Under the pieces are notes generated by a model. That model was not told where the DNA came from, ran no database searches, and saw only the letters and a program-made list of their open reading frames with translations. The position numbers and the translations under genes were made by a program. A DNA stretch of 64,000 bases from Gemmataceae bacterium (GTDB lineage: Bacteria; Planctomycetota; Planctomycetia; Gemmatales; Gemmataceae): positions 1-64,000 of the forward strand of contig SIAJ01000010.1 of the NCBI GenBank assembly GCA_009691845.1, in the 5' to 3' direction. Positions 1 to 64,000 of this stretch are shown here, piece after piece (the stretch's first letter is position 1; every line of letters begins with the position of its first letter).

Positions 1-819
1 CACCATTCGAATCGCCAACTCGGTTTCGTAAATGCCGCTCACACGATTGATGGCCGTCACGATGGCTGCTTGGCCGAGTGGCTTGGTTCCACCAAAAAAT
101 GCCGTGTACTCGCCGGTTGCCGCGACCGCGGTACGATACGTCCGCAGGGTTAAGCCGTTAGAAGATCGGCGTACGGTTGGAGGTTCGTCGGAGTCCGATT
201 GTTTATGCTTGCCCGATGGGGGCAGTACCAGGTCGTTCAGGGACCCGGGTCCGTGGCGATTCGAGAGATCCCTGGGAAAGTACGAGGCGTAAACGCTCGA
301 ATCGAGATGGTAGTACGGGTCCACGTACCAGCGCCCTTGTGGACTCAGCACTTGGGCGTGGAATCCGAGCGGTGTGAGATCCGCGCTGAGCGTTGCGGTT
401 GGGTCATCAATGCCCTGTCCTCGCCAGGTTTTGATATCGGGGAACTGAGCCGCCAGTTCCGGCTCCATCATCGAAACTTCCCAGACATTGAAGCGACCGA
501 ATGTTCCATCCGGCCTGGGAATCGCGAGTGTTTTCGTCTTGCCGGTTTCAAATTCCTTGGGTGCGTCGGCCAGGTGCGGGCGCAGCGTGTCGAAGTTGAT
601 CCGAAAGGGCGTGAAATTTTGAAGGTCCAGTGCGGCCACGGCATGAATGCGGCTTGCCGGAACCGTGGAAAATAGTGAATACGAGTCTGCCCGGCTTTCC
701 GAAAGCAATCGCAAGGTATCCGGGGAGTCTCGGCCAGTGGTCGTCGTGGGCGTAATTCGCGATTCAAGGCTCTCGCAAACGAGCCGATGCCTGCTGAAGC
801 GTCGAAAATTCAGAGCCAT
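1..819 (-). CDS. Exported protein with LExR-xP type N-terminal motif, 5' part only (C-terminus runs off window start)
   Basis: Hand translation of minus strand from ATG at 819-817, open to base 1: MALNFRRFSRHRLVCESLESRITPTTTTGRDSPDTLRLLSESRADSYSLFSTVPASRIHAVAALDLQNFTPFRINFDTLRPHLADAPKEFETGKTKTLAIPRPDGTFGRFNVWEVSMMEPELAAQFPDIKTWRGQGIDDPTATLSADLTP... Resembles the propeptide region of reprolysin-like metalloproteases; catalytic part is outside the window. Not in supplied ORF track because no stop lies in the window. Confidence 0.8.
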   Translation of the reverse strand, partial: MALNFRRFSRHRLVCESLESRITPTTTTGRDSPDTLRLLSESRADSYSLFSTVPASRIHAVAALDLQNFTPFRINFDTLRPHLADAPKEFETGKTKTLAIPRPDGTFGRFNVWEVSMMEPELAAQFPDIKTWRGQGIDDPTATLSADLTPLGFHAQVLSPQGRWYVDPYYHLDSSVYASYFPRDLSNRHGPGSLNDLVLPPSGKHKQSDSDEPPTVRRSSNGLTLRTYRTAVAATGEYTAFFGGTKPLGQAAIVTAINRVSGIYETELAIRMV

Positions 820-1242
820 GTTCATTCCGAACGAGAGATGCCTAGCGAGTCCGAATTGTCTTCATATGTATGTACGTCAGTCCATTAACAAAGTAAAGAA
901 CGGGCTCCCGTTCGAATGTGTAACTCTAGCGTGTCGGAACGGCAGGTGAGGGGACGCGGGAACAGAAACCTGAATCTTCCCAGAAAAAGCGCTCGTCCTC
1001 AAGGGCGTCACACAACCAAAATCGCACTTGCCAATCTGCTGACACTCGGTTGCTCAGTCGGGAAAGCTGCAGAACGAGCGAGCAAAAAAAGAGGCGAAAA
1101 ACATGGGCCAAAACTTGCCGCAAATCTATGTGATATACTGAATTGGGTCTATTGCTTCGTGTAAAATCTTCACTCGTGCACAAGTGGTGCAATCGCGCCA
1201 GTTGGCGTCCTCGTCATAATGGGTAACTCATTTGGAGCCTTC

Positions 1243-1950
1243 ATGAAGACGCATCAGTTTCGGCCAAGATTGGACAAGCTGGAAGAGCGAGACGTGCCAG
1301 CAACGTTTAGCTCAGCGGCAAATTCCGCTTTCGCGGCACAAGTCCTACAGAGCTTTTCTGCGGACTTCGAGTGGATGGCTCATCCGTCGGCTCGGCCGTT
1401 CGTGCAGGAGTTCTTCACCGGGCTGTACCAGGATTCCATGGCCGCTGGTGGAATCGGTGTTGCCGGAATGACCGCTGAAATTGCTCAACACATTGGTAGC
1501 TGGCTCGACTTTAACGTCGTACCTCCGCCGATCTTTATTGCGCCTCCGCCATTGCCCGAACCGCCGGCTCCGACCGACGCCGGAATGACCAATACGCTTC
1601 CGGATGCCAACGCTCCGCAATGGGTTCTTCAACAGAATGATCTGAAGACCTGGGACGTTGCCGTCGGGGCAGGGGATCCGGTCGTGGAGGGCGATTCGAT
1701 CACGATTTTCTACCAGGGCTGGTTGGTGAACGGCACGTCCTTCGATTCGAAGCGAAGCCCGGACGCGCCGACTACATTTGAGCTGAACAATCTCATCGAG
1801 GGCTGGAAGCAAGGGATTCCCGGAATGATGCCCGGCGGTATTCGTCGTCTCTACGTGCCGTCGGCTCTGGGTTACGGTGCTGCCGATCGGGCGGGCATTC
1901 CAGCGAACTCGGATCTGATTTTCGAGATCAAGCTGATCTCGCACACGTAA
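1243..1950 (+). CDS. FKBP-type peptidyl-prolyl cis-trans isomerase with N-terminal LEERDVPA motif
   Basis: C-terminal FKBP core (VVEGDSITIFYQGWLVNGTSFDSKRSPDAPTTFELNNLIEGWKQGIPGMMPGGIRRLYVPSALGYGA...IPANSDLIFEIKLI). Start 1243 preferred over 1219 because GGAG lies upstream of ATG 1243. Confidence 0.9.
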   Translation: MKTHQFRPRLDKLEERDVPATFSSAANSAFAAQVLQSFSADFEWMAHPSARPFVQEFFTGLYQDSMAAGGIGVAGMTAEIAQHIGSWLDFNVVPPPIFIAPPPLPEPPAPTDAGMTNTLPDANAPQWVLQQNDLKTWDVAVGAGDPVVEGDSITIFYQGWLVNGTSFDSKRSPDAPTTFELNNLIEGWKQGIPGMMPGGIRRLYVPSALGYGAADRAGIPANSDLIFEIKLISHT

Positions 1951-1970
1951 GCCGAGTCCGTGGAACTCAG

Positions 1971-2007
1971 AAAAAGGCTTGAGCGATTCGTTCGCTCAGG
2001 CCTTTTT
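1971..2007 (+). terminator. Rho-independent-type terminator after FKBP gene
   Basis: aaaaaggcttgagcga-ttcgt-tcgctcaggccttttt: 16 bp stem with one mismatch, 5 nt loop, T-run. Confidence 0.85.
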
Positions 2008-2026
2008 CGTTGACCGGGGCAGGGGG

Positions 2027-3289
2027 TCATACGCGAGCAGGGTAGAGCACTTTCCGCGTCCCGTTCTTGGAAAACAGAACCAGGCCGCCCTCTGAGCTAT
2101 TCACTTCTACCAAGCAGCCCGGATCGCCTGCGGCATGCTGTTTCAGGATCGCTTCCATGGACTGCACGATTGCCACGCAATTGCGGTCGGCGGAGAGGTC
2201 GTTGTAAGACAGCGATTGCATTGCCTTCAATCTTGCCGGTCGTTCATCGACTGGCCCGCCGAATTCGACGGTTGCGACCTCCTCGAAGAACCGCTGTAGT
2301 ATTTCGATTCCGTATCCGCGTTGCGAACGATCGCCCCAGGGTTCGACAAACGAACCGTTGTAATGATGGTTGGGCGTGTTCTTCAGTTCGTTCGGCGTGC
2401 GGCCCTCGATGCAGACCTCGACGCCGCGCTTGCGTTGATGAGCGATCCAGACGCCGTTATCGAAACGAAATTGCACTTCTTGATCCACGTAGCCGGGAAA
2501 ATTGTCCGGCGTCACCCAGCTCGTGTGGATGTCGAACGCGGCCTCACGCTGATCGGGGTGGGTGTAGATAACCTGAAGTTGAACCGAGTCCCAGGTCGGG
2601 CCAGTGGCAGGGCCGACCTGGCCTCGCTGACCCGTGGCCGTGATTCGAGTGAGCTTCCAATGGGGGCCGAACGAGAAATCGATGAGCTTGAGATAATGCA
2701 CCGCAACGTAGGTTCCCGGATTGCGGCCCGTGAGCCATTCGGAGAATTGCGATCCGCTAATCGACTTTGGCTCCAGGAGAGAGCAGTAGCCATTGTTGAC
2801 GTGTTTCAAAACGTCATCGACAACATGGGTTCGCAGTTTCTTGTGATCCGGATCGGCCAGCTTGTGATAGACGACTTTCGCGAGCACCCCCTTGGCATCG
2901 GCCAGCCGTTGCAACTCGTCCAGTTCTTGAAGCGTGAGAACGGACGGTTTTTCGATCAACACATGCTTGCCGGCTTCGAGAGCCAGTTTGGCGGGCGCGA
3001 AGTGCCGATCATCAGGCGTGGCCACGCAAATCGCGTCCACGTTGGTCGCGGCCAACCGGGCGACTGCATCGTTCCCTGAGAAACTTTGAAGGGCGGGGAA
3101 CTCCGGCCGATACCGTTCGACGCGTGAGCCAGTCCGCGAAGCCACGGCCGCGAGTTCAAGTTCGACCTGCCCGTAGTCGCGGCGAAATAAACCGTCGCGT
3201 TTGGCTGAGACAAACATCGGCCGATAGGTCTCATCGAAGATCATGCCGAGGCCGACCATGCCGGCGCGGATGCGATTGGAGTTGGTCAT
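2027..3289 (-). CDS. Gfo/Idh/MocA family oxidoreductase
   Basis: N-terminal Rossmann-like MVGLGMIFDETY, VDAICVATPDDRHFAPAKLALEAGKHVLIEKPSVLTLQE motif. Confidence 0.9.
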   Translation of the reverse strand: MTNSNRIRAGMVGLGMIFDETYRPMFVSAKRDGLFRRDYGQVELELAAVASRTGSRVERYRPEFPALQSFSGNDAVARLAATNVDAICVATPDDRHFAPAKLALEAGKHVLIEKPSVLTLQELDELQRLADAKGVLAKVVYHKLADPDHKKLRTHVVDDVLKHVNNGYCSLLEPKSISGSQFSEWLTGRNPGTYVAVHYLKLIDFSFGPHWKLTRITATGQRGQVGPATGPTWDSVQLQVIYTHPDQREAAFDIHTSWVTPDNFPGYVDQEVQFRFDNGVWIAHQRKRGVEVCIEGRTPNELKNTPNHHYNGSFVEPWGDRSQRGYGIEILQRFFEEVATVEFGGPVDERPARLKAMQSLSYNDLSADRNCVAIVQSMEAILKQHAAGDPGCLVEVNSSEGGLVLFSKNGTRKVLYPARV

Positions 3290-3351
3290 GGGAGTGATGA
3301 TACGCCCTCAGCCCGAAACGCGGAATCGCAGCGAAAATCACGCACTCTGCA

Positions 3352-3379
3352 ATTTAACATAAGATACATTATCGGACTC
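3352..3379 (-). other. dif-like: dif-like XerC/XerD recombination site (28 bp), minus orientation
   Basis: Minus strand: GAGTCCGATAA-TGTATC-TTATGTTAAAT (11+6+11); XerD arm identical to E. coli dif (GGTGCGCATAA TGTATA TTATGTTAAAT). Confidence 0.6.
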
Positions 3380-3428
3380 ATCCGATCGGACTCGCTTGTC
3401 CCGGAGTTCGCCTCGGTCCTTTTCTGTG

Positions 3429-3456
3429 TGGTCCGATAATGTCTGTTATGTTAAAT
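3429..3456 (+). other. dif-like: dif-like XerC/XerD recombination site (28 bp), plus orientation
   Basis: TGGTCCGATAA-TGTCTG-TTATGTTAAAT; XerD arm identical to E. coli dif. Confidence 0.6.
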
Positions 3457-3540
3457 TAGTGATTGCTTCATGCAAACGGCGTTTTGGCCGTGTTTTATGG
3501 GAGTTTTTGCAATTACTTGGCCTTTAGAAATGCGGGCAAA

Positions 3541-4527
3541 TCAAGACGATTTTCCGCCGCTGGCCTCTCGCGGTTCCAGGAACACGCCCATCTTTCGGAA
3601 CTTGTTGTAACGCTCGTCGAGCAGGCGATCGAGCTTCTTTGTTTTGAGTTCGCGGATCGACCGGAGCAGATAGGATTTCAAGGTCGTGCCCATCTCGCGA
3701 GGCTCGCGATGAGCACCGCCGAGCGGCTCGTGAAGTACGTCGTCAATAACGCCCAGCGATGCCAGGTGCTTGGAAGTCAATCGCAGCGCCTCGGCCGCCC
3801 GGGGCTTCGTTTCCTCGTTGGCGACTTTCCACAGGATGCCCGCGCATCCCTCGGGAGAGATTACCGAATAGTAGGCGTGTTCAAGGACTGCAATTCGATC
3901 TCCGACTCCAATGCCCAATGCCCCGCCGGATCCCCCCTCCCCGATCACAACACAAACGATTGGCGTCGGTAGCCGCGACATCTCCAGGATGCTGGTCGCG
4001 ATGAGTTGAGCCTGGCCCCGCTCCTCGGCTCCGATACCCGGAAACGCACCAGGGGTGTCGATCAGGCAGATGATTGGCAAGTGAAATTTGGCCGCCAGCT
4101 TCATCTTGTTCAGTGCCTTGCGATAACCCTCGGGATGGGCGCAACCGTAATAACACGCCTGGCGTTCTTTCAGGGTGTGGCCTTTTTGATGACCGACGAG
4201 AAGGACCTTCGAGTTCCCCAAACGAGCGAAGCCGCAACGGATGGCCTGGTCGTCCCCAAATGCCCGATCGCCGCGCAGTTCGACGAACTCCTCGAAGATC
4301 ATCGAAACGTAATCCATTGTTTGCGGGCGCTCTGGATGCCGGGAGACCAGAACCGTCTGCCACGGCGTGAGAGACGAGTAGGTCTTTTTCAACAACCCGG
4401 AGAGTTCGCGGCGGATGCGTTTGATCTCTTCGCTCATATTCGCAGTCGCGCTCGCCCCCTGCTCTAAACGCTTGAGAACGTCTTCGAGGGCGTGGATTTC
4501 GGTTTCAAACGGCAACGGTGCTGCCAT
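3541..4527 (-). CDS. accA: Acetyl-CoA carboxylase carboxyltransferase subunit alpha
   Basis: Full-length AccA-like sequence: YVSMIFEEFVELRGDRAFGDDQAIRCGFARL, LPIICLIDTPGAFPGIGAEERGQAQLIATSI, VIGEGGSGGALGIGVGDRIAVLEHAYYSVISPEGCAGILWK. Confidence 0.97.
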   Translation of the reverse strand: MAAPLPFETEIHALEDVLKRLEQGASATANMSEEIKRIRRELSGLLKKTYSSLTPWQTVLVSRHPERPQTMDYVSMIFEEFVELRGDRAFGDDQAIRCGFARLGNSKVLLVGHQKGHTLKERQACYYGCAHPEGYRKALNKMKLAAKFHLPIICLIDTPGAFPGIGAEERGQAQLIATSILEMSRLPTPIVCVVIGEGGSGGALGIGVGDRIAVLEHAYYSVISPEGCAGILWKVANEETKPRAAEALRLTSKHLASLGVIDDVLHEPLGGAHREPREMGTTLKSYLLRSIRELKTKKLDRLLDERYNKFRKMGVFLEPREASGGKSS

Positions 4528-4550
4528 CGATCCTCTCCGCTGACAATTGG

Positions 4551-5426
4551 CTACATCATTCCGCCGGTTTCATCCACTGGATCCGGGTCGCTCTTGAACA
4601 CTTTCATCTTCCGCATGGCAATCAGCACATCGTGACACGATGACGGTCGATCGTCAGGTTTTTTGGCGAGCATTCTCAGAATCAATGCCGACAGTTCGTC
4701 AGTCACATCCTTGTTGTGGGTTTGCGGGCTCAATGGCTTCTCCGCAATCTGCTTGTTATACAGATCGGTGATCGTGTTACCCCGAAAGGGCGGGCGACCA
4801 GTCGTTAGTTCGTAGTAAGTGCAACCCAGACCATAGATGTCCGCACGGGCGTCGAGCGGTTTCTTGTTAATCTGTTCGGGCGCCATGTAGCTCGCCGTCC
4901 CCTGGGCCTTGCTCTGCCGGTAGAACATTTTCCAAACGCCCTTCGGAATCTTCCGCGTGATGGCGAAATCAATCCACTTCAGGTTTCCCGAGGCATTCAC
5001 GAGCATATTGTCCGGCTTCACGTCGCAATGGACCCAACCTTTCGCGTTCATGTAGGCGAGACCGGTCGCGGCCTGTTTGAATATCTTCATCGCGTGTTCT
5101 TTGATGAAAGCGAAATCCTTGCCCATAATCCGGTTCCGCATCGAGCCGGAGGGAAAGAACTCCATGATGAAATGCGGCGAATGCTTGTCCCGGTCGATCT
5201 TCAGGATGTGAATGACGTTCTCGTGCCGCAGTTTCGTGCCGACTTCGGCTTCGTGGAATAGGTTGTTGCGGACGTCTCCCTTCTCCGCGGCCTCTGGAAG
5301 CAGGATCTTCATCGCGAAGTGCCGGTTCGAGTGTGGCTCGACCACTTCGAAGACCTGCGAGACTTGCCCGGTTTGCAAGAGCGAGCGGAGTCGGTAACCG
5401 CCGATCAACTCATTCACTTCGGGCAT
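4551..5426 (-). CDS. Serine/threonine protein kinase-like protein
   Basis: Kinase fold: FAMKILLPEA, HCDVKPDNMLVN catalytic loop, WIDFAITRK in place of DFG, GTASYMAPEQI, DARADIYGLGCTYYELTTGRPPF. Confidence 0.93.
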   Translation of the reverse strand: MPEVNELIGGYRLRSLLQTGQVSQVFEVVEPHSNRHFAMKILLPEAAEKGDVRNNLFHEAEVGTKLRHENVIHILKIDRDKHSPHFIMEFFPSGSMRNRIMGKDFAFIKEHAMKIFKQAATGLAYMNAKGWVHCDVKPDNMLVNASGNLKWIDFAITRKIPKGVWKMFYRQSKAQGTASYMAPEQINKKPLDARADIYGLGCTYYELTTGRPPFRGNTITDLYNKQIAEKPLSPQTHNKDVTDELSALILRMLAKKPDDRPSSCHDVLIAMRKMKVFKSDPDPVDETGGMM

Positions 5427-5503
5427 CTGGCCAATCCTCTATTATGTGGTGGAAAATAATCGCCCCTGCATTCATAGTATTTGAACGAGGCAGTGGGGGC
5501 AGG

Positions 5504-6439
5504 CTACCAATATTCCTCGAAGTGAACGTTCCCCTTTTGCTTGGCGGTTGCATTGTCGGTCTGGAATCCGCGTTTTTCCAGGAGCTCGATCACGCCGAGG
5601 GGTTGGGGATACTCCCTCTCGCCCGTCTCCTTGTTCTTGGTCGGCACGCCGATCATCTTTGGATTGCCGCACAAGAACACATGGGTTTTGGCCGGATTGA
5701 GTTTCTCGCCGAGGCGATCCTCCAGTTGACCGCTTGCGATCAGGTCCTGAATGTAGACCTTCTGTCCCACCGGTTCCACTTCGCGGGTCGTGAGAGCGAG
5801 ATACTGATAGTTCGGGAACTGTTTCATCAGGCGCTGGTGCGTCTCGTAGTACGCCAGGTCGCGTTTCGTTCGCACACAGCACGCCTGAAGAATTCTGCCC
5901 GTGTGCCCGGTTTTGAGCAGTTCCCAGATCATGTAATTGTGCGGGGCCTCGCCGGTGCCGGTTCCCAGAAACAAGACGGTATCGCCAGGATTCACCGTTT
6001 CGAGCGTGAAGTGCCCAGTGATCTTCTCGCCGATGTTGAGTCGATCCCCTTGCCGCAGCATGAACAGTCTGGGTGTCAGGGCTGGCGGCTTGGTTGGATC
6101 CAAACCCTCCTTCACGAGCGTGATGTAGAACTCCAGGTGATCGGTTGCTGCCACATCGATGAGATTGCCCGATTCATCCAGAATCGAGTTACTGATTGAA
6201 TACGCCCGGCGAACAACCTTCGATTCGTCCGTCGGCTTCAAATCCTCCTGCTGGCAACCGGGAAATCGCGGTTCCCAATTCCCAAGGCCGAGCGAGCAGT
6301 ACTGCCCTGCTCTGTGTGCGGGCCTGGGAAAATCGGACTTCACTCGCAGAATCATCAACTCGGAATGTGGCTTTCGCAAATAGGCAACGGCGCCGTTGTA
6401 GCGCCGTTGACGAGCGTCCGCTATCTCTTCGGGGAGCAT
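5504..6439 (-). CDS. Ferredoxin--NADP reductase family protein
   Basis: RRAYSISNSI (FAD motif), GDTVLFLGTGTGEAPHNYMIWELL, THVFLCGNPKMIG, C-terminal VHFEEYW. Start taken at ATG 6439 (MLPEEIADARQRRYN); upstream part of ORF 5504-6868 is shadow sequence. Confidence 0.92.
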   Translation of the reverse strand: MLPEEIADARQRRYNGAVAYLRKPHSELMILRVKSDFPRPAHRAGQYCSLGLGNWEPRFPGCQQEDLKPTDESKVVRRAYSISNSILDESGNLIDVAATDHLEFYITLVKEGLDPTKPPALTPRLFMLRQGDRLNIGEKITGHFTLETVNPGDTVLFLGTGTGEAPHNYMIWELLKTGHTGRILQACCVRTKRDLAYYETHQRLMKQFPNYQYLALTTREVEPVGQKVYIQDLIASGQLEDRLGEKLNPAKTHVFLCGNPKMIGVPTKNKETGEREYPQPLGVIELLEKRGFQTDNATAKQKGNVHFEEYW

Positions 6440-6498
6440 GCCGTACCTTTCTAATCCCCCTTCCCTCTGCGGGAATGGGGCGGGGGTTAGGTATCTCC

Positions 6499-7368
6499 TT
6501 AGCCCAATTTCTTCGCCGATTCCTGCAGAATCTTGACCAGGGCCTTCACGTCCGCGGTCGGCTCTTCCGGCTTCGCTTCGTATTCGATGGCGATGTAGCC
6601 GCCGAACTTCACTTCCTTCAAAGCCTTCATCACGGCGACGACATCCAGCACGCCACCATCTTTTCCGTAGAGCACGTCGATCTTGCGTTTGTTGTCGTGA
6701 TCTTTCAAGTGCATGCCGAAGTTGCGCTTGCCCATCACCTTGACTTGCTGAGGCACATCGAGCTTTTCGCCCAGTTGTTCCATGCGGATGAGGTGCCCAG
6801 TGTCGAGACAGGTGCCGATCAGTTCGTGATGGTTCTTCACCGCTTCCATGATGACCTCGGCACTCCACCAGCGGTGCCGATTCTTGCCGCCCGAAGGTCC
6901 GTGCGGATGGATGGCAATCGCGACCTTGTACTCTTCACACAACTTGTCGAGGCTATCGAACGAATCGGGTGTCGGGTCGGCCGTCAGGTACTTGACTCCG
7001 AGCGCCTTGGCGAACTCGAATTTTTTCTTGTTCGCATCGTGGTCCTTGCTGAATCCCTCGACGCCGAACGAAACCGGCATAACGCCCATGTCCTTGCAGG
7101 TGTTCAGAATGGTCTTCAACTGTTGCGGCGTGCTTTCAACCGGAATGTGGTTGCGGAAGAACTCGGCGTACTTGACGCCGCAATCGGCCATCCGCTTGAG
7201 AGCTTGCTCAAGTTTAAAATTGCGGAATGTATAGCTCTGGATGGCCACGGTGAAGCCACCGAACGCGTCTTCCTCCTTGGCTCGAACAAATCCAGGAAGC
7301 GCGGCAGCCGCAACAGCGGCAGCCCCGGTGCGAAGCGCATCACGCCGAGAGAGAAGGTGGTCGAACAC
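6499..7368 (-). CDS. Sugar phosphate isomerase/epimerase (xylose isomerase-like TIM barrel), Tat-type signal
   Basis: SRRDALRTGAAAVAAAALPGFVRA twin-Arg signal; VKYAEFFRNHIP, AIAIHPHGPSG, GTCLDTGHLIRMEQ, YIAIEYE. Confidence 0.88.
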   Translation of the reverse strand: MFDHLLSRRDALRTGAAAVAAAALPGFVRAKEEDAFGGFTVAIQSYTFRNFKLEQALKRMADCGVKYAEFFRNHIPVESTPQQLKTILNTCKDMGVMPVSFGVEGFSKDHDANKKKFEFAKALGVKYLTADPTPDSFDSLDKLCEEYKVAIAIHPHGPSGGKNRHRWWSAEVIMEAVKNHHELIGTCLDTGHLIRMEQLGEKLDVPQQVKVMGKRNFGMHLKDHDNKRKIDVLYGKDGGVLDVVAVMKALKEVKFGGYIAIEYEAKPEEPTADVKALVKILQESAKKLG

Positions 7369-7536
7369 GAGTGAACTCCTTGGTTGGATAATCTTCCTTC
7401 ATTCTGCCGGACCGGGAGGAAATGACCAGTGGAAAAACCCCCCTGCCCTGCCGGGCATCCGGCTGCGGAAAACATCGTTGATTTGACCATTGCGACCGGG
7501 CCCGCTCTGTAAAAACCTGTTTCAAGCGTTGAACTC

Positions 7537-7639
7537 GTGGGGACGGACCTCCAATCTGTCCCTTCTCAAAGTACCCAGTTCGGCTTGATTCAGGCGATTC
7601 CTCGGGCAGGGAATGGACAGACCGGAGGTCCATCCCCAC
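7537..7639. repeat. Inverted repeat pair (family C: GTGGGGAYGGACCTCCRRTCTGTCC)
   Basis: gtggggacggacctccaatctgtcc (7537-7561) and ggacagaccggaggtccatccccac (7615-7639): 22/25 complementary. Confidence 0.85.
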
Positions 7640-7866
7640 AAACCCATCGAGAAGAGGTTGCTTTTCTCCAGGGCAGAGCTGACCCGTTTCATCTTTCCTG
7701 GCGGCTGCCCGTCGACGTGGAGAACGTCCCAACCTGACAGGATTTCCTTCCTTCCCCCGTTTATCCTCTCGGTTCAACTTTCTTTCGTCGCGGGTCAGCA
7801 TCGTCTTCTTCGACTTAGCTTGAACCGGCCCGCCATCGGGATCCGATGTAGCGATAACGGTATCCC

Positions 7867-9444
7867 ATGCGCGAGCGGCTTCCATTCCGTATCTTCCTTG
7901 TCTCCTCCATTCTCTCGGGATGGTGTGGGCTCGGTACGGCATGCGCTCAAGTACCGACCGCATTCGCTTCCTCGGCTGTTGTCGTTCCAACGATCCCAAA
8001 CCCCATAAACCTGGCCACGGCTCTCCAGCTTGCCCAGGCTCGCTCGATTGACGTGCAAGTTGCGGCCGAGCGCGTGATCGCGGCTTCGGCCCAGCTTGAT
8101 TTCGCACACAGCAAGCAACTTCCCACGATTTACCTGGGAGGGGACTACGCCCGTCAAGACGGCCGAATCCAGGATATTCGCGGCGATGTGTTCAACACGT
8201 CTCGAAGTTCGCTCATGGCCGGTGCGGGCCCCTCGGCCGTCTTTTCGCCATCGGATGCGATCTTGGCTCCGCTCGCTTCACGGCAAGTGTTGTCGGCACG
8301 CGAGGCGGACCGGCGAGCCACCGAGAACGACATCACGCTCGCCGTCGCGGAGGCATACTTTACGGTTCAGCGAGCACGTGGAGATTTATCAGGTGCTCTC
8401 GAATCCGAAGAGCTGGCATCGAGTCTCGTTGGCAAAGCGGAACGGCTGGCGGCGGGACTTGCATCTCCCGTGGAAGTGAGCCGAGCGAAAACGGAACTGT
8501 CACGACGGCGCCAAGCCGTGGAATCGGCCCGCGAACGTCAAGAAATCGCCATGGCCGACCTCAATCGCCTCTTGCGTCTTCCGCAGGCGACTTCCCTCGA
8601 ACCGATCGAACCGCCGCAACTTCGCGTGGACTTGTTCGACGTGCTCGGTCCCGTCGATGATCTCATTCCGTTGGCGTTGATGAATCGACCGGAGTTGGCT
8701 TCCCAGCAATCGCTGGTGGCTGCCACGATCGCTCGGCTAAAACGAGAGAAACTCAGGCCGTTGATTCCAAGTCTGGTCCTACGCGGCAATGCCACGAATC
8801 CGGGCGGCACGCTCTCGACCGGAATGTTTGGCGGAGGAATCAACGACGACCTCTCGCAATTCAACTGGCGAAACTCGGTGGACGTGCAGGTGCTGTGGGA
8901 ATTGCAAGGCCTCGGGTTCGGCAACCGGGCGACGATCAAGGAAAAAGAGGCCGAGAATCGCCAGGCGATGCTCGAAATGCTACGGGTCCAGGACCGTGTT
9001 GCTTCCGAGGTCGTGCAAGCTCATTCACAGGCGACACGTGCCGCACGACGCGCGACCCTCGCGGAAGAAGGATTGAAGGAAGCCCGTGAAACCGTGAAGA
9101 CGAATCTCGCAGGCCTGAATCAGACACGTCGAATCGGCGAAATGCTGGTACTGGTGTTTCGGCCGCAGGAAGTCGTGTCCGCAGTGCAGGCTCTCGATCA
9201 GGCCTATCGCGATTACTTTGGTGCAATTGCCGACGCCAACCAGGCTCAATTTCGGTTGTACCGAGCCCTTGGCCATCCCGCTCAGTGCGTTCTCGATAGA
9301 AAGGCCATCGCGGAATGGCCGTCGCCTGCCGCGAAGATCACTGTGCCGAAGCTCGCGCCGAACGAGCAAATGATTCAGCCCGCTTCGCATTCGGCAGCCG
9401 CGCCGCAGGCGGCCTCCCAGTTCGCAACGGACCGCCGGCCCTGA
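7867..9444 (+). CDS. TolC family outer membrane efflux protein
   Basis: INLATALQLAQARSIDVQVAAERV, heptad/coiled-coil repeats with DLNRLLRLP and RPELASQQ, duplicated OEP halves; upstream of RND pump. Confidence 0.9.
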   Translation: MRERLPFRIFLVSSILSGWCGLGTACAQVPTAFASSAVVVPTIPNPINLATALQLAQARSIDVQVAAERVIAASAQLDFAHSKQLPTIYLGGDYARQDGRIQDIRGDVFNTSRSSLMAGAGPSAVFSPSDAILAPLASRQVLSAREADRRATENDITLAVAEAYFTVQRARGDLSGALESEELASSLVGKAERLAAGLASPVEVSRAKTELSRRRQAVESARERQEIAMADLNRLLRLPQATSLEPIEPPQLRVDLFDVLGPVDDLIPLALMNRPELASQQSLVAATIARLKREKLRPLIPSLVLRGNATNPGGTLSTGMFGGGINDDLSQFNWRNSVDVQVLWELQGLGFGNRATIKEKEAENRQAMLEMLRVQDRVASEVVQAHSQATRAARRATLAEEGLKEARETVKTNLAGLNQTRRIGEMLVLVFRPQEVVSAVQALDQAYRDYFGAIADANQAQFRLYRALGHPAQCVLDRKAIAEWPSPAAKITVPKLAPNEQMIQPASHSAAAPQAASQFATDRRP

Positions 9445-9455
9445 AAGGCCCGTGC

Positions 9456-12400
9456 ATGAACCCCCTGTCCTTCTCGCTTCGCCGGCCCATCACCTTGATG
9501 GTTCTCCTCGTCGGCATGTTGGCCATGGGCAACGAGTCGCGCAAGCGGATGAAGGTCGACGTGTTCCCTTCGTTGAATCTGCCGGTGATTTACGTTTGTC
9601 AGCCCTATGGCGGCATGGACCCGCAACAGATGGAAGGGTTGATTGCCAATTACTACGAGTACCACTTCCTCTATATCGGCGGCATTCACCACGTTGAAAG
9701 CCGAAATGTTCAGGGCGTTTCCCTGATGAAGCTGCACTTCCATCCCGGCACGGACATGGCCCAGGCCCTCGCGGAGACCGTGGGCTACGTGAATCGTTCG
9801 CGCGCGTTCATGCCGCCGGGCACCGTGCCGCCGTTCATCATGCGCTTCGATACCGGCAGCGTGCCCGTTGGCTATCTGGTGCTTTCAAGCGAGACCAAGA
9901 CCATCGCTCAGATTCAGGATCAGGCACTCTTCAAAGTCCGGCCGATGTTCGCGGCCATCAAGGGTGTTTCCGCTCCGCCTCCGTTCGGTGGCAATCAGCG
10001 AACCATCGTTGTCCGGGCCGACCCCGATCGTTTGCGGGCGTACAACCTTTCGGCCGACGATGTCGTCAAGTCGATCGCGGCCGGGAACTCGATTAGTCCC
10101 TCCGGTGCTATCCGCAACCAGGAGCGCATGCCGTTCGTTCCCGTGAATACGCTGGCGGTCACGACCAAGGACTTTGGTGAAATTCCCGTAAAACCCGGCG
10201 TATTCTTGCGTGATGTGGTCGTCAGAAGCCCGGCCACGGGCGAACCGTTGATCGAGGATGCCAGCGATGTTCCATCGGGATACGCGCTCGTCAACGGCAA
10301 GCGAGCCGTTTATATTCTCGCGACCAAGCGGGCTGATGCCAGCACGCTCGATGTCGTTGCCGGCATCAAGGCTGACATCCCAAACATGCAGAAAGCCCTG
10401 CCCGAGGACATCCATGTTTCGTTCGAGTTCGATCAGTCACCCTTCGTTACGAACTCGATGTGGGGCGTGGGGCTTGAAGCCTTGCTCGGGGCATTGCTCA
10501 CCGGTCTGATGGTTCTTCTTTTTCTTCGCGATTGGAACAGCGTGATCGTAGTCGTGCTGAATATTCCGCTGGCATTAGTCGGTTCTCTCGTCGGTTTGTG
10601 GCTGTGCGGTCACACGATCAATCTGATGACACTCGGCGGCCTGGCACTGGCCGTGGGTATTCTCGTGGACGAGGCAACCGTCGCCGTCGAGAACATTCAC
10701 ACGCAAATGGAGAAGACCAATTCGGTTGCCCTCGCCGTTTGGCGAGCGATACTCGAAACGGCCGTGCCACGATTGCTCGCCATGTTGTGCATACTGGCTG
10801 TGTTTCTTCCATCGTTCCTGATGACGGGTGCCGCCCGGGCCTTGTTCGTGCCACTTTCACTCGCGGTTGGCTTCGCCATGATCGGTTCCTACGTGCTTTC
10901 GAGCACATTCGTGCCGGTGCTGAGCATCTGGTTACTGAAACGTCCCGCAAGCTCACACGTGGATTCATCCAACGGAATCATCCAGAAGATTCTGCATCCA
11001 GCCGTCTGGCTATCGATGCGAACGCGTTGGTTCCTCGTCCCGGTCTATCTGGCTGGTGCTACGTTGCTGATTTTTGCCCTGAGCCGAATGCTCGGGACGG
11101 AAATCTTTCCGCAGGTCGATTCGGGTCAGTTTCAATTACGGTTAAAAGCTCCGACGGGCACGCGCATTGAGCAGACCGAAGAGATCATGAAGGAAACCCT
11201 GCGGATCATCGAGGAAGAGTCGGGTAAGGACAACGTCGAGATTACGCTTGGCTACGTCGGCCTGGTGCCATCGACTTACCCAATCAACAGCGTCTATCTC
11301 TGGACCGGCGGGCCCGAGGAAGCCCTGTTTCGCATCGCCTTGAAGCCGGGTCGCGTGAACATCGAGCGATTCAAGGCCAAACTCCGCGATCGCTTGAACG
11401 AGGAACTGCCTCGTTGGCTGGAGGAGAAATGGTTACGCGAAGGCGTGCCGGCCGCCCGTGCCGCGGCCGCCCGGAACGTTCGTCTTTCATTTGAGCCAGC
11501 CGACATTGTGAGTGAAGTGATGAGCTTTGGAAGCCCCACGCCCGTCGAGGTGCAAGTCAGCGGCAACAAGATGGTGGATACGCGAGCCCATGCCGAGAAG
11601 ATCCGCCTGGAACTTGCCAAGGTCAATTCGCTCAAGGACCTGCAAATCGTGCAGTCGCAGAATTACCCGACGGTCGAGGTCAACGTCAGTCGCGAGCGGG
11701 CGGCTGCGGCCGGCGTGCAGGCGGGCCGAGTTGGGACTGCGTTGGCACCAGCTACTTCGTCAAGTCGTTTCACTTTGCCGATCTTCTGGCAGGAACCTGC
11801 GAGCGGGATCGGCTATCAGGTTCAGCTCGAAGTTCCGCAGGCCCTCATGAAATCGAAGACGGACATCGAGGAGATTCCACTACACGCGACCGGTGGCCCA
11901 GCGGTACTGCTCCGCGATGTCGCCGACGTCAAGGAAGGGACGATGCCTGGCCAGGTCGATCGCTACAGCATGAGACGGGTTGTGAGCATGACCGCAAACA
12001 TTCAAGGGGATGATCTCGGCAACGTGGCCAAGGATTTGGCAAAGGCGATCGAATCCGCCGGGCCACCACCGGCGGGCGTGCATGTCGATGTTCGCGGCCA
12101 GGTCACGCCGATGAATGATTTGCGAGAGGACCTGGGTTATGGTTTACTGGCCTCGGTGTTCGTGATCCTTCTGCTTCTGACTGCATACTTCCAGTCGATA
12201 CGACTCGCCCTCACAGCAGTGGCTGCGATACCCGCCGTGCTCTGCGGAGTAGGCATCGCGCTGCTCTTCACCGGCACGACCTTGAATCTGCAATCGTTTA
12301 TGGGTGCAATCATGGCTGTCGGTGTCTCGGTCGCGAATTCGATCTTGCTCGTCACGTATGCCGAGCGTCATCGAAAGGGCGGCCAATCTTCCGCTGATGC

Positions 12401-12689
12401 CGCGATTGCTGGCGTTCGTGGTCGATTGCGGCCTATCTTGATGACGAGTGCCGCGATGATCGCGGGTATGATCCCAATGGCCGTCGGCTTCGGCGATGGC
12501 GGCGACCAGACCGCGCCGCTGGGACGAGCCGTCATCGGCGGGCTGCTGGCTTCGACGGCGGCGACTCTGATTCTGCTACCGGCCGTTTTCACATGGGTAA
12601 TGGGTTGGCGAGGTCCGAGTTCGGTTTCACTCGATCCGACCGACCCAATGAGTTCGCACTTCGTGGCGCAGTCTGAGGGGACACGATGA
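9456..12689 (+). CDS. RND family efflux transporter permease (AcrB/CzcA-like)
   Basis: MNPLSFSLRRPITLMVLLVGMLAMG, LALAVGILVDEATVAVENIHTQME, second TM repeat GAIMAVGVSVANSILLVTYAERHRK...RLRPILMTSAAMIAGMIPMA. Start at ATG 9456. Confidence 0.95.
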   Translation: MNPLSFSLRRPITLMVLLVGMLAMGNESRKRMKVDVFPSLNLPVIYVCQPYGGMDPQQMEGLIANYYEYHFLYIGGIHHVESRNVQGVSLMKLHFHPGTDMAQALAETVGYVNRSRAFMPPGTVPPFIMRFDTGSVPVGYLVLSSETKTIAQIQDQALFKVRPMFAAIKGVSAPPPFGGNQRTIVVRADPDRLRAYNLSADDVVKSIAAGNSISPSGAIRNQERMPFVPVNTLAVTTKDFGEIPVKPGVFLRDVVVRSPATGEPLIEDASDVPSGYALVNGKRAVYILATKRADASTLDVVAGIKADIPNMQKALPEDIHVSFEFDQSPFVTNSMWGVGLEALLGALLTGLMVLLFLRDWNSVIVVVLNIPLALVGSLVGLWLCGHTINLMTLGGLALAVGILVDEATVAVENIHTQMEKTNSVALAVWRAILETAVPRLLAMLCILAVFLPSFLMTGAARALFVPLSLAVGFAMIGSYVLSSTFVPVLSIWLLKRPASSHVDSSNGIIQKILHPAVWLSMRTRWFLVPVYLAGATLLIFALSRMLGTEIFPQVDSGQFQLRLKAPTGTRIEQTEEIMKETLRIIEEESGKDNVEITLGYVGLVPSTYPINSVYLWTGGPEEALFRIALKPGRVNIERFKAKLRDRLNEELPRWLEEKWLREGVPAARAAAARNVRLSFEPADIVSEVMSFGSPTPVEVQVSGNKMVDTRAHAEKIRLELAKVNSLKDLQIVQSQNYPTVEVNVSRERAAAAGVQAGRVGTALAPATSSSRFTLPIFWQEPASGIGYQVQLEVPQALMKSKTDIEEIPLHATGGPAVLLRDVADVKEGTMPGQVDRYSMRRVVSMTANIQGDDLGNVAKDLAKAIESAGPPPAGVHVDVRGQVTPMNDLREDLGYGLLASVFVILLLLTAYFQSIRLALTAVAAIPAVLCGVGIALLFTGTTLNLQSFMGAIMAVGVSVANSILLVTYAERHRKGGQSSADAAIAGVRGRLRPILMTSAAMIAGMIPMAVGFGDGGDQTAPLGRAVIGGLLASTAATLILLPAVFTWVMGWRGPSSVSLDPTDPMSSHFVAQSEGTR

Positions 12690-14161
12690 TTCGCTCGTCT
12701 TCAGAGAGTTTGACTATGAGCATCTCGAAGCGAAGCGAGCCTCCGGCGTCAGCCGGGGGAGCACTCGCCCATGCGAGAACGCACCGACTGCTGGCTCCGA
12801 ACTCCCCCGACTTACGCCGGAGGCTCGCAGGGTCATTTAGCATTCTTCAGCCTCGATTGCGTTTCGGGCTGCTGATTCTCGCTCTCGCTGGTTGCACAAA
12901 ATCCAACTCAACCACCGCCCCTGGCACGGCAACTCCCGCAGGTGCGTTCACGGTCGTGCGTCCGCAGAAAAAAGCCTTGCCCAAGGTCATCGATCAGCCG
13001 GGTACGATTCAGGCCTACGAGTCGGCACCCCTTTACGCGAAGTTGGCAGGTTTCGTAAAGCTCGTGAAGGTGGATATTGGCGATTCGTTGGAATCCGGGG
13101 CAGTGCTGGCCGAACTTAGCATTCCCGAGTTGGAGGACGAAGGCCGTCAAAAAATGGCACTGGTCGAGCAGGCTGCGGCCGAAGTCGAACAGGCGCGGAA
13201 ACAGGTCGTGATCGCCGACGCGGACGTCGAGTCTGCCGATGCCCGCGTGCTCGAGGCGAAAGCAGGTTTGAAGCGAGCGCAAGCTTCGTTCAAACGCTGG
13301 GAGTCCGAGGCGACACGGATAGCCGAGATGGTTCGCACCAAGGTCGTCGATCCGCAAGTTGGCGATGAGACGCGGAACCAGTTCCTTGCCGCCGAGGCAG
13401 GCTTTGAGGAAGCCCGAGCCCGCGTGACCGTGGCCGAGCGTGCCGTGGTGAAGGCAAAAGCGGAACGCGAAAAAGCGAGCGAGGACGTCAAGGCCACGGA
13501 TGCCAAACGCAAGGTGGCCGAAGCGGAAGCATCTCGTCTGAAGAGCCTGCTCGAATATTGCTTCATCAAAGCTCCCTTCGCTGGGACGGTCATCAAGCGA
13601 GCACTCGATGCAGGTCACTTCGTCCAACCGGCCGCCATGGGCAAGGGCGACCCGCTCTTTATCGTCGCGCGCACCAACATGGTTCGCGTGCCCATCGACG
13701 TGCCCGAGGCGGACGCGGCTCTCGTTCGCATCGGCGTGCCAGCGAAGATTCGCGTGCCGGCTTTGCACGGTGCCGAGTTCACGGGAGAGGTTAAACGGAC
13801 GGCCCAAGCTCTGGAAGCGGGTTCGCGAACTTTGCGTGTGGAAATCGATCTTCCGAATGCAGAACACAAACTCTTGCCAGGCATGTACGCACACGCCCGC
13901 ATTACGGCCCCCATGCCGGAGGCCTGGGCACTCCCCTCGAACGCCGTAGTGAAGCAAGCCGACCAAACAGTCGTGTTTCTGCATCGCGATGGAAAAGCAG
14001 TTCGCCTGCGTATCCAACCTGGCCGAACCGATGGCACGTTCACGGAAGTGTTCAAAAAAGAGAAAGCGGGCGGCTGGGAAGACTGGACGGGCGAAGAGGA
14101 GGTCCTGTCCGGTCCTGCAACCGCGTTGACGGACAGCCAGAGTGTCCAGATCGCGAAATGA
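12686..14161 (+). CDS. Efflux RND transporter periplasmic adaptor (MFP) lipoprotein; start uncertain
   Basis: Lipobox LALAGC, barrel-sandwich and coiled-coil region, YCFIKAPFAGTVIKRALDAGHFVQ. Either ATGA overlap with RND stop (12686) or TTG at 12857, which gives MRFGLLILALAGC. Confidence 0.9.
   Translation: MIRSSSESLTMSISKRSEPPASAGGALAHARTHRLLAPNSPDLRRRLAGSFSILQPRLRFGLLILALAGCTKSNSTTAPGTATPAGAFTVVRPQKKALPKVIDQPGTIQAYESAPLYAKLAGFVKLVKVDIGDSLESGAVLAELSIPELEDEGRQKMALVEQAAAEVEQARKQVVIADADVESADARVLEAKAGLKRAQASFKRWESEATRIAEMVRTKVVDPQVGDETRNQFLAAEAGFEEARARVTVAERAVVKAKAEREKASEDVKATDAKRKVAEAEASRLKSLLEYCFIKAPFAGTVIKRALDAGHFVQPAAMGKGDPLFIVARTNMVRVPIDVPEADAALVRIGVPAKIRVPALHGAEFTGEVKRTAQALEAGSRTLRVEIDLPNAEHKLLPGMYAHARITAPMPEAWALPSNAVVKQADQTVVFLHRDGKAVRLRIQPGRTDGTFTEVFKKEKAGGWEDWTGEEEVLSGPATALTDSQSVQIAK
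12735..12828. repeat. Palindromic element (family A: GCGAGCCTCCGGCGTMAGYCGGGGGAG)
   Basis: Left arm 12735-12761, right arm 12802-12828, 25/27 complementary; lies inside the longest reading of the adaptor ORF. Confidence 0.85.
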
Positions 14162-14219
14162 GTGGAAAAGGAGTCGTGGCTCTCTTATACTCTGCGCGGC
14201 CGAAGATGAGACATTTTCA

Positions 14220-14295
14220 GAGTCGCGACCGTAAGGGAGCGGAAGAGAGACCGGCTGATCGTCGCCGTTGACCGCTCCCATATGGCCGCGACTCC
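14220..14295. repeat. Palindromic element (family B: GGAGTCGCGACCGTAAGGGAGCGG)
   Basis: gagtcgcgaccgtaagggagcgg (14220-14242) vs ccgctcccatatggccgcgactcc (14272-14295); related to element at 37786-37841. Confidence 0.75.
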
Positions 14296-14605
14296 GGTGT
14301 CCCGATCTTGCCCGCGTCAGGTATAACAAAAGGTCGGCAGTGTCTTATTTTGCGAGGGCGAGGTGCCGTGCCCTCTCAAATCGGGGCACCACCTGTCATC
14401 GCGAGGTTGCTCGACTTACGTGTTGCTGGCAGGTGAAATTTTTGCGATGCAGGAATGTATTGTCCATGAAGGCATCCCTGCCAAACCAACGATCCTCCAT
14501 GCGAGTAATCGTAATATTGACATCTCCTGCAAATTTTGTAATTTGAAGGCGACTGGCGGGTTTAGAATGTTAGCGACGATTCCCTGCGCGAATAAGGCTG
14601 GGCGA

Positions 14606-15202
14606 ATGTTCCTGAAGACCTCGGCAGTCTGGACCGTCCTCGCGGTCGCGATTCTTCCTGGTAGTCGCCTCGTGGCCGCCAGTCCGAAGGCCGACCGGGC
14701 CGTCGAATTTTCCGATCTCGCCGGCCAAAAACACAAGCCGCTCGCAGTGCCTGATGCCAAGGCCACCCTCCTCTTCTTTCTTCTTCCGGACTGCCCGAAT
14801 TCGAACGCCTATGCTCCCGAGATCAAACGCATTTGCGTAGCCTATGAGGCAAGGAAGGTGGCCGCGTTCATCGTTCATGCCGATCCCGATGTGACCGTGA
14901 AAGTTGCGAAGTCACACGCGAAGGAATACGCCCTGCCCTGCCCGGTCCTGCTCGATCCGTCGCATCGGCTGGTCGAATTCACGGGAGTCACGACCGCCCC
15001 GGAAGTCGCGGTCGTTTCGCCGGATGGCAAGATTCTCTACAGGGGGCGCATCGACGATCTCTTTGCCGACTTCGGCAAGCGGCGGCCCGAGCCGACACGC
15101 CGCGATTTGCGTGAAGCACTCGACGCGATTCTCGCCGGCAAGGATGTGGCGACGAAGACTACGAAAGCCATCGGCTGCCCGCTCCCTGAACCCAAGAAGT
15201 AA
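14606..15202 (+). CDS. Exported thioredoxin-like/redoxin domain protein
   Basis: MFLKTSAVWTVLAVAILPGSRLVAASP signal; ATLLFFLLPDCPNSNAYAPEIKRI (single Cys), TTAPEVAVVSPDGKILYRGRIDD. Upstream ATG at 14567 also possible. Confidence 0.85.
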   Translation: MFLKTSAVWTVLAVAILPGSRLVAASPKADRAVEFSDLAGQKHKPLAVPDAKATLLFFLLPDCPNSNAYAPEIKRICVAYEARKVAAFIVHADPDVTVKVAKSHAKEYALPCPVLLDPSHRLVEFTGVTTAPEVAVVSPDGKILYRGRIDDLFADFGKRRPEPTRRDLREALDAILAGKDVATKTTKAIGCPLPEPKK

Positions 15203-15227
15203 AACGTTCGATTCAAAAGGAACCACC

Positions 15228-16637
15228 GTGAAATTCAATCTTCGCATAACCGCCCTCCTGGGTCTTTTCGTTGCCGTCACTGCCAACGCAGAAGAGAAGG
15301 CGATTCCTACGTTCAACAAGAACGTTGCTCCCATCCTGTTTGAAGCGTGTGCGATGTGTCATCGGCCCGGCGAGTCGGCCCCGTTTTCGTTACTGACGTA
15401 TGCCGACGCCAAGAAACGCGGCAAGTTGATCGCTCAAGTGACACACTCCCGGCAAATGCCGCCGTGGAAAGCGGACAAGAGCGACGTGAGCTTTCGTGGC
15501 GAACGTCGCTTGAAAGACAACCAGATCGCGTTACTGAAGAGTTGGGTCGAAGCAGACATGCCCGAGGGAGACAAGAAGGATTTGCCCAAGGCCCCGGTCT
15601 TCGACGACGGTTGGCCACTTGGCAAGCCGGACCTCGTGGTAAAAATGCCGAAGTCGTTCAAAGTTCCCGCCGAGGGCCGGGACGTTTATCGCAACTTCGC
15701 CGTGGCGACCGGCCTAAAGGAAGACAAGTGGGTGAAGGCCGTTGATTTTCGTCCCAGTGCCCCCTCGGCGGTGCATCACACGCTGTTTTTCCTCGATCCG
15801 ACCGGCACGGCCGCGAAGAAAGAGGCAGATAGCGGCGTGGTCGGTTCAAGCGGCGTGATGGGAACCGCCGGCCGAGCGGGCGGGAGTGGTCGGCCTGGAT
15901 CGACCGGAAACCTGTTCGACGAAATTGGTGTTCTCACCGGCACGGGCGGGCTTGGCGGCTGGACGGCCGGGGCTCGACCTCGCGAGTTGCCGCACAACCT
16001 GGCTTACAAGCTGCCCAAAGGGACGGACCTGATTCTCTCGACGCACTTTCATCCGTCCGGTAAGGCCGAGGAAGAAGCCTCGACGATCGCACTTTACTTC
16101 ACCGACAAAGCACCGCCGCAGAAATTCACGGGCATACAGGTTCCCTTCGGCTTCGGAATTGTCGTAGGCATCAACATCGAGGCCGGAAATAAGGATTACG
16201 TGATCGAGGATTCGTTCACCGTACCCGTTGATGTGCGGGCATTCGGCATCACGGCCCATGCCCACTACATTGCCAAAGAGTTCACGGTGACGGCCACGCC
16301 ACCCGACGGAAAATCCAAAACCCTTCTTAGGATTAGCGACTGGGATTTTGCCTGGCAGGAGCAGTACCAGTTCGAGGAGTTTGTCGATCTCCCCAAGGGC
16401 ACGAAGGTCAACGTGAAGATTCGCTACGACAACTCGGCGGAGAACCTTCGCAACCCGACCAGCCCGCCGAAGCGCGTCCGCTGGGGCCGCGAATCCACGG
16501 ACGAAATGGGGAGCAGCACGCTCCTGGTGGTTGCCGCGAAAGAAGAGGAGTTCGGAAAACTCCAGGACGGCTACGGGGCGTATGTCCGCGACGCGGCCAT
16601 CAAGGGGGCGCTGAAGCGGTTTCAGGAGAAGAAGTGA
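15228..16637 (+). CDS. Cytochrome c / copper ascorbate-dependent monooxygenase-like exported protein
   Basis: GTG start preceded by AAAAGGA; signal peptide; CAMCH heme-binding motif; HHTLFFLDP, STHFHPSGKAEEE, AHAHYIAKEF as in Cu type II monooxygenase-like domains. Confidence 0.88.
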   Translation: MKFNLRITALLGLFVAVTANAEEKAIPTFNKNVAPILFEACAMCHRPGESAPFSLLTYADAKKRGKLIAQVTHSRQMPPWKADKSDVSFRGERRLKDNQIALLKSWVEADMPEGDKKDLPKAPVFDDGWPLGKPDLVVKMPKSFKVPAEGRDVYRNFAVATGLKEDKWVKAVDFRPSAPSAVHHTLFFLDPTGTAAKKEADSGVVGSSGVMGTAGRAGGSGRPGSTGNLFDEIGVLTGTGGLGGWTAGARPRELPHNLAYKLPKGTDLILSTHFHPSGKAEEEASTIALYFTDKAPPQKFTGIQVPFGFGIVVGINIEAGNKDYVIEDSFTVPVDVRAFGITAHAHYIAKEFTVTATPPDGKSKTLLRISDWDFAWQEQYQFEEFVDLPKGTKVNVKIRYDNSAENLRNPTSPPKRVRWGRESTDEMGSSTLLVVAAKEEEFGKLQDGYGAYVRDAAIKGALKRFQEKK

Positions 16638-16684
16638 GGACAAGGTTTGCCTCGCAAACAGCAGCATGACTGTGGCCAAATCGG

Positions 16685-16721
16685 GGGTAGGCGGCTCGGT
16701 TTCAAAACGAGTTGCCTACCC
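16685..16721 (+). terminator. Hairpin downstream of cytochrome c protein, possible terminator or palindromic repeat
   Basis: gggtaggcggctcg-gtttcaaaa-cgagttgcctaccc followed by tttcctt. Confidence 0.5.
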
Positions 16722-17025
16722 TTTCCTTGTTCCGTGTGAAAACTGCAACGGAAGAGGGAACGTGTCTGTATCAGTAGATTCGGATCAATTGATACAATCG
16801 GAAGATTCGCGGCCGGAATATCGTTGCATCTATTGATGAGGGGTGGTAAACTCACTTTTCTTAGTGTCGCAGGTGAAGCCGTTGATGGCGTTCATTTAGG
16901 CCAGATCGGGTCCAATCTGCACGCTCACAGCGGTCCGTATTCGGGCACAATCCGAGCTGTCAGCCATCCGTATCGCAAATCGCGGACGGATTCTCATTCA
17001 TCACTTTTCTTTGGAGGCATCAGTC

Positions 17026-20000
17026 ATGGCTCCCCGTTCATCTCGCCACAGCGTTTTTGACCCACCTGCACACCGTCGATCCAAGCGCAGGTTCGCTGGA
17101 TTACGAATTGAGCAACTTGAAAGCCGGATTGCGCCAGCTCTGTTTAACGTCCAAAGCCCGGTGACAGTCTCCGGTACGGGCAACTATGGGAGCATCGCCA
17201 CCGGCGACTTCAACGCCGACGGCAAGACGGACATGGTGCTGACCAATTACGGGACCGCCGGCCCGGGCAACCTCGCTGGCGGAAATGTTATCAGCGTCCT
17301 GCTCGGCAACGGGAACGGGACGTTCGGCAGTGCGAGCAACTTCACCTTGGGCTCCAACTACTACGTGTCGTTCGTCGCTGTCGGGGACCTGAATGGGGAC
17401 AGCAAGCAGGATCTGGCGGTCGCCAGTTCCACCGAGGACTCGACCGGCCGACTCAGTATCTACCTGGGCAACGGGTCCGGCGGGTTCACTGCGTCGAACC
17501 AGAATCCGATCGCGACCGGGTCGAGCAACGCCTGCTGGGTGGGGATCGCCCAGGTGACCAACGGCGATAGCAACGCGGACGTCGTGGTGCTTGGGTTCGG
17601 CGACTCGGACCAGGGCCAGTCCACCATCTTCGGGAACAACATTAACGTCTTTCAGGGCGACGGCACGGGGGCCGTCAGTTCGATCGGCACGATCACCAAT
17701 GGGCTGTCGTTCATCCCGACCGCCCTGGCGATCGCCGACTTCGACGGGGACGGGGACATGGACTTCGCGGCAACTGTCCCCGGGGTGCCACCGGACGTGG
17801 GCGCCGCGCAGCCGTCAGGGATCGTCCAGATGTTCAGCGGCAATGGGGCCGGCGGGTTCTCTCTCGGCAACTCGTTCAGCTCCGGCGGGGCTCTTCCGAT
17901 CAGCATCCAGGTCGCCCACCTGAACGGCGACACTCTGCCCGACCTTGTCATCGCCAACGCCGGCGACCCGGACTCGGCCAACTCCTACGCCAACTTCGGG
18001 ATCAACAGCTCCGTCGGAGTTGCGATGAACACCGGCGGGATGAACTTCAACACCAACTATCTGACCACCGGCCTGAACACAGGCGGGTCGAAGTCGGTGT
18101 TCGCCGTCGCCGTCGCGGACTTCGATATGGACGGCAAGCAGGACATCGCCGGGATCGTGTACGGGAACCCAGTCACGGCGGCGAACGCCCGGGTGTTGGA
18201 GTTCAAGGGGGACGGGAATGGAGGGTTCGCTGCCGACGCCAACTCCCCGTTCAACACACTGACCACCGACGGCCAATACCTGGTCGCCGCCCCGCTAGAC
18301 GCCAACGCCTCCCCGGACATCGTCTACAGCAACGCCGTTGGCAAGTACGGGGTGCTGCTCAACACCACGGTCACTGGTCCCTCCGTAACGATCAACAAAG
18401 GCTCAAGCCAGGCCGACCCGACGAACTTAACTTCCATCGTATTCGATGTCGTGTTCTCCGAAGGAGTGACGGGCTTCGCTGGAAGCGATATTGTTTTCAC
18501 GGGCAGTTCCGGCGGGACGCCTTCGGCGTCAGTATCTGCAATTAGTACGACCGCCTATACCGTCACGGTCACCGGATTCAGCGGTACTGGCACGGTAAGG
18601 GCCTCGATCCCGGCTGGTGCCGCAACGAGTATTTCGGCTTCGGCTGACAACATGGCCTCGACCAGTTCGGACAATCAAGTTGCGTTCGATCTCGTTTCCC
18701 CGACGGTCACGATCAACCAGGCCAGCGGCCAAGCCGATCCGACTACGACGGGCCCAATCTTGTTCACCGTGGTATTTAGTGAAAATGTCACCGGGTTTGG
18801 GAATAGCGATATCGATTTATCTAGCAGTTCGCTCAGCGGTCTATCTGCCGTCGTGTCAGGGTCCGGGCCGACTTACACCGTCTCTGTCACGGGCATGGTT
18901 GGCGACGGGACGGTCGTGGCCAAAGTCCTGGCTGGTGCCGCTGTCGATGCGCTCGGCAATACATCTGTCTCATCGACTTCGGGCGATAACACCGTAACAT
19001 TTGGCACGCCCTCGTCACCTCTCGTTACGATCAACCGGGGTGCCAGCCAGCCCGACCTGACTAATGCAACAGCCATCGTGTTCGATGTCGTGTTTTCGGA
19101 GGGCGTGAGCGGATTCGCCGGAGGAGATGTCGGCCTTTCCGGTAGTTCCGGCAGCGGAATTGGCCTGTTCGCCTCGGTCACCCCAATCAGTTCGAGCCTG
19201 TATACGGTCACAGTGACTGGCATGACTGGCACGGGCATGGTCAGGGCTACGATCCCAGGCGGGATGGCAGCAAGCATCTCCAGTTCTCTCCCCAACCAAG
19301 CCTCAACCAGTTCCGACAATCAGGTGGACTTCGATCTAGTCGCCCCGACTGTCACGATTAACAAGGCTGCTGGCCAAGCTGATCCGGCGACTTCGGGGCC
19401 GATCTTCTTCACCGTGATATTCAGTGAAGCCGTCAGCGGGTTCGGTACAGGTGATATCGATCTGAGTAGTAGTTCGCTGAGCGGCTTATCTGCCGCCGTG
19501 GTACAGAATTCACCTACGAACTACACCGTCACCGTGTCGAACATATCAGGAGACGGAACGGTCGTCGCCAAGGTCGCGGCTGGGGTCGCAACGGACACAG
19601 CCGGCAACGGAAACGCTGCATCGACTTCGACCGATAACGCGGTGATCGTTGACACGGTCCCGCCGTCGGTCACGATCGACCAGGCAGTTGGCCAGGCTGA
19701 CCCGACCAACGTCTCGTCGATCAAGTTCGATGTGAAGTTCACGGAGCCGGTGACCGGCTTTGACGTGTTCGACGTGAGCCTGGCCGGGAGCACTGCCGGG
19801 GGCACTTTGGTAAAGACCGTGAGTGGTTCGCTGGGCACCTACACGGTCACCGTTACGGGTATGACGACACGCGGTTCCGTAGTTGCAACGATCCCGGCCG
19901 GAGTCGCGATTGATGCTGGCGGCAATCCGAACTTTGCCGCCACCAGCACGGATAACTCCGTTGAATTCCTGAACACCGGCACGATCGGCTTTACACAAAT

Positions 20001-21489
20001 CGTTTATGACGCTGTGGTGGAAGGCACGGCGATCCAAATCGCCACGATCACCGTGACTCGGGCGGGCCAGACGGAAGGGGCCGTGTCGATCCGATACGGA
20101 ACCAACGATGGCACGGCTCGCAGTGGGGGGCAGCCGGCGAGGGGCCTATCGGACTACACCCCGGTCAGCGACATTCTGAGTTGGGCGGATGGCGAGGGCG
20201 GCGACAGGACCTTCACGGTTGAAATCCGGCCAGACTCGCTAAACGAAGGCAACGAGCTTATCAATCTGTCGCTGACCAGTCCGGTCGGCAGTCCCAGCCT
20301 TGGTCTTATTGACGCCATGCTGCCGATCGCACCGAGCGACGGACAGGGGCCCGGCCTTACTCTCGACGAGGATGGCGACAAGGTGACAGTCAAGCTGAAC
20401 GGGAAGATCGGCTCGTTGTTGTTCTACCGCACCGACCCAGATGGCGACGGCAAAGGACCGATCGAGTTGATCGAACTGAAAGACACGCTTCCCGATCCAC
20501 TCAGGCCCCGGGCGTCGCTCGTCATCTCGGTAGCCAAGGCCGATAAGACAACCAACGGCACCGTTGGGCTTGGTGCCATCACGGGATCTGGCCTGAAAAG
20601 CATTAGCGCACGGAAGGCTAACCTGAACCTGGAGGGCATCGATCTTGATGGGTATCTCGGTTCGCTGACGATCGGCAACATTTCCGACGGTGCGAATATC
20701 ACCACTCAGGCCACTGCGAATCCGTTGCAGAAGACCAGGATCAACGCCCTGTCGATCGGCGATGGCACGACTATCGACGTCGAATGTGCGATCTCCAATC
20801 TCACGACACTACGCGTTGGGATCGGAACAATCCTCGCGCCTAGTATTGGCATGATGGTGGTCAAGGGTCAGGCCAAGCCTGCCATTATTGGCGATATGGC
20901 CTCGGACATCACGTTGACCGGTACAGGAGTCGCCATCGGGAAACCGGTGCTTGGCTACCTCTGGGTGAAGGGGGCTATCCCGGACGGCGCGGATATTGTC
21001 GCACCGAGTGCGGGGACCATCATCGTCAAGAATGACCTGGCAGGCGACATTTCGATCAGCGGTGTCGATGTGGATCCAACCAAGCGAGCACTCACGGCGT
21101 TGCGAGTGTCCGGTGCGGTGACGGGCAGTAATATCACGGTTGGCGGAAATGTCGGCAGCGTCGTGGTCGGTGCGTTCCGCGACAGCCGGCTGTTCGCGGG
21201 CTACACCGGACCGGACATTCCCGATCCAGTGGGATTTGACATGCCGGCAACCGTGACGACGTTCCGGTCCACGGGCAAGGTCGCTGGCTTTCAGAATAGC
21301 TGTGTGATCGCTACCAGCTTCAAGACGGTGGCGTTAGCCAGTCTCGATTCGACGAACGCGACTTACTTTGGGTTCTACGCGGACAGTAGTCTGGGCTCGA
21401 TCAATGTGACGGGCCCGACTCCGTTCAAGTACATCCCCGAATTATCTGGACTCCAGGGCGTTAACGACTTCGAGGTGATGATCGTCTAG
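17026..21489 (+). CDS. Large secreted multidomain protein: LESRIAPA motif, FG-GAP/VCBS repeats, five Ig-like repeats, Calx-beta-like domain
   Basis: GGAGG before ATG 17026; LESRIAPALF; FG-GAP-like units (GDFNADGKTDMV, GDLNGDSKQDLA, ADFDGDGDMDFA, ADFDMDGKQDIA); five VTIN/DxxxxQxDPT units of about 107 aa; DYTPVSDILSWADGEGGDRTFTVEI Calx-beta-like. Confidence 0.93.
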   Translation: MAPRSSRHSVFDPPAHRRSKRRFAGLRIEQLESRIAPALFNVQSPVTVSGTGNYGSIATGDFNADGKTDMVLTNYGTAGPGNLAGGNVISVLLGNGNGTFGSASNFTLGSNYYVSFVAVGDLNGDSKQDLAVASSTEDSTGRLSIYLGNGSGGFTASNQNPIATGSSNACWVGIAQVTNGDSNADVVVLGFGDSDQGQSTIFGNNINVFQGDGTGAVSSIGTITNGLSFIPTALAIADFDGDGDMDFAATVPGVPPDVGAAQPSGIVQMFSGNGAGGFSLGNSFSSGGALPISIQVAHLNGDTLPDLVIANAGDPDSANSYANFGINSSVGVAMNTGGMNFNTNYLTTGLNTGGSKSVFAVAVADFDMDGKQDIAGIVYGNPVTAANARVLEFKGDGNGGFAADANSPFNTLTTDGQYLVAAPLDANASPDIVYSNAVGKYGVLLNTTVTGPSVTINKGSSQADPTNLTSIVFDVVFSEGVTGFAGSDIVFTGSSGGTPSASVSAISTTAYTVTVTGFSGTGTVRASIPAGAATSISASADNMASTSSDNQVAFDLVSPTVTINQASGQADPTTTGPILFTVVFSENVTGFGNSDIDLSSSSLSGLSAVVSGSGPTYTVSVTGMVGDGTVVAKVLAGAAVDALGNTSVSSTSGDNTVTFGTPSSPLVTINRGASQPDLTNATAIVFDVVFSEGVSGFAGGDVGLSGSSGSGIGLFASVTPISSSLYTVTVTGMTGTGMVRATIPGGMAASISSSLPNQASTSSDNQVDFDLVAPTVTINKAAGQADPATSGPIFFTVIFSEAVSGFGTGDIDLSSSSLSGLSAAVVQNSPTNYTVTVSNISGDGTVVAKVAAGVATDTAGNGNAASTSTDNAVIVDTVPPSVTIDQAVGQADPTNVSSIKFDVKFTEPVTGFDVFDVSLAGSTAGGTLVKTVSGSLGTYTVTVTGMTTRGSVVATIPAGVAIDAGGNPNFAATSTDNSVEFLNTGTIGFTQIVYDAVVEGTAIQIATITVTRAGQTEGAVSIRYGTNDGTARSGGQPARGLSDYTPVSDILSWADGEGGDRTFTVEIRPDSLNEGNELINLSLTSPVGSPSLGLIDAMLPIAPSDGQGPGLTLDEDGDKVTVKLNGKIGSLLFYRTDPDGDGKGPIELIELKDTLPDPLRPRASLVISVAKADKTTNGTVGLGAITGSGLKSISARKANLNLEGIDLDGYLGSLTIGNISDGANITTQATANPLQKTRINALSIGDGTTIDVECAISNLTTLRVGIGTILAPSIGMMVVKGQAKPAIIGDMASDITLTGTGVAIGKPVLGYLWVKGAIPDGADIVAPSAGTIIVKNDLAGDISISGVDVDPTKRALTALRVSGAVTGSNITVGGNVGSVVVGAFRDSRLFAGYTGPDIPDPVGFDMPATVTTFRSTGKVAGFQNSCVIATSFKTVALASLDSTNATYFGFYADSSLGSINVTGPTPFKYIPELSGLQGVNDFEVMIV
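18385..19980 (+). repeat. Five tandem Ig-like coding repeats of about 318-327 bp
   Basis: Unit starts near 18385, 18706, 19024, 19351, 19669: VTINKGSSQADPTN / VTINQASGQADPTT / VTINRGASQPDLTN / VTINKAAGQADPAT / VTIDQAVGQADPTN. Confidence 0.92.
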
Positions 21490-21502
21490 GGGCCAACCGC
21501 GT

Positions 21503-21555
21503 GGCGACGAGATTCCGATCTTGTGCGTTCTCGACAAGTTCGGAATCTCGCCGCC
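21503..21555. repeat. Palindromic element (family F) downstream of DUF1810 gene
   Basis: ggcgacgagattccga (21503-21518) / tcggaatctcgccgcc (21540-21555), one mismatch; partner copy at 22019-22077. Confidence 0.75.
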
Positions 21556-21572
21556 ATGTTTTTGGATATCAA

Positions 21573-22025
21573 TCACGCACCTTTCCGCGAAAGCTGCTTC
21601 AACAAATTAATCGTCCGCTCATCTTGCATGTCCCGATAGTACTGCTTGAGAATCCGGTGAAGCACGGACCCGGGTTTAGACACGAATGCGAACAACGTCG
21701 CGGACGATTTGAGTTTGAGATCGTCCGGCGAACCAAAAATCTCGGCAGTGGATCGCCCCTCGACCGCCATCACCGCCTCGGCACATTCCAGCAGCCTTGA
21801 TCCAAGAACCGGATGATCGAAGTAGGCTTGAGCTTCTTCGATGCTCTTGATCGCGTAGAGCCTGGACGTCGCACCAAAGGCCAACCCATCAATCTGCGGG
21901 AAGATGTACCACATCCAGTGCGTGCGCTTTTGGCCCGCTTTGATCTCGGCGAGAGCATGAGCGTACTCGAATTCTTGCGCTTTGAGAAAGCGAGTTAGGT
22001 TGAAGGGGTCGTTGTTTTGTGCCAT
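21573..22025 (-). CDS. DUF1810 domain-containing protein
   Basis: FNLTRFLKAQEFEYAHALAEIKAGQKRTHWMWYIFPQIDGLAFGATSRLYAIKSIEEAQAYFDHPVLGSRLLEC. Start MAQNNDP at 22025. Confidence 0.93.
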   Translation of the reverse strand: MAQNNDPFNLTRFLKAQEFEYAHALAEIKAGQKRTHWMWYIFPQIDGLAFGATSRLYAIKSIEEAQAYFDHPVLGSRLLECAEAVMAVEGRSTAEIFGSPDDLKLKSSATLFAFVSKPGSVLHRILKQYYRDMQDERTINLLKQLSRKGA

Positions 22026-22077
22026 AAGATTCTGATCTTGTGCGTGAGACTTGACATCATCGGAATCTTGTCGCCAC
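22019..22077. repeat. Palindromic element (family F), degraded copy overlapping DUF1810 start codon
   Basis: gtgccataagattctgatcttgtgcg...tcggaatcttgtcgccac; shares GATTCYGATCTTGTGCGT...TCGGAATCT with 21503-21555. Confidence 0.65.
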
Positions 22078-22090
22078 ATTCATGGCGTAA

Positions 22091-22548
22091 CTACTTCTTA
22101 AAATCCCCAGCCCGGATGATGAGCAGCTTCTTCGGGGCCACATACCTCTTGAACGCTGCACGCATATCTTCCGGCGTCATCGCTCCGTTTTGCTCTTCCT
22201 GTTCCGCGGTGTGGGCAAATGTTCGCCCGAGGTTCAGGTTCGAGATGATCTGGCCGGCGCTGGCCGTATCGATGGTTCTACCGACTTTCGCTGCTTCCAG
22301 TAACGCTTGTTTGGCGTCGCCGATCCGGCTGAGAGCGTGCTGCTGCCGAGCATAAAGTTGCCGATCCGCAGGGCCGAGTATTCCGGGTCGTTTCCCGTGA
22401 GTGAGAACGACAACGCGGCTAGGTAGACGGCATTGGCTTTGTCCGGCGACGATGATGGCAGCGAGGTCTTCTGGGGCATGCAAAACGTCGTGCGCCCACG
22501 ATGACCGAATACCAGAAAGCATAGTGAAGGAGTTCGGGAGTCATTCAC
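22091..22548 (-). pseudogene. Remnant of M16 family (insulinase-like) peptidase C-terminal part, frameshifted and truncated
   Basis: DKANAVYLAALSFSLTGNDPEYSALRIGNFMLGSSTLS in one frame continues as LSRIGD...NLGRTFAHTAEQEEQNGAMTPEDMRAAFKRYVAPKKLLIIRAGDFKK in another. Confidence 0.8.
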
Positions 22549-22748
22549 TGGCGCTGACTCAGGCCTCCGGCTTCGCGGGCTTGTCGAATTTGGGTCGGGA
22601 TGCCGGAGGGGCCGGTGGATATTCCTGCATGACCAGTCGACGAATCACCGCGTAACGCAGTCGTAGCCCGCTCGATTCGTTTCAGGCGTCGGATAATTCC
22701 TTGGGGAACGATCCAATATCGCTCTTTCGCGGAGCGAAGGCGACATTT

Positions 22749-22773
22749 AGTCGGCACACGGTGTGTGCCGACT
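22749..22773. repeat. Palindromic element (family D: AGTCGGCACACNNYGTGTGCCGACT)
   Basis: agtcggcacacggtgtgtgccgact; just past the stop of the DUF1501 gene. Confidence 0.85.
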
Positions 22774-22778
22774 ACTAT

Positions 22779-24152
22779 TTAGCTCAATTCCCGAATCGCC
22801 TGCACGTCGCCGTCGAGTGGGTAATGTGGCCGGCCGTTGGCGTCGTATTCGCGGACGGTGTTAAGGTCGACACCGAGGTTCTTGTAGAGTGTGGCGAAGA
22901 TTTCTTGATGTGTGACGGGCCGCTTGGTGGCACGCTCGGCCAGGTGGTTCGATTCGCCGATGGCCTGGCCTGTCTTCATGCCGCCGCCGGCCATGAGTGC
23001 GCAGCTCAGTTGCGGCCAGTGGTCGCGGCTAGCATCTTTGTTGATTCGAGGTGTGCGGCCGAACTCGCCCCAGACGATGACCGATACGTCTTTGTCCATG
23101 CCGCGATCGTAAATGTCCTCGATGAGCGAAGTAACGGCCACATCGAGCAGCGGAAAATCCTTACGGGCCTGGACGAAGTTCTTGCCGTCGGAGCCGTGCC
23201 AGTCCCAGCGGGTGAAGTTCATCGTTACCACTCTAGCCCCGGCCTCAACCAGTCGGCGAGCGATGCAGAAATTGCGCACCATGCGGGGTGCCCCGTCGCG
23301 TTCGAAGCCGGGATCGTCCACGCCGTAGCGAGCCAGCGTCTCGGGTTTTTCTTTGGTCAGATCGATCGCGTCTTTCAGCTTCGACGAAGTCAGAATGTCG
23401 AACGCCTGGCGATTGAACGAATCCATGCCATCCATCACGCCGGTGCGGTCGATCTTGCGGTTGATGTCATCGAAGCCGCTCAACAGCGATGTGCGGTCGT
23501 TAAGTTGTTCAAGCGTTACACCCTTGAGCACCAGGTTGTCGGACTTCATGCCGTTCTCTTTGCCGCCGACGAGCCGAAACGGCGAGTGGGCCAGGCCCAG
23601 GAATCCACCGTCGCCGGGATAGCCCCAGCGTTGCTCGCCGGTGCGGTACATGAGCGTGCAGTGAGCCGGCACCGAGCGATCGGCCGGGCCTTGTACTTTC
23701 GAAACCCACGCGCCGAGCGATGGCCAGAAACCATTATTGACTGGGGTTCGCGGTCGGCCGGTCATGCACTGATAGGCATCGTGGTCGCCGGAACTGCCGA
23801 CGAGCGAGCGAATGATGGCGAACTTGTCCATCATCTTGGCGATACGTGGGAACAGTTCGCAAATTTGAACGCCCGGCACGCTGGTTTGAATCGGCTTGAA
23901 TTCGCCACGCACTTCTACGGGGGCATCTGGCTTCAGATCCCACATATCGAGATGCGGCGGACCACCGGGCAAGTAAATGTTGATGACAGAGCGATGCGAG
24001 TTCTTGATGCCCGATTTATCCTCGGCCGCAAGAAGATTGGGCAACGACAGGCCGCCGCCAAGCAGCGTGCCGCCGATGGTCAGGAAGTCACGGCGATTTA
24101 CCCCATCGCAAAAGCCCCCACGGCTGTGGGGTCTGCCAAACATGGTCAACAT
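22779..24152 (-). CDS. DUF1501 domain-containing protein (sulfatase-like fold, Tat-type signal)
   Basis: GVNRRDFLTIGGTLLGGGLSLPNLLAAE; SVINIYLPGGPPHLDMWDLKPDAPVEVRGEFKPI; VWGEFGRTPRINKDASRDHWPQLSCALMAGGGMKTGQ. Confidence 0.95.
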   Translation of the reverse strand: MLTMFGRPHSRGGFCDGVNRRDFLTIGGTLLGGGLSLPNLLAAEDKSGIKNSHRSVINIYLPGGPPHLDMWDLKPDAPVEVRGEFKPIQTSVPGVQICELFPRIAKMMDKFAIIRSLVGSSGDHDAYQCMTGRPRTPVNNGFWPSLGAWVSKVQGPADRSVPAHCTLMYRTGEQRWGYPGDGGFLGLAHSPFRLVGGKENGMKSDNLVLKGVTLEQLNDRTSLLSGFDDINRKIDRTGVMDGMDSFNRQAFDILTSSKLKDAIDLTKEKPETLARYGVDDPGFERDGAPRMVRNFCIARRLVEAGARVVTMNFTRWDWHGSDGKNFVQARKDFPLLDVAVTSLIEDIYDRGMDKDVSVIVWGEFGRTPRINKDASRDHWPQLSCALMAGGGMKTGQAIGESNHLAERATKRPVTHQEIFATLYKNLGVDLNTVREYDANGRPHYPLDGDVQAIRELS

Positions 24153-24309
24153 GGCGGGTCCTTCGGAATTCGATTGACGCTCGGGAGAATCAGGCGGATC
24201 ATGGCGTAAGAATAAAAATCGCAGATTTGGCATTGTTCGTCAAGGAGATTCCCCGGAACCTCGTGGTATCATTGTCCCATATGTAGTGTTTGAGGGCGGG
24301 AGTCTTTCT

Positions 24310-24933
24310 GTGGCGACGTATCCTCTATTCTTGAAACTTGAAGGCCGCACGTGCCTAGTGGTGGGTGGCGGAACGGTCGGTTTGCGAAAGGCGACCTCGC
24401 TCCTTGAAGCCGGTGCACTGGTTCGGTTGGTATGCCTGGAGGCTGCCCCATCGGAAGTGCCGACGGGTCTCGAATGGATCACGGCCCCCTACTCTTCCAC
24501 GCATCTTGTAAATGCTTGTCTTGTTTATGCGGCGGCGAACACCGAAGTGAATCGGGTGGTTGTCGTGGAGGCGAACGCTCGCGGCATCTGGGTGAACTCC
24601 GCCACCAACCCGGAGGACGGGGATTTTCTCGTCCCGGCCTCCGCTCGCTCGGGCAAGATCGAAATTGCGGTGAGCACAGGTGGAGCATCCCCGGCAGTCG
24701 CCGCGTATCTTCGCGATCATCTGGCAAGCAACATCGACAACGCCATGATCGACTGGGTCGAGGCATTGGCTGCACTTCGCGAAGAGATTCAGTCGCGTCT
24801 GTCTGCCTCTTCTCGTTCGACGATCTTGAGAGAGCTTGCCGATCCGAAGTGGCTCGACCTAATTCGTTCTGCAGGCGTTCAGGCCGTCGAAGCCGAGATG
24901 CGGGCAGTGGTGAATCGCGAGGCGAATCGGTAG
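24310..24933 (+). CDS. Precorrin-2 dehydrogenase/sirohydrochlorin ferrochelatase-like protein (CysG N-terminal family)
   Basis: YPLFLKLEGRTCLVVGGGTVGLRKATSLLEAGALVRLV, VNSATNPEDGDFLVPASARSGKIEIAVSTGGASPAVAAYLRD. GTG 24310 preferred start (GGGAG upstream); GTG 24286 also possible. Confidence 0.92.
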   Translation: MATYPLFLKLEGRTCLVVGGGTVGLRKATSLLEAGALVRLVCLEAAPSEVPTGLEWITAPYSSTHLVNACLVYAAANTEVNRVVVVEANARGIWVNSATNPEDGDFLVPASARSGKIEIAVSTGGASPAVAAYLRDHLASNIDNAMIDWVEALAALREEIQSRLSASSRSTILRELADPKWLDLIRSAGVQAVEAEMRAVVNREANR

Positions 24934-24978
24934 AATACTGCATTGGCCCACCCCACCCGCACTGGACTCTCAGCCCCT

Positions 24979-25782
24979 ATGGGCATCACCATCGCCTGCT
25001 TCGGATTGAGCTACCTCACGGCACTGGGCCTGGAACTGGCCCGGCAGGCTCGACCGGTCCGCTCGCTCCGCATCGCGAGCTTGGTGTTTGGCATGGCCGG
25101 GCTGTTTGCTCAGACCATTTTTCTCATCTATCATCAGCCCAATCCGGCTATCGCATTCGGCTCGCTAGTGTTGTTGGCATGGGTGTTGGCCGTGTTCTAC
25201 CTCTATGGGGCCGTTCATTACCGTACGCAAGCCTGGGGCCTTTTCGTGCTGCCCGTTGTCGTGCTCCTCGTGGGTTTGTCCTTCGTGTTTCAAGGTGATT
25301 CGGAAGTAATGGGCGACTGGTTCTCGGCCAATCATTTCTGGGGGTCGGTTCATGGGATGCTCTTGTTAGCGGCTGCCGTCGGGATCACGGTCGGCTTTCT
25401 TGCCAGCGTGATGTACCTCGTGCAAGCCCGACGATTGCGAATGAAACGCTCGCCCCTTGGCGGCCTGCGATTGTTGAGCCTGGAACGCCTGGAAGCCATG
25501 AACCGCCGGGCGATCAACCTGGCCTTCCCCATGCTGACCGTTGGCCTGTTGCTCGGCTTTATGCGCCTTCCGGCCGTGGGTGACGCGAACGCGGGTTGGA
25601 CTGCTGCCAAGGTTCTCGGCACGCTCGGCTTGTGGGTTGTGGCGTTGGTCTTGCTTTACCTCCGTTACGGTGCTCACGTACCGCCTCGCCGCCTGGCGAT
25701 TCTCACGTTTGCAGCATTTGCGTTGATGCTGGTGACACTCGTGGCCGCCCATCCGTTCGCGACGGTTGAGGGTACACGATGA
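24979..25782 (+). CDS. ccsA: Cytochrome c assembly protein, CcsA/ResC-like integral membrane protein
   Basis: Multi-TM; FSANHFWGSVHGMLLLAAAVGITVGFLASVMYLVQARRLR matches the CcsA haem-handling segment. ATG 24979 chosen over TTG 24943. Confidence 0.82.
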   Translation: MGITIACFGLSYLTALGLELARQARPVRSLRIASLVFGMAGLFAQTIFLIYHQPNPAIAFGSLVLLAWVLAVFYLYGAVHYRTQAWGLFVLPVVVLLVGLSFVFQGDSEVMGDWFSANHFWGSVHGMLLLAAAVGITVGFLASVMYLVQARRLRMKRSPLGGLRLLSLERLEAMNRRAINLAFPMLTVGLLLGFMRLPAVGDANAGWTAAKVLGTLGLWVVALVLLYLRYGAHVPPRRLAILTFAAFALMLVTLVAAHPFATVEGTR

Positions 25783-27047
25783 ACCTCGTGGCCGTCGGCA
25801 TCAGTTTTCGATCCGCAAGTGTCGACTTGCGGGAACGAATTGCATTCACCGAACCGAAACGCGATCAGGCCTCGGGAGACCTTGCGTCTCGCTATGGCTG
25901 CGAGGCGGCGGTGCTGAGTACGTGCAATCGCGTGGAACTCTATCTCGCGCGACCTGAAGGCGAAGCTCTCCCCGATGCGAATTTGCTGGCGGAATTTCTC
26001 GGCGAGTACCACAGTATTGCTCCTTCTGACATTCGGCCGCACCTCATCGAGAAGCGTGACGCCGAGGGCGTCCGTCATCTTTTCCGGGTGGCAGCCAGTT
26101 TGGACAGCCTCATCGTCGGCGAGGGTCAGATTGCCGGACAAGTGAAGACGACCTTCGAGGCCGCCCGAGCAGTGGGATCGAGCGGACCGTTTTTGAATGC
26201 GCTGTATCAGCACGCCCAGAAGACTGCGAAGCGAGTACGAACGGATACGGGGATATCCAAGGGGCACGTGTCTGTCTCCAGCGTGGCGGTCGATTATGTG
26301 CGACAAGTGTTTGATCATTTCGGAGAGAAGACGATCCTGGTTATCGGTGCCGGGAAGATGGGCCGGCTGACACTCAAGCATTTGCAGGAATTGAAGCCCA
26401 AGAAGATCCTTGTCACCAATCGCAGCCCGGAGAAGGCCCTGGCAGTGGCTGCCGAATGTGGTGGTTCCGCTGTTTCGTGGGAATCGCTCGACGACGCACT
26501 GATTCAGGCGGACATCGTGCTTAGCACGACCGGTGCAACCGAGCAAGTCGTGAGCGAGAAGCGATACTCCTCCATACGAAGCAAGCGACACGGGCGAACC
26601 GCAGTGATACTGGATATCGCCGTGCCTCGCGATTTTGATCCGGCTATTCACGATGGCGAGACCACGTTCGTCTTTAACATCGACGACCTGAAGGGTATTC
26701 GCGAACAGACGCTCGCTCGTCGTCGAACGCACATCGAACGAGCGGAGTCGATTGTCGAAGACGAGTGCAAACGATTTCTGGACGAATGGGGCCGACGAAA
26801 GAATGGCCAATTAATCGCTCGGCTCACGCAAGAATTCGAGGCCAAGCGACGTGAAGTGATCGAGCCGTTACTGGGTCGCTTAAACGGCAAGCTTACCGAA
26901 AAAGAGCGGCAGGAAATCGAGGGGGCCTTTCGGCTTTATCAGAACAAATTGCTTCATGGCCCGATCACGGCCCTCGGCGAAGCGACGCGAGACGGGAACG
27001 GACCGGCCCTGTTGGAAGCGGTTCGCAGGCTGTTTCGGCTAGAGTAA
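25779..27047 (+). CDS. hemA: Glutamyl-tRNA reductase
   Basis: VAVGISFRSASVDLRERIAF, AVLSTCNRVELYL, GEGQIAGQVK, VIGAGKMGRLTLKHL; ATGA overlap with ccsA-like stop. Confidence 0.97.
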   Translation: MNLVAVGISFRSASVDLRERIAFTEPKRDQASGDLASRYGCEAAVLSTCNRVELYLARPEGEALPDANLLAEFLGEYHSIAPSDIRPHLIEKRDAEGVRHLFRVAASLDSLIVGEGQIAGQVKTTFEAARAVGSSGPFLNALYQHAQKTAKRVRTDTGISKGHVSVSSVAVDYVRQVFDHFGEKTILVIGAGKMGRLTLKHLQELKPKKILVTNRSPEKALAVAAECGGSAVSWESLDDALIQADIVLSTTGATEQVVSEKRYSSIRSKRHGRTAVILDIAVPRDFDPAIHDGETTFVFNIDDLKGIREQTLARRRTHIERAESIVEDECKRFLDEWGRRKNGQLIARLTQEFEAKRREVIEPLLGRLNGKLTEKERQEIEGAFRLYQNKLLHGPITALGEATRDGNGPALLEAVRRLFRLE

Positions 27048-27119
27048 TTTGGCAGCCGCGTTTGCCAGGACGCGGGTACGCTTCACCATTCGAGCAGCGC
27101 CGGGACTCGCCCAGTCTTC

Positions 27120-27139
27120 CCGCACTCTGGCGAGTGCGG
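27120..27139. repeat. Short hairpin between hemA and STAS gene
   Basis: ccgcactc-tggc-gagtgcgg perfect 8 bp stem. Confidence 0.6.
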
Positions 27140-27237
27140 CTACATTCGTGATGTGCTTTGCCTCCGCGTTCTTGATTTGCATATCGAACGTAGTTAGTCT
27201 AATCCTGTCCGCCCTGTCCTTGCGCTGGTGACCTGCA

Positions 27238-27630
27238 ATGAGAGCCAGTTCCAATGCCGGCGATCCCAACGAACCGTGCCTTACCTTTCGTAGGCACGGT
27301 GAAATCGCGGTCGTGGCTGTGTCCCCTGCGATCGAGGATCTAACTTCGAGTGCGATCGAGACGGCGGCTCAAGTAGTCCTTGCGCCATTGAAAGAGAATC
27401 CGCCTTCGAACGTGATCATCGATCTGTCACGCGTGAAGATCTTCACTTCCGAGTTTATTTCGTTCCTTCTGCGTTGTCATGTGATTGTGAAGAAGCATCA
27501 CGGGGAACTTGTATTGGCCGGTGTTTCCGTCGCCGTGCGCGAACTTCTGCGTCAAACGGCCCTCGACACGCTTTGGGCCATCTACGACAACCGCAATCAA
27601 GCGCTCGATTCGCTCGGCGGGGCCGACTAG
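27238..27630 (+). CDS. STAS domain protein (anti-sigma factor antagonist-like)
   Basis: IAVVAVSPAIEDLTSSAI...NVIIDLSRVKIFTSEFISFLLRCHVIVKKHHGELVLAGVSVAVRELLRQTALDTLWAIYDNRNQAL. Confidence 0.88.
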   Translation: MRASSNAGDPNEPCLTFRRHGEIAVVAVSPAIEDLTSSAIETAAQVVLAPLKENPPSNVIIDLSRVKIFTSEFISFLLRCHVIVKKHHGELVLAGVSVAVRELLRQTALDTLWAIYDNRNQALDSLGGAD

Positions 27631-27687
27631 TCGATTGTCTGTATTCGAATCGGCCGCTTCTTCCTAACCTTTGGACCCAGATCGCGA

Positions 27688-28686
27688 ATGCCACCTGAAA
27701 CCGCGCCACTTCGTTACGAGCGACCTCAAACCACCGAGGACTTCGTTCGTGAAATTAAGGAGTCTGCCGACAAACTGCTTGCCGATGGGGCCGCGCGCGG
27801 CGACGTGAAGTTGTTGTGCACGGCCTTCAAGGAACTTCGGCATTGCTTCAAAGTATTCGGCCGCTACAAGGGCATTCGCAAGGCAACTGTGTTCGGCTCA
27901 GCCCGCACGAAGCCGGATCATCCGACTTACCTCCAGGCCGTCGAATTCGGTCGCTTGATGCGCGAAGCCGGATGGATGATCGTCACCGGAGCCGGCGCGG
28001 GAATTATGGAAGCGGGCCACGTTGGTGCTGGCCGCGACGCCAGCCTGGGCCTGAACATTCTGCTGCCGTTTGAACAGTCTGCCAATACCGTGATGACCGG
28101 CAACGACAAGCTAATGACGATGCGTTACTTTTTCACACGCAAGCTCATGTTTGTGAAGGAGACCGACGCAATTGTCCTATTTCCGGGCGGGTTCGGCACC
28201 CACGACGAAGGCTTTGAGGTCCTGACACTAATGCAGACCGGGAAAAGTCACCTATTCCCCATCGTGCTCGTGGACCAACCTGGAGGTACCTACTGGAAGC
28301 GCTGGAGTGAATTTATCGAGGCGGAACTAATGGGAAACGGCCTCATCTCGACTGCTGATCCGTCTCTCTATCGGATCACGCACTCCGTCGCAGAAGCCGT
28401 TCAAGAAGTGATTGGCTTTTACCGAGTCTATCACTCGATGCGATATGTGAAGAAGGATCTCTTTGTCCGCTTGAAGCGGAACATTTCGGATCGCACTTTG
28501 GAGCGACTCAATTCGGAATTCCGCGACATCATCTGGGAGGGAACAATCGAACGAGCGGGGGCTGACCCGCTCGAAGCGAATGAACCAAACTTGAAGGAGT
28601 TGCCACGATTGAAGTTTCGCTTCGACCGTCACGGTCATTCGCGATTTCGACAGATGATTGACTTGATCAACCAGCCGGATTCTTGA
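27688..28686 (+). CDS. LOG family protein (TIGR00730-like nucleosidase, long form)
   Basis: ATVFGSARTKPDHPTYLQAVEFGRLMREAGWMIVTGAGAGIMEAGHVGAGRD, FPGGFGTHDEGFEVLTLMQTGK (PGGxGT). Confidence 0.93.
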   Translation: MPPETAPLRYERPQTTEDFVREIKESADKLLADGAARGDVKLLCTAFKELRHCFKVFGRYKGIRKATVFGSARTKPDHPTYLQAVEFGRLMREAGWMIVTGAGAGIMEAGHVGAGRDASLGLNILLPFEQSANTVMTGNDKLMTMRYFFTRKLMFVKETDAIVLFPGGFGTHDEGFEVLTLMQTGKSHLFPIVLVDQPGGTYWKRWSEFIEAELMGNGLISTADPSLYRITHSVAEAVQEVIGFYRVYHSMRYVKKDLFVRLKRNISDRTLERLNSEFRDIIWEGTIERAGADPLEANEPNLKELPRLKFRFDRHGHSRFRQMIDLINQPDS

Positions 28687-28743
28687 CGCATCGTGTTTCA
28701 ATGTGGCCCGGGCATCGCTCGTGGCCTTGCTAGCAAGTCTAGC

Positions 28744-29353
28744 TCAGCGGCTTGAAGGCATTGGACCGTGAACGGCGTTCTGCAAGAACGCCGAATTCGG
28801 CGGCAGCAGTCCGTCTGGAAACACATCCTCCTCAGGCATTCCCGAGGGACACAGGGCTTTCAGAGAGGGTCGAGGCAGCAGCAATCGCTCTGTTAGCTGC
28901 ATCCACTTTATCCCAGGCATGGCCAAGATAGCCAGCAGCAAGTGGATTGGACACGGCTGAGTTTCCGAAAGCTGAATCGCCGTGTGCCCGTGTTCGGATT
29001 CCAAGATCGTGTACCCGGGAGGCCAGGCAATATTGATGAATCTGCGAACGGAAGACTCGTCCTCGGAGATCAGCATGGTTGCGCACTGAGTCTCCCTGGA
29101 GTTGGCGGACGGTCATCCCCTCCGGGTGCTCGTCGTTCATGTGTCCACTGATGACGTAATGACCGTTGCCGATTTGCTCGGCATTGAAGTTGGTATGCGA
29201 AGGTGCCACGTTAGCCGGCAGGACTGGGGGAGGAGTGATCGGAGTCTGAGTTTGCGTGGGCAGATCGGTTGGGGGCGACGTCGGCGGATCACCGACCAAA
29301 CCGTCCCGTTGATAAAGCGTCCATTTAGGCATTTTTTTCAGCGTCTGGATCAA
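28744..29353 (-). pseudogene. Decayed response-regulator receiver-domain protein (frameshifted)
   Basis: SSVRRFINIAWPPGYTILESEHGHTAIQLSETQPCPIHLLLAILAMPGIKWMQLTERLLLPRPSLKALCPSGMPEEDV resembles a CheY-like domain; upstream N-terminal part (MPKWTLYQRDGLVGDPPTS...) is in another frame. Confidence 0.55.
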
Positions 29354-29438
29354 TTATCCCATAGTGTACACCCATTCGCCGAACCTTGCGACGAGGAATG
29401 CTCGAACTTTTTACTGTTTGTAAGCCAGGAGATTATGC

Positions 29439-30899
29439 ATGAGCCGCCACTTACCTTCCTGTCTGCTTTGTGCGGGTATTTTCTTCGCCATATTTGTGTT
29501 CTCGGGATCCGCCCAAGGCGAGTCCAAGCCATCTCCACTGAACGTGATCCTGATTCTCGCCGATGATCTGGGCTTCGGCGATTTGGGCTGCTACGGCCAG
29601 AAAAAGATCAAGACTCCATACATCGATCAGATCGCGGCCGAGGGCATGAGGTTCACCTCTGCCTACTCTGGCAACGCAGTTTGCGCTCCGTCCCGCTGCT
29701 GCTTGATGACTGGCAAGCATCCCGGACATGCATTCGTTCGCGACAATCGCCAGTGGAAGCCGAACGTCCAGTGGTCTGGACAGGTTCCGCTTCCTGAAGG
29801 GACAGCGACGCTACCGAGGATGTTTAAGGAAAAGGGCTACGCAACAGCAGCCATGGGCAAGTGGGGCCTGGGCAGTTCGGACAACACTGGCGATCCTGCC
29901 AAGCAGGGGATCGACCACTTTATGGGGAACTACTGCCAGGGCCATGCTCACAACCATTATCCACGATACATTTTTCGCAATGGCACCAAGGTCGAACTCG
30001 AGGGCAATGACGGCACGACCACCGGCAAGCAATTCACGCAGGACCTTTTCGAGACCGAAGCCCTCAAATTCTTGAAGGACCATAAGGATGGTCCATTTTT
30101 CCTCTATCTCCCGTTCACGATTCCGCACCTCGCGTTGCAAGTGCCGGACGATTCACTGGCGGAGTACAAGGGCAAGTTCGAGGAGACCCCCTATAAGGGC
30201 AAAGCCTACCAGCCACACGATACGCCGCGTGCCGCATATGCCGCGATGATCACCCGAATGGACCGCACGGTTGGCCGCGTGATGAGCCTGTTGAAGGACC
30301 TAAAGATTGATGAGAAGACCCTCGTTCTCTTTTCCAGCGACAATGGTGCCATCGATGGATATGCCGGAACCGACGCGAAATTCTTCGGCTCGATCGGCGA
30401 TCTGCGTGGAATGAAGGGAAGCCTTTACGAGGGCGGGATTCGCACTCCCCTTCTCGCCCGTTGGCCCGGAAAGATCAGGCCCGGAGCGACTTCCAACTTG
30501 CCCACGGCCTTCTGGGATGTACTGCCGACCCTTTGCGAGGCCGCGAGCATTTCACCTCCGAAGGAAATCGATGGCGTCAGTATCCTGCCGACACTCCTTG
30601 GCCGCGAGGGACAGAAGATACACGACTTCTTCTACTGGGAATTCCCTAGCTACGGCGGCCAGCAAGCCGTGCGTTCGGGAAAGTGGAAGGCCGTGCGCCA
30701 AAAGATGGCCAAAGGACCTTCGGGATTCGAACTATACGACCTGGATGCCGATCCTTCCGAGAAGACTGACGTCGCCCTCAAGAACCCCGACGTGGTGAAG
30801 AAACTCGAAGCGATCATGAAGCGAGAGCACACGCCATCCAAGGAGTTCCCGCTGCCGTCGGTTGATCCGCCGGCCAAGAAAACCGTGGAGAAGAAGTAG
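29439..30899 (+). CDS. Exported sulfatase (arylsulfatase family)
   Basis: Signal peptide; LILADDLGFGDLGCYGQKKIKTPYIDQIAAEG; CAPSR formylglycine motif in NAVCAPSRCCLMTGKHPGH; FSSDNGAIDGYAG. Confidence 0.97.
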   Translation: MSRHLPSCLLCAGIFFAIFVFSGSAQGESKPSPLNVILILADDLGFGDLGCYGQKKIKTPYIDQIAAEGMRFTSAYSGNAVCAPSRCCLMTGKHPGHAFVRDNRQWKPNVQWSGQVPLPEGTATLPRMFKEKGYATAAMGKWGLGSSDNTGDPAKQGIDHFMGNYCQGHAHNHYPRYIFRNGTKVELEGNDGTTTGKQFTQDLFETEALKFLKDHKDGPFFLYLPFTIPHLALQVPDDSLAEYKGKFEETPYKGKAYQPHDTPRAAYAAMITRMDRTVGRVMSLLKDLKIDEKTLVLFSSDNGAIDGYAGTDAKFFGSIGDLRGMKGSLYEGGIRTPLLARWPGKIRPGATSNLPTAFWDVLPTLCEAASISPPKEIDGVSILPTLLGREGQKIHDFFYWEFPSYGGQQAVRSGKWKAVRQKMAKGPSGFELYDLDADPSEKTDVALKNPDVVKKLEAIMKREHTPSKEFPLPSVDPPAKKTVEKK

Positions 30900-30919
30900 T
30901 ACCTCTCCATGCCGAATGT

Positions 30920-30961
30920 GAACGAGTGGCGTATCCTTGAAGACGCGCCACTCGTTCTTTT
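30920..30961 (+). terminator. Rho-independent-type terminator after sulfatase
   Basis: gaacgagtggcg-tatccttgaagacg-cgccactcgttc then tttt. Confidence 0.8.
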
Positions 30962-30976
30962 CACCCACAGGCGCCG

Positions 30977-31514
30977 ATGCCGGCTCGCGACATTGTCCGT
31001 ACACTTCGAGCGAATAACAAACTCCTCCGAGTGGGGGAGCCCGTCACGTGCGGGGTTCGGTTTCCACGCGGGCTGCTTCGCGATGCAACCACACTGCGCA
31101 TGATCGCGCCGGACGATTCGACCATCTCCGTACTCGCGGGGTTGCTGCTGCTGAATCTGCCGGAGGTCGTGAGTTATTATCAAGACGGCAGTCGCCACGA
31201 CTTCCGAACTGCCGCGAGCTGAGTCGGCGATCGCATTGAGCCGAATGATGTGTTAGTCGTCGTTCAAGGCGACAAATGTTCGCAAGATCGCCCTGGACCT
31301 GCAGGCCGCTGGCACCGCTTGCCGTTCAAGGATGAACGCCGCTCCGCGAATGGCAAAGTTGGATCGTTCGATCCGGCGGCCGCAGCGGGTTACCCGAATC
31401 GTGGGAGGAATGGGCCGAGAAAAACGCTCGCTTGCAAAAAACCATCGTGCATCTGCGGTTTGATTACCATGAGTGTCCGGTTTTCATTCTGATTGAGGAT
31501 CGACCAGGGCGGTG
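30977..31514 (+). pseudogene. Remnant of unidentified protein in two frames
   Basis: N-terminal MPARDIVRTLRANNKLLRVGEPVTCGVRFPRGLLRDATTLRM (30977-31222), C-terminal PESWEEWAEKNARLQKTIVHLRFDYHECPVFILIEDRPGR* ending 31514 in another frame. Confidence 0.45.
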
Positions 31515-32098
31515 ATTCTCTCCCGCACCACCTTCGCCGGCACCCCCGCCGCAATGACTTGTTCTGGTATCGACTTCGTCACAACCGCACCTGCACCAAT
31601 CACGCTATCGCGTCCCACATCCGCCATTACGATTGCTCCTGCACCAATCCAACACCCCGCACCAAGTGTGACGTGTACAAACTCACCGGGTTGCTCGCGG
31701 ATCGGCCTGGTTGGATCGCCGATGCCGTGCATTTTCGAGCCGCTTAGTACGTGAACCCCAGTAGCAATCAGGGCATCGCGTTCGATGGTCACCGAGCCAA
31801 ACGAACAGTAGGAGCCGATGTACACGCTCTCGCCAATTCGCGCGGCCGTTTTCGAGAAGATCGTGCCGAAGCCGATACTGGCAGTCGGATGACATTCTTG
31901 AATCGTCCAGGCGAGTAAAGCTTGGCGAAGGTACTGCCCTGAGATTCCCGGGACTATCGCGAGTAACTGGGTTGAGCCTTCGAGAGCCCGGTCCTTGCCG
32001 AGCAGCGGAACTTTCAAGATGTGCAAGATCAGCACTGGCACGACCGCCAACGTTGAGGCCAAGCGTGTTGCCCACTTCAACAGGTTCCGAATGCTCAC
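31484..32098 (-). CDS. Acyltransferase with left-handed beta-helix hexapeptide repeats (serine/colanic-acid acetyltransferase-like)
   Basis: GESVYIGSYCSFGSVTIERDALIATGVHVLSG...GAGCWIGAGAIVMADVGRDSVIGAGAVVTKSIPEQVIAAGVPAKVVRER; GTG start abutting upstream TAA. Confidence 0.9.
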   Translation of the reverse strand: MSIRNLLKWATRLASTLAVVPVLILHILKVPLLGKDRALEGSTQLLAIVPGISGQYLRQALLAWTIQECHPTASIGFGTIFSKTAARIGESVYIGSYCSFGSVTIERDALIATGVHVLSGSKMHGIGDPTRPIREQPGEFVHVTLGAGCWIGAGAIVMADVGRDSVIGAGAVVTKSIPEQVIAAGVPAKVVRERITALVDPQSE

Positions 32099-32640
32099 TT
32101 AGACGCTCCTTGTTGGCTCCGGAATCTTGTGATTTTGCACCTGCATGATGGACCAGAGTTGAATGGCCATCATAGCCACGATGTAGGGTGGCTCGAATAT
32201 CTCCAGAGACAAGAACGCCGCACCGACGACGAAGACGGCAAGCGAGCCTTCTACCCCGTCTCAGGCCGAGTATGCGATCTGTGCTGCGATCGTCGGGCGA
32301 TTCCTTGATGAATCCGGTTGGTGCGATTGTAGGTACGGGCACCGCAGTAGAAAGAACCGCCCAAGAAAATCAGGTCCGCTACCAGGCCGCTATCGGCGAC
32401 CAGTTGCAGATGCGTCGAGAGAATGACCAGCCCTTCTTCATCTGCCCCGTACTTGTGCGTGTATTGGCTGGAAGTACGGACGCCATGGCCGAACAGCGGC
32501 CGTGCGTCGACCATGTTCCATGGCGATGCTCCAGGTCGTGAAGCGATTCTGGGCGCTGGCATCTTTCTCCGATTCCTTGATCGTCAAAAATCGTGCTACG
32601 ATCTGAAATGTGATGCCTGGATACCGACGCGGTGCGATCA
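32099..32640 (-). pseudogene. O-antigen ligase/Wzy-like remnant, frameshifted
   Basis: ARPLFGHGVRTSSQYTHKYGADEEGLVILSTHLQLVADSGLVADLIFLGG in one frame; AFLSLEIFEPPYIVAMMAIQLWSIMQVQNHKIPEPTRSV* in another, ending at TAA 32101-32099. Confidence 0.6.
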
Positions 32641-32860
32641 CCCGCCAGACGATTGCCGACAGAGTTAGTGCGAGCGATCAGGGGAATTCTGGACCGGCAA
32701 TCGGGTCGAGATCATTTCCCCAAACGCACTGAGGGCGAAGCACGGGGAAGAAATGGTTGGTGCCAGCCGGTAAAAAAGGCGTGTATACAAGCCCCCCGGC
32801 CACGCCGAGCCGGTCATCAGCACTATTCAGCCGAGCTTCACAACGACCAAGCTCTCCATA

Positions 32861-32915
32861 GTAGTCGGCACACTCTGTGTGCCATTGAGCGATGGCACAC
32901 TCCGTGGGCCGACAG
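32861..32915. repeat. Composite palindromic element (family D, two half-copies)
   Basis: gtagtcggcacactctgtgtgccattgagcgatggcacactccgtgggccgac; nested stem gtgtgccat/atggcacac. Confidence 0.8.
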
Positions 32916-33190
32916 TCTTTCAATAATCCCTCAGCCCGCTGAAGCGTTTTTTACGGGTGTGCGGTGGAAGTCGTCCGGTGGTGATGGTGGTTCACAGGGA
33001 TTCCGACAGCTTCTGAAGCGGATCGAGGCAACGGCGTTACAGGGTGAGGAAGTTCGTCATCAGCACCGCTGCGTAAAGTGCCAGGAATGAAGCCGGAAAA
33101 GTCCGACATGTTTGAGGCCCACAAGATACTCCAAGACATCCTCGCCGGGAATCTTCGCGAAGGAGGAGTGACCGCCTTCCCGAACAGTGT

Positions 33191-34522
33191 CTATCGTTCC
33201 GTGCCGACAAACTTGCGTACGCGGTTCGCTACAATCGCCCCCAGGGCTGTGCCGACTGCCCCCAGGACAATATCGCTGCTGCTGGCTCGGTCGTCGTTGA
33301 ACAACGGTTGGCCGAGTTCGATGATTGCGCTAAGGACTGCCCCAGGGAGACTGGCGACCCAATAGTAGTCGGCATACTCCGTGTGCCGACTGCTTTGTCG
33401 GAAACGGACGTAAGCGAAGCCAAGCGGGGCGAACGCCACCGTCTTGTTGAGGATGTGATTGAAGGCGGCAATGTAATCGCCCGCGTAATAATCGGCGAAG
33501 GGCATCCACTCGCCATTTGCGAGCCGTTCAGCGAAACGATGGGGGGCAAATTCGTACGGGGCCCAGTAACACATGGCGAGAGCCAACGCCCAGGCCGCTG
33601 CAGCCATGGCCCAAATTCGCGTAGAGAGTGGCCTGGTTTGAATTGCTAGGCACCAGCCGCCGAGAACGATTAGGCCGCCGCAGAGCACGTCGGAGGCGTA
33701 GGTCCCCGCACTCAACACAATCAGTTGAACGGCTTCGATTCCTCCAGCGATGGCGAGGCCGACACCCAGCACGCGGCCGACGGATTCCCGTATTTTCCAG
33801 CGTCGGCTCGGCCATTGTGCGAGCAAAGCCCCGATCGGCAGGAAGTACGAAATATTCAGAAGAGTCTTCTCGAAAAGCTGTCGAGGATACTGCGTCACTG
33901 CAATCGTTGGTGTTCCGCTCTCGGCCGCGCCGATTTCCAGGCCGTTGTCGTATTTCTTCTTGATTTGCCAGGGACTCAGCGACAGGTCGAATGGCATGCC
34001 ATGGACGATCACCAGGCAAAACACGTACGCGGGAAGTGCTTTCACCGCCCAGTCGCCTGGCCCAAGCGCAGCCCAAGCCGACCGCACTCGAATCGTGAAA
34101 TCTTGTCCGAAAAACCCCCAAATGCCGACGCCGAGTATTCCGCCGAAGCTTTCGGCCCCGATGTCGTTGAACGTCGTGTTGCGGTCCGGGAACCAGAGTT
34201 GCAAAAACTCGATGGCTATGCTGAGGAGGGCCATCGCGGGGAGCAATGCGAGTAGAGCAATGAGATTTCGGCGATCAACGCTGACCGCTCCGGCTGCCAC
34301 AAAGCCGAGCGGCACGAAGAGAATCACATTCGCGGCGAAGTCCGACTTGGATTGGAGGCGCACTCCCTTGGCAGCCGCCTTCGCGAATTGTTCGGTCGCG
34401 TCGTCCCAACTGAGCGAACGCGTCGTGAGCGGCACAAGGCTGCCGTACAGAATGAACAGTGTGAAGGCAGCGGTGATGATGCAGTAGTGTCGCGCGACAA
34501 GAACTGGGCGGTCGGCGTTCAT
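33191..34522 (-). CDS. VanZ family integral membrane protein
   Basis: FTLFILYGSLVPLTTRS, KSDFAANVILFVPLGFVAAGAV, DRNTTFNDIGAESFGGILGVG; second VanZ-like half with HILNKTVAFAPLGFAYV. Start MNADRP at 34522. Confidence 0.85.
   Translation of the reverse strand: MNADRPVLVARHYCIITAAFTLFILYGSLVPLTTRSLSWDDATEQFAKAAAKGVRLQSKSDFAANVILFVPLGFVAAGAVSVDRRNLIALLALLPAMALLSIAIEFLQLWFPDRNTTFNDIGAESFGGILGVGIWGFFGQDFTIRVRSAWAALGPGDWAVKALPAYVFCLVIVHGMPFDLSLSPWQIKKKYDNGLEIGAAESGTPTIAVTQYPRQLFEKTLLNISYFLPIGALLAQWPSRRWKIRESVGRVLGVGLAIAGGIEAVQLIVLSAGTYASDVLCGGLIVLGGWCLAIQTRPLSTRIWAMAAAAWALALAMCYWAPYEFAPHRFAERLANGEWMPFADYYAGDYIAAFNHILNKTVAFAPLGFAYVRFRQSSRHTEYADYYWVASLPGAVLSAIIELGQPLFNDDRASSSDIVLGAVGTALGAIVANRVRKFVGTER
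33367..33391. repeat. Palindromic element (family D) embedded in VanZ coding sequence
   Basis: agtcggcatactccgtgtgccgact, translated in the VanZ frame as SRHTEYADYY. Confidence 0.85.
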
Positions 34523-34694
34523 CGTCGAGGTCTCTTCTTGTGCCCGTAAGGACAACTCGCCTAGTCCCCAGGCAGTTCGGGAGGCTCGCATGAAGCGATT
34601 GAAACGAGTCTCCCGCGTAAGCGGTGAAAGTCCCTCGCCCAACCCAATTCACGTCAGCAAACCAGGAACTGAAAATGTCTCTGCGGTAACTCAC

Positions 34695-35924
34695 TCACCG
34701 TCGATAGTCGATTCTCCCTTTCACCGATTTGACGATCAGGGTCGTGCCGACGGCCAGGCCGGCGGGGACGAGGAAGAGCACCAGCATGAACAGGTGAACG
34801 ATTGCCGAAAGGGAATCAATGTTTGCGGCCTGTCCTTTTCCCGTCGGTTTCATTCCCAGGAGCAGCAGGCCGAACAGGATGCCGACGAGGAGCAAGCCGC
34901 CAGCGCCGCCCGCGTAGCCGATCATGGTTTTCATGCAAGTTGATGCGGCCCTGGTTTCCTTGGCGCACAACATGATGGCACGCAGAGTGAGAAGGAACAG
35001 CACCATGCGGGCGATTTCCAGGAGGTTTGTGAAAACGGGGAGGAAGTTGCCGTCCGCGGCCCGTTCTCGCGGGATGTCCAGGCCAATTTCCAAGAACAGC
35101 AATCCCGGGAGCGCTTGAAGCTGGCTGACAAATGCCGCCCAAGAGACGTCCGTCGAGCGGGCCGTGTCGGGCGACAACTCGCCGATCGTTCGTGAGGTAG
35201 CGAGCACGATCATTATCATCAGGTGCAGTCCGGCAACGCTAGCCGTGCCGATGGATAGCCCCAATGCCCCACGGTTGCGCGGACCGGAGACAAGAAAACC
35301 GATCCCCGTGGCCGAGGTAAGCCAATAACCGAGCCCCAAAAGTCCGGCAATAATAGTGAAAACTCTCAGGCCTTCCTGAACGCCACACCAGTGCAGAAAC
35401 CACACGAACGCCATGATGCCAAGAGCGGCAACCTGCAACCAGCCACCAATGAAATTCAGCAGGCAGGCCATGCTGGCCCGATTCATCTGTCCTTCGAGGG
35501 CACGCCAATCATTCTTCTTGCGTCGCGGGCGATCATAATCGTCTTCGTCGCGACGGCTCCGTCGATTATCATCGTCGTTGTCCTCGTCCCGACGTTGCCT
35601 GGGCCGATCATCATCGTCGTAACGGCCGCGTCGTCCGCGATCGTCGTCGTCATCGCGATTGCCTCGGCGCGAGCCTCGATCGCGATCATCGGCGTCCTCA
35701 TCTCGTCTCCCCGGGCGGCGTTTGCGATCGTCGTCCGTGGGTAATTCGAAATCCTTTGAATCACGCGCTTTAAGAACTTCTTTGCTGCCCGAAGTGCCTG
35801 TGGCCGTTGCCCCGTCGCTGGACATGAAGACACTGCCGCAGGTCGGACACTTGACTCGCCGAGCGGGCGAGTCCTCTGGAAAACGCAGCTTGCCCTGACA
35901 TTTTGGGCTGATAATCGTGGGCAT
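34695..35924 (-). CDS. Membrane protein with MJ0042-like N-terminal zinc ribbon and Asp/Arg-rich linker
   Basis: MPTIISPKCQGKLRFPEDSPARRVKCPTCGSVF; linker DDDRKRRPGRRDEDADDRDRGSRRGNRDDDDDRGRRGRYDDDDRPRQRRDED; then multiple TM segments. Confidence 0.85.
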   Translation of the reverse strand: MPTIISPKCQGKLRFPEDSPARRVKCPTCGSVFMSSDGATATGTSGSKEVLKARDSKDFELPTDDDRKRRPGRRDEDADDRDRGSRRGNRDDDDDRGRRGRYDDDDRPRQRRDEDNDDDNRRSRRDEDDYDRPRRKKNDWRALEGQMNRASMACLLNFIGGWLQVAALGIMAFVWFLHWCGVQEGLRVFTIIAGLLGLGYWLTSATGIGFLVSGPRNRGALGLSIGTASVAGLHLMIMIVLATSRTIGELSPDTARSTDVSWAAFVSQLQALPGLLFLEIGLDIPRERAADGNFLPVFTNLLEIARMVLFLLTLRAIMLCAKETRAASTCMKTMIGYAGGAGGLLLVGILFGLLLLGMKPTGKGQAANIDSLSAIVHLFMLVLFLVPAGLAVGTTLIVKSVKGRIDYRR

Positions 35925-36055
35925 CCGGCTATCTTCTCCGGTGAGTGGTAGATGAAGTGTGCGCGGCAAAAAATATTCTACGAATGCGAGAGAGGAGTGA
36001 AGAGTCAGCGGGCGGAACCCCGAGTCGAAGATTCCGCCCGACGAGAAGCTCAGAT

Positions 36056-36508
36056 TCAGCGACGAGTCTGCGCGACATTTTCATGGCCAACTTCGGCGAG
36101 AATTCGGGCGGCTTTGTTGGCGTCCTCCACAGTATCAAACGTAACGAACCCGACGAATTTCGAACCAATCACCGTGAGGATCGAACCATGCAGGTTTAGC
36201 CCAGCGGAGGCCCAGGCGTGCTTCAGGCGGTTGGCCATTCCAGCCGTGTTGTCTCCTTCAACGCGCATGACAATCGGGTCGGGCACTTCGTGCATACCGT
36301 TGGCCTTGGCGGCCTTGGTTTGCTCGATGCCGGCCAGGGGGGCAACGCAAAGGACGCCAAATCCCGGTTTCTCTGCCAGACGTTGCGTATAAACGTATTC
36401 GAGATCGGCACCCGCCTCGTCCAGGCGGTTTAATTTGGAAGCCACGCCGCCCGGTTCGTCTTTTACTTCGACTGCCCAGACGTGAATTCGGTCCATCTTA
36501 AAGCTCAT
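36056..36508 (-). CDS. ACT-domain-like amino acid-binding protein
   Basis: IHVWAVEVKDEPGGVASKLNRLDEAGADLEYVYTQRLAEKPGFGVLCVAPL and a second half MANRLKHAWASAGLNLHGSILTVIGSKFVGFVTFDT. Start 36508. Confidence 0.75.
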   Translation of the reverse strand: MSFKMDRIHVWAVEVKDEPGGVASKLNRLDEAGADLEYVYTQRLAEKPGFGVLCVAPLAGIEQTKAAKANGMHEVPDPIVMRVEGDNTAGMANRLKHAWASAGLNLHGSILTVIGSKFVGFVTFDTVEDANKAARILAEVGHENVAQTRR

Positions 36509-36775
36509 GGTTGCTCCTTGAATTGAGATGCGGAGATGTTGATGCGGATCATACACGCCGCATCGTCCGTAGGGAACACAAAAAAGCCGATCGTGTCGAA
36601 ATCGCGACCCGTTGCATTGTTGCCGATGGGACGGCCCTCTTCAACCGTGTTCCGATCTGCTGTCACTGTATCGCGCCTGTAACAGCGATCGACATTAGGC
36701 ATTCCGTCCAGCAATCGCGACGTTATAGTGAACAACATTCAGATCGGCGGGACCGATTTCATCAGGAGAATTGCC

Positions 36776-37759
36776 ATGAACCACTTTGGACGAGGGCTTG
36801 CTGTCGTAGTTGCGACCGGCCTGTGCCTGGGCGGACTAGCCGCTGGTGAGCCGCCGAAGGTGCCCACCGGAAAAGAACCGACGTGCGGAGAATACGGCAC
36901 TTCGGTGCATTTCGAGGACTCGCCGGCCGACGCGGCCAGGCAGGCAAAGAAGGGCGAAAAACTCGTAATGGTCCTCCACGTGTCGGGTCATTTCGAAGAT
37001 CCGAGGTTTACCTGAAACAATGCCGAGGCGCTCCGTGTGAACGCCCTAGCCAATCCCGAAGTGGGCAAGTTCGTGAACGAACATTTCAGTTCGTCGTTCC
37101 AGAAAGTCGCCACATTCAAGATTGTTGGAAACGCCAAGCAGGGCGGAAATGTCGCCACCTATTTTTGTGCGCCCGATGGCCGGGTGCTTCACACGATTGC
37201 AGGCCCGGTCGATGCGGCTGCATTCCTGGTTGAAGCCAAGTGGGTTGTCGAAACGACGCGGAAAGCGATGAAGGAAGCAGGCTCCGACGGAGGCAAGTTC
37301 AAGGCCTATTTCCGCACGGCCCACGCCCAACGGCTACGCGACGAATTTGGTCTGACGGTCGACGCGGTGACATTCGATCCGCCAGAAGCACAGGACGAAA
37401 AGGATGCCCTCACGTACCGCGATCCATCCGGCCAGCCACTCGCCCCCAGACTTCCACCGCCTCCTCTGAATGGGCCTGACGTTAGCCTGGCGAAAAAAGA
37501 ACTCGATCGCCGCCAGCTGAATGCAGCCAACTCGCCGGGTGCCGGCGGGGTCGCCGACGCCAAGGGCCGAAGGTGGGTTTTGCCAAACCAGGGCAAGGTT
37601 CATCAGATCCTGGCAGGCCACGCGATGGTGAAGATCGAACGTGTCTACGGCACGGTGTTCGAAAATATTCTTGGCGAAAAAATTTCCACGAAGCCAGTTG
37701 AGGTGGATCGCCCGTTCTCCTGGGTGGAGAAGGATGGCAATCGACGCGTTGCGAAGTAA
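36776..37759 (+). CDS. Exported thioredoxin-fold-like protein interrupted by one in-frame TGA at codon 80
   Basis: AGGAG + ATG 36776, signal MNHFGRGLAVVVATGLCLGGLAAGEPP; ...KKGEKLVMVLHVSGHFEDPRFT-[TGA 37013-37015]-NNAEALRVNALANPEVGKFVNEHFSSSFQKVATFKIVGNAKQGGNVATYFCAPDGRVLHTIAGPVDAAAFLVEAKWVV... Both supplied ORFs (36728-37015, 37037-37759) are in the same frame. Confidence 0.7.
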
Positions 37760-37785
37760 CTTCCGACAAAAGTCGATTTTCCGTC

Positions 37786-37841
37786 GGAGCCGCGCCCGTA
37801 AGGGAGCGATTTCGCTGGGTCGCTCTTACGGTCGCGGCTCC
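37786..37841. repeat. Palindromic element (family B)
   Basis: ggagccgcgcccgtaagggagcga (37786-37809) / tcgctcttacggtcgcggctcc (37820-37841). Confidence 0.85.
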
Positions 37842-37892
37842 GAAAGACTTTTGTAGAAAGCGTCAACTTGAGTCAAACTTGAAAAACCGCAG

Positions 37893-37923
37893 ACCTCCGG
37901 GACACATTCCCGGAGGTTTTTTT
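37893..37923 (+). terminator. Rho-independent terminator
   Basis: acctccggga-cacat-tcccggaggt followed by a T-run. Confidence 0.92.
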
Positions 37924-38089
37924 GCGTCCGCATCAACGGGGTAATTTGGAAAACTTTGCCGAGGATGACGGGGAGGGGCTGGTAAGCCTGACAATTGTCG
38001 CAATTCGGAAGGTTCGGGGAAGCATCGCTATGCCGATAGGCCCGTCGAGATGCATTTTACCTGGGTGAAATCGCGCACGGAATATCGTC

Positions 38090-39910
38090 TTGCGTTGGAA
38101 TGCACCGAAAGTAGCTTGGACACTGTTGGCCACTCTCGCCTCGAGCGGGCTGTCGGTTGCGGATGAATCCTTCACGTTGCCAAGCACCACGCTAACGGTG
38201 CCGAAGCCAACCTCGCCGTACTTCCGCGACTACACGAATACGACCAATCAGTTCGTGGAGGGAGTCTTTCGGACTGCGGCCGACTTGGAGCCGAAAAAAA
38301 TCCCCCCGACAAAACTGGAAGCCCTAACGCTGCCGGTAGTACCTGGTCCTGCGCTGGGCCCGACGGAATCCGGTCCGTTGCCTCGCGTCATCGCATCACC
38401 CGACTCGATCATTCCGGGAATCGTTGTTGAGAAAACGTTTGCCAACCCCTGGGCCGACATTCCGCGATCGCAACTCATCCCTAGAGCGGGCACGTTTTTG
38501 ATCCCAGGAAAAGGGCCGGGCACTTACTCGTTCCTCGATTTTATCACGAACAATTATCGCGAGAAACCGCCAGTTTTTCCGTATCCGCCGTTTGCATTGC
38601 AGACACCAAGTGGGTTTGACGCGGACTATCGCTATTTGGATAAGCCCGACAATACGCAAACGGATCCGTTGGACGCGATCAAGCGAATGCATCTCACGCC
38701 AGATATCATGGTGACCATCGGCGGTCAGAGTTCCGTCCGGTACATGCACGAAGTCGATTCCAGGCTGGCCAGCGGTGTCAACGAGTATTCGCTTTATCGC
38801 AACCGAGTTTGGGTGGATGCGTGGTATACGGAGCAGTTCCGCGTCGTCAGCGAGTTCATCAGTGCCCTGGCTTACGGGAATGAGAAAGAACTGTTGCCGA
38901 TCGACAAGAACACCGCGGCGATTCAAAACCTCTTTGTCGATGTGAACGTCGGGACCTACGGAGGCAACCTCGCATACGTTCGAGTTGGTCGCCAGGAATT
39001 GTTGTTTGGTTCGCAGCGACTCATTTCGACCGCCGACTGGGCAAATACACGCCGAACGTTCGAAGGCGTTCGCGGCTTCTGGCGATCCACCTCGATGGAC
39101 TTCGACGTTTTCTGCGTGATCCCCGTCATTCCTGATACCACCAAGCAGGACGACGTCGACCGCGACATCAAGTTCCTGGGAGCTTGGGCGACATTCCGTC
39201 CCGTAAACCAGGTGGTGGACGTGTATTATCTCGGCTTGCAGGACGATACGTTGACCGGCGACCGCTACGTTACGACAGCACCCAAGGGGAAGCGAGACAT
39301 TCACACGTTTGGCGCTCGCTATGCCGGCAACGAAGGACCGTTTCTGTTCGACATCGAGGGCATGGTTCAGGGCGGCACGGCCGTCGACCGCAACGTAGAG
39401 GCCCACGCCTACACGCTGTCCGCCGGCTACGAGTTGCAAGAGCACGCCTGGCGTCCACAATTCTGGCTCGGCTACGATTACGCGAGCGGCACGGGCGACC
39501 CGACGCTGGGGGCGAAAGATCGGACCTTCAACCAGCTCTTCGCGTTCGGCCACTATTATTTCGGCTACCTCGATTTGGTTGGCCGACAGAACATACAGGA
39601 CTGCTACGGGCAAGTTGCACTGTACCCGCACAATTGGATTACGGTTTTGGCCCAGTACCATCACTTCCGCCTCGCGAAGTCGCGCGACTTCCTCTACAAC
39701 GCGGCTGGCAAGCCGACGCGACGATCGGCCACGGGAGCCGCAGGCCAGGACGTTGGGCAGGAAATCGACCTGTTGGCGAACATCCACCTGACTCCGCACC
39801 AGGATGTGCTGATTGGCTACTCGAAGCTTTTCGCGGGCGACTTCATCAAAAACACGGGAGCGAAAGTTTCACCAGAACTGCTTTACGTGATGTACAATCT
39901 CCGGTGGTGA
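38090..39910 (+). CDS. Alginate-export-family-like outer membrane beta-barrel protein
   Basis: Signal-like N-terminus (TTG start, uncertain); NEYSLYRNRVWVDAWYTEQFRVVSEFISAL, VRVGRQELLFGSQRLISTADWANTRRTFEGVRGFWR, C-terminal DVLIGYSKLFAGDFIKNTG...LLYVMYNLRW. Confidence 0.85.
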   Translation: MRWNAPKVAWTLLATLASSGLSVADESFTLPSTTLTVPKPTSPYFRDYTNTTNQFVEGVFRTAADLEPKKIPPTKLEALTLPVVPGPALGPTESGPLPRVIASPDSIIPGIVVEKTFANPWADIPRSQLIPRAGTFLIPGKGPGTYSFLDFITNNYREKPPVFPYPPFALQTPSGFDADYRYLDKPDNTQTDPLDAIKRMHLTPDIMVTIGGQSSVRYMHEVDSRLASGVNEYSLYRNRVWVDAWYTEQFRVVSEFISALAYGNEKELLPIDKNTAAIQNLFVDVNVGTYGGNLAYVRVGRQELLFGSQRLISTADWANTRRTFEGVRGFWRSTSMDFDVFCVIPVIPDTTKQDDVDRDIKFLGAWATFRPVNQVVDVYYLGLQDDTLTGDRYVTTAPKGKRDIHTFGARYAGNEGPFLFDIEGMVQGGTAVDRNVEAHAYTLSAGYELQEHAWRPQFWLGYDYASGTGDPTLGAKDRTFNQLFAFGHYYFGYLDLVGRQNIQDCYGQVALYPHNWITVLAQYHHFRLAKSRDFLYNAAGKPTRRSATGAAGQDVGQEIDLLANIHLTPHQDVLIGYSKLFAGDFIKNTGAKVSPELLYVMYNLRW

Positions 39911-39982
39911 CGGCGACGATCGTTCGAGGTTTTGAGAAGTACACTTGCCTGCAAGAGCTACCTTGCAACAATAGATGTACCT

Positions 39983-40055
39983 GGGGCGGTAGCTCAGCTG
40001 GGAGAGCGCTGCACTCGCACTGCAGAGGCCGAGAGTTCAATCCTCTTCCGCTCCA
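39983..40055 (+). tRNA. tRNA-Ala (anticodon CGC)
   Basis: GGGGCGG-TA-GCTC-AGCTGGGA-GAGC-G-CTGCA-CTCGCAC-TGCAG-AGGCC-GAGAG-TTCAATC-CTCTT-CCGCTCC-A: full cloverleaf, 73 nt. Confidence 0.95.
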
Positions 40056-40251
40056 TTCTTTTCGAGTCAATTGATTCACCTCCGTTCGTAATTCGGCGAC
40101 TTTTCTCCCGACCCAAACCAGTGAACTACAGTTGCTCTGATCCCATGGTCGGGATTCCGGGCCAGGGGAAGTCATGCTGGGAGTTCGCAAAAAGTGCGGC
40201 AGTGCCTGCGACGAGCAAGTCGCCTGAGCTCACTGCGGGTCGCTCATTGGC

Positions 40252-41172
40252 ATGGAGAGTGGGTTCCCTTCGTCAATTCCCCTCGCTTTCCCGCCACTCG
40301 ACGACGATTCGGATGGCCCATCATCGAGTCATCGCCTTGCGCTCGGCATCGTTACGGTTTGCGGTTGCTTTTTCGGCCTGCTCCACTTGATCAGCGGTTT
40401 GGCCTTGGCGAGTGCGGGAACGAATAAGCTCTCGGCGGTAGGATCCTTGCGATTGCTCGTGGTTGCAATTCTCACGGGTGCGGCTGTGGCAGGCACGATC
40501 AATCGCCGAGCCGAAATGACAGGACTGGTGCTGGGGCTCCTGGCAGCACCTGGTTTCATGGCCCTGGAAACTGCCGATGGTCGATTGCCTCTGGAAGGAT
40601 TGTGGATCGGAGTCGTCGTTTCGCTTGGGCTCGTCGTGGTGGTTGGAGGATTAGCTGGTCGCCTGATGGTACCCCCGGCCCCCGATCTTCCGATGCTCGG
40701 CCAAGTCGATCGCGGCAAGATAGAGGCGGTTCTCAAGCCTCTCGTTCGAGTCGTCTGGTGGCGAATCGCTTTGGGTTTGGCAGTCGTCCTGATCGGCACC
40801 GCTTATGTGGACACAATTCGGTATTACCTAGCGAAAATGCTCTCCGGTAACGGGGGCACGTTCGTCTCGGGAAAGCTGATTGCGTGGCAGATCAGCCTGC
40901 TCGTGTCGATTCTCGGGGGGATGGCCTTGTGCAAAGCTCCTCGATGCCTGAAACAAGGTGTTATCGCAGGATTTCTGGCTGCTGCTGGAGTGATCGTCGT
41001 GTTGACTCGTTACACACCGAGCCCGCCGCTTGTGCTCGAATTCTGGTTCGACCAACTCAATGTTGTTGAATCGTGTCCAGAAATGTATGCGGCCGTCGGC
41101 GGAAGTGTGTGGTGTGCAGTCGCGGTGGGAGGATGGTTTGGGAGCCATCTATTCCCGCGTAGGCGCAGCTAG
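40252..41172 (+). CDS. Hypothetical multi-pass membrane protein
   Basis: Repeated hydrophobic segments (LALGIVTVCGCFFGLLHLISGLAL, LWIGVVVSLGLVVVVGGLAG, ISLLVSILGGMAL). Start uncertain. Confidence 0.7.
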   Translation: MESGFPSSIPLAFPPLDDDSDGPSSSHRLALGIVTVCGCFFGLLHLISGLALASAGTNKLSAVGSLRLLVVAILTGAAVAGTINRRAEMTGLVLGLLAAPGFMALETADGRLPLEGLWIGVVVSLGLVVVVGGLAGRLMVPPAPDLPMLGQVDRGKIEAVLKPLVRVVWWRIALGLAVVLIGTAYVDTIRYYLAKMLSGNGGTFVSGKLIAWQISLLVSILGGMALCKAPRCLKQGVIAGFLAAAGVIVVLTRYTPSPPLVLEFWFDQLNVVESCPEMYAAVGGSVWCAVAVGGWFGSHLFPRRRS

Positions 41173-41221
41173 AACAGGTTGGGCGACCCATCCTAGAGTT
41201 TTAATCCGGACGCCGGAACGC

Positions 41222-41845
41222 TTAGCAGCGACGGACAACTCCGACTAGAACTCCGAGAATGAGCACATTATGACTCGGCTCGACGATGATTGGGGACATG
41301 GTGCTATTTGAGGGTTCGAGTACGACGCGCTCTTTGCGGCGATAGAACTTCTTGAGTGTGGCCGCTCCATCAATCATCGCGACAACCCGTTCGCCATTTT
41401 CCGCTGTGTCTTGCTTGCGGAGGATCACGATGTCCCCCTCGTCGATGTGATCCTCGATCATGGATTGACCACGAACTTTGAGTGCGTAGTGATTCTTTCC
41501 GGCAAACATTCCGCCCAGGTCTACACGTTCTACCTGCTCAACGGCTTCAATCCCCGCTCCCGCGGAAACCATGCCGAGGAAGGGGAGCGAACTCGAGTTG
41601 ATTCGCAGTCCGGGAATCGTGATCGCTCTTGCGGCGGACTTTTGATCCTTCACGCCCTTGTTGCGCTCGATAAAGCCCTTCTTTTCGAGTGCCTTCAGAT
41701 GGCACATCACCCCGTTCGGCGAGGCAATTCCAAACGCCTCCCCAATCTCGCGAATCGAGGGGGGAAACCCGCGATTCTCGATCTTGTCCCGGATATAGTC
41801 CAAGATCTCATGCTGCCGTTTGGTAATGGAAGGTGTGTCTACCAT
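41222..41845 (-). CDS. lexA: Transcriptional repressor LexA
   Basis: TKRQHEILDYIRDKIENRGFPPSIREIGEAFGIASPNGVMCHLKALEKKGFI wHTH; GMVSAGAG cleavage-site region; QSMIEDHIDEGDIVILRK Ser/Lys dyad region. Start 41845. Confidence 0.96.
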   Translation of the reverse strand: MVDTPSITKRQHEILDYIRDKIENRGFPPSIREIGEAFGIASPNGVMCHLKALEKKGFIERNKGVKDQKSAARAITIPGLRINSSSLPFLGMVSAGAGIEAVEQVERVDLGGMFAGKNHYALKVRGQSMIEDHIDEGDIVILRKQDTAENGERVVAMIDGAATLKKFYRRKERVVLEPSNSTMSPIIVEPSHNVLILGVLVGVVRRC

Positions 41846-42015
41846 GGTCAAGCCCCGTCTTGGGAGTCTGGTGCACGCCAGCTGAATTACTGGCTCATTA
41901 GGATTCACCCTTACACCACATATAAAAGAGTATACATGACATCCGTACAGGATGAAAGACCAAAATCCGGGAAACGGTTGTTTCCGCGATTCCGACTGTT
42001 TAGAGTGGAGGTTGC

Positions 42016-43044
42016 ATGACACACACATCGCCCGAGTGGCACACAGTCGGCCTTCCGCACCTGCTCGAACGACGGGACCTCCCCGACGAGTTGATCCGCG
42101 CGGCATTTCAAGACCTTACCGCCGGATCATTTGGTGAAGCCGAGGCTACCGCGTTCCTACTTGCGTTGAGGCTCAAGGGGGAGGCGTCCACGGAAATCGC
42201 CGCGGCAGTCGGGGTTCTTCGCGAGGCGATGGTTCGGCTGCATCCGACCACTCGACCGGTTCTCGATACCTGTGGCACCGGCGGCGATGGCTCTGGTACG
42301 TTCAACATCAGCACGGCCACCGCACTGGTTGTCGCGGGGACCGGAATTCCGGTTGTCAAGCACGGCAATCGGTCCGTATCGAGTCGCAGCGGCAGTGCCG
42401 ATGTACTGAGTTCGCTCGGCGTGCTGATCGAGTCTGGGCCAGCCTGGGCTGAAAAGTCTTTGGCTAGAGTAGGTTTTGCGTTCTGTTTCGCCCCGCATTT
42501 CCATCCGGCGTTGGCGAAGGTTGCCCCGCTTCGGCGAAAACTTGGTGTGCGAACAATTTTCAATTTGCTTGGGCCTTTGCTGAACCCCGCAGGTGCTGAG
42601 TACCAGTTGCTCGGCGTCAGCAGGCCCGAACTTCTCGATTCCATGGCCGGCGCGATTGCTCGGCTTGGTATTCGTCAAGCTTACCTGGTGTGTGGCCGCG
42701 ACGGGCTCGATGAGGTCAGCCTCTCGGCTCCCACTCTCGTGCGTCACGTTCACGCAGGAAAAGTCGAATCGCTCGAATGGACGCTTCGCGATTTCGGATT
42801 GCCGAGTGTCGATCTGGCCGATTTGAAGGCCGATGGACCCGATGCAAGTGCGGCCATGATTCGGGATGTATTGAGTGGGAACGATTCGCCAGCCCGCCGA
42901 ATTGTGCTTGCAAACGCCGGTGCCGCCTTGCTCGCCGTGGAACGTGTGTCATCTTTGCCCGATGGCGTACAATTGGCCGCAGGAGCGATTGATTCCGGGG
43001 CAGCCCAACGGGTGCTGGACGGGCTGACTCAATCGGCCATCTAG
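42016..43044 (+). CDS. trpD: Anthranilate phosphoribosyltransferase
   Basis: VLDTCGTGGDGSGTFNISTATALVVAGTGIPVVKHGNRSVSSRSGSADVLSSLGV. Confidence 0.97.
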   Translation: MTHTSPEWHTVGLPHLLERRDLPDELIRAAFQDLTAGSFGEAEATAFLLALRLKGEASTEIAAAVGVLREAMVRLHPTTRPVLDTCGTGGDGSGTFNISTATALVVAGTGIPVVKHGNRSVSSRSGSADVLSSLGVLIESGPAWAEKSLARVGFAFCFAPHFHPALAKVAPLRRKLGVRTIFNLLGPLLNPAGAEYQLLGVSRPELLDSMAGAIARLGIRQAYLVCGRDGLDEVSLSAPTLVRHVHAGKVESLEWTLRDFGLPSVDLADLKADGPDASAAMIRDVLSGNDSPARRIVLANAGAALLAVERVSSLPDGVQLAAGAIDSGAAQRVLDGLTQSAI

Positions 43045-43051
43045 GCCAAGA

Positions 43052-43990
43052 ATGGTGTCCAACATGGCCCAAAAAATCATCCTAATTGCCGACCCGGGGA
43101 TCGATACCGCCTTCGCGATTGCATTAGCACTTCACGACCAGAGCCTCGATACGCTCGGTTTAGTGGCATCGGCCGGGAACATTCCTGCGGACCGTGCCAC
43201 GCAGAACGTCCATTTGCTTATCAACGCGTTAGATCCTCCTAAGTGGCCGCGACTGGGGGCCGCCCTGCCCGTCGAATACGAGATAGACGGCACCCGACTT
43301 CACGGTCCGGATGGACTCGGCAACATTGCCCTGCCACCGGTAACTCTGCACTCGCCGACGCCCGGGGACAAATTGCTCGTCGAACTAGTCCACGGGAACC
43401 CCCACGAAGTCACCATCGTCAACCTTGGCCCCGCGACGATGTTGGTACGTGCCATTGACCGCGATCCCTCGTTGCCCAGGCTGATTGAGCGAATCGTCTT
43501 CCTTGGCGGCTGCTGGCGTGTTCCTGGAAATGCGTCCGCCGTCGCGGAGTTTCACTTCTATTGCGATCCCTTGGCCGCCCGCCGCGTACTTCACTCCGGG
43601 GCTCCGATCACGCTGATACCCCTGGATGCTGCCCGCAAACTCGTGTTTTCCCCAACGGATTTGCTGGAATTACCGGCCCCCGAATCGGCCACGTGCCAGT
43701 TTCTTCGGCGAATCGTGCCCTTTGGCATTCGAGCCAGCAGTAACTTGTACGGGATCGAGGGATTCCACCTGAAAGACGTGCTCGGCGTCGCGGTCGTGGC
43801 CCTGTCGAGCAAGTTCACAACAGAACCGGCCTACGTCGATGTGGAGCTTCGTGGCGAACTGACCCGAGGCATGAGCGTGGTCGACGTTCGACCGACCCCG
43901 GGAGGGGCCCCGAATGTCGATATCGTTACGAACGTGGATATCGTCGGTGTTCGCGAGTATATTCACAGGATTTTGAGCCAGGCTAGTTGA
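43052..43990 (+). CDS. Nucleoside hydrolase (inosine/uridine-preferring family)
   Basis: IILIADPGIDTAFAIALAL (variant of DxDxxxDD), LHGPDGLGNI, VTIVNLGPATMLVRAID, LGGCWRVPGNASAVAEFHFYCDPLAARRVL. Confidence 0.9.
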   Translation: MVSNMAQKIILIADPGIDTAFAIALALHDQSLDTLGLVASAGNIPADRATQNVHLLINALDPPKWPRLGAALPVEYEIDGTRLHGPDGLGNIALPPVTLHSPTPGDKLLVELVHGNPHEVTIVNLGPATMLVRAIDRDPSLPRLIERIVFLGGCWRVPGNASAVAEFHFYCDPLAARRVLHSGAPITLIPLDAARKLVFSPTDLLELPAPESATCQFLRRIVPFGIRASSNLYGIEGFHLKDVLGVAVVALSSKFTTEPAYVDVELRGELTRGMSVVDVRPTPGGAPNVDIVTNVDIVGVREYIHRILSQAS

Positions 43991-44058
43991 TCCTCATGCA
44001 AGTTTTTCGTCCCCAATCGATTCTCTCGGACGCACTCTGCTCGTCGAGGGTCCTGTTC

Positions 44059-44817
44059 ATGCGCCGGGCGATCGCCATGTTCCTCTCGCTCGCCTTCAGT
44101 TGTTCCGCGAAGGCGGATCCCGAGAATACGCCCACGGCCGAGGAACTCTCGTCCGTAATAAAGGGCCTGCTCAAGACCGCCCTGCCCTCGCCTCTCGTTC
44201 AGCAAGAGTTCAACTGGGGTCATCAGCGCAAGTTTGCCAACGGCATTACCTGGGAGAAAGACGGCATCCTCCGCAAGCCTCGATTTCAAGAAAAAATGAA
44301 AAACGACGGCACCTGGCGAAAGATCAAGATCGAGGCAGTTGATCCCGAGAAGACACTGTCACTCAATGTCTTCAACGTTCAGCAACCCGAAAAGGGGAAG
44401 GTGACCTTTCTGGTGATGGTCGCCATGCAGACGCGGATCACGTTCGATCAGCAACTTTGGGCGGCAGGGGTGCGTGTTTACAGCGGCGAGACCCGCGCCC
44501 GCTGCAAGCCGACCCTGATTTTGGCTTGCGAATCCACGACCCGCACCGTGAAGAACGGCAGTTTCTTTCCCGATGTCATCTTCCGCATGAGAGTGACACA
44601 TGCCAAGCTCTCCTACGAGAGTCTGGTGGTCGAACACACGGCCGGCATTGGCGGCGACGGAGCCAAATTGCTCGGGGAGACGATCATCGAGTTTGTGAAA
44701 GATATTCGACCATCGCTTGAAAAAAACATGCTGGAGAAAGCCAACAAGGCCATTGTGAAAGCCGGGGACACAAAAGAAGTAAAATTGAGCTTGAGCAAGT
44801 TGTTGGAAGGAAAATGA
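44059..44817 (+). CDS. Exported hypothetical protein
   Basis: MRRAIAMFLSLAFSCSAKADPENTPTAEELSSVIKGLL signal; intact ORF between nucleoside hydrolase and next small exported protein. Confidence 0.75.
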   Translation: MRRAIAMFLSLAFSCSAKADPENTPTAEELSSVIKGLLKTALPSPLVQQEFNWGHQRKFANGITWEKDGILRKPRFQEKMKNDGTWRKIKIEAVDPEKTLSLNVFNVQQPEKGKVTFLVMVAMQTRITFDQQLWAAGVRVYSGETRARCKPTLILACESTTRTVKNGSFFPDVIFRMRVTHAKLSYESLVVEHTAGIGGDGAKLLGETIIEFVKDIRPSLEKNMLEKANKAIVKAGDTKEVKLSLSKLLEGK

Positions 44818-44988
44818 AACTGTCGGCTCGCTTCGAGAGCGGGACAGCGTTCGCTTCAAGAAGACGAGTACGAGAAAGAGAATGAGTGCGACCGGTCATC
44901 GCTCTCGTTTTCGTTCGCTAACTCGTTCTTCCTCGGCTTCTTCTCTTGCATCCCTACACTAATGCCATTCACAAACCCAGGTGCCTCC

Positions 44989-45405
44989 ATGCGTATTCTC
45001 CTCTGCATGCTCGTTTTCGGTCTCGTGAGTAACGCCGCCCCGGATCCCAAGAAAGACGCCAAGCCCGCGACCGTTCGCGTCCTCGATGTCAAACTCGACG
45101 GCGAGGCCAAGGGCAAGGCGACTGAGCCGACGGTCATCACCTCGGCCGAGGAATTGGCGAAAGCCATCAAGGATGCCGCTGCCATTGAGGCGATTCAAAA
45201 GGCCGTCGATTTCAAGAAAGAACAAGTGCTGCTCTTCCAATGGGCTGGATCCGGCCAGGACAAAATCACGTTTGATCTTGGCGAAGGAGACAAAGCCAGC
45301 GAAGTAACGTTTGCATACAAGCGTGGTTTGACACGCGATCTTCGCCAGCATAAGAAACTGTTCGTGCTTCCCAAGGACGCCAAGTACAATTTCGCTGGGA
45401 AATAA
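44989..45405 (+). CDS. Exported hypothetical protein
   Basis: MRILLCMLVFGLVSNAAPDPKKDAKPATVRVLDVKLDGEAKGKATEPTVITSAEELAKAI; signal peptide. Confidence 0.75.
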   Translation: MRILLCMLVFGLVSNAAPDPKKDAKPATVRVLDVKLDGEAKGKATEPTVITSAEELAKAIKDAAAIEAIQKAVDFKKEQVLLFQWAGSGQDKITFDLGEGDKASEVTFAYKRGLTRDLRQHKKLFVLPKDAKYNFAGK

Positions 45406-45464
45406 GGACGTTACTGAGGCGATCAAGAAATATCCGCTGTCATTGCGGCGGCAAGTCATCCTGC

Positions 45465-45683
45465 TTGCTTTGCAAGGGTGTGGGCCGATACCCCTATACG
45501 CCTGGGCCAATGGGCTATCTCCCGTTCCAGTGCCCAACCTGCGAGGGTAAGCGACAACGCACGGAAGAAGACGGCACAACGGACACCTGTTCGACGTGCA
45601 GAGGGCAAGTCATGGTTGACCCGGCTAATCCCCCGGTCGGCGGCATGCTGGATGTGTTGTCGAAGATCTTCTTTGGGGCGTGA
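45465..45683 (+). CDS. Small double-CxxC zinc-ribbon-like protein
   Basis: FQCPTCEGKRQRTEEDGTTDTCSTCRGQVMVDP; start may be ATG 45510. Confidence 0.6.
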   Translation: MLCKGVGRYPYTPGPMGYLPFQCPTCEGKRQRTEEDGTTDTCSTCRGQVMVDPANPPVGGMLDVLSKIFFGA

Positions 45684-45762
45684 TTGTCTTGAGGCCTTTT
45701 CCCTCTTAGGGAGGGGGCGCGACCCGAGATCGAGAGCCTTCACCTAATCCCCGGCCTCAGCT

Positions 45763-46251
45763 CTAAAAAAGGATGGGAGAAAGCTTACTGTTCGCCGGCA
45801 CCGGTTCCGGATAATGGTCCGGCAACGCGTTCGTCCGAACCACGGGAATCTCGACCTCTGACGAATCACTTTCCAGTTCACCTGGGTTTTCAGAATTCTC
45901 GACTAGCCGGGCCAGTTCCTTGCCATCGAGATGCTGGGTAAACTCATCGGGTTCGGGTGGCAACTCGTCTGCCACCATCTGCACCGAGTACTTCAGGCTG
46001 GCAATTTGTAGTTGATCGTTGGGCAAGAGCGCGGCCCGCCGAACGCGCTGGTTGTTGACGCGCGTGCCGTTCGTGGAACCAAGATCGCGTAATAGCAACA
46101 GGCCATCGGTCCTGACGAGGACGCAATGAAGCTTGGAGATGCTCTTGTGGTCGAGGTTGATGTCGCATTCTTCCTTGCGACCCACAAGCATCAGGTCTTT
46201 CGTGATGTTGATGGGCGTCCCTCCTTCGATCGGGACGAGCCGGACGCGCAT
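45763..46251 (-). CDS. FHA domain-containing protein
   Basis: LMLVGRKEECDINLDHKSISKLHCVLVRTDGLLLLRDLGSTNGTRVNNQRVRRAALLPNDQLQIASLKY. Confidence 0.95.
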   Translation of the reverse strand: MRVRLVPIEGGTPINITKDLMLVGRKEECDINLDHKSISKLHCVLVRTDGLLLLRDLGSTNGTRVNNQRVRRAALLPNDQLQIASLKYSVQMVADELPPEPDEFTQHLDGKELARLVENSENPGELESDSSEVEIPVVRTNALPDHYPEPVPANSKLSPILF

Positions 46252-46372
46252 GAGGCACCTCGATCTGGGCTAGGACTTGGCCCATGTGTTACTTGTAGCG
46301 TTCGGCCAACGCTGCAGCTAGCGGAATCTTGAAAAAGTGAACTCATTCCGACCGCCACGGAGCGATCGGCAC

Positions 46373-46403
46373 TGGCCCGAAGGCAGGTGTCGGCCTCGGG
46401 CCA
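46373..46403. repeat. Short palindrome (TGGCCCGAAGGC ... GCCTCGGGCCA)
   Basis: Arms 46373-46384 and 46393-46403, single-base bulge. Confidence 0.6.
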
Positions 46404-46446
46404 ACATTGATAAATCACGAGTAGGGAGCCGCAGGAACCCGCCCAA

Positions 46447-47247
46447 TCAGGCCCGAGCCATGTGAGCCGATTGAACGACGACTGCTGCTGGCTGCGAGGG
46501 TGTCGGATTGCGCCGGGCCCGCGAGTCCTGCCGCTTGAGTGTTTTCACGATCCGCCACACGACCGTCAATACGGCAAATCCGCCGAACCACGCGATTAGC
46601 ACGGCTTGCGAAGGCTCGCTGAAGAAAACTGGCGTCACCACAATCGTGGCACACGCAAGCGTTCCATACAGCGTGTCGTGTTCCTTGAAGATGGCTCGCT
46701 TCCAGGTGAACACGAACGGCTCGCTTCGGCCTGACCAAGGACGCAATTGCGGGAGGAATCGAGGGACGTTTCGACAGTAGGTCTCGAATTCTTCCCCGAA
46801 CTTCTTACGAAGGTACTCCTCTTCCGCGAGGACGATTGCGTAGTATTGGAACACCAAAATCAGGAATACAGGAATCAGCAGTAGCGGAATCCCGGTTAGA
46901 GCAGCGATGCCGAACCAGAGTAAGGCATTTGCCACATAGAGCGGGTTGCGGGAGTAAGCATAGCAGCCGCAGGTTACGAGCTGGGCAGCACCAATTGTTT
47001 TGCCACGTGTCGAAGTCCCGCGAGGCGACCTGCCAGACACATGAAAGCGTACGAGAGTCCCAATTGTCAGCAGGCCAACGCCAAGACCAATCATCCAGGA
47101 ATAGGCCCATTCGGGATCGGGGGACAAGACCCACGGCAATACCAACAAGGCAATCGCGACGGGAACGAGCGTATAACTGCGGATCTTGAAGAGGGTGCCA
47201 CCAAGACTGGTGATGGAGATCGTGCGTTCGCGAACTGTATTCGCCAT
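46447..47247 (-). CDS. Isoprenylcysteine carboxyl methyltransferase (ICMT/PEMT) family membrane protein
   Basis: VTCGCYAYSRNPLYVANALLWFGIAALTG...AEEEYLRKKFGEEFETYCRNVPRFLPQ. Start 47247. Confidence 0.9.
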   Translation of the reverse strand: MANTVRERTISITSLGGTLFKIRSYTLVPVAIALLVLPWVLSPDPEWAYSWMIGLGVGLLTIGTLVRFHVSGRSPRGTSTRGKTIGAAQLVTCGCYAYSRNPLYVANALLWFGIAALTGIPLLLIPVFLILVFQYYAIVLAEEEYLRKKFGEEFETYCRNVPRFLPQLRPWSGRSEPFVFTWKRAIFKEHDTLYGTLACATIVVTPVFFSEPSQAVLIAWFGGFAVLTVVWRIVKTLKRQDSRARRNPTPSQPAAVVVQSAHMARA

Positions 47248-47682
47248 AACATTCCTGTGATTCGGAAGATACGTGATCCGGTCGGGCATCCAACGAGCGA
47301 TCAGTAACTTCCTTGTCGCAGGTCAAACTCAGCCCATTCTCAAGTAAACAATATACGGAAGCTGGGTGGGCTGCGAGAAAGATTTACCGGAATGATGGCT
47401 TCCGAAACGGCGGAGCCCGCTGCAATCGAACCAGTTCCTTTTTTTGGGAAACCGGAGAACGCAAAGGTGCCGTGTTTCCGCGACGACTCGAACAACGAGT
47501 TCGAGAATTGTGCTTGGCAGGTATCTGCAAAGCCGCTTGGGGGTGCGGCGTACAAATCCTTCGACAATCGCCTCTTTGTGAGTCATTCAAATCCTCTTTC
47601 GCCTTGACCAAATCGCCTCAATTTGTCCAAAATGGCGGATTGTGCAGGATGCACGCCTCGAACCGGATGGAGCCGACGCGCG

Positions 47683-49803
47683 ATGATCTACGAATCACAG
47701 TGTTTTCGCCTCGAATCGGAGGACAACGTCGTCACGCTCTGGCTCGATTTCAGGGGCCGGGCGTCGCACTCGCTCAATCTTCCAATCCTGAATGAATTGT
47801 CGCTCGTGGTCGATCGGATAGACGGGCTACCTGCACCGTCTGCCATCGTGATCCGCAGCCGCAATCCCAGGAGCTTTGTCGAAGAGTTCGATGTCCGCGA
47901 GCTTGCACGAATGGACTCCCCTCTGGAACTCGCGGCGCTGGCCCGTCGCGGTCAGGAGGTCGTTCGCAAAATAGCGGAATTGCCGGCAGCGACGATTGCG
48001 CTGCTCGAAGGCCGATGTGCGGGCCTTGGGCTGGAGATCGCCCTGGCATGTACAACACGTTTGATTGTCGATTCGAGAGAAACGCGATTGGAGTTTACGG
48101 AGATCGCTCGCGGACTCATTCCCTTCTGCGGGGGCACACTTCGTTTGCCACGGCTTGTCGGAATTCAGAAAGCCCTTCGCCTGTGGATCCACTCGCAGAG
48201 CGTGCGCCCAGCGGAGGCGCTGCGAATCGGCCTGGCAGATTTGCTGACGAATCCGGAACGTACGGGGATCGACTTGATGACGTGCCTGGATCGGATGCGA
48301 CATTCGCCCAACTGGCGCGCAGGCCGAATTATTCATCGGTGGCGTCCCAGTCTCTCGAATGCCCTGTTCGGCTCGATGGTCCTTCAGCAAGCCAAAAAGA
48401 CATCTCGATGTTCTGCTGCCGTGTCTGAACTATTGCAATGTGTGGCGGCCAGCCGTGGATCCGAAGGCAAGGGTCTCATTGCAGAGCGAGCGGCTCTTAC
48501 CTTCCTGGGTGGGCTTCCTGAAACACGTCATTTGTTGGAGGCTCAACGGCAAGCTACATCGCCGCTGCGTCTGTTTCCCGAGCCGATCAATCCGATTCCG
48601 CAACTTCCGAAGCGGATCGGAATCGTCGGAGCTGGTCCGCATGGCGTGCAACTCGCTCGTCATTTCGCAGAACGCGGGCACGAGATAGTGCTTCAAGAGC
48701 GGGCCGTCCATCGAGCCGCCAATCCCTTCTCGGAATTTGGCGACCGGGTTTGCGTTACGTCCGAATGGCTGGGCTTTGATCGGGCCGATTTCGTCATCGA
48801 GGCCGTGACGGAAGATCCGGGCGAGAAGCAAAACATCTTCAACAAATTGGAAGAACTCGTCCTCTCGAGGACCATACTTGCAACGACCAGCACGACGATT
48901 CGGGTCGAGGCCTTGCAGGCGGAATCCAGAAGACCGCAGCGAATCCTCGGCCTGCACCTGCCGAATCTTGAGGCTCGCACGCCGGTAGCGGAAGTCGTCG
49001 GCACCGAGTTTGCGCACTCGGAAAACGTGGCTACTTTGTCCGAGTGGGCACGGCAGTGGGGATTCACGCCGATCCGAGTTGCGGATCGACCGGGACGGCT
49101 GGTGACACTGGTTCGACACGTGTATCTCTCGGAGGCGGTGACGCTCGTCTCGGAAGGGCTGCCTCCACAAAGGATCGATGCCGCTTGTCGTGCTTTCGGC
49201 ATGGGACGTGGTCCGCTAGAGTGGTGTGACGAGATCGGCCTCGAGCAACTATCCGAACAAACTGGCTACTTGCAAATGGCACGCGACGACGGCTTCGCTC
49301 GCAATCTACTCTTTCAACGTCTGCTCTCTTACGGTTGTGTCGGCAAGGTTGTGGGCGAAGGCTTCTATCGTTATGGCCTGACTCGGCGGCCGAACGAACT
49401 TGCACGGATGTTGCTCTGGCAGGATTTCGACGAAGATGCCGCGGCCAGTTACACGTTCGATTCGGAGACGGCGATCCGCGAAGGAATCGAGCGCGTGATT
49501 TTCCGAACGGTAAACGAGGCGGCAGCGGCACTGTCCGAACAACCAGACTCCGATCCGGCCACAGTCGATTTGGCCCTCGCGTTCGGCATGGATTGGGCCC
49601 CTCAGCGCGGCGGGCCGCTTGGCTATGCGGATACTCTCGGCGCTTGCCGGGTGGTCGAAAAGTTGGCCGAGTTTGCTGAACGATTCGGGCCGCGATTCAC
49701 GCCAAGCGATGAACTCATTCGCCGAGCCGAGGCAGGCGAGACGTTCTATCCATGCGAAACGCCATCGGGTGGAAAGGTGCTCTCGTGGAGAGTCGCCGTT
49801 TGA
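47683..49803 (+). CDS. Fused enoyl-CoA hydratase/3-hydroxyacyl-CoA dehydrogenase-like protein (FadB/FadJ-type)
   Basis: CAGLGLEIALACTTRL...GLIPFCGGTLRLPRLVG (crotonase half) and RIGIVGAGPHGVQLARHFAERGHEIVLQE...ATTSTTIRVEAL...DRPGRLVTLVRHVYLSEAVTLVSEG (HAD half). Confidence 0.9.
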   Translation: MIYESQCFRLESEDNVVTLWLDFRGRASHSLNLPILNELSLVVDRIDGLPAPSAIVIRSRNPRSFVEEFDVRELARMDSPLELAALARRGQEVVRKIAELPAATIALLEGRCAGLGLEIALACTTRLIVDSRETRLEFTEIARGLIPFCGGTLRLPRLVGIQKALRLWIHSQSVRPAEALRIGLADLLTNPERTGIDLMTCLDRMRHSPNWRAGRIIHRWRPSLSNALFGSMVLQQAKKTSRCSAAVSELLQCVAASRGSEGKGLIAERAALTFLGGLPETRHLLEAQRQATSPLRLFPEPINPIPQLPKRIGIVGAGPHGVQLARHFAERGHEIVLQERAVHRAANPFSEFGDRVCVTSEWLGFDRADFVIEAVTEDPGEKQNIFNKLEELVLSRTILATTSTTIRVEALQAESRRPQRILGLHLPNLEARTPVAEVVGTEFAHSENVATLSEWARQWGFTPIRVADRPGRLVTLVRHVYLSEAVTLVSEGLPPQRIDAACRAFGMGRGPLEWCDEIGLEQLSEQTGYLQMARDDGFARNLLFQRLLSYGCVGKVVGEGFYRYGLTRRPNELARMLLWQDFDEDAAASYTFDSETAIREGIERVIFRTVNEAAAALSEQPDSDPATVDLALAFGMDWAPQRGGPLGYADTLGACRVVEKLAEFAERFGPRFTPSDELIRRAEAGETFYPCETPSGGKVLSWRVAV

Positions 49804-49856
49804 CGGGAGGATTCTGTATCCTGTAACTTCAGCACTCTTCCACAACTGGAGACAAC

Positions 49857-50327
49857 ATGACAAGCAAGCCTGACACTCGCGTTCAAGAGTTACACCTGAC
49901 GCTCCCGCCGGCACCAAAGCCGGTCGCCAAGTACAAGACGGCAGTGCGTGTCGGCAACATACTCTACGTTTCCGGCCACGGCCCACTGAAGGAAGATAAG
50001 ACTCAGATCACGGGGAAGGTCGGCAAGGAATTGAATCTCGAACAGGGTAAAGCGGCGGCCCGGCAAGTCGGGTTGGCGATTCTTGCCACGGTCAAGGCAA
50101 ACCTGGGTTCGCTCGACAAAGTCTCCCGTCTCATCAAGACCCTGGGGCTGGTCAACTGCACCGACGATTTCAAGGATCAACCGCAAGTCATCAACGGCTT
50201 TTCCGAACTGATGGCCGATGTGTTTGGCGAAGATGCCGGCGTCGGTGCGAGAAGCGCGATTGGTACCAACTCGCTTCCAGGGAATATCTCGGTGGAAATT
50301 GAGTGCATATTTGAATTGGCAGAGTGA
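49857..50327 (+). CDS. RidA family protein
   Basis: YKTAVRVGNILYVSGHGPLKEDK...GKAAARQVGLAILATVKANLGSLDKVSRLIKTLGLVNC...GARSAIGTNSLPGNISVEIECIFEL. Confidence 0.92.
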   Translation: MTSKPDTRVQELHLTLPPAPKPVAKYKTAVRVGNILYVSGHGPLKEDKTQITGKVGKELNLEQGKAAARQVGLAILATVKANLGSLDKVSRLIKTLGLVNCTDDFKDQPQVINGFSELMADVFGEDAGVGARSAIGTNSLPGNISVEIECIFELAE

Positions 50328-50371
50328 CAGAAAGCCGAAGGCCCATGGACGGCTGTCCCTGGGCTTTCGGC

Positions 50372-51406
50372 TCAGTCAAACAGTGCCGGCTCGCCATCGG
50401 CCGCAGTTTTTCGCGGAATCTTCTTCCCCAATAGCTGAAACGCCCGTTCAGTCGCCACACGGCCTCTGGGGGTGCGGATCACGAATTGCTCGCGGAGGAG
50501 ATACGGCTCGACTTCATCGCTGAGAGTATCCGTCGTCAGGTTCATCGTCGCGGCAATCGCCTCAACGCCGGTTGGCCCGCCGGCAAAGACATCGATCAAC
50601 GTTTCGAGATACCGGCGATCCTGTTTGTCGAGCCCTTCGCGATCAACGTTCAGCATCTGTAGAGCTGCACGGGCGACCTCAAGCGTGATGTCGCCATCGG
50701 TCTCGCTGGCCGCATAGGTACGCACCCAGGCCAGGCGAGCATTGGCAATTCGCGGCGTACCGCGACAACGTTGAGCCAGTTCCATCGCGGCAGCGTCGGC
50801 GATTTTCGTTTGCAGTTTGGCCGCATTCACCCGGACGATTCGTGAGAGTTCATCGACGCTGTAGAACTCGAGATGCTCGTGCATTCGGAAACGATCGCGC
50901 ATCGGCCCTGAGAGCATCCCGCTTCGCGTTGTGGCACCGATTAATGTGAAGTGCTTCAGGTTCATCGAAATGGTGCGTGCGTTGAGCCCTTCTCCCAGCA
51001 CGATGTCGATGCGGAAATCCTCCATGGCCGGGTAGAGAAATTCTTCGACAACACGCGGCATCCGATGGATCTCGTCGATGAAGAGTATCGAGCCTTCCTC
51101 GAGGTTGGTCAGGAACGGCAGCATGTCGGCCGGTTTGGACAGCGCCGGGCCGCTGGTCATCTGCAGCGACGTCCCAAGTTCATTCGGCAACACGGTTGCA
51201 AATGTGGTTTTTCCCAGCCCGGGCGGCCCGTCGAAGAGAATGTGGCCCAGCGGTTCCTTGAGCTTCTTGGCTGCGTTGACGGCGATGGCCAACCGCCGTG
51301 CGACCTCGGTCTGGCCGATCACCTCACGCAGAAATTTTGGCCGCAACGCGGCATCGCGACTGCGATCTTCCTCGGGGCCGGCGGTGATAACGGGGGTTCG
51401 GGCCAT
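50372..51406 (-). CDS. ruvB: Holliday junction branch migration DNA helicase RuvB
   Basis: LRPKFLREVIGQTEVARRL, HILFDGPPGLGKTTFATVLPNELG, ILFIDEIHRMPRVVEEFLYPAMEDF, LIGATTRSGMLSGPMRDRF. Confidence 0.97.
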   Translation of the reverse strand: MARTPVITAGPEEDRSRDAALRPKFLREVIGQTEVARRLAIAVNAAKKLKEPLGHILFDGPPGLGKTTFATVLPNELGTSLQMTSGPALSKPADMLPFLTNLEEGSILFIDEIHRMPRVVEEFLYPAMEDFRIDIVLGEGLNARTISMNLKHFTLIGATTRSGMLSGPMRDRFRMHEHLEFYSVDELSRIVRVNAAKLQTKIADAAAMELAQRCRGTPRIANARLAWVRTYAASETDGDITLEVARAALQMLNVDREGLDKQDRRYLETLIDVFAGGPTGVEAIAATMNLTTDTLSDEVEPYLLREQFVIRTPRGRVATERAFQLLGKKIPRKTAADGEPALFD

Positions 51407-51422
51407 CTCGACTCACCCATGG

Positions 51423-51534
51423 TAGCCCGCACACTCCGTGTGCGGGTTGTATAAAACCAACTCTCTCGCTCACGGTCCGATTTCGACTCGAGTTCCGCGT
51501 CGGGCGAGGCTGGCACACGGAGTGTGCCGACTAC
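51423..51534. repeat. Pair of family D palindromes in opposite orientation
   Basis: tagcccgcacactccgtgtgcgggttgta (from 51423) and ggcacacggagtgtgccgactac (to 51534) in the ruvB-TIGR03067 interval. Confidence 0.8.
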
Positions 51535-51535
51535 T

Positions 51536-51970
51536 TTATTTTTTCTCGCGCTTGTACGTCGCCAACAGCGTCATGGTCCCTTCCTTCGACACGAACTCTT
51601 TTGGCGGATCCTTCCCTTCGAGGGCGTAGCACACAGTCATCGTGTCGTCCTTCAACTCGTAAATGCATTCGAAGGTCTTGTCTTTGTTGCTGCCCTCACT
51701 GCTCTTGACCGTGAGTCGCTTGGGCTTTTTGGACGAATCGACCGTCAGCGTTCCCTTGTCGGTCTGATCGTTGAACGTCACGGTGTACTTTCCGCCTTCA
51801 ACAGTTAGCGTGGCGGCCTTAAAAAGTTCGCTGGAATCCTTTCCCATGAAGATCGCCTTCTCCATCTTCCAGGTTCCGTTCATAGCCTTCAGGTCGTCCT
51901 TGTCATCTGCTGGGACCAACCCATTCAAAGCGAAAACGGCAACCAAGCACATCAGGCTGCGACGAAACAT
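51536..51970 (-). CDS. TIGR03067 domain-containing exported protein
   Basis: MFRRSLMCLVAVFALNGLVPADDKDDLKAMNGTWKMEKAIFMGKD...YTVTFNDQTDKGTLTVDSSKKPKRLTVKSSEG...YALEGKDPPKEFVSKEG. Confidence 0.9.
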   Translation of the reverse strand: MFRRSLMCLVAVFALNGLVPADDKDDLKAMNGTWKMEKAIFMGKDSSELFKAATLTVEGGKYTVTFNDQTDKGTLTVDSSKKPKRLTVKSSEGSNKDKTFECIYELKDDTMTVCYALEGKDPPKEFVSKEGTMTLLATYKREKK

Positions 51971-52000
51971 TGGAAATCCTCCAGGGTGCAGGAATTGAAG

Positions 52001-52633
52001 TCATTCCTTCTTGAAAATCACATTCAACACGTCCTCGACTGTCTTACAAACCTTGCCGCTCGTGATCACTTGATCGAGCCGATTCCGGGCGTCTACTGGC
52101 GACATTCCGAGTGTCATTAACGCGGAATACGCATCCTCGAAGGCGGTTGCATCAACCGATCCTGTCGAGGTGCCAGCCTCCACGGGCGAGATCGCCGGGC
52201 TCGATAGAGCGAATCGCGTGACCTTGTTCTTGAGCGTGGCCACGATCTGCTCGGCCGTCTGCTTGCCGATGCCGGGCAGCGTCGTCAGCCATTTCACGTC
52301 CTGCCGTTGAATTGCGTCGGCCAGGTCGCGGATCGGTCGGCCCATTGCCTTCAAGGCCTTCTTCACGCCGATCTTGTCCACGGTGCAGAACAGTTCGAAG
52401 AACTCCAGTTCCATGTCGTTCAGGAAGCCGACTCGGCGCGGAATCATCTTGTTGGTGTTCTGGCTCCCTTCGATGTACTCGATCAGGTGAAACGTTATCT
52501 CTGTCCCCGTCCGTGTTTGAATCTGTCGTCGCACGAACTCGGGGGTGAGTATCTGATACTCAAACGGCCCAACCTGGAGGCGGACTTCCTCGTCGAGAAC
52601 GCGATTCAGGGTGCCAGTGATCTTGGTCAGCAT
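52001..52633 (-). CDS. ruvA: Holliday junction branch migration protein RuvA
   Basis: MLTKITGTLNRVLDEEVRLQVGPFEYQILTP...LTTLPGIGKQTAEQIVATLKNKV; C-terminal domain EDAYSALMTLGMSPVDARNRLDQV. Start 52633 overlaps ruvC stop. Confidence 0.93.
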   Translation of the reverse strand: MLTKITGTLNRVLDEEVRLQVGPFEYQILTPEFVRRQIQTRTGTEITFHLIEYIEGSQNTNKMIPRRVGFLNDMELEFFELFCTVDKIGVKKALKAMGRPIRDLADAIQRQDVKWLTTLPGIGKQTAEQIVATLKNKVTRFALSSPAISPVEAGTSTGSVDATAFEDAYSALMTLGMSPVDARNRLDQVITSGKVCKTVEDVLNVIFKKE

Positions 52634-53193
52634 TAGGAAGTAGTATCGGGATCGAGAGCCGAAAGGCGAACGCCAACGCTTGTGCCGCCGGCCTGGGAGT
52701 TTGAGGACGCGTAATAATGGCACAGCGCGATGGCCAAGGCGTCGGCCACATCGTGCGGCTCGGGCATTGCTTTCAAGCGAAACTCGCGAAGCATGGCCAT
52801 CTGGATCTGCTCCTTGCTCGCCCGCCCGCTGCCGGTAATCGTCTTCTTGATCTGCGTGGCAGCATAGCTAACGACCTGTAAGCCGCGCTGGGCCCCGGCT
52901 AACAGAATTGCCCCGCGAGCATGGCCCATTAGAATCGCCGTCCGCGGATGCTCGTAGTGGGCGTAAAGTTGCTCGACGGAAAGAACGCCCGGATGAAACT
53001 GGTCGATCACTTCGATCACGCCATCGTAGAGAGCCTTCAGCCGCTGCGGTAAGTTCTCGGCGGATTTACTCTCGTCGGAACTCAGGACGCCCGCTTCCAG
53101 TAACTTCGGGCCCGTGGCATGAGCCTCGATAGCCGCGTAGCCGGTCGTGTTGAGACCGGGGTCTATGCCGAGGATACGGAGTGGTTTGGTCAT
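52633..53193 (-). CDS. ruvC: Crossover junction endodeoxyribonuclease RuvC
   Basis: LRILGIDPGLNTTGYAAIE, SVEQLYAHYEHPRTAILMGHARGAILLAGAQRGLQVVSYAATQIKKTITGSGRASKEQIQMAM, EPHDVADALAIALCH. Confidence 0.96.
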   Translation of the reverse strand: MTKPLRILGIDPGLNTTGYAAIEAHATGPKLLEAGVLSSDESKSAENLPQRLKALYDGVIEVIDQFHPGVLSVEQLYAHYEHPRTAILMGHARGAILLAGAQRGLQVVSYAATQIKKTITGSGRASKEQIQMAMLREFRLKAMPEPHDVADALAIALCHYYASSNSQAGGTSVGVRLSALDPDTTS

Positions 53194-53219
53194 ACGAGAG
53201 TAGTGGAAATCGATTCCTC

Positions 53220-53254
53220 GTTTAGCGTTCGAGCCGTTGGTTCGAACGCTAAAC
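53220..53254. repeat. Perfect 13 bp palindrome between cysS and ruvC
   Basis: gtttagcgttcga (53220-53232) / tcgaacgctaaac (53242-53254). Confidence 0.85.
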
Positions 53255-53281
53255 GGAGGAGGCACTCGATCAATCGGAAAA

Positions 53282-54832
53282 TCACCCCACCCGCCAGGTC
53301 GTCCCCGCCGGCCGATCCTCCAGCGTGATTCCAAGTTCCGTAAGTCGCGTGCGGATGATGTCCGTCTGGCCGAAGAGCATCTTCTTGGCTGGGTCGTCCT
53401 TGGTCGTGATCTTCTTCGCCTCAGCCCGGAGATTATTTCTTAGCTCAATCACAAGTTGCATGAGACCGCCGACGATTTTATCGTCGTCACCGAGGGCATC
53501 GGCCTTGGGCAACTCGAAGAAGAGGCCAAGAATTTGGCCGAGTTCCTTCGCGAGAGTCGTCCCCTCCTCGAAGGCGGCCTTGCCGTTGGCGTCGGCCTTG
53601 GCAGGGTCTTCGAGTTTGGCCCCGTCGGCCAGGCGATTGAGTGACGTGATCAATTCGAACAGTACGCCAACTGCACCGCCAGTGTTAAAGTCGTCGTCCA
53701 TGAACTCGCGGAAGCGAGTGTATTTTTCGCCGAACTCGGGCAGCAGGAATTTGCGTCCGTCCTCGGCCCGACCTGGCACGGCGACTTCGTGGAACTTCTT
53801 GCCGGTCACGCGGTCGAATCGCTCCGAGAGCCGCACGAAGGCTTCGTGAGCTTTCTTCGCGTTTTCCAGGCCCGGGGGTAGCGTCGGCGACTTCGGGTCG
53901 CGGGGGTCCCATTCGCCGAGATCAATCGGCGAACGATAATGCGTGTTCAGGATGAAGAACCGCAGGGCCTCGCCCGAAACGTGCTTCAGCGCATCGGCCA
54001 CGTTTAATACGTTGCCGACCGAGCCTGCCATCTTGCCGCTGCCCATTTTCAGCAAGCCGTTGTGCATCCACACCCGTGCGAACGGTTTGCCACTGGCCGA
54101 TTCTGACTGGGCCAATTCGTTCTCGTGATGCGGAAAACGCAAATCGAGTCCGCCGCCGTGGATGTCGATGGTGTCGCCAAGATGCCGCTGGGCCATGCTG
54201 GTGCATTCAATGTGCCACCCCGGTCTGCCCTGTCCCCAGGGGCTGTCCCAGGCCGGTTCGCCCGGCTTGGCCTTCTTCCACAAAGCGAAGTCGCCGGGGT
54301 TCTTCTTGCGGCCCGAGACCTCGATACGTGAGCCGGCTTCCAATGCTTCCGGATCGAAACCACAAAGCTTGCCGTAGTCGTCGTCCTTGGACACGTTGAA
54401 ATAGACGTCCCCCTCGGCCGGGTACGCGAAGCCTTTCTTGATGAGTCCGTCGATCGTCGTAATCATGTCGCCGATATGCTCGGTCGCTTTTGGAAACGCG
54501 TCGATGCCCGTCACGTTCAGCTTCTTCAGACAATCGAAGTAGTCGGCCGTCATGCGCTCGGCGAGTTCCTTGACAGTCGTCTTGGCTTCATTGGCCCGGT
54601 GGATGAGCTTGTCGTCCACGTCCGTGATGTTCACGAGCCATTTCACGGAGTAGCCGAGATAGACCAGATATCGCTTGACGGCATCGAAGACGACTGGGCC
54701 GACCATGTGGCCGACGTGACTCGGCTTGTAGACCGTGGGCCCGCAGACGTACATTGTGACTTGTTCGCCAGGCTTTTTGGGGAATGGTTCCTTCTTGCGT
54801 GAGAGCGTGCTGTACACCTGCAAGGCTGGCAT
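53282..54832 (-). CDS. cysS: Cysteinyl-tRNA synthetase
   Basis: YVCGPTVYKPSHVGHMVGPVVFDAVKRYL, GWHIECTSMAQRHLGDTIDIHGGGLDLRFPHHENELAQSE, KMGSGKMAGSVGNVL. Start MPALQVYSTLSR at 54832. Confidence 0.96.
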   Translation of the reverse strand: MPALQVYSTLSRKKEPFPKKPGEQVTMYVCGPTVYKPSHVGHMVGPVVFDAVKRYLVYLGYSVKWLVNITDVDDKLIHRANEAKTTVKELAERMTADYFDCLKKLNVTGIDAFPKATEHIGDMITTIDGLIKKGFAYPAEGDVYFNVSKDDDYGKLCGFDPEALEAGSRIEVSGRKKNPGDFALWKKAKPGEPAWDSPWGQGRPGWHIECTSMAQRHLGDTIDIHGGGLDLRFPHHENELAQSESASGKPFARVWMHNGLLKMGSGKMAGSVGNVLNVADALKHVSGEALRFFILNTHYRSPIDLGEWDPRDPKSPTLPPGLENAKKAHEAFVRLSERFDRVTGKKFHEVAVPGRAEDGRKFLLPEFGEKYTRFREFMDDDFNTGGAVGVLFELITSLNRLADGAKLEDPAKADANGKAAFEEGTTLAKELGQILGLFFELPKADALGDDDKIVGGLMQLVIELRNNLRAEAKKITTKDDPAKKMLFGQTDIIRTRLTELGITLEDRPAGTTWRVG

Positions 54833-54875
54833 GGCTGGTCCTTTCGCGGGAACTTTTCGCTCCCCCCTCTCCGCT

Positions 54876-55427
54876 TCAGGGAGTGGGAGTGGAGGGGTTT
54901 TGGTCGGGTGAGTGAAACCCTTTCCCCCCGGCCCCCTCTTTGAAACGAAGAGAGGGAGATTGTTCAATCAACACTATCGCATGACAACCAATCGCTTCGC
55001 CGCGGCCAATGTGGCCGACCTGTTCCCCGGTCTTGGCTTTCACGCTCACGCAATCTGTCGGCAGATTCAGCAGCTTGGCGACATTCTCGCGAATGCGAGC
55101 CTTCACCGGGCCAAGCTTCGGCTCCTGAGCAAAGATCGTGATGTCCAGATTGATAACTCGCCAGGAAGATTCGTTCAGAAGTCTCAGGGCTTCGTGCACG
55201 AAGACAGCCGAGTCGAGATCTTTGTTCTTCGGATCAGTGTCAGGAAACAAGTCGCCGATGTCGCCGAGTGAGGCCGCACCGAGCAGTGCATCCGTGATCG
55301 CATGAAGCACAACGTCCGCGTCGCTGTGGCCGAACAGGCCTTTCGTGTGGGGGATGCAGACGCCGCCGAGGATGAGCGCTCGCCCCTCCACCAGTTGATG
55401 CGTGTCGTGACCGCTGCCCACCCGCAT
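54876..55427 (-). CDS. ispF: 2-C-methyl-D-erythritol 2,4-cyclodiphosphate synthase
   Basis: MRVGSGHDTHQLVEGRALILGGVCIPHTKGLFGHSDADVVLHAITDALLGAASLGDIGDLFPDTDP...VKAKTGEQVGHIGRGEAIGCHAIVLI. Confidence 0.96.
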   Translation of the reverse strand: MRVGSGHDTHQLVEGRALILGGVCIPHTKGLFGHSDADVVLHAITDALLGAASLGDIGDLFPDTDPKNKDLDSAVFVHEALRLLNESSWRVINLDITIFAQEPKLGPVKARIRENVAKLLNLPTDCVSVKAKTGEQVGHIGRGEAIGCHAIVLIEQSPSLRFKEGAGGKGFHSPDQNPSTPTP

Positions 55428-55435
55428 GTTGGCCC

Positions 55436-56794
55436 TCAATTAATGCCAAAGGTGCCGTCGCCAGCATAGTTCTCAAAGCGCATAAACGACTTCAAGTAGG
55501 CCAGTGTGAGTTCGCCCGTCGGGCCGTTACGCTGTTTCGCGACAATTACCTCGATAATGTTGTCTTCCTGAGCCCCGCCGAATCGGCCAGGGCGATGTAG
55601 CATGAGAACGGTGTCGGCATCCTGCTCGATTGAACCCGACTCCCGAAGGTCGGCCAGGCGCGGGCGATGATCCTGGCGATCTTCCGAGGTGCGGTTCACC
55701 TGGGCCAGTGCGATTACGGGGATCTCCAGTTCGCGAGCCAGATGTTTGAGTCTCCGCGATATCTGTGCGACCTGCTCCTGACGCGGATCGCGACGATTCT
55801 CGGGCTCAATGAGCTGCAAGTAATCGATCACCACCAGACGAATCTGATTTCGGATCTGCAATCGACGTGCATTTGCGGTAATACGAAGCATCCCTTGTGA
55901 GGGTGAGTCGTCGATAAATAGCAAAGAGTCGCTCAAGAGGTCGCCTGCTGCGATCAGCTTCCCCATGTCGTCGCCGCTGGGGTGCCCCTTTCGGAGCTTC
56001 TGGCTATCCACGCGAGCCTGGGAGACGAGCAATCGCTCGGCCAGCTCGATCCGGGATTGCTCGAGACTCACAAACAGGACCGGCAACTTATCCTCGACAA
56101 TGACGTGACGAACAATATTCAGAGCCATCGCCGTTTTGCCGACGCTGGGTCGGGCCGCAAGAATGACCAACTCCGAGTTTTGGAACCCGGCTGTCAGTTG
56201 ATCGAGATCGATAAAACCACTGGCAATCCCGCTAATGGCGTTCGGATCCTTGCGCCGCGCTCGCTGATCCATACGGTCGTAGACTTCCTTGATCGCCATC
56301 TGAATCGTATGGGTGTTGCTCGTGACCCCCTTCTCGGCAATGTCCAGAATCTTGCGCTCGGCACTGCCCAGTAACTCCTCGGCTGGCTGAACCTGGTCGT
56401 AAGCGTCGCGGAGAATTTCCGTACTTGAGTGAATCAGACTGCGGATGATCGATTTATCGCGAACGATCTTGGCGTAGTATTCCGCGTTTGCGGCGGTCGG
56501 TGCTGCTTCCCATAATTCGCCGAGATAGACGGAGCCACCAACGTCTTCGAGTTGCTTGGCTTGCTGCAGGTGATGCGAGAGGATCAGAATATCGACCGGA
56601 TGGCCATCGTTGTAAATCGTCTTGATGGCCTGGAAGATTTTTTGATGGGCGTCGAAGTAGAAATTTTCCGTGTCGAGGAACTGGAGAACGTCGTTGATGA
56701 CCGCGTTGTCGCGGAGCATGGAGCCGAGAGTGCTTCGCTCGGCCTCCGGACTTTGCGGGGGAAGTCGATCCGGGCCGGAAGCATCGTTGGCCAT
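55436..56794 (-). CDS. dnaB: Replicative DNA helicase
   Basis: PPQSPEAERSTLGSMLRDNAVINDV, LVILAARPSVGKTAMALNIVRHV, VVIDYLQLIEPENRRDPRQEQVAQISRRLKHLARELEIPVIALAQVNRTSEDR. Start 56794. Confidence 0.97.
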   Translation of the reverse strand: MANDASGPDRLPPQSPEAERSTLGSMLRDNAVINDVLQFLDTENFYFDAHQKIFQAIKTIYNDGHPVDILILSHHLQQAKQLEDVGGSVYLGELWEAAPTAANAEYYAKIVRDKSIIRSLIHSSTEILRDAYDQVQPAEELLGSAERKILDIAEKGVTSNTHTIQMAIKEVYDRMDQRARRKDPNAISGIASGFIDLDQLTAGFQNSELVILAARPSVGKTAMALNIVRHVIVEDKLPVLFVSLEQSRIELAERLLVSQARVDSQKLRKGHPSGDDMGKLIAAGDLLSDSLLFIDDSPSQGMLRITANARRLQIRNQIRLVVIDYLQLIEPENRRDPRQEQVAQISRRLKHLARELEIPVIALAQVNRTSEDRQDHRPRLADLRESGSIEQDADTVLMLHRPGRFGGAQEDNIIEVIVAKQRNGPTGELTLAYLKSFMRFENYAGDGTFGIN

Positions 56795-56900
56795 GGCGAC
56801 GTCCTGTCGGACAAAGAAGGTGTGGGACCAATCCTGGGAACGCCATTCACCTGAATGGCACGGAGCAATCACCCATCAGGAGATTGGCGTTCCCGGAAGA

Positions 56901-57473
56901 CTAGCGTCGGGCCGTAGCCAGCGGCAGAATGTTGACGAGGATACTGGTCTCGATCTCGTAGCCGAGCGAAATCGGCACGGGAATATCGTATCCCAGTTCC
57001 TTCAGGTGCTCGGGCAGCTTGATCATCTCCGGCTCAACGAGCAAGTTCTTACCACGCATCGCACGTGCAATTTCCTGCGGCCCAACCGAACCGTACAGAT
57101 GCCCGTCCTCGGTCGCGTTTACTTCGATGCTCACGCTCTTCGTGCGTAAGATTTGCTCGGCCAGCGACTTCAAGTCGGACATGCGTGCTTCGCGTGCCAG
57201 GCCGACGCGTACCTTGTAGCGTTCCAGCAATCGCAGGTTGTGCTCCGACGGTGCAATTGCAAAGCCGTTGGGAATCAGGTAGTTGCGAGCGTAGCCGGCT
57301 TTCACTTCAACGAGCTGGCCCTGCTTGCCGACGTGTACCATGTCTTCCAGGAGAACGAGCTGCGTGCCCCCGTGCTCTCCCTTCTTGACCTGCTGCCGCA
57401 CGCGCACCTTCTTTTGCGGCAGAGGCTTGGCCTTTGGCTTGTTGGATTTCGTCGATTCTTTTTGCTTTGCCAT
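56901..57473 (-). CDS. rplI: 50S ribosomal protein L9 (bL9) with N-terminal extension
   Basis: QLVLLEDMVHVGKQGQLVEVKAGYARNYLIPNGFAIAPSEHNLRLLE preceded by about 40 aa Lys-rich extension. Start 57473. Confidence 0.95.
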   Translation of the reverse strand: MAKQKESTKSNKPKAKPLPQKKVRVRQQVKKGEHGGTQLVLLEDMVHVGKQGQLVEVKAGYARNYLIPNGFAIAPSEHNLRLLERYKVRVGLAREARMSDLKSLAEQILRTKSVSIEVNATEDGHLYGSVGPQEIARAMRGKNLLVEPEMIKLPEHLKELGYDIPVPISLGYEIETSILVNILPLATARR

Positions 57474-57495
57474 CGGGTCACCCACTGTCCTTCAA

Positions 57496-57987
57496 TTAGA
57501 ACGGAATTTCGCCGCCACTCTTCCCTTGATCCTGATCTTGATCGTCGTACGATTCGTTCGGCTCGCTAGCCGCGCGAGTCATCTGATTGCTCGGTGCCGA
57601 ACCTTGCTGTCTCGGGCCGCTCGATTGGCCGTCCGGCTTCGCTCCAAGTAGCTGCACGGTATCGACAAGGATCATATGCTTGCTACGCTTGGCACCGGTG
57701 GTCTTGTCATCCCATTGATCCAATTTCAACCTGCCCTCAATGCAAATTTGACTGCCTTTCCGACAGTATTGCTCGACTATGTTTGCAAGAGTTCCATTCT
57801 CACCGCGGTTGAAAGCTTCACAATCGATGTACATGGGCTCGTCTTCCCACTGTCCAGTTTGCGAGTTCTTTTTTCGATTATTTACTGCAAAACCGAATTT
57901 CGCAACCTTGCCGCCGTTCGCAAAGGTTCGGCATTCGGGGTCGCGCGTCAGATTACCGATCAAAATCACCTTGTTGAAATTGGCCAT
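57496..57987 (-). CDS. ssb: Single-stranded DNA-binding protein
   Basis: MANFNKVILIGNLTRDPECRTFANGGKVAKFGFAVNN, YCRKGSQICIEGRLKLDQWDDK, acidic-tip-like C-terminus. Confidence 0.96.
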   Translation of the reverse strand: MANFNKVILIGNLTRDPECRTFANGGKVAKFGFAVNNRKKNSQTGQWEDEPMYIDCEAFNRGENGTLANIVEQYCRKGSQICIEGRLKLDQWDDKTTGAKRSKHMILVDTVQLLGAKPDGQSSGPRQQGSAPSNQMTRAASEPNESYDDQDQDQGKSGGEIPF

Positions 57988-58091
57988 GGGTGTCGCTCCT
58001 GGTGCAACCTCTCGCTGGAAAATGCGAAAGGAACATTCACGCTATGATACAAACGTTCACTGCGCTTAGACAAGCCCAGTTGAACAAAATT

Positions 58092-58574
58092 TCACTCCTT
58101 GCCGTCGCCTTCTGACGAACGACGAGGACCTCGTCGCGGGCGATCGCCACCCATCATTTCTTCCGGCATGCCCATGCCTCCGCCACTTCCCGCGAGCCCG
58201 CCTTCAGGGGCTTCTTCGTGAATGATAACGAGAGCCTGGCGAGTCTCATCGAGAGCCACGGCCTGCATGTCCTCCTCCCACTTCGAATCGATGTGGGAGA
58301 TCAGGTGACGCAACACGACTTCGCTCAGTCGGAAATCGTGGTCGATCTCCTTGACTTTGAGTGAGTCGACCTTGAAGTACGTCAAGTGATAGACGCCCTT
58401 CTTCTGTCCCTTGATTGGGTACGAGAGTTTGCGGTCGTCCCACTTGCGGCTGGCGACGATATTCGCGCCGTATTTCTCGAACGTCCCATGAATCTGGGCT
58501 TTGACGGCATCCATCTCCGTTGACGCCTTGGTGGGGTCAAGCAGAAACAGGCATTCGTAGCTGGCTACAGGCAT
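58092..58574 (-). CDS. rpsF: 30S ribosomal protein S6 (bS6)
   Basis: YECLFLLDPTKASTEMDAVKAQIHGTFEKYGANIVASRKWDDRKLSYPIKGQKKGVYHLTYFKVD; Gly/Met/Arg-rich C-terminal tail. Start 58574. Confidence 0.95.
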   Translation of the reverse strand: MPVASYECLFLLDPTKASTEMDAVKAQIHGTFEKYGANIVASRKWDDRKLSYPIKGQKKGVYHLTYFKVDSLKVKEIDHDFRLSEVVLRHLISHIDSKWEEDMQAVALDETRQALVIIHEEAPEGGLAGSGGGMGMPEEMMGGDRPRRGPRRSSEGDGKE

Positions 58575-58581
58575 GGCTTCT

Positions 58582-59238
58582 TCAATCTTCGGGTTTCGGT
58601 GGTTGACTCTCAGTCTCGTTCTTCTCGATTTTCCTAGCGGGCTTTTCTTTCTTCGGCTTCTCGGCTTTCGGCTCACCATTCACGCGGTTCATGCAAACGT
58701 CGACACCGGATCGCACCCACACAAGGACCGACTGCGCTGCAAGTGCTACCGCATCCGCGATCGCTGCCTTTTCGCCTGGCTTGAAGCGACTCAGCACATA
58801 CTCGGCCGCGTCGATGTATTCGCCAGGAGGATCGATCCCAATTCGCAGCCTCACGTACTCTGGCGTCCCAAGCTGTTCCTGAATATTCCGCAGGCCATTT
58901 TGCCCGCCGTGCGATCCTTTGGCCCGGACTCGCAACTTTCCAAGGGGGAGTGCAATGTCGTCGCACACCACCAACACATCCGAGACATTCAGCTTGAAAA
59001 AATCGAGGGCCTGGCGAACAGCCCGGCCACTCAGATTCATGAACGTTTCCGGCTTCATGAGCAGGAGCTGTTCGTTTGCTTCCACCATCTCGCAAACCTG
59101 CGACTGAAAACGCGATCTCCAGGTTGAGAGACCAGGGCCAGTCGCCAAATAATCCAAAACGGCAAAGCCGATGTTGTGCCGGGTTCCTTCGTACTTCGGC
59201 CCGGGATTGCCGAGCCCGACTACCAGCTTCATCGGCAT
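58582..59238 (-). CDS. pth: Peptidyl-tRNA hydrolase
   Basis: KLVVGLGNPGPKYEGTRHNIGFAVLDYL, LLLMKPETFMNLSGRAVRQALDFF, DDIALPLGKLRVRAKGSHGGQNGLRNI; Lys-rich C-terminal tail. Confidence 0.96.
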   Translation of the reverse strand: MPMKLVVGLGNPGPKYEGTRHNIGFAVLDYLATGPGLSTWRSRFQSQVCEMVEANEQLLLMKPETFMNLSGRAVRQALDFFKLNVSDVLVVCDDIALPLGKLRVRAKGSHGGQNGLRNIQEQLGTPEYVRLRIGIDPPGEYIDAAEYVLSRFKPGEKAAIADAVALAAQSVLVWVRSGVDVCMNRVNGEPKAEKPKKEKPARKIEKNETESQPPKPED

Positions 59239-59261
59239 CGCGAGTCAGCGGTCGGGGGAGG

Positions 59262-59903
59262 TTACTCCTCCTCCGCTGGCTTCTCCTTCTTCTTGGTAAT
59301 GACTTCGGGCTCCGCAACCCCCTCAGCAACGGTGGGCTCGGCCAAGATGGCCGCTGGCTTGACCTGGACGACTACCAAGTCCGGATCTTCCAGGGCCTTC
59401 ACGCCCGGGGGTAGTTCCAGTTCCCGCACATGGATTGCCTGGTCGATTTGCAGCGCATCAATTTTGACGCGGATCGCTGTTGGAATCGCAAGGGCCGGGC
59501 ATTCTACGTGGATCTTATGCAGCGGCTGATCGAGCACGCCACCGGAGTTCGTACCTGGAGCATGACCGCGCAGTTCGATTTCGACCGTCGTGCGCACTCG
59601 CTCGTCTGCGGAAACGCGGCGAAAATCGATGTGCAGAACTTCGGAGCCAAGGTGATTATGCTGGATGGATTGAATCAGAACCGTCTCATTCTTACCACCC
59701 ACAACCAGCTGCAATGTTCGGGCATGTTGCCGCAGAGCGAGCAGCAATTCATCCTTGGAGACCGTAACCGCATCGGGTGCGACCTTATGGCCGTAAACGA
59801 TTGCTGGGATACGTCCGGCTTTGCGAACTCGGGTCGCATCGCGTCCGCCTTTACCAGAGCGGGCTTCGGTTTTCAGTGTAATCGCGTCGGCCATCGTACC
59901 CAT
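59262..59903 (-). CDS. rplY: 50S ribosomal protein L25/general stress protein Ctc (bL25)
   Basis: LKTEARSGKGGRDATRVRKAGRIPAIVYGHKVAPDAVTVSKDELLLALRQH...HLGSEVLHIDFRRVSADERVRTTVEIELRGHAPGTNSGGVLDQPLHKIHVEC. Confidence 0.94.
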   Translation of the reverse strand: MGTMADAITLKTEARSGKGGRDATRVRKAGRIPAIVYGHKVAPDAVTVSKDELLLALRQHARTLQLVVGGKNETVLIQSIQHNHLGSEVLHIDFRRVSADERVRTTVEIELRGHAPGTNSGGVLDQPLHKIHVECPALAIPTAIRVKIDALQIDQAIHVRELELPPGVKALEDPDLVVVQVKPAAILAEPTVAEGVAEPEVITKKKEKPAEEE

Positions 59904-60032
59904 CCCGCTAAGCGGCGTGACTTCCAAAAAAAATCAGCCCACAAGAGGGCTGCTCGTTCCCGCATCACAATCGGAACGGGAATTATGGGAAACCCGCGAG
60001 CATAGTACAAGAGGCAAGCGAAAAAAATGGCC

Positions 60033-60851
60033 TCATTCTTCCGGGGCCGAGCGATCCATCGCTCGAATGATGCCGCGTTTGGACTCGCGAATGAACTGAA
60101 GCATCTCCTGGATGATCGGCTTGGTTCCGAGTTCTTCCTCAAGACGTTCCACTCCCTGCTTGAGCAACAGGTCTGATCGGTAAAGAATGTGGCAAGCACG
60201 CCGCACGGCTGAGATGTCGTCCGCCGTGCAGCCAGACCGGCGAAGTCCCACCAGGTTGACGCCGAGAATGGCATGGGGGTTCTTTGCTGTCAGGAATGGC
60301 GGCACATCTTTGCCTACCCCCTCCTGCCCCATGAGCAGCGACAGACGACCCATGCGTGTGAACTGGTGTAGGGACGTGTTTCCGGACATAAACACGCGAT
60401 CTTGCAAGACGGCATGCCCCCCCATCAATGCACAATTCGCAAGAATGCAGTGGTTTCCCACAACGCTGTCGTGGCCGATATGAGATGCCGCCATGAAATA
60501 GTTGTGGCTGCCGATGCGAGTGGTGCCGTAGCCTTCCACATGCGAGCCACGATGAACGGTGACGTGCTCCCGGAAGGTGTTGGAATCACCGATCTCTGTT
60601 TGGCTCGGCTGCCCTCGGTAAGCCAGGTGCTGTGGATCAGAACCGATCACCGTGCCCGAGCCGATGCGATTATCCTTCCCCATCCTCAGCGGCCCAATGA
60701 GATGGACATGGGGCCCGATTAGGCAGCCTTCGCCGAGGAAAACCGGACCATCCAATACTGCGTAAGGACCAACGCGGACATTTTCGCCGATTGTGCTTTC
60801 CGACGAAAGAATCGCGGTCGCATGGACCTGGGCAGATGCTGCTATTGTCAT
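60033..60851 (-). CDS. lpxA: Acyl-ACP--UDP-N-acetylglucosamine O-acyltransferase
   Basis: Hexapeptide repeats; IGSGTVIGSDPQHLAYRGQPSQTEIGDSNTFREHVTVHRG, HIGHDSVVGNHCILANCALMGGHAVLQDRVFMSGNTSLHQFTRMG. Start 60851. Confidence 0.93.
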   Translation of the reverse strand: MTIAASAQVHATAILSSESTIGENVRVGPYAVLDGPVFLGEGCLIGPHVHLIGPLRMGKDNRIGSGTVIGSDPQHLAYRGQPSQTEIGDSNTFREHVTVHRGSHVEGYGTTRIGSHNYFMAASHIGHDSVVGNHCILANCALMGGHAVLQDRVFMSGNTSLHQFTRMGRLSLLMGQEGVGKDVPPFLTAKNPHAILGVNLVGLRRSGCTADDISAVRRACHILYRSDLLLKQGVERLEEELGTKPIIQEMLQFIRESKRGIIRAMDRSAPEE

Positions 60852-60979
60852 GAGTCCTTCCCTGGAAGCCCTTTGCACTCTCGTAAGGAATAGCCTACAT
60901 ACTGCACCGCGATTCGGAACTACTGTGGCCTGGGCGAAATTGGGCTATACTGATTTCGCTCAACTCTCGGAGTGGAAAC

Positions 60980-61387
60980 ATGGCCGAAGTGACTCGCGAA
61001 CAACTATACGCGTACCTCGATGAGTCTCTCGACGAGATCGAGGAGGCACGGATTGAGAAGCTGGTTCGTTCGTCGGCGGAACTTCGAGAGGCTCTGAGCA
61101 AAGTTCGCGAGGAGCGCGATCGTGGCGAGCATTCGTTGGGTGCGGTCTGGCGCCGCGAGCGATTGAGCTGCCTATCGCGAGAGCACCTCGGTTCCTACTT
61201 GCACGGAGTGCTGGACGAAGACTTTCACGCCTACGTCGAGTTTCATCTCAAGACGATTGCGTGTTCGTGTTGCCTGGCCAACATCGAGGATTTACGCGAG
61301 AAACAGTCGGAACAAACCTCCCAGTCGAAGCGGCGCAAGAGGTACTTCGAAACGAGTGCCCGATTGTTGAATGATGCGCGCAAGTGA
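60980..61387 (+). CDS. Small protein resembling cytosolic anti-sigma factors
   Basis: REQLYAYLDESLDEIEEARIEKLVRSSAELREAL and second similar segment REHLGSYLHGVLDEDFHAYVEFHLKTIACSCCLANIEDL. Confidence 0.65.
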   Translation: MAEVTREQLYAYLDESLDEIEEARIEKLVRSSAELREALSKVREERDRGEHSLGAVWRRERLSCLSREHLGSYLHGVLDEDFHAYVEFHLKTIACSCCLANIEDLREKQSEQTSQSKRRKRYFETSARLLNDARK

Positions 61388-61503
61388 GTGATGACTAGCA
61401 GTCAGGAACGAGACCTACCACACGAACCCGATGTGTGGGGGCATTGAGTTTCGCCCCTCACTTACACGTCGGGTTGGTAGTAATCTGCAGAACGGCTCTA
61501 GCA

Positions 61504-63090
61504 TCACATGCTGCGAATGATCGCGAAGAGCACCAGACAAAGCCCAAAGACCAGCACCGATTCCAGGACGATCTTCAGAACCGGGATCATCGGTTTCCGA
61601 TCGGGATACGCCTTCAGTTTCGAGGTTGAACTCCGTTTTTCGGGCATCGCCGTACGCTCGGTGTCTTCAGCAAGATTGGCAGTCTCGTTCGTTGGACGAG
61701 CCGGGTTCGGTACCGGTGGAATGGCCGCGGAGCCGAGCGGGGGCACCATCGGGGGTGGTTCAAAATACGTCGGCGGCATGTTGCCCGACGAACCGGTTCC
61801 CCACCCTCGCTGCGGGCCGGAACCCGACCGCGATGATGCGGTTGCCATTGTCGTTGGCACCGGATGAAACCCGGGTGGTGGGCGGAAACTGGGAGGCAGA
61901 GCCAATCGACCCGAACGTTGAAGCATCCCGGCTCGCAGGATTGCTGCATCTTGACGAAACGAGCCGGACGTGCCTTCCGGAGGCTGGCTCATGGGAACTG
62001 CCGCCCGGGCCGCTGGGCTAAGAATGGGCATTTCGTCCTCAGGCGGGGTATCGACCTCGGTTGGTATGAACTGAGCGAGTTCTTCGCAAACGTCATTGGG
62101 TGTCTGGAAACGAGCGTCGATTGACTTGGCCATCATTCGATCGAGGATCGCGCTCACTCCGACGGGCACTTCGGGTCGTAGTTCATGAATCGGCACCGGC
62201 TGCTTCGTCTGATGAGCGATTAATTTCTGAGAGACGATCCCTCCCGGGAACGGCGGACGCCCGGCCAGCAGATAGTAAAACGTGGCTCCGAGGCTGTAAA
62301 TATCCGCACGGACGTCCACATCGTGGTTGTTGATCGTCTGTTCCGGCGCGACGTAGTCCGCCGTGCCGAGAACGCTCTTCTCGTCATGCTTCTTGGTGAG
62401 CATGTCATCGTCGCTCTGGTAAAAGCGAGCGAGACCCATGTCCAGAATCTTGGAGATGCCGAAACGATCGACGAGAATATTTCCCGGCCTGATGTCGCGA
62501 TGGATCACGCCAACGCGGAAAGCATGATCGAGACCTTGAGAGGCTTGCCAAACGTAATGGCAGGCCCGCGTGACGCTCATTGAACCTTTTTTCTTGATAA
62601 TCTCCAGCAGGCTCGAACCGTCCACATATTCCATGACCAAGAAGTGCAGATTGCCGTCCTGATCGATATCGTGCGTGCGAACGATATTGGAGTGGTCGAG
62701 TGCGGCTGCGGCCCTTGCCGCGCGGTAAAAGCGACCGAGTGCTTCTGGCTTCTCGGCCTTGGCTGGTGGCAAAACTTTGATTGCTACCCGCTGGCGCATG
62801 TACATGTGCTCAGATAAGAACACCTGCCCCATGCCTCCGAAGCCAATTCGTTCGAGCAGTTTGTATTTGCCGATGGTGAAGCCACGCCATTTGCCGAGCA
62901 TGAACTGCTCGGCTTGGAAGTAGGTCAGCAGACTGTCTCGCACCATTCCACCGGCTAACTGGCGAACATCCGTGGAGATTGGCCCTGAAAGCCGTAGTTT
63001 TTCGAGATAGGCATCCAGGCGCGGCTCATCGATCATCCCACTCTTGCGGATGAGTTTCAGGAGATCGTCCAACGATGCGGGAACTGGCAT
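61504..63090 (-). CDS. Serine/threonine protein kinase with C-terminal TM helix
   Basis: YKLLERIGFGGMGQVFLSEHMYMRQRVAIKVLPP, HRDIRPGNILVDRFGISKILDMGLARF, LGTADYVAPEQ, C-terminal IPVLKIVLESVLVFGLCLVLFAIIRSM. Start 63090. Confidence 0.95.
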   Translation of the reverse strand: MPVPASLDDLLKLIRKSGMIDEPRLDAYLEKLRLSGPISTDVRQLAGGMVRDSLLTYFQAEQFMLGKWRGFTIGKYKLLERIGFGGMGQVFLSEHMYMRQRVAIKVLPPAKAEKPEALGRFYRAARAAAALDHSNIVRTHDIDQDGNLHFLVMEYVDGSSLLEIIKKKGSMSVTRACHYVWQASQGLDHAFRVGVIHRDIRPGNILVDRFGISKILDMGLARFYQSDDDMLTKKHDEKSVLGTADYVAPEQTINNHDVDVRADIYSLGATFYYLLAGRPPFPGGIVSQKLIAHQTKQPVPIHELRPEVPVGVSAILDRMMAKSIDARFQTPNDVCEELAQFIPTEVDTPPEDEMPILSPAARAAVPMSQPPEGTSGSFRQDAAILRAGMLQRSGRLALPPSFRPPPGFHPVPTTMATASSRSGSGPQRGWGTGSSGNMPPTYFEPPPMVPPLGSAAIPPVPNPARPTNETANLAEDTERTAMPEKRSSTSKLKAYPDRKPMIPVLKIVLESVLVFGLCLVLFAIIRSM

Positions 63091-63406
63091 GTCGATCGCT
63101 CGATAAGGCAAAAAGGGTCCAAGCGACGACGCGGGAGTGGGCCAGCAACGTAGCGTTATCGATACTATAATTCAGGTCTCGGAGAAAGACGTGTAGAATC
63201 TGAAACTGTGCCGGCTATTCGGTTTGGCCGAAGTTTTCCGAACGTGCGCCCGGGCTGAAAATACGGGCAAGCGAGTTTCTCGGCCTATCTTTCTATGAGA
63301 CAAGTAGTTGAAGCGAGTGGCCAGCGGCTTGCCTGGGCCACGGGCCTTAGTCAACAGTCTGCTATTTTTTCGCCGACTACCTCGTTACTCCTAATCCGCA
63401 GCATCC

Positions 63407-64000
63407 ATGGACGACGTGCCGGAATTCAGAGATTTGTTGCGACAAGTACAGGCCATCGAGCCGGTGGCTCGTTTGGTTCCACTGCGTGTATTGAGGCGTG
63501 CCATACGATTGAGCCGGGATCGCGGCGATTTTCACACTTCAGTCGTACACGATCGCTGCTGGCGTGTGAATCGGAATCGGCTGTTCGATTTGGTCTTCCC
63601 CTCTGAGCTCCGACTATCCGCAGACGATTCCGCACAAGAATTTCTCCTGATCCCGCTTCCGGACGAATTCACCGGTTTGCAGGCCAGACAGGAGTTGAGC
63701 CAGACTCTCTTTCATGCCGCCCTGGACCGAGCATTCGATCAAGCCGTGGCAGATGAAGTGCTGGATCGGCTCGCGTTGCGGTCATTCCGGGAGTCGATCG
63801 GGCCGGCGCAGTGGCACGCGTTGCTTGTTGTCTTGGTGGAAGAGAATCTGATCGACGAAGGGGCCTCTACCGAGGTTGTCCTTCGTGAGGCAGCCGCGTT
63901 TGCTTTGGAGTTGGAGCGAGTTCATCCGGAGAAATGGGACACGTTCTTTCCAGGTATGAAACCCACTGCCCCCTTTTTCCAGAGGGTCAGAGAGGTGCTG
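63407..64000 (+). CDS. Hypothetical protein, 5' part only (runs off window end)
   Basis: Hand translation, open to base 64000: MDDVPEFRDLLRQVQAIEPVARLVPLRVLRRAIRLSRDRGDFHTSVVHDRCWRVNRNRLFDLVFPSELRLSADDSAQEFLLIPLPDEFTGLQARQELSQTLFHAALDRAFDQAVADEVLDRL... Not in supplied ORF track (no stop in window). Confidence 0.75.
   Translation, partial: MDDVPEFRDLLRQVQAIEPVARLVPLRVLRRAIRLSRDRGDFHTSVVHDRCWRVNRNRLFDLVFPSELRLSADDSAQEFLLIPLPDEFTGLQARQELSQTLFHAALDRAFDQAVADEVLDRLALRSFRESIGPAQWHALLVVLVEENLIDEGASTEVVLREAAAFALELERVHPEKWDTFFPGMKPTAPFFQRVREVL

What the first reader, a model, noticed from the sequence alone, without database searches (positions are those of the whole stretch)
3352..3456. Two dif-like Xer recombination sites in inverted (D/C ... 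C/D) orientation 49 bp apart
A 27 bp inverted repeat (25/27) in the accA-Gfo/Idh intergenic region is not a generic hairpin: each arm parses as an 11+6+11 Xer site. Plus site: TGGTCCGATAA TGTCTG TTATGTTAAAT. Minus site: GAGTCCGATAA TGTATC TTATGTTAAAT. The XerD arm equals E. coli dif (GGTGCGCATAATGTATATTATGTTAAAT) 11/11, and the XerC arms share GTCCGATAA. A single chromosomal dif is the norm. Two inverted sites with different central hexamers recall pdif modules or IMEX scars, or a dif duplicated as a mobile miniature element. The 49 bp between them also repeats ATCGGACTC.
Basis: partly seen in the sequence, partly recalled or inferred. Interest (0 to 1): 0.85.

Follow-up and report, generated by a model that had tools for sequence, protein, structure and literature searches.

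The report
Paired inverted dif sites at terminus
In a whole order of Planctomycetes (Gemmatales), the single DNA site that most bacteria use to untangle fused chromosomes is replaced by two facing copies at a helix-tuned spacing, which are kept mutually mismatched and occasionally flip the DNA between them; this architecture appears not to have been described before.

Summary
Two 28-bp dif-like sites (3352-3379 minus, 3429-3456 plus) face each other XerC-to-XerC across 49 bp, and hold the only TTATGTTAAAT copies in the 5.7-Mb genome. They are not a MITE, a plasmid pdif module or a mobile-element scar. They are the chromosomal dif of the order Gemmatales, in double form. Pairs occur in 78 of 105 Gemmatales genomes, in both families, and in 0 of 294 other genomes of the class. 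Those, where inspected, carry one dif, mostly beside the same gene, accA, so the pair arose in place. In closed genomes it lies 43-50% of the chromosome from dnaA; in one it sits on the GC-skew switch. XerC, XerD and FtsK-gamma are present. Two constraints stand out: spacing is helically phased (about 10.6-bp period, 37 genera, p about 6e-11), and the central base next to the XerD arm differs between the two sites in 78 of 78 pairs. The sites still recombine: one MAG holds both orientations of the segment on one flank, and two sister species differ by an inversion. Pontibacter and Magnetococcales have similar pairs. I read it as a two-site dimer-resolution locus with mutually incompatible sites; no experiment has tested this.

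The parts
3352..3379 (-). dif site proximal to the Gfo/Idh gene: XerC arm GAGTCCGATAA, centre TGTATC (last base C), XerD arm TTATGTTAAAT on the outer side
   Evidence: fits the Gemmatales site consensus
3380..3428 (.). 49-bp spacer between the two XerC arms; sequence not conserved among relatives, length in helical register with the rest of the order; holds a second ATCGGACTC (3385-3393), a partial XerC-arm copy
3429..3456 (+). dif site proximal to accA: XerC arm TGGTCCGATAA, centre TGTCTG (last base G), XerD arm TTATGTTAAAT on the outer side
   Evidence: fits the Gemmatales site consensus
3541..4527 (-). accA (acetyl-CoA carboxylase carboxyltransferase alpha), conserved neighbour of dif across the class
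2027..3289 (-). Gfo/Idh-type oxidoreductase, the usual neighbour on the other side of the pair in Gemmatales

Best explanation
This is the chromosome-dimer-resolution locus (dif) of the Gemmatales, in a two-site form. Two XerCD sites face each other with their XerC arms inward and XerD arms outward, at helically phased spacing. SHOWN by sequence: the locus is the class-wide accA-linked dif, at the terminus opposite dnaA in relatives; both sites are kept; the base next to the XerD cut always differs between the two; the two sites do recombine with each other now and then in nature. INFERRED: XerC and XerD occupy both sites. FtsK arriving from either replichore meets a XerD arm first and activates that site. 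Each site recombines with its identical copy on the sister chromosome to resolve dimers. The mismatch blocks XerD-first exchange between left and right sites, which between sisters would create inverted dimers. Leaky left-right exchange in cis flips the spacer. The helical phasing implies that the two XerCD complexes must sit on one face of the DNA and touch, directly or through a bending protein.
For: Only dif-like sites in the genome. Pairs in 66 of 105 Gemmatales by a strict pattern and 78 with wider or more degenerate cases; 0 of 294 other class members, which where inspected have one site and no partner within 130 bp. accA linkage shared with single-dif outgroups; six state changes on an AccA tree, read as one gain and up to five losses. 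Terminus: dnaA-to-pair distance about 43-50% of the chromosome in six genomes; GC skew positive in 10/10 samples before and negative in 8/10 after the pair in G065. XerC and XerD above curated cut-offs and FtsK-gamma in 15 of 15 genomes. Spacing period about 10.6 bp, R=0.80, 37 genera, Rayleigh p about 6e-11, 0 of 20000 jittered sets. Last central base differs in 71/71 pairs plus 7/7; chance about 6e-8 at genus level; the other five positions are not enriched. Inversions: G036 contigs C329 and C397 and G085 versus G018, with breakpoints that fit the XerD and the XerC cut respectively. In E. coli FtsK-activated XerD exchanges strands first (PMC5052618); missing homology on the XerD side excludes XerD in VGJ-phi (PMC5357621).
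Against: No binding, cleavage or dimer-resolution experiment exists. About ten Gemmatales genomes have a single site, so the second site is dispensable on evolutionary time. Some Magnetococcales pairs have identical centres, so incompatibility is not universal for such pairs. GC skew in one closed genome (G001) is too weak to confirm the terminus. Square-planar tyrosine-recombinase geometry makes cis synapsis over 26-70 bp hard, so the physical reason for the phasing is open.
Confidence: 0.62

Rival explanations
1. One site is the working dif; the other is a helically phased accessory XerCD-binding site that shapes or regulates the complex and does not normally recombine.
For: Helical phasing is typical of architectural sites. 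Single-site species exist within the order.
Against: Natural inversions require cutting at both sites. The mismatch rule at the XerD-proximal base is needed only if both sites are live for XerD. The C-ended centre has changed sides at least 10 times, so no side is fixed as the master.
Confidence: 0.22
2. A phase-variation switch: Xer-driven inversion of the spacer changes expression of the downstream Gfo/Idh gene.
For: Both orientations exist in one MAG. The pair often sits just upstream of the Gfo/Idh start.
Against: The spacer is not conserved and most pairs do not align. In several genomes Gfo/Idh is kilobases away or not found nearby. Orientation is stable within genera such as g15 and g21. 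Outgroups have the same site singly at accA.
Confidence: 0.06
3. Scar or miniature module of a dif-using mobile element (IMEX or pdif type).
For: dif-using elements exist in the class: G054 carries about 14 kb with Zot-like and Rep proteins between two direct dif copies. Acinetobacter pairs of this shape appear.
Against: No element between the sites; a single gain at the base of the order and retention in both families; helical phasing and mismatch rule.
Confidence: 0.04
4. A hairpin, transcription terminator or operator pair between accA and Gfo/Idh that only resembles dif.
For: Intergenic inverted repeat between co-oriented genes.
Against: Single-site outgroups carry no such inverted repeat. 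The pattern matches dif arm by arm, lies at the terminus, and no other dif is present. Hairpin stability explains neither helical steps in loop length nor an obligatory mismatch.
Confidence: 0.02

Closest known systems
Chromosomal dif / XerCD / FtsK system (E. coli type)
   Same: 11+6+11 site with an E. coli-like XerD arm, terminus position, XerC, XerD, FtsK-gamma, one locus per genome
   Different: Two inverted sites instead of one, helically phased, with an obligatory mismatch at the XerD-proximal central base, and natural inversions between them
pdif modules of Acinetobacter plasmids
   Same: Pairs of XerCD sites in inverted orientation with differing centres
   Different: pdif sites are scattered on plasmids and bound gene cassettes (own knowledge); here a fixed chromosomal pair encloses about 26-70 bp of non-coding DNA and takes the place of dif
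IMEX (CTX-phi, VGJ-phi, TLC-phi) at dif
   Same: Central-region mismatch on the XerD side restricts XerD exchange (VGJ-phi, PMC5357621)
   Different: No element present; sites inverted, not direct; vertically inherited
XerC-mediated inversion in Ureaplasma (mba locus, PMC3599477)
   Same: Xer-family recombinase inverting DNA between short inverted repeats
   Different: Ureaplasma inverts phase-variable loci distinct from its putative dif site; here the inverting sites are the chromosomal dif itself

Membership tests
Chromosomal dif (XerCD site) | 28-bp site with XerC arm, 6-bp centre, conserved XerD arm | tested here: met
   both sites fit; XerD arm TTATGTTAAAT
Chromosomal dif (XerCD site) | Located at the replication terminus / GC-skew switch | tested here: met
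   In relatives only, since the window's genome is a draft: G065 skew flips at the pair; dnaA-to-pair distance about 43-50% in six closed or near-closed genomes. G001 skew too weak
Chromosomal dif (XerCD site) | XerC, XerD and FtsK with gamma domain encoded | tested here: met
Chromosomal dif (XerCD site) | A single site per chromosome | tested here: not met
   Two sites at one locus in 78 Gemmatales genomes
Chromosomal dif (XerCD site) | Resolves chromosome dimers in an FtsK-dependent way | not testable with these tools
   needs genetics or biochemistry
pdif module | Sites bound a gene cassette, usually on plasmids, in multiple copies | tested here: not met
   49-bp non-coding spacer, chromosomal accA synteny, one copy
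IMEX / dif-integrated element | Mobile element flanked by direct dif copies | tested here: not met
   Inverted sites, no element; contrast G054, with direct copies and phage-like genes
MITE / repeated element | Many genomic copies at unrelated loci | tested here: not met
   One copy in the genome
Invertible (phase-variation) switch | Segment found in both orientations | tested here: met
   In relatives, not in the window's own pair: G036 holds both orientations; G085 and G018 differ by an inversion
Invertible (phase-variation) switch | Conserved regulatory content whose orientation controls a gene | tested here: not met
   Spacer not conserved; neighbour gene absent or distant in several genomes. 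Expression itself could not be tested

The most novel reading that the evidence does not exclude
The paired, inverted, helically phased dif is a distinct type of dimer-resolution machine. The two XerCD sites of one chromosome form a cis complex that cannot complete exchange because of the enforced mismatch, holding Xer in check until FtsK arrives from either side. It evolved independently at least three times (Gemmatales; Pontibacter and Botryobacter in Bacteroidota; Magnetococcales).
Probability: 0.3. Interest if true: 0.9.

Novelty: new variant of a known kind. Interest (0 to 1): 0.78.

Why it matters
dif is normally described as one site per chromosome, and a published survey could not predict it in its one Planctomycetes genome (PMC3025954). 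Here a whole order uses two facing sites, and comparative genomics exposes two strong design rules: helical phase, and a forbidden match at the first base XerD would exchange. The rules suggest that both sites are active and that cross-recombination between them is selected against, which gives direct predictions about Xer synapsis, strand-exchange order and FtsK approach. Similar pairs in Pontibacter and Magnetococcales would make it a recurrent solution rather than a curiosity.

Tried and rejected
MITE or repeat family: rejected, one copy. Terminus by GC skew in G001: inconclusive, skew too weak; replaced by G065 and dnaA distances. KOPS-like skewed k-mers around the pair in G001: no convincing excess over control positions. 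Idea that one side always holds the same centre: rejected, the C-ended centre lies on the Gfo side in 36 and on the accA side in 22 of the sequences on the tree, at least 10 switches. Idea that the centres are kept different overall: rejected, only the last base is enriched. General claim that paired dif always has different centres: rejected, Magnetococcales pairs can be identical. Invertible promoter for Gfo/Idh: disfavoured. Literature searches for a paired, double or invertible chromosomal dif, and for dif in Gemmata, found none in the held library.

Full report
WHAT IS THERE. The two sites are exactly as described: minus strand 3352-3379 GAGTCCGATAA/TGTATC/TTATGTTAAAT and plus strand 3429-3456 TGGTCCGATAA/TGTCTG/TTATGTTAAAT, XerC arms inward, 49 bp apart. 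TTATGTTAAAT occurs nowhere else in the 5.71-Mb, 169-contig genome, and the 131-bp unit has no other copy.

RELATIVES. A lax single-site search found sites in 40 of 60 relatives, and aligned reading showed that in the same family they nearly always come as an inverted pair. A strict pair pattern matched 66 of 105 genomes of the order and 0 of 294 other genomes of the class, with 0 matches to the backwards control. Pairs outside that pattern's gap range or with arm variants add twelve (five in the table; seven), giving 78. The seven include four further genomes of the sister family (G037, G038, G039, G042). Single sites remain in about ten Gemmatales genomes (G003, G008, G034, G086, G087, G088, G091, G104, G118, G119); most of those were scored for a degenerate partner and none was found, the last two only by pattern. 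Genomes where nothing was found are mostly incomplete. Record titles (Gemmata sp., Fimbriiglobus sp., Zavarzinella formosa, Gemmataceae) identify the clade as Gemmatales.

SAME LOCUS AS THE ANCESTRAL SINGLE dif. Outgroup genomes of other families carry one site, such as GTCCGATAATGTCCGTTATGTTAAAT, downstream of accA just as here. On an AccA tree the Gemmatales form one clade (support 99). Six changes of state suffice, read as one gain and up to five losses; at least one 'single' row (G108) is a pair cut by the contig end. The pair therefore arose in place. In outgroup G054 about 14 kb with Zot-like and G2P-type replication proteins lies between two direct dif copies: a filamentous-phage-like element that used the site, which supports its identity as a working dif.

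TERMINUS. Taking the dnaA copy that begins several closed contigs as origin marker, the pair lies at 50.0% of the chromosome in G065, about 50% in G064, about 48% in G009 and G080, 49.1% in G091 and 42.6% in G001 (site positions; percentages are my arithmetic). In G065, GC skew is positive in all 10 samples before the pair and negative in 8 of 10 after it. G001 skew was too weak to use. XerC (298 aa; 340.7 bits, cut-off 335.15) and XerD (301 aa; 333 bits, cut-off 329.6) are encoded by this genome, and FtsK-gamma is present in all 15 genomes tested, this one included.

DESIGN RULE 1: HELICAL PHASE. The gap between the 28-mers clusters at 26-29, 34-38, 45-49, 56-60 and 70 bp. With one value per genus (37 genera), the concentration at about 10.6 bp is R=0.80, Rayleigh p about 6e-11; 0 of 20000 sets jittered over one turn reached it. 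Genera are not fully independent, so the p-value is approximate, but five length classes recur on unrelated spacer sequences.

DESIGN RULE 2: FORBIDDEN MATCH. The two centres are never identical. Across positions only the last base, next to the XerD arm, is special: different in 71 of 71 pairs (34 of 34 genera, against 21.6 expected; 0 of 3000 re-pairings) and in the seven added pairs. Chance at genus level is about 6e-8. In E. coli FtsK-activated XerD makes the first strand exchange (PMC5052618), and lack of homology on the XerD side of the centre excludes XerD in VGJ-phi (PMC5357621). The rule is what selection against XerD-first left-right exchange would produce, and it implies that both sites are live.

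THE SITES DO RECOMBINE. In MAG G036 two contigs share 48 identical bases of flank ending in the XerD arm, then carry the centre-XerC-spacer segment in opposite orientations; all 68 bases of one tail are the exact reverse complement in the other. Joining by assembly error would need an overlap of only about 10 bp. Between sister species G085 and G018 flanks and centres are colinear, but the spacer aligns only as reverse complement (score 22 against 6 for the best of 5000 shuffles) and the outer XerC-arm base is swapped. The first crossover lies between the centre and the outer XerD arm, the second between the outer XerC arm and the centre, bracketing the two Xer cut positions. In G083 and G069 contigs stop 2 bp outside the XerC arm, as expected where both orientations coexist, though this is indirect. 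The C-ended centre has changed sides at least 10 times. None of this was observed for the window's own pair.

MECHANISM. Best reading: a two-site dif. XerD arms point outward to both replichores, so FtsK from either side meets XerD first; each site resolves dimers with its sister copy; left-right exchange is blocked at the XerD step but leaks, flipping the spacer. Between sisters, left-right exchange would give inverted dimers, a plausible source of the selection. Why helical phase is needed is not settled; a cis contact between the two XerCD complexes is the simplest inference. The synapsis-geometry argument rests on general knowledge of Cre-type recombinases, not on a tool result.

ELSEWHERE. 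The same arrangement turned up in about 20 Pontibacter species (gap 31-33 bp; the TTTATA-type site always on the same side relative to a neighbouring gene where that could be read), in Magnetococcales (30-32, 41, 52 bp; some centres identical), in marine Flavobacteriales, and in Acinetobacter, probably as pdif. In seven of eight Pontibacter and Magnetococcales genomes tested the pair holds the only such sites; the eighth has two further ones. These gaps are about half a turn out of phase with Gemmatales. They were not placed relative to the terminus.

NOVELTY. Searches of the held literature found no paired chromosomal dif and none for Gemmata; the one Planctomycetes genome in a published survey failed prediction (PMC3025954). 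Subscription journals are largely absent from that library, so prior description cannot be excluded.

Noticed in passing
L346 (G054:C1:3561000-3577000): About 14 kb between two direct dif copies with the same TGTCCG centre, encoding Zot-like and G2P-type replication proteins plus an HD-CE protein: looks like a filamentous-phage-like element integrated at a planctomycete dif.
   Followed up: partly
G065:C1:4496861-4496885 (L347): A third dif-like site (ACCGATAATAAAAGTTATGTAATGT) about 4.1 kb from the pair; the genes between include ordinary ones (kinase, oxidoreductase, TIM-barrel protein), so not an obvious mobile element.
   Followed up: partly
L155, L159, L163, L167, L171, L174, L179, L184, L193, L194, L196, L198, L200, L202, L205, L207, L209, L216, L218, L221, L223, L230: Pontibacter and Botryobacter carry an inverted dif pair with two distinct XerC arms (AAGTCTTATAA-type and GTCACTNATAA-type), same order relative to the neighbouring gene wherever it could be read, gap 31-33 bp.
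   Followed up: partly
L156, L161, L168, L175, L203, L210, L232: Magnetococcales MAGs carry inverted dif pairs (gaps 30-32, 41, 52 bp), some with identical centres such as GATGTA/GATGTA, which should be freely invertible.
   Followed up: partly
genomes: The Planctomycetia genomes searched have two dnaA-like genes: a short one (about 340 aa) that starts several closed contigs, and a longer one (about 480-640 aa open frame) at a separate place.
   Followed up: no
window 3371-3393: ATCGGACTC occurs twice, 14 bp apart, the second copy being a partial duplicate of the XerC arm inside the spacer.
   Followed up: no

Follow-up and report, generated by a model that had tools for sequence, protein, structure and literature searches.

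An apparently unnamed planctomycete protein family with a conserved in-frame TGA, a predicted thioredoxin fold and a SECIS-like hairpin

Several families with a thioredoxin fold are the closest described systems to the protein considered here. Thioredoxin_7 (PF13899) and the DsbH / DsbD-gamma / AGR2 fold group have CxxC active sites. Among families with selenocysteine (Sec), the VPGUxxT family (NF041383) is thioredoxin-like, while the Trx7/PDZ domain-containing (seleno)protein family (NF041199), a Thioredoxin_7-like selenoprotein listed in PMC13188914, has a CxxU motif and a PDZ domain. The GPX-like and Prx-like bacterial selenoproteins (UxxT, TxxU, UxxC) carry one reactive Sec in a thioredoxin fold. 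Sec machinery has been reported in the Planctomycetes, including G. obscuriglobus (PMC4807772). The discovery of prokaryotic selenoproteins leans largely on Cys homologs. The authors of PMC12013277 state that such homologs now seem to exist for all known selenoproteins, and that their own method may miss selenoproteins without them.

The locus studied here lies in a Gemmataceae genome (assembly GCA_009691845.1), in the first 64,000 nucleotides of contig SIAJ01000010.1, a stretch that was analysed as a whole and is called the window below. The frame from 36776 to 37759 is open over 327 codons and is interrupted once, by a TGA at 37013-37015, which is codon 80. An earlier note, made from the sequence alone, had described one protein with a Shine-Dalgarno sequence, a signal peptide and a terminator, broken only by this TGA, and that description held; of the two explanations it had left standing, selenocysteine is now strongly supported and a recent nonsense mutation is refuted. 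The features are as follows.

36776-37759, + strand: coding sequence of a predicted 327-residue exported thioredoxin-like selenoprotein, read through the TGA at codon 80; stop codon TAA at 37757-37759
36764-36769, + strand: Shine-Dalgarno sequence AGGAGA, read from sequence
36776-36847, + strand: probable Sec signal peptide, residues 1-24, read from sequence; AlphaFold2 confidence is low here
36896-37279, + strand: thioredoxin-fold domain, about residues 41-168, from AlphaFold2, Foldseek and the superfamily alignment
37013-37015, + strand: codon 80 (TGA), predicted to encode selenocysteine within the motif U-N-N-A, where helix 81-88 begins; all near homologs have TGA here, and the helix comes from DSSP of the model
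37027-37045, + strand: predicted bacterial SECIS hairpin (GGCGCUC 37027-37033, loop CGUGU 37034-37038, GAACGCC 37039-37045), from conservation, covariation and folding
37891-37919, + strand: intrinsic terminator

The upstream AGGAGA and the hydrophobic N-terminus, MNHFGRGLAVVVATGLCLGGLAAG, which resembles a Sec signal peptide as read from the sequence, agree with an expressed and exported gene, an inference from sequence. We found no conserved partner of the gene in its neighbourhood, and the neighbours indicate no substrate. The downstream gene of the window (38090-39910) encodes an outer-membrane protein of the alginate-export family (PF13372, E 3e-91). Eight other loci, but not the window, have a serpin-type gene immediately upstream in the same orientation; the one at 3428-4768 of locus L086 matches PF00079 with E 2.6e-111. 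Positions 37766-37855 of the window form a long near-perfect palindrome, which represents one copy of a REP-like repeat interspersed in the genome, and the fold of 37760-37935 has a z-score of -7.1. The 24-nt core of the palindrome has 97 copies in the genome (at most 2 mismatches) and none in a reversed control, and the copies often stand as inverted pairs 30-70 bp apart.

No match for the window protein was found in Pfam or NCBIfam (June 2026), and all of the relatives tried fell below the cut-offs. Like Thioredoxin_7, the protein has a thioredoxin fold as predicted by the model, and its predicted fold is also like that of the DsbH group (Foldseek matches to 2ju5, 1vrs and 9i3u), but it has no Pfam match to PF13899 at E values up to 10, so the gathering threshold is unmet, and its relatives score at best 23.3 against a gathering score of 27. 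Compared with this group, UxxA replaces CxxC and a C-terminal portion of about 150 residues is added. The protein resembles the VPGUxxT family in being thioredoxin-like and predicted to contain Sec, and the first 60 or so positions of NF041383 are faintly similar to relatives in other subfamilies; however, the window protein does not match, there is no VPGUxxT motif, its relatives reach 12-16 bits where the cut-off is 275, and nothing in the window genome passes that cut-off. Unlike NF041199, the window family has neither CxxU nor a PDZ domain; the window protein has no match to that model over cut-off, and its relatives score 11 bits at most where 300 are required. The GPX-like and Prx-like selenoproteins share the fold and the single Sec, and by analogy may serve as a model for a Sec working without an adjacent resolving Cys, but they have no sequence match to the window protein in Pfam, NCBIfam or the PDB. 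The catalytic tetrad of GPX differs from the pattern of Sec, Arg(+7) and Asn in the window family.

No such motif was found, within the portion searched, in the list of 119 prokaryotic selenoprotein families (PMC13188914, 2026), and PMC4807772 was the only source on planctomycete Sec genes in the literature searched. The supplementary candidates of that paper and a groundwater survey cited in PMC13188914 lie outside our search, so novelty here means that the family was not found, not that it is proven absent. Within the libraries and literature searched, it appears to be unnamed.

Near homologs were sought in 59 genomes (the window genome and its relatives), 21 of which gave matches. The window gene and 23 near homologs all have TGA at the same codon (24/24), in the context FTUNNAEALRVNALA or a close variant, and the long matches hold one TGA each. 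These homologs come from many separately sequenced genera and are 36-71% identical. A scan across GTDB, with one genome per species (85,488 species genomes), gave 60 loci, every one with TGA at codon 80 and every one titled Planctomycetota or one of its sub-groups. The two sets overlap, some loci being the same records; pooled, they give 84 sites, with TGA at 84/84, and the first 36 nt comprise 42 distinct sequences. The UNNA motif is present in all members of subfamily A, and no Cys version was found among them. In unsaturated comparisons, dS is 1.2-2.5 and dN 0.19-0.35 upstream of the TGA, against dS 1.5-2.3 and dN 0.25-0.29 downstream, and dN/dS is equally low on the two sides; the downstream part is thus under as much purifying selection as the upstream part. 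In one homolog (L126, contig BPJP01000004.1) the TGA and hairpin are intact but the frame is broken further downstream, through either assembly error or decay.

The 30 nt that follow the TGA are conserved far beyond what the protein requires. Among 103 codon columns with a conserved residue, codons 85-88 (GCG CTC CGT GTG) rank 4, 1, 2 and 3 for synonymous constraint, with Leu86 encoded by CTC and Val88 by GTG in 46/46 sequences each, and codon entropy is reduced on average by 0.80 bits in the nine columns after the TGA versus 0.13 in the other 94 (Mann-Whitney p 0.006). These four codons form the upper stem and loop of the hairpin at 37027-37045. In an alignment of 41 distinct sequences (A2), five of the seven pairs (16-32, 17-31, 18-30, 20-28 and 21-27) are formed in every sequence. 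Pair 18-30 occurs as G-C, A-U, C-G and G-U; at 19-29, 22 rows have a C.A mismatch, 12 have C-G and 7 have U-A. The covariation score of the hairpin, 0.214, was reached by none of 500 shuffles (0.132 +/- 0.011) and exceeds that of every slid version, and RNAalifold recovers the same helix.

The bacterial SECIS model in PMC13188914 has an apical loop of 3-9 nt with a G within its first two positions, an upper stem of 4-16 bp, a distance of 16-37 nt from UGA to loop, and an MFE of -7.5 kcal/mol or lower. The window hairpin, with a 5-nt loop (CGUGU) and 6-7 pairs including one C.A mismatch, satisfies the loop and stem criteria, and G stands second in all 42 distinct loops (CGUGU, CGGGU, CGUGC, CGUGA, CGUAU). 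The earlier note had described the stem at 37027-37045 as closing an 11-nt loop with no G at either of its first two positions, and this part failed: the helix extends inward past one C.A mismatch to the 5-nt loop, and the MFE structure agrees. The spacing lies within the stated range as well: the distance from TGA to loop is 18 nt in subfamily A and 23-24 nt in the other subfamilies, so the RNA element has moved between subfamilies relative to a fixed Sec column. The 40-nt stretch in the window has an MFE of -7.6 kcal/mol and is no more stable than its shuffles (z -0.01), so the case for the hairpin rests on conservation and covariation. By a strict count, 58 of 108 TGA sites reach -7.5. Downstream of TGA sites the hairpin energy averages -7.6, and synonymous recodings average -3.6; the corresponding values for TGC sites are -2.1 and -2.0, and the Cys members are without the hairpin. 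A search of the region against Rfam gave no match above gathering score, the best being a miRNA model on a repeat palindrome.

The window genome has tRNA-Sec(UCA) (63.6 bits), SelB (379 bits), SelA (559 bits) and SelD (323 bits), and its selD carries a TGA of its own in ASCAGUAGK. In a phylum set of 395 Planctomycetota genomes, selA scores over cut-off in 246. It is found in 30 of the 32 genomes in which a TGA homolog was reached through the subfamily profile, versus 283/395 overall (Fisher p 0.0015). No selA match was found in G018, G219 and G240, where TGA homologs are present; all three are draft genomes, and incompleteness may be the reason.

AlphaFold2, run with 53 sequences, gave a model with a mean pLDDT of 84.9, in which a strand spans residues 63-69 and residue 80 stands just before helix 81-88. 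Foldseek matches are thioredoxin folds (4fyb, 3f9u, DsbH 2ju5, AGR2 9i3u and DsbD-gamma 1vrs), with target-normalised TM-scores of about 0.5-0.7; whole-query TM-scores are low (0.22-0.30) because the match spans the thioredoxin half only. A guess in the earlier note that the context is a thioredoxin-like strand-loop-helix thus held, as a model prediction. A profile search of PDB sequences gave no match. The first Cys of the CxxC paralogs in the same genome (L192, L193, L197) aligns with the Sec, while the position of the second Cys is Ala or Gly in the TGA family, leaving no resolving Cys at +3. Cys131 is present in 52/53 rows and Cys37 in 41/53, and it is possible that one of them resolves the selenium, although no distances were measured in the model.

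The subfamily profile also reaches distant proteins across the phylum that have TGA at the same place, in motifs such as LDGGLUSAGHSLRAVTLSN, LDEEFTUTNARLARTVLFSN, LDGLTUSAAHAMRTAVL and KTUNNALQLRAGALSN. The superfamily alignment retains Gly71, Sec80, Arg87 and Asn125 (window numbering) and two further Gly. Its profile has matches in 231/395 genomes, the weaker ones including ordinary CxxC thioredoxin-like proteins, and in the superfamily scan TGA is confined to one profile position (155 matches). At 130 distinct sites the Sec column holds TGA in 108, Cys in 16 (motif SCANSR) and Ala, Ser or Leu in 6. The window genome itself has at least four more TGA-bearing relatives (L191, L194, L195 and L196) besides the CxxC paralogs, and may be rich in selenoproteins; their motifs are GCTUNNGVSGR, GCUTAGRGGR, GHTUANMDHVR and GVCUSAA. 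Two weaker paralogs in the relatives search (L035 and L036) have no TGA, with Ala or Ser at the column. Ala, Ser or Leu without an in-frame TGA was seen in L035, L036 and L180-L183, possibly redox-dead paralogs, and L035 has a Cys one residue before the Sec column. These six distant relatives suggest that the redox residue is dispensable in some members.

We consider it very likely (probability roughly 0.94) that codon 80 is decoded as Sec in a thioredoxin-fold protein, because the codon is conserved, a covarying hairpin follows it, and the genome holds the whole selenocysteine apparatus; selenium incorporation itself has not been measured. Three checks proposed in the earlier note all favour Sec: in the homolog alignment the near homologs all have TGA, with Cys the main alternative in distant ones; selA, selB, selD and tRNA-Sec are all present in the genome; and the TGA is followed by a covarying, SECIS-like hairpin. 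As inferred from what is known of Sec insertion in bacteria, SelB and Sec-tRNA(Sec) would together bind the mRNA hairpin and insert Sec at codon 80. The product would be an exported protein of predicted thioredoxin fold whose Sec stands at the N-terminal end of the active-site helix, in the place of the first Cys of a CxxC thioredoxin, with Ala in the place of the second. The selenolate would attack a peroxide, a disulfide or a similar oxidised substrate, and either an external thiol or one of the protein's own distant cysteines might regenerate it. A one-selenol oxidoreductase (reductase or peroxidase) of the cell envelope is the function that we favour, inferred from the fold and the position of the residue, but only tentatively, as the odds lie slightly against it.

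From a single genome, a lone in-frame stop in an intact gene is just what would be expected if a recent nonsense mutation or a sequencing error had split an ordinary gene. This explanation is all but excluded, since a private mutation cannot be common to dozens of genera; the TGA is found in every near homolog, purifying selection is equal on its two sides, and the hairpin is conserved. Genome-wide reassignment of TGA was considered separately and rejected, as 19 of the 28 long ORFs in the window end in TGA, which is an ordinary stop here.

Readthrough with some other residue, by a near-cognate tRNA (for Trp, for example) or at a leaky regulated stop, would yield a short and a long form, and a conserved TGA followed by conserved RNA structure is indeed seen at some programmed readthrough sites. 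We regard it as very unlikely, however. Because the stop interrupts the thioredoxin fold immediately ahead of the active-site helix, termination there would leave only a fragment as the short form; CxxC relatives have their catalytic Cys in this column, 16 members carry Cys in it, and those with TGC have lost the hairpin; selA is enriched in the TGA-bearing genomes; and TGA otherwise serves as a stop in the window. The protein might instead be a selenoprotein that is not a redox enzyme, with Sec serving metal binding, selenium delivery or structure. The lack of a resolving Cys at +3 (UNNA, USAG, UTNA) is in keeping with this, and binding could involve Asn125 and Arg87, which are invariant, but the thioredoxin fold and the placement of Sec at the classic nucleophile position speak against it, and selenoproteins of the same fold with one active-site Sec, such as the glutathione peroxidases, are redox enzymes. 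We think this reading unlikely, and retain Sec decoding, with a redox role as the favoured function.

Since every near family member has TGA and none of the model libraries searched contains the gene, gene callers would split it, and pipelines that depend on Cys homologs could skip the family. If the Sec reading is true, one more family would stand beside the 119 listed in PMC13188914, and a use would have been found for the widespread selA genes of the Planctomycetota. The family would also provide, within one fold, naturally occurring variants with Sec, with Cys and perhaps without redox activity, a series in which it could be asked why Sec is kept. There is a bolder reading, which we consider likely as a joint claim: that these proteins form an unnamed thioredoxin-fold selenoprotein superfamily with a UxxA/UxxG active site and several subfamilies across the Planctomycetota, having several paralogs per genome in some members of the phylum, with the Gemmata-lineage subfamily using Sec only. 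Were this true, the Planctomycetota would be an overlooked selenoprotein-rich phylum, whose main family has been missed by pipelines built on Cys/Sec pairs.
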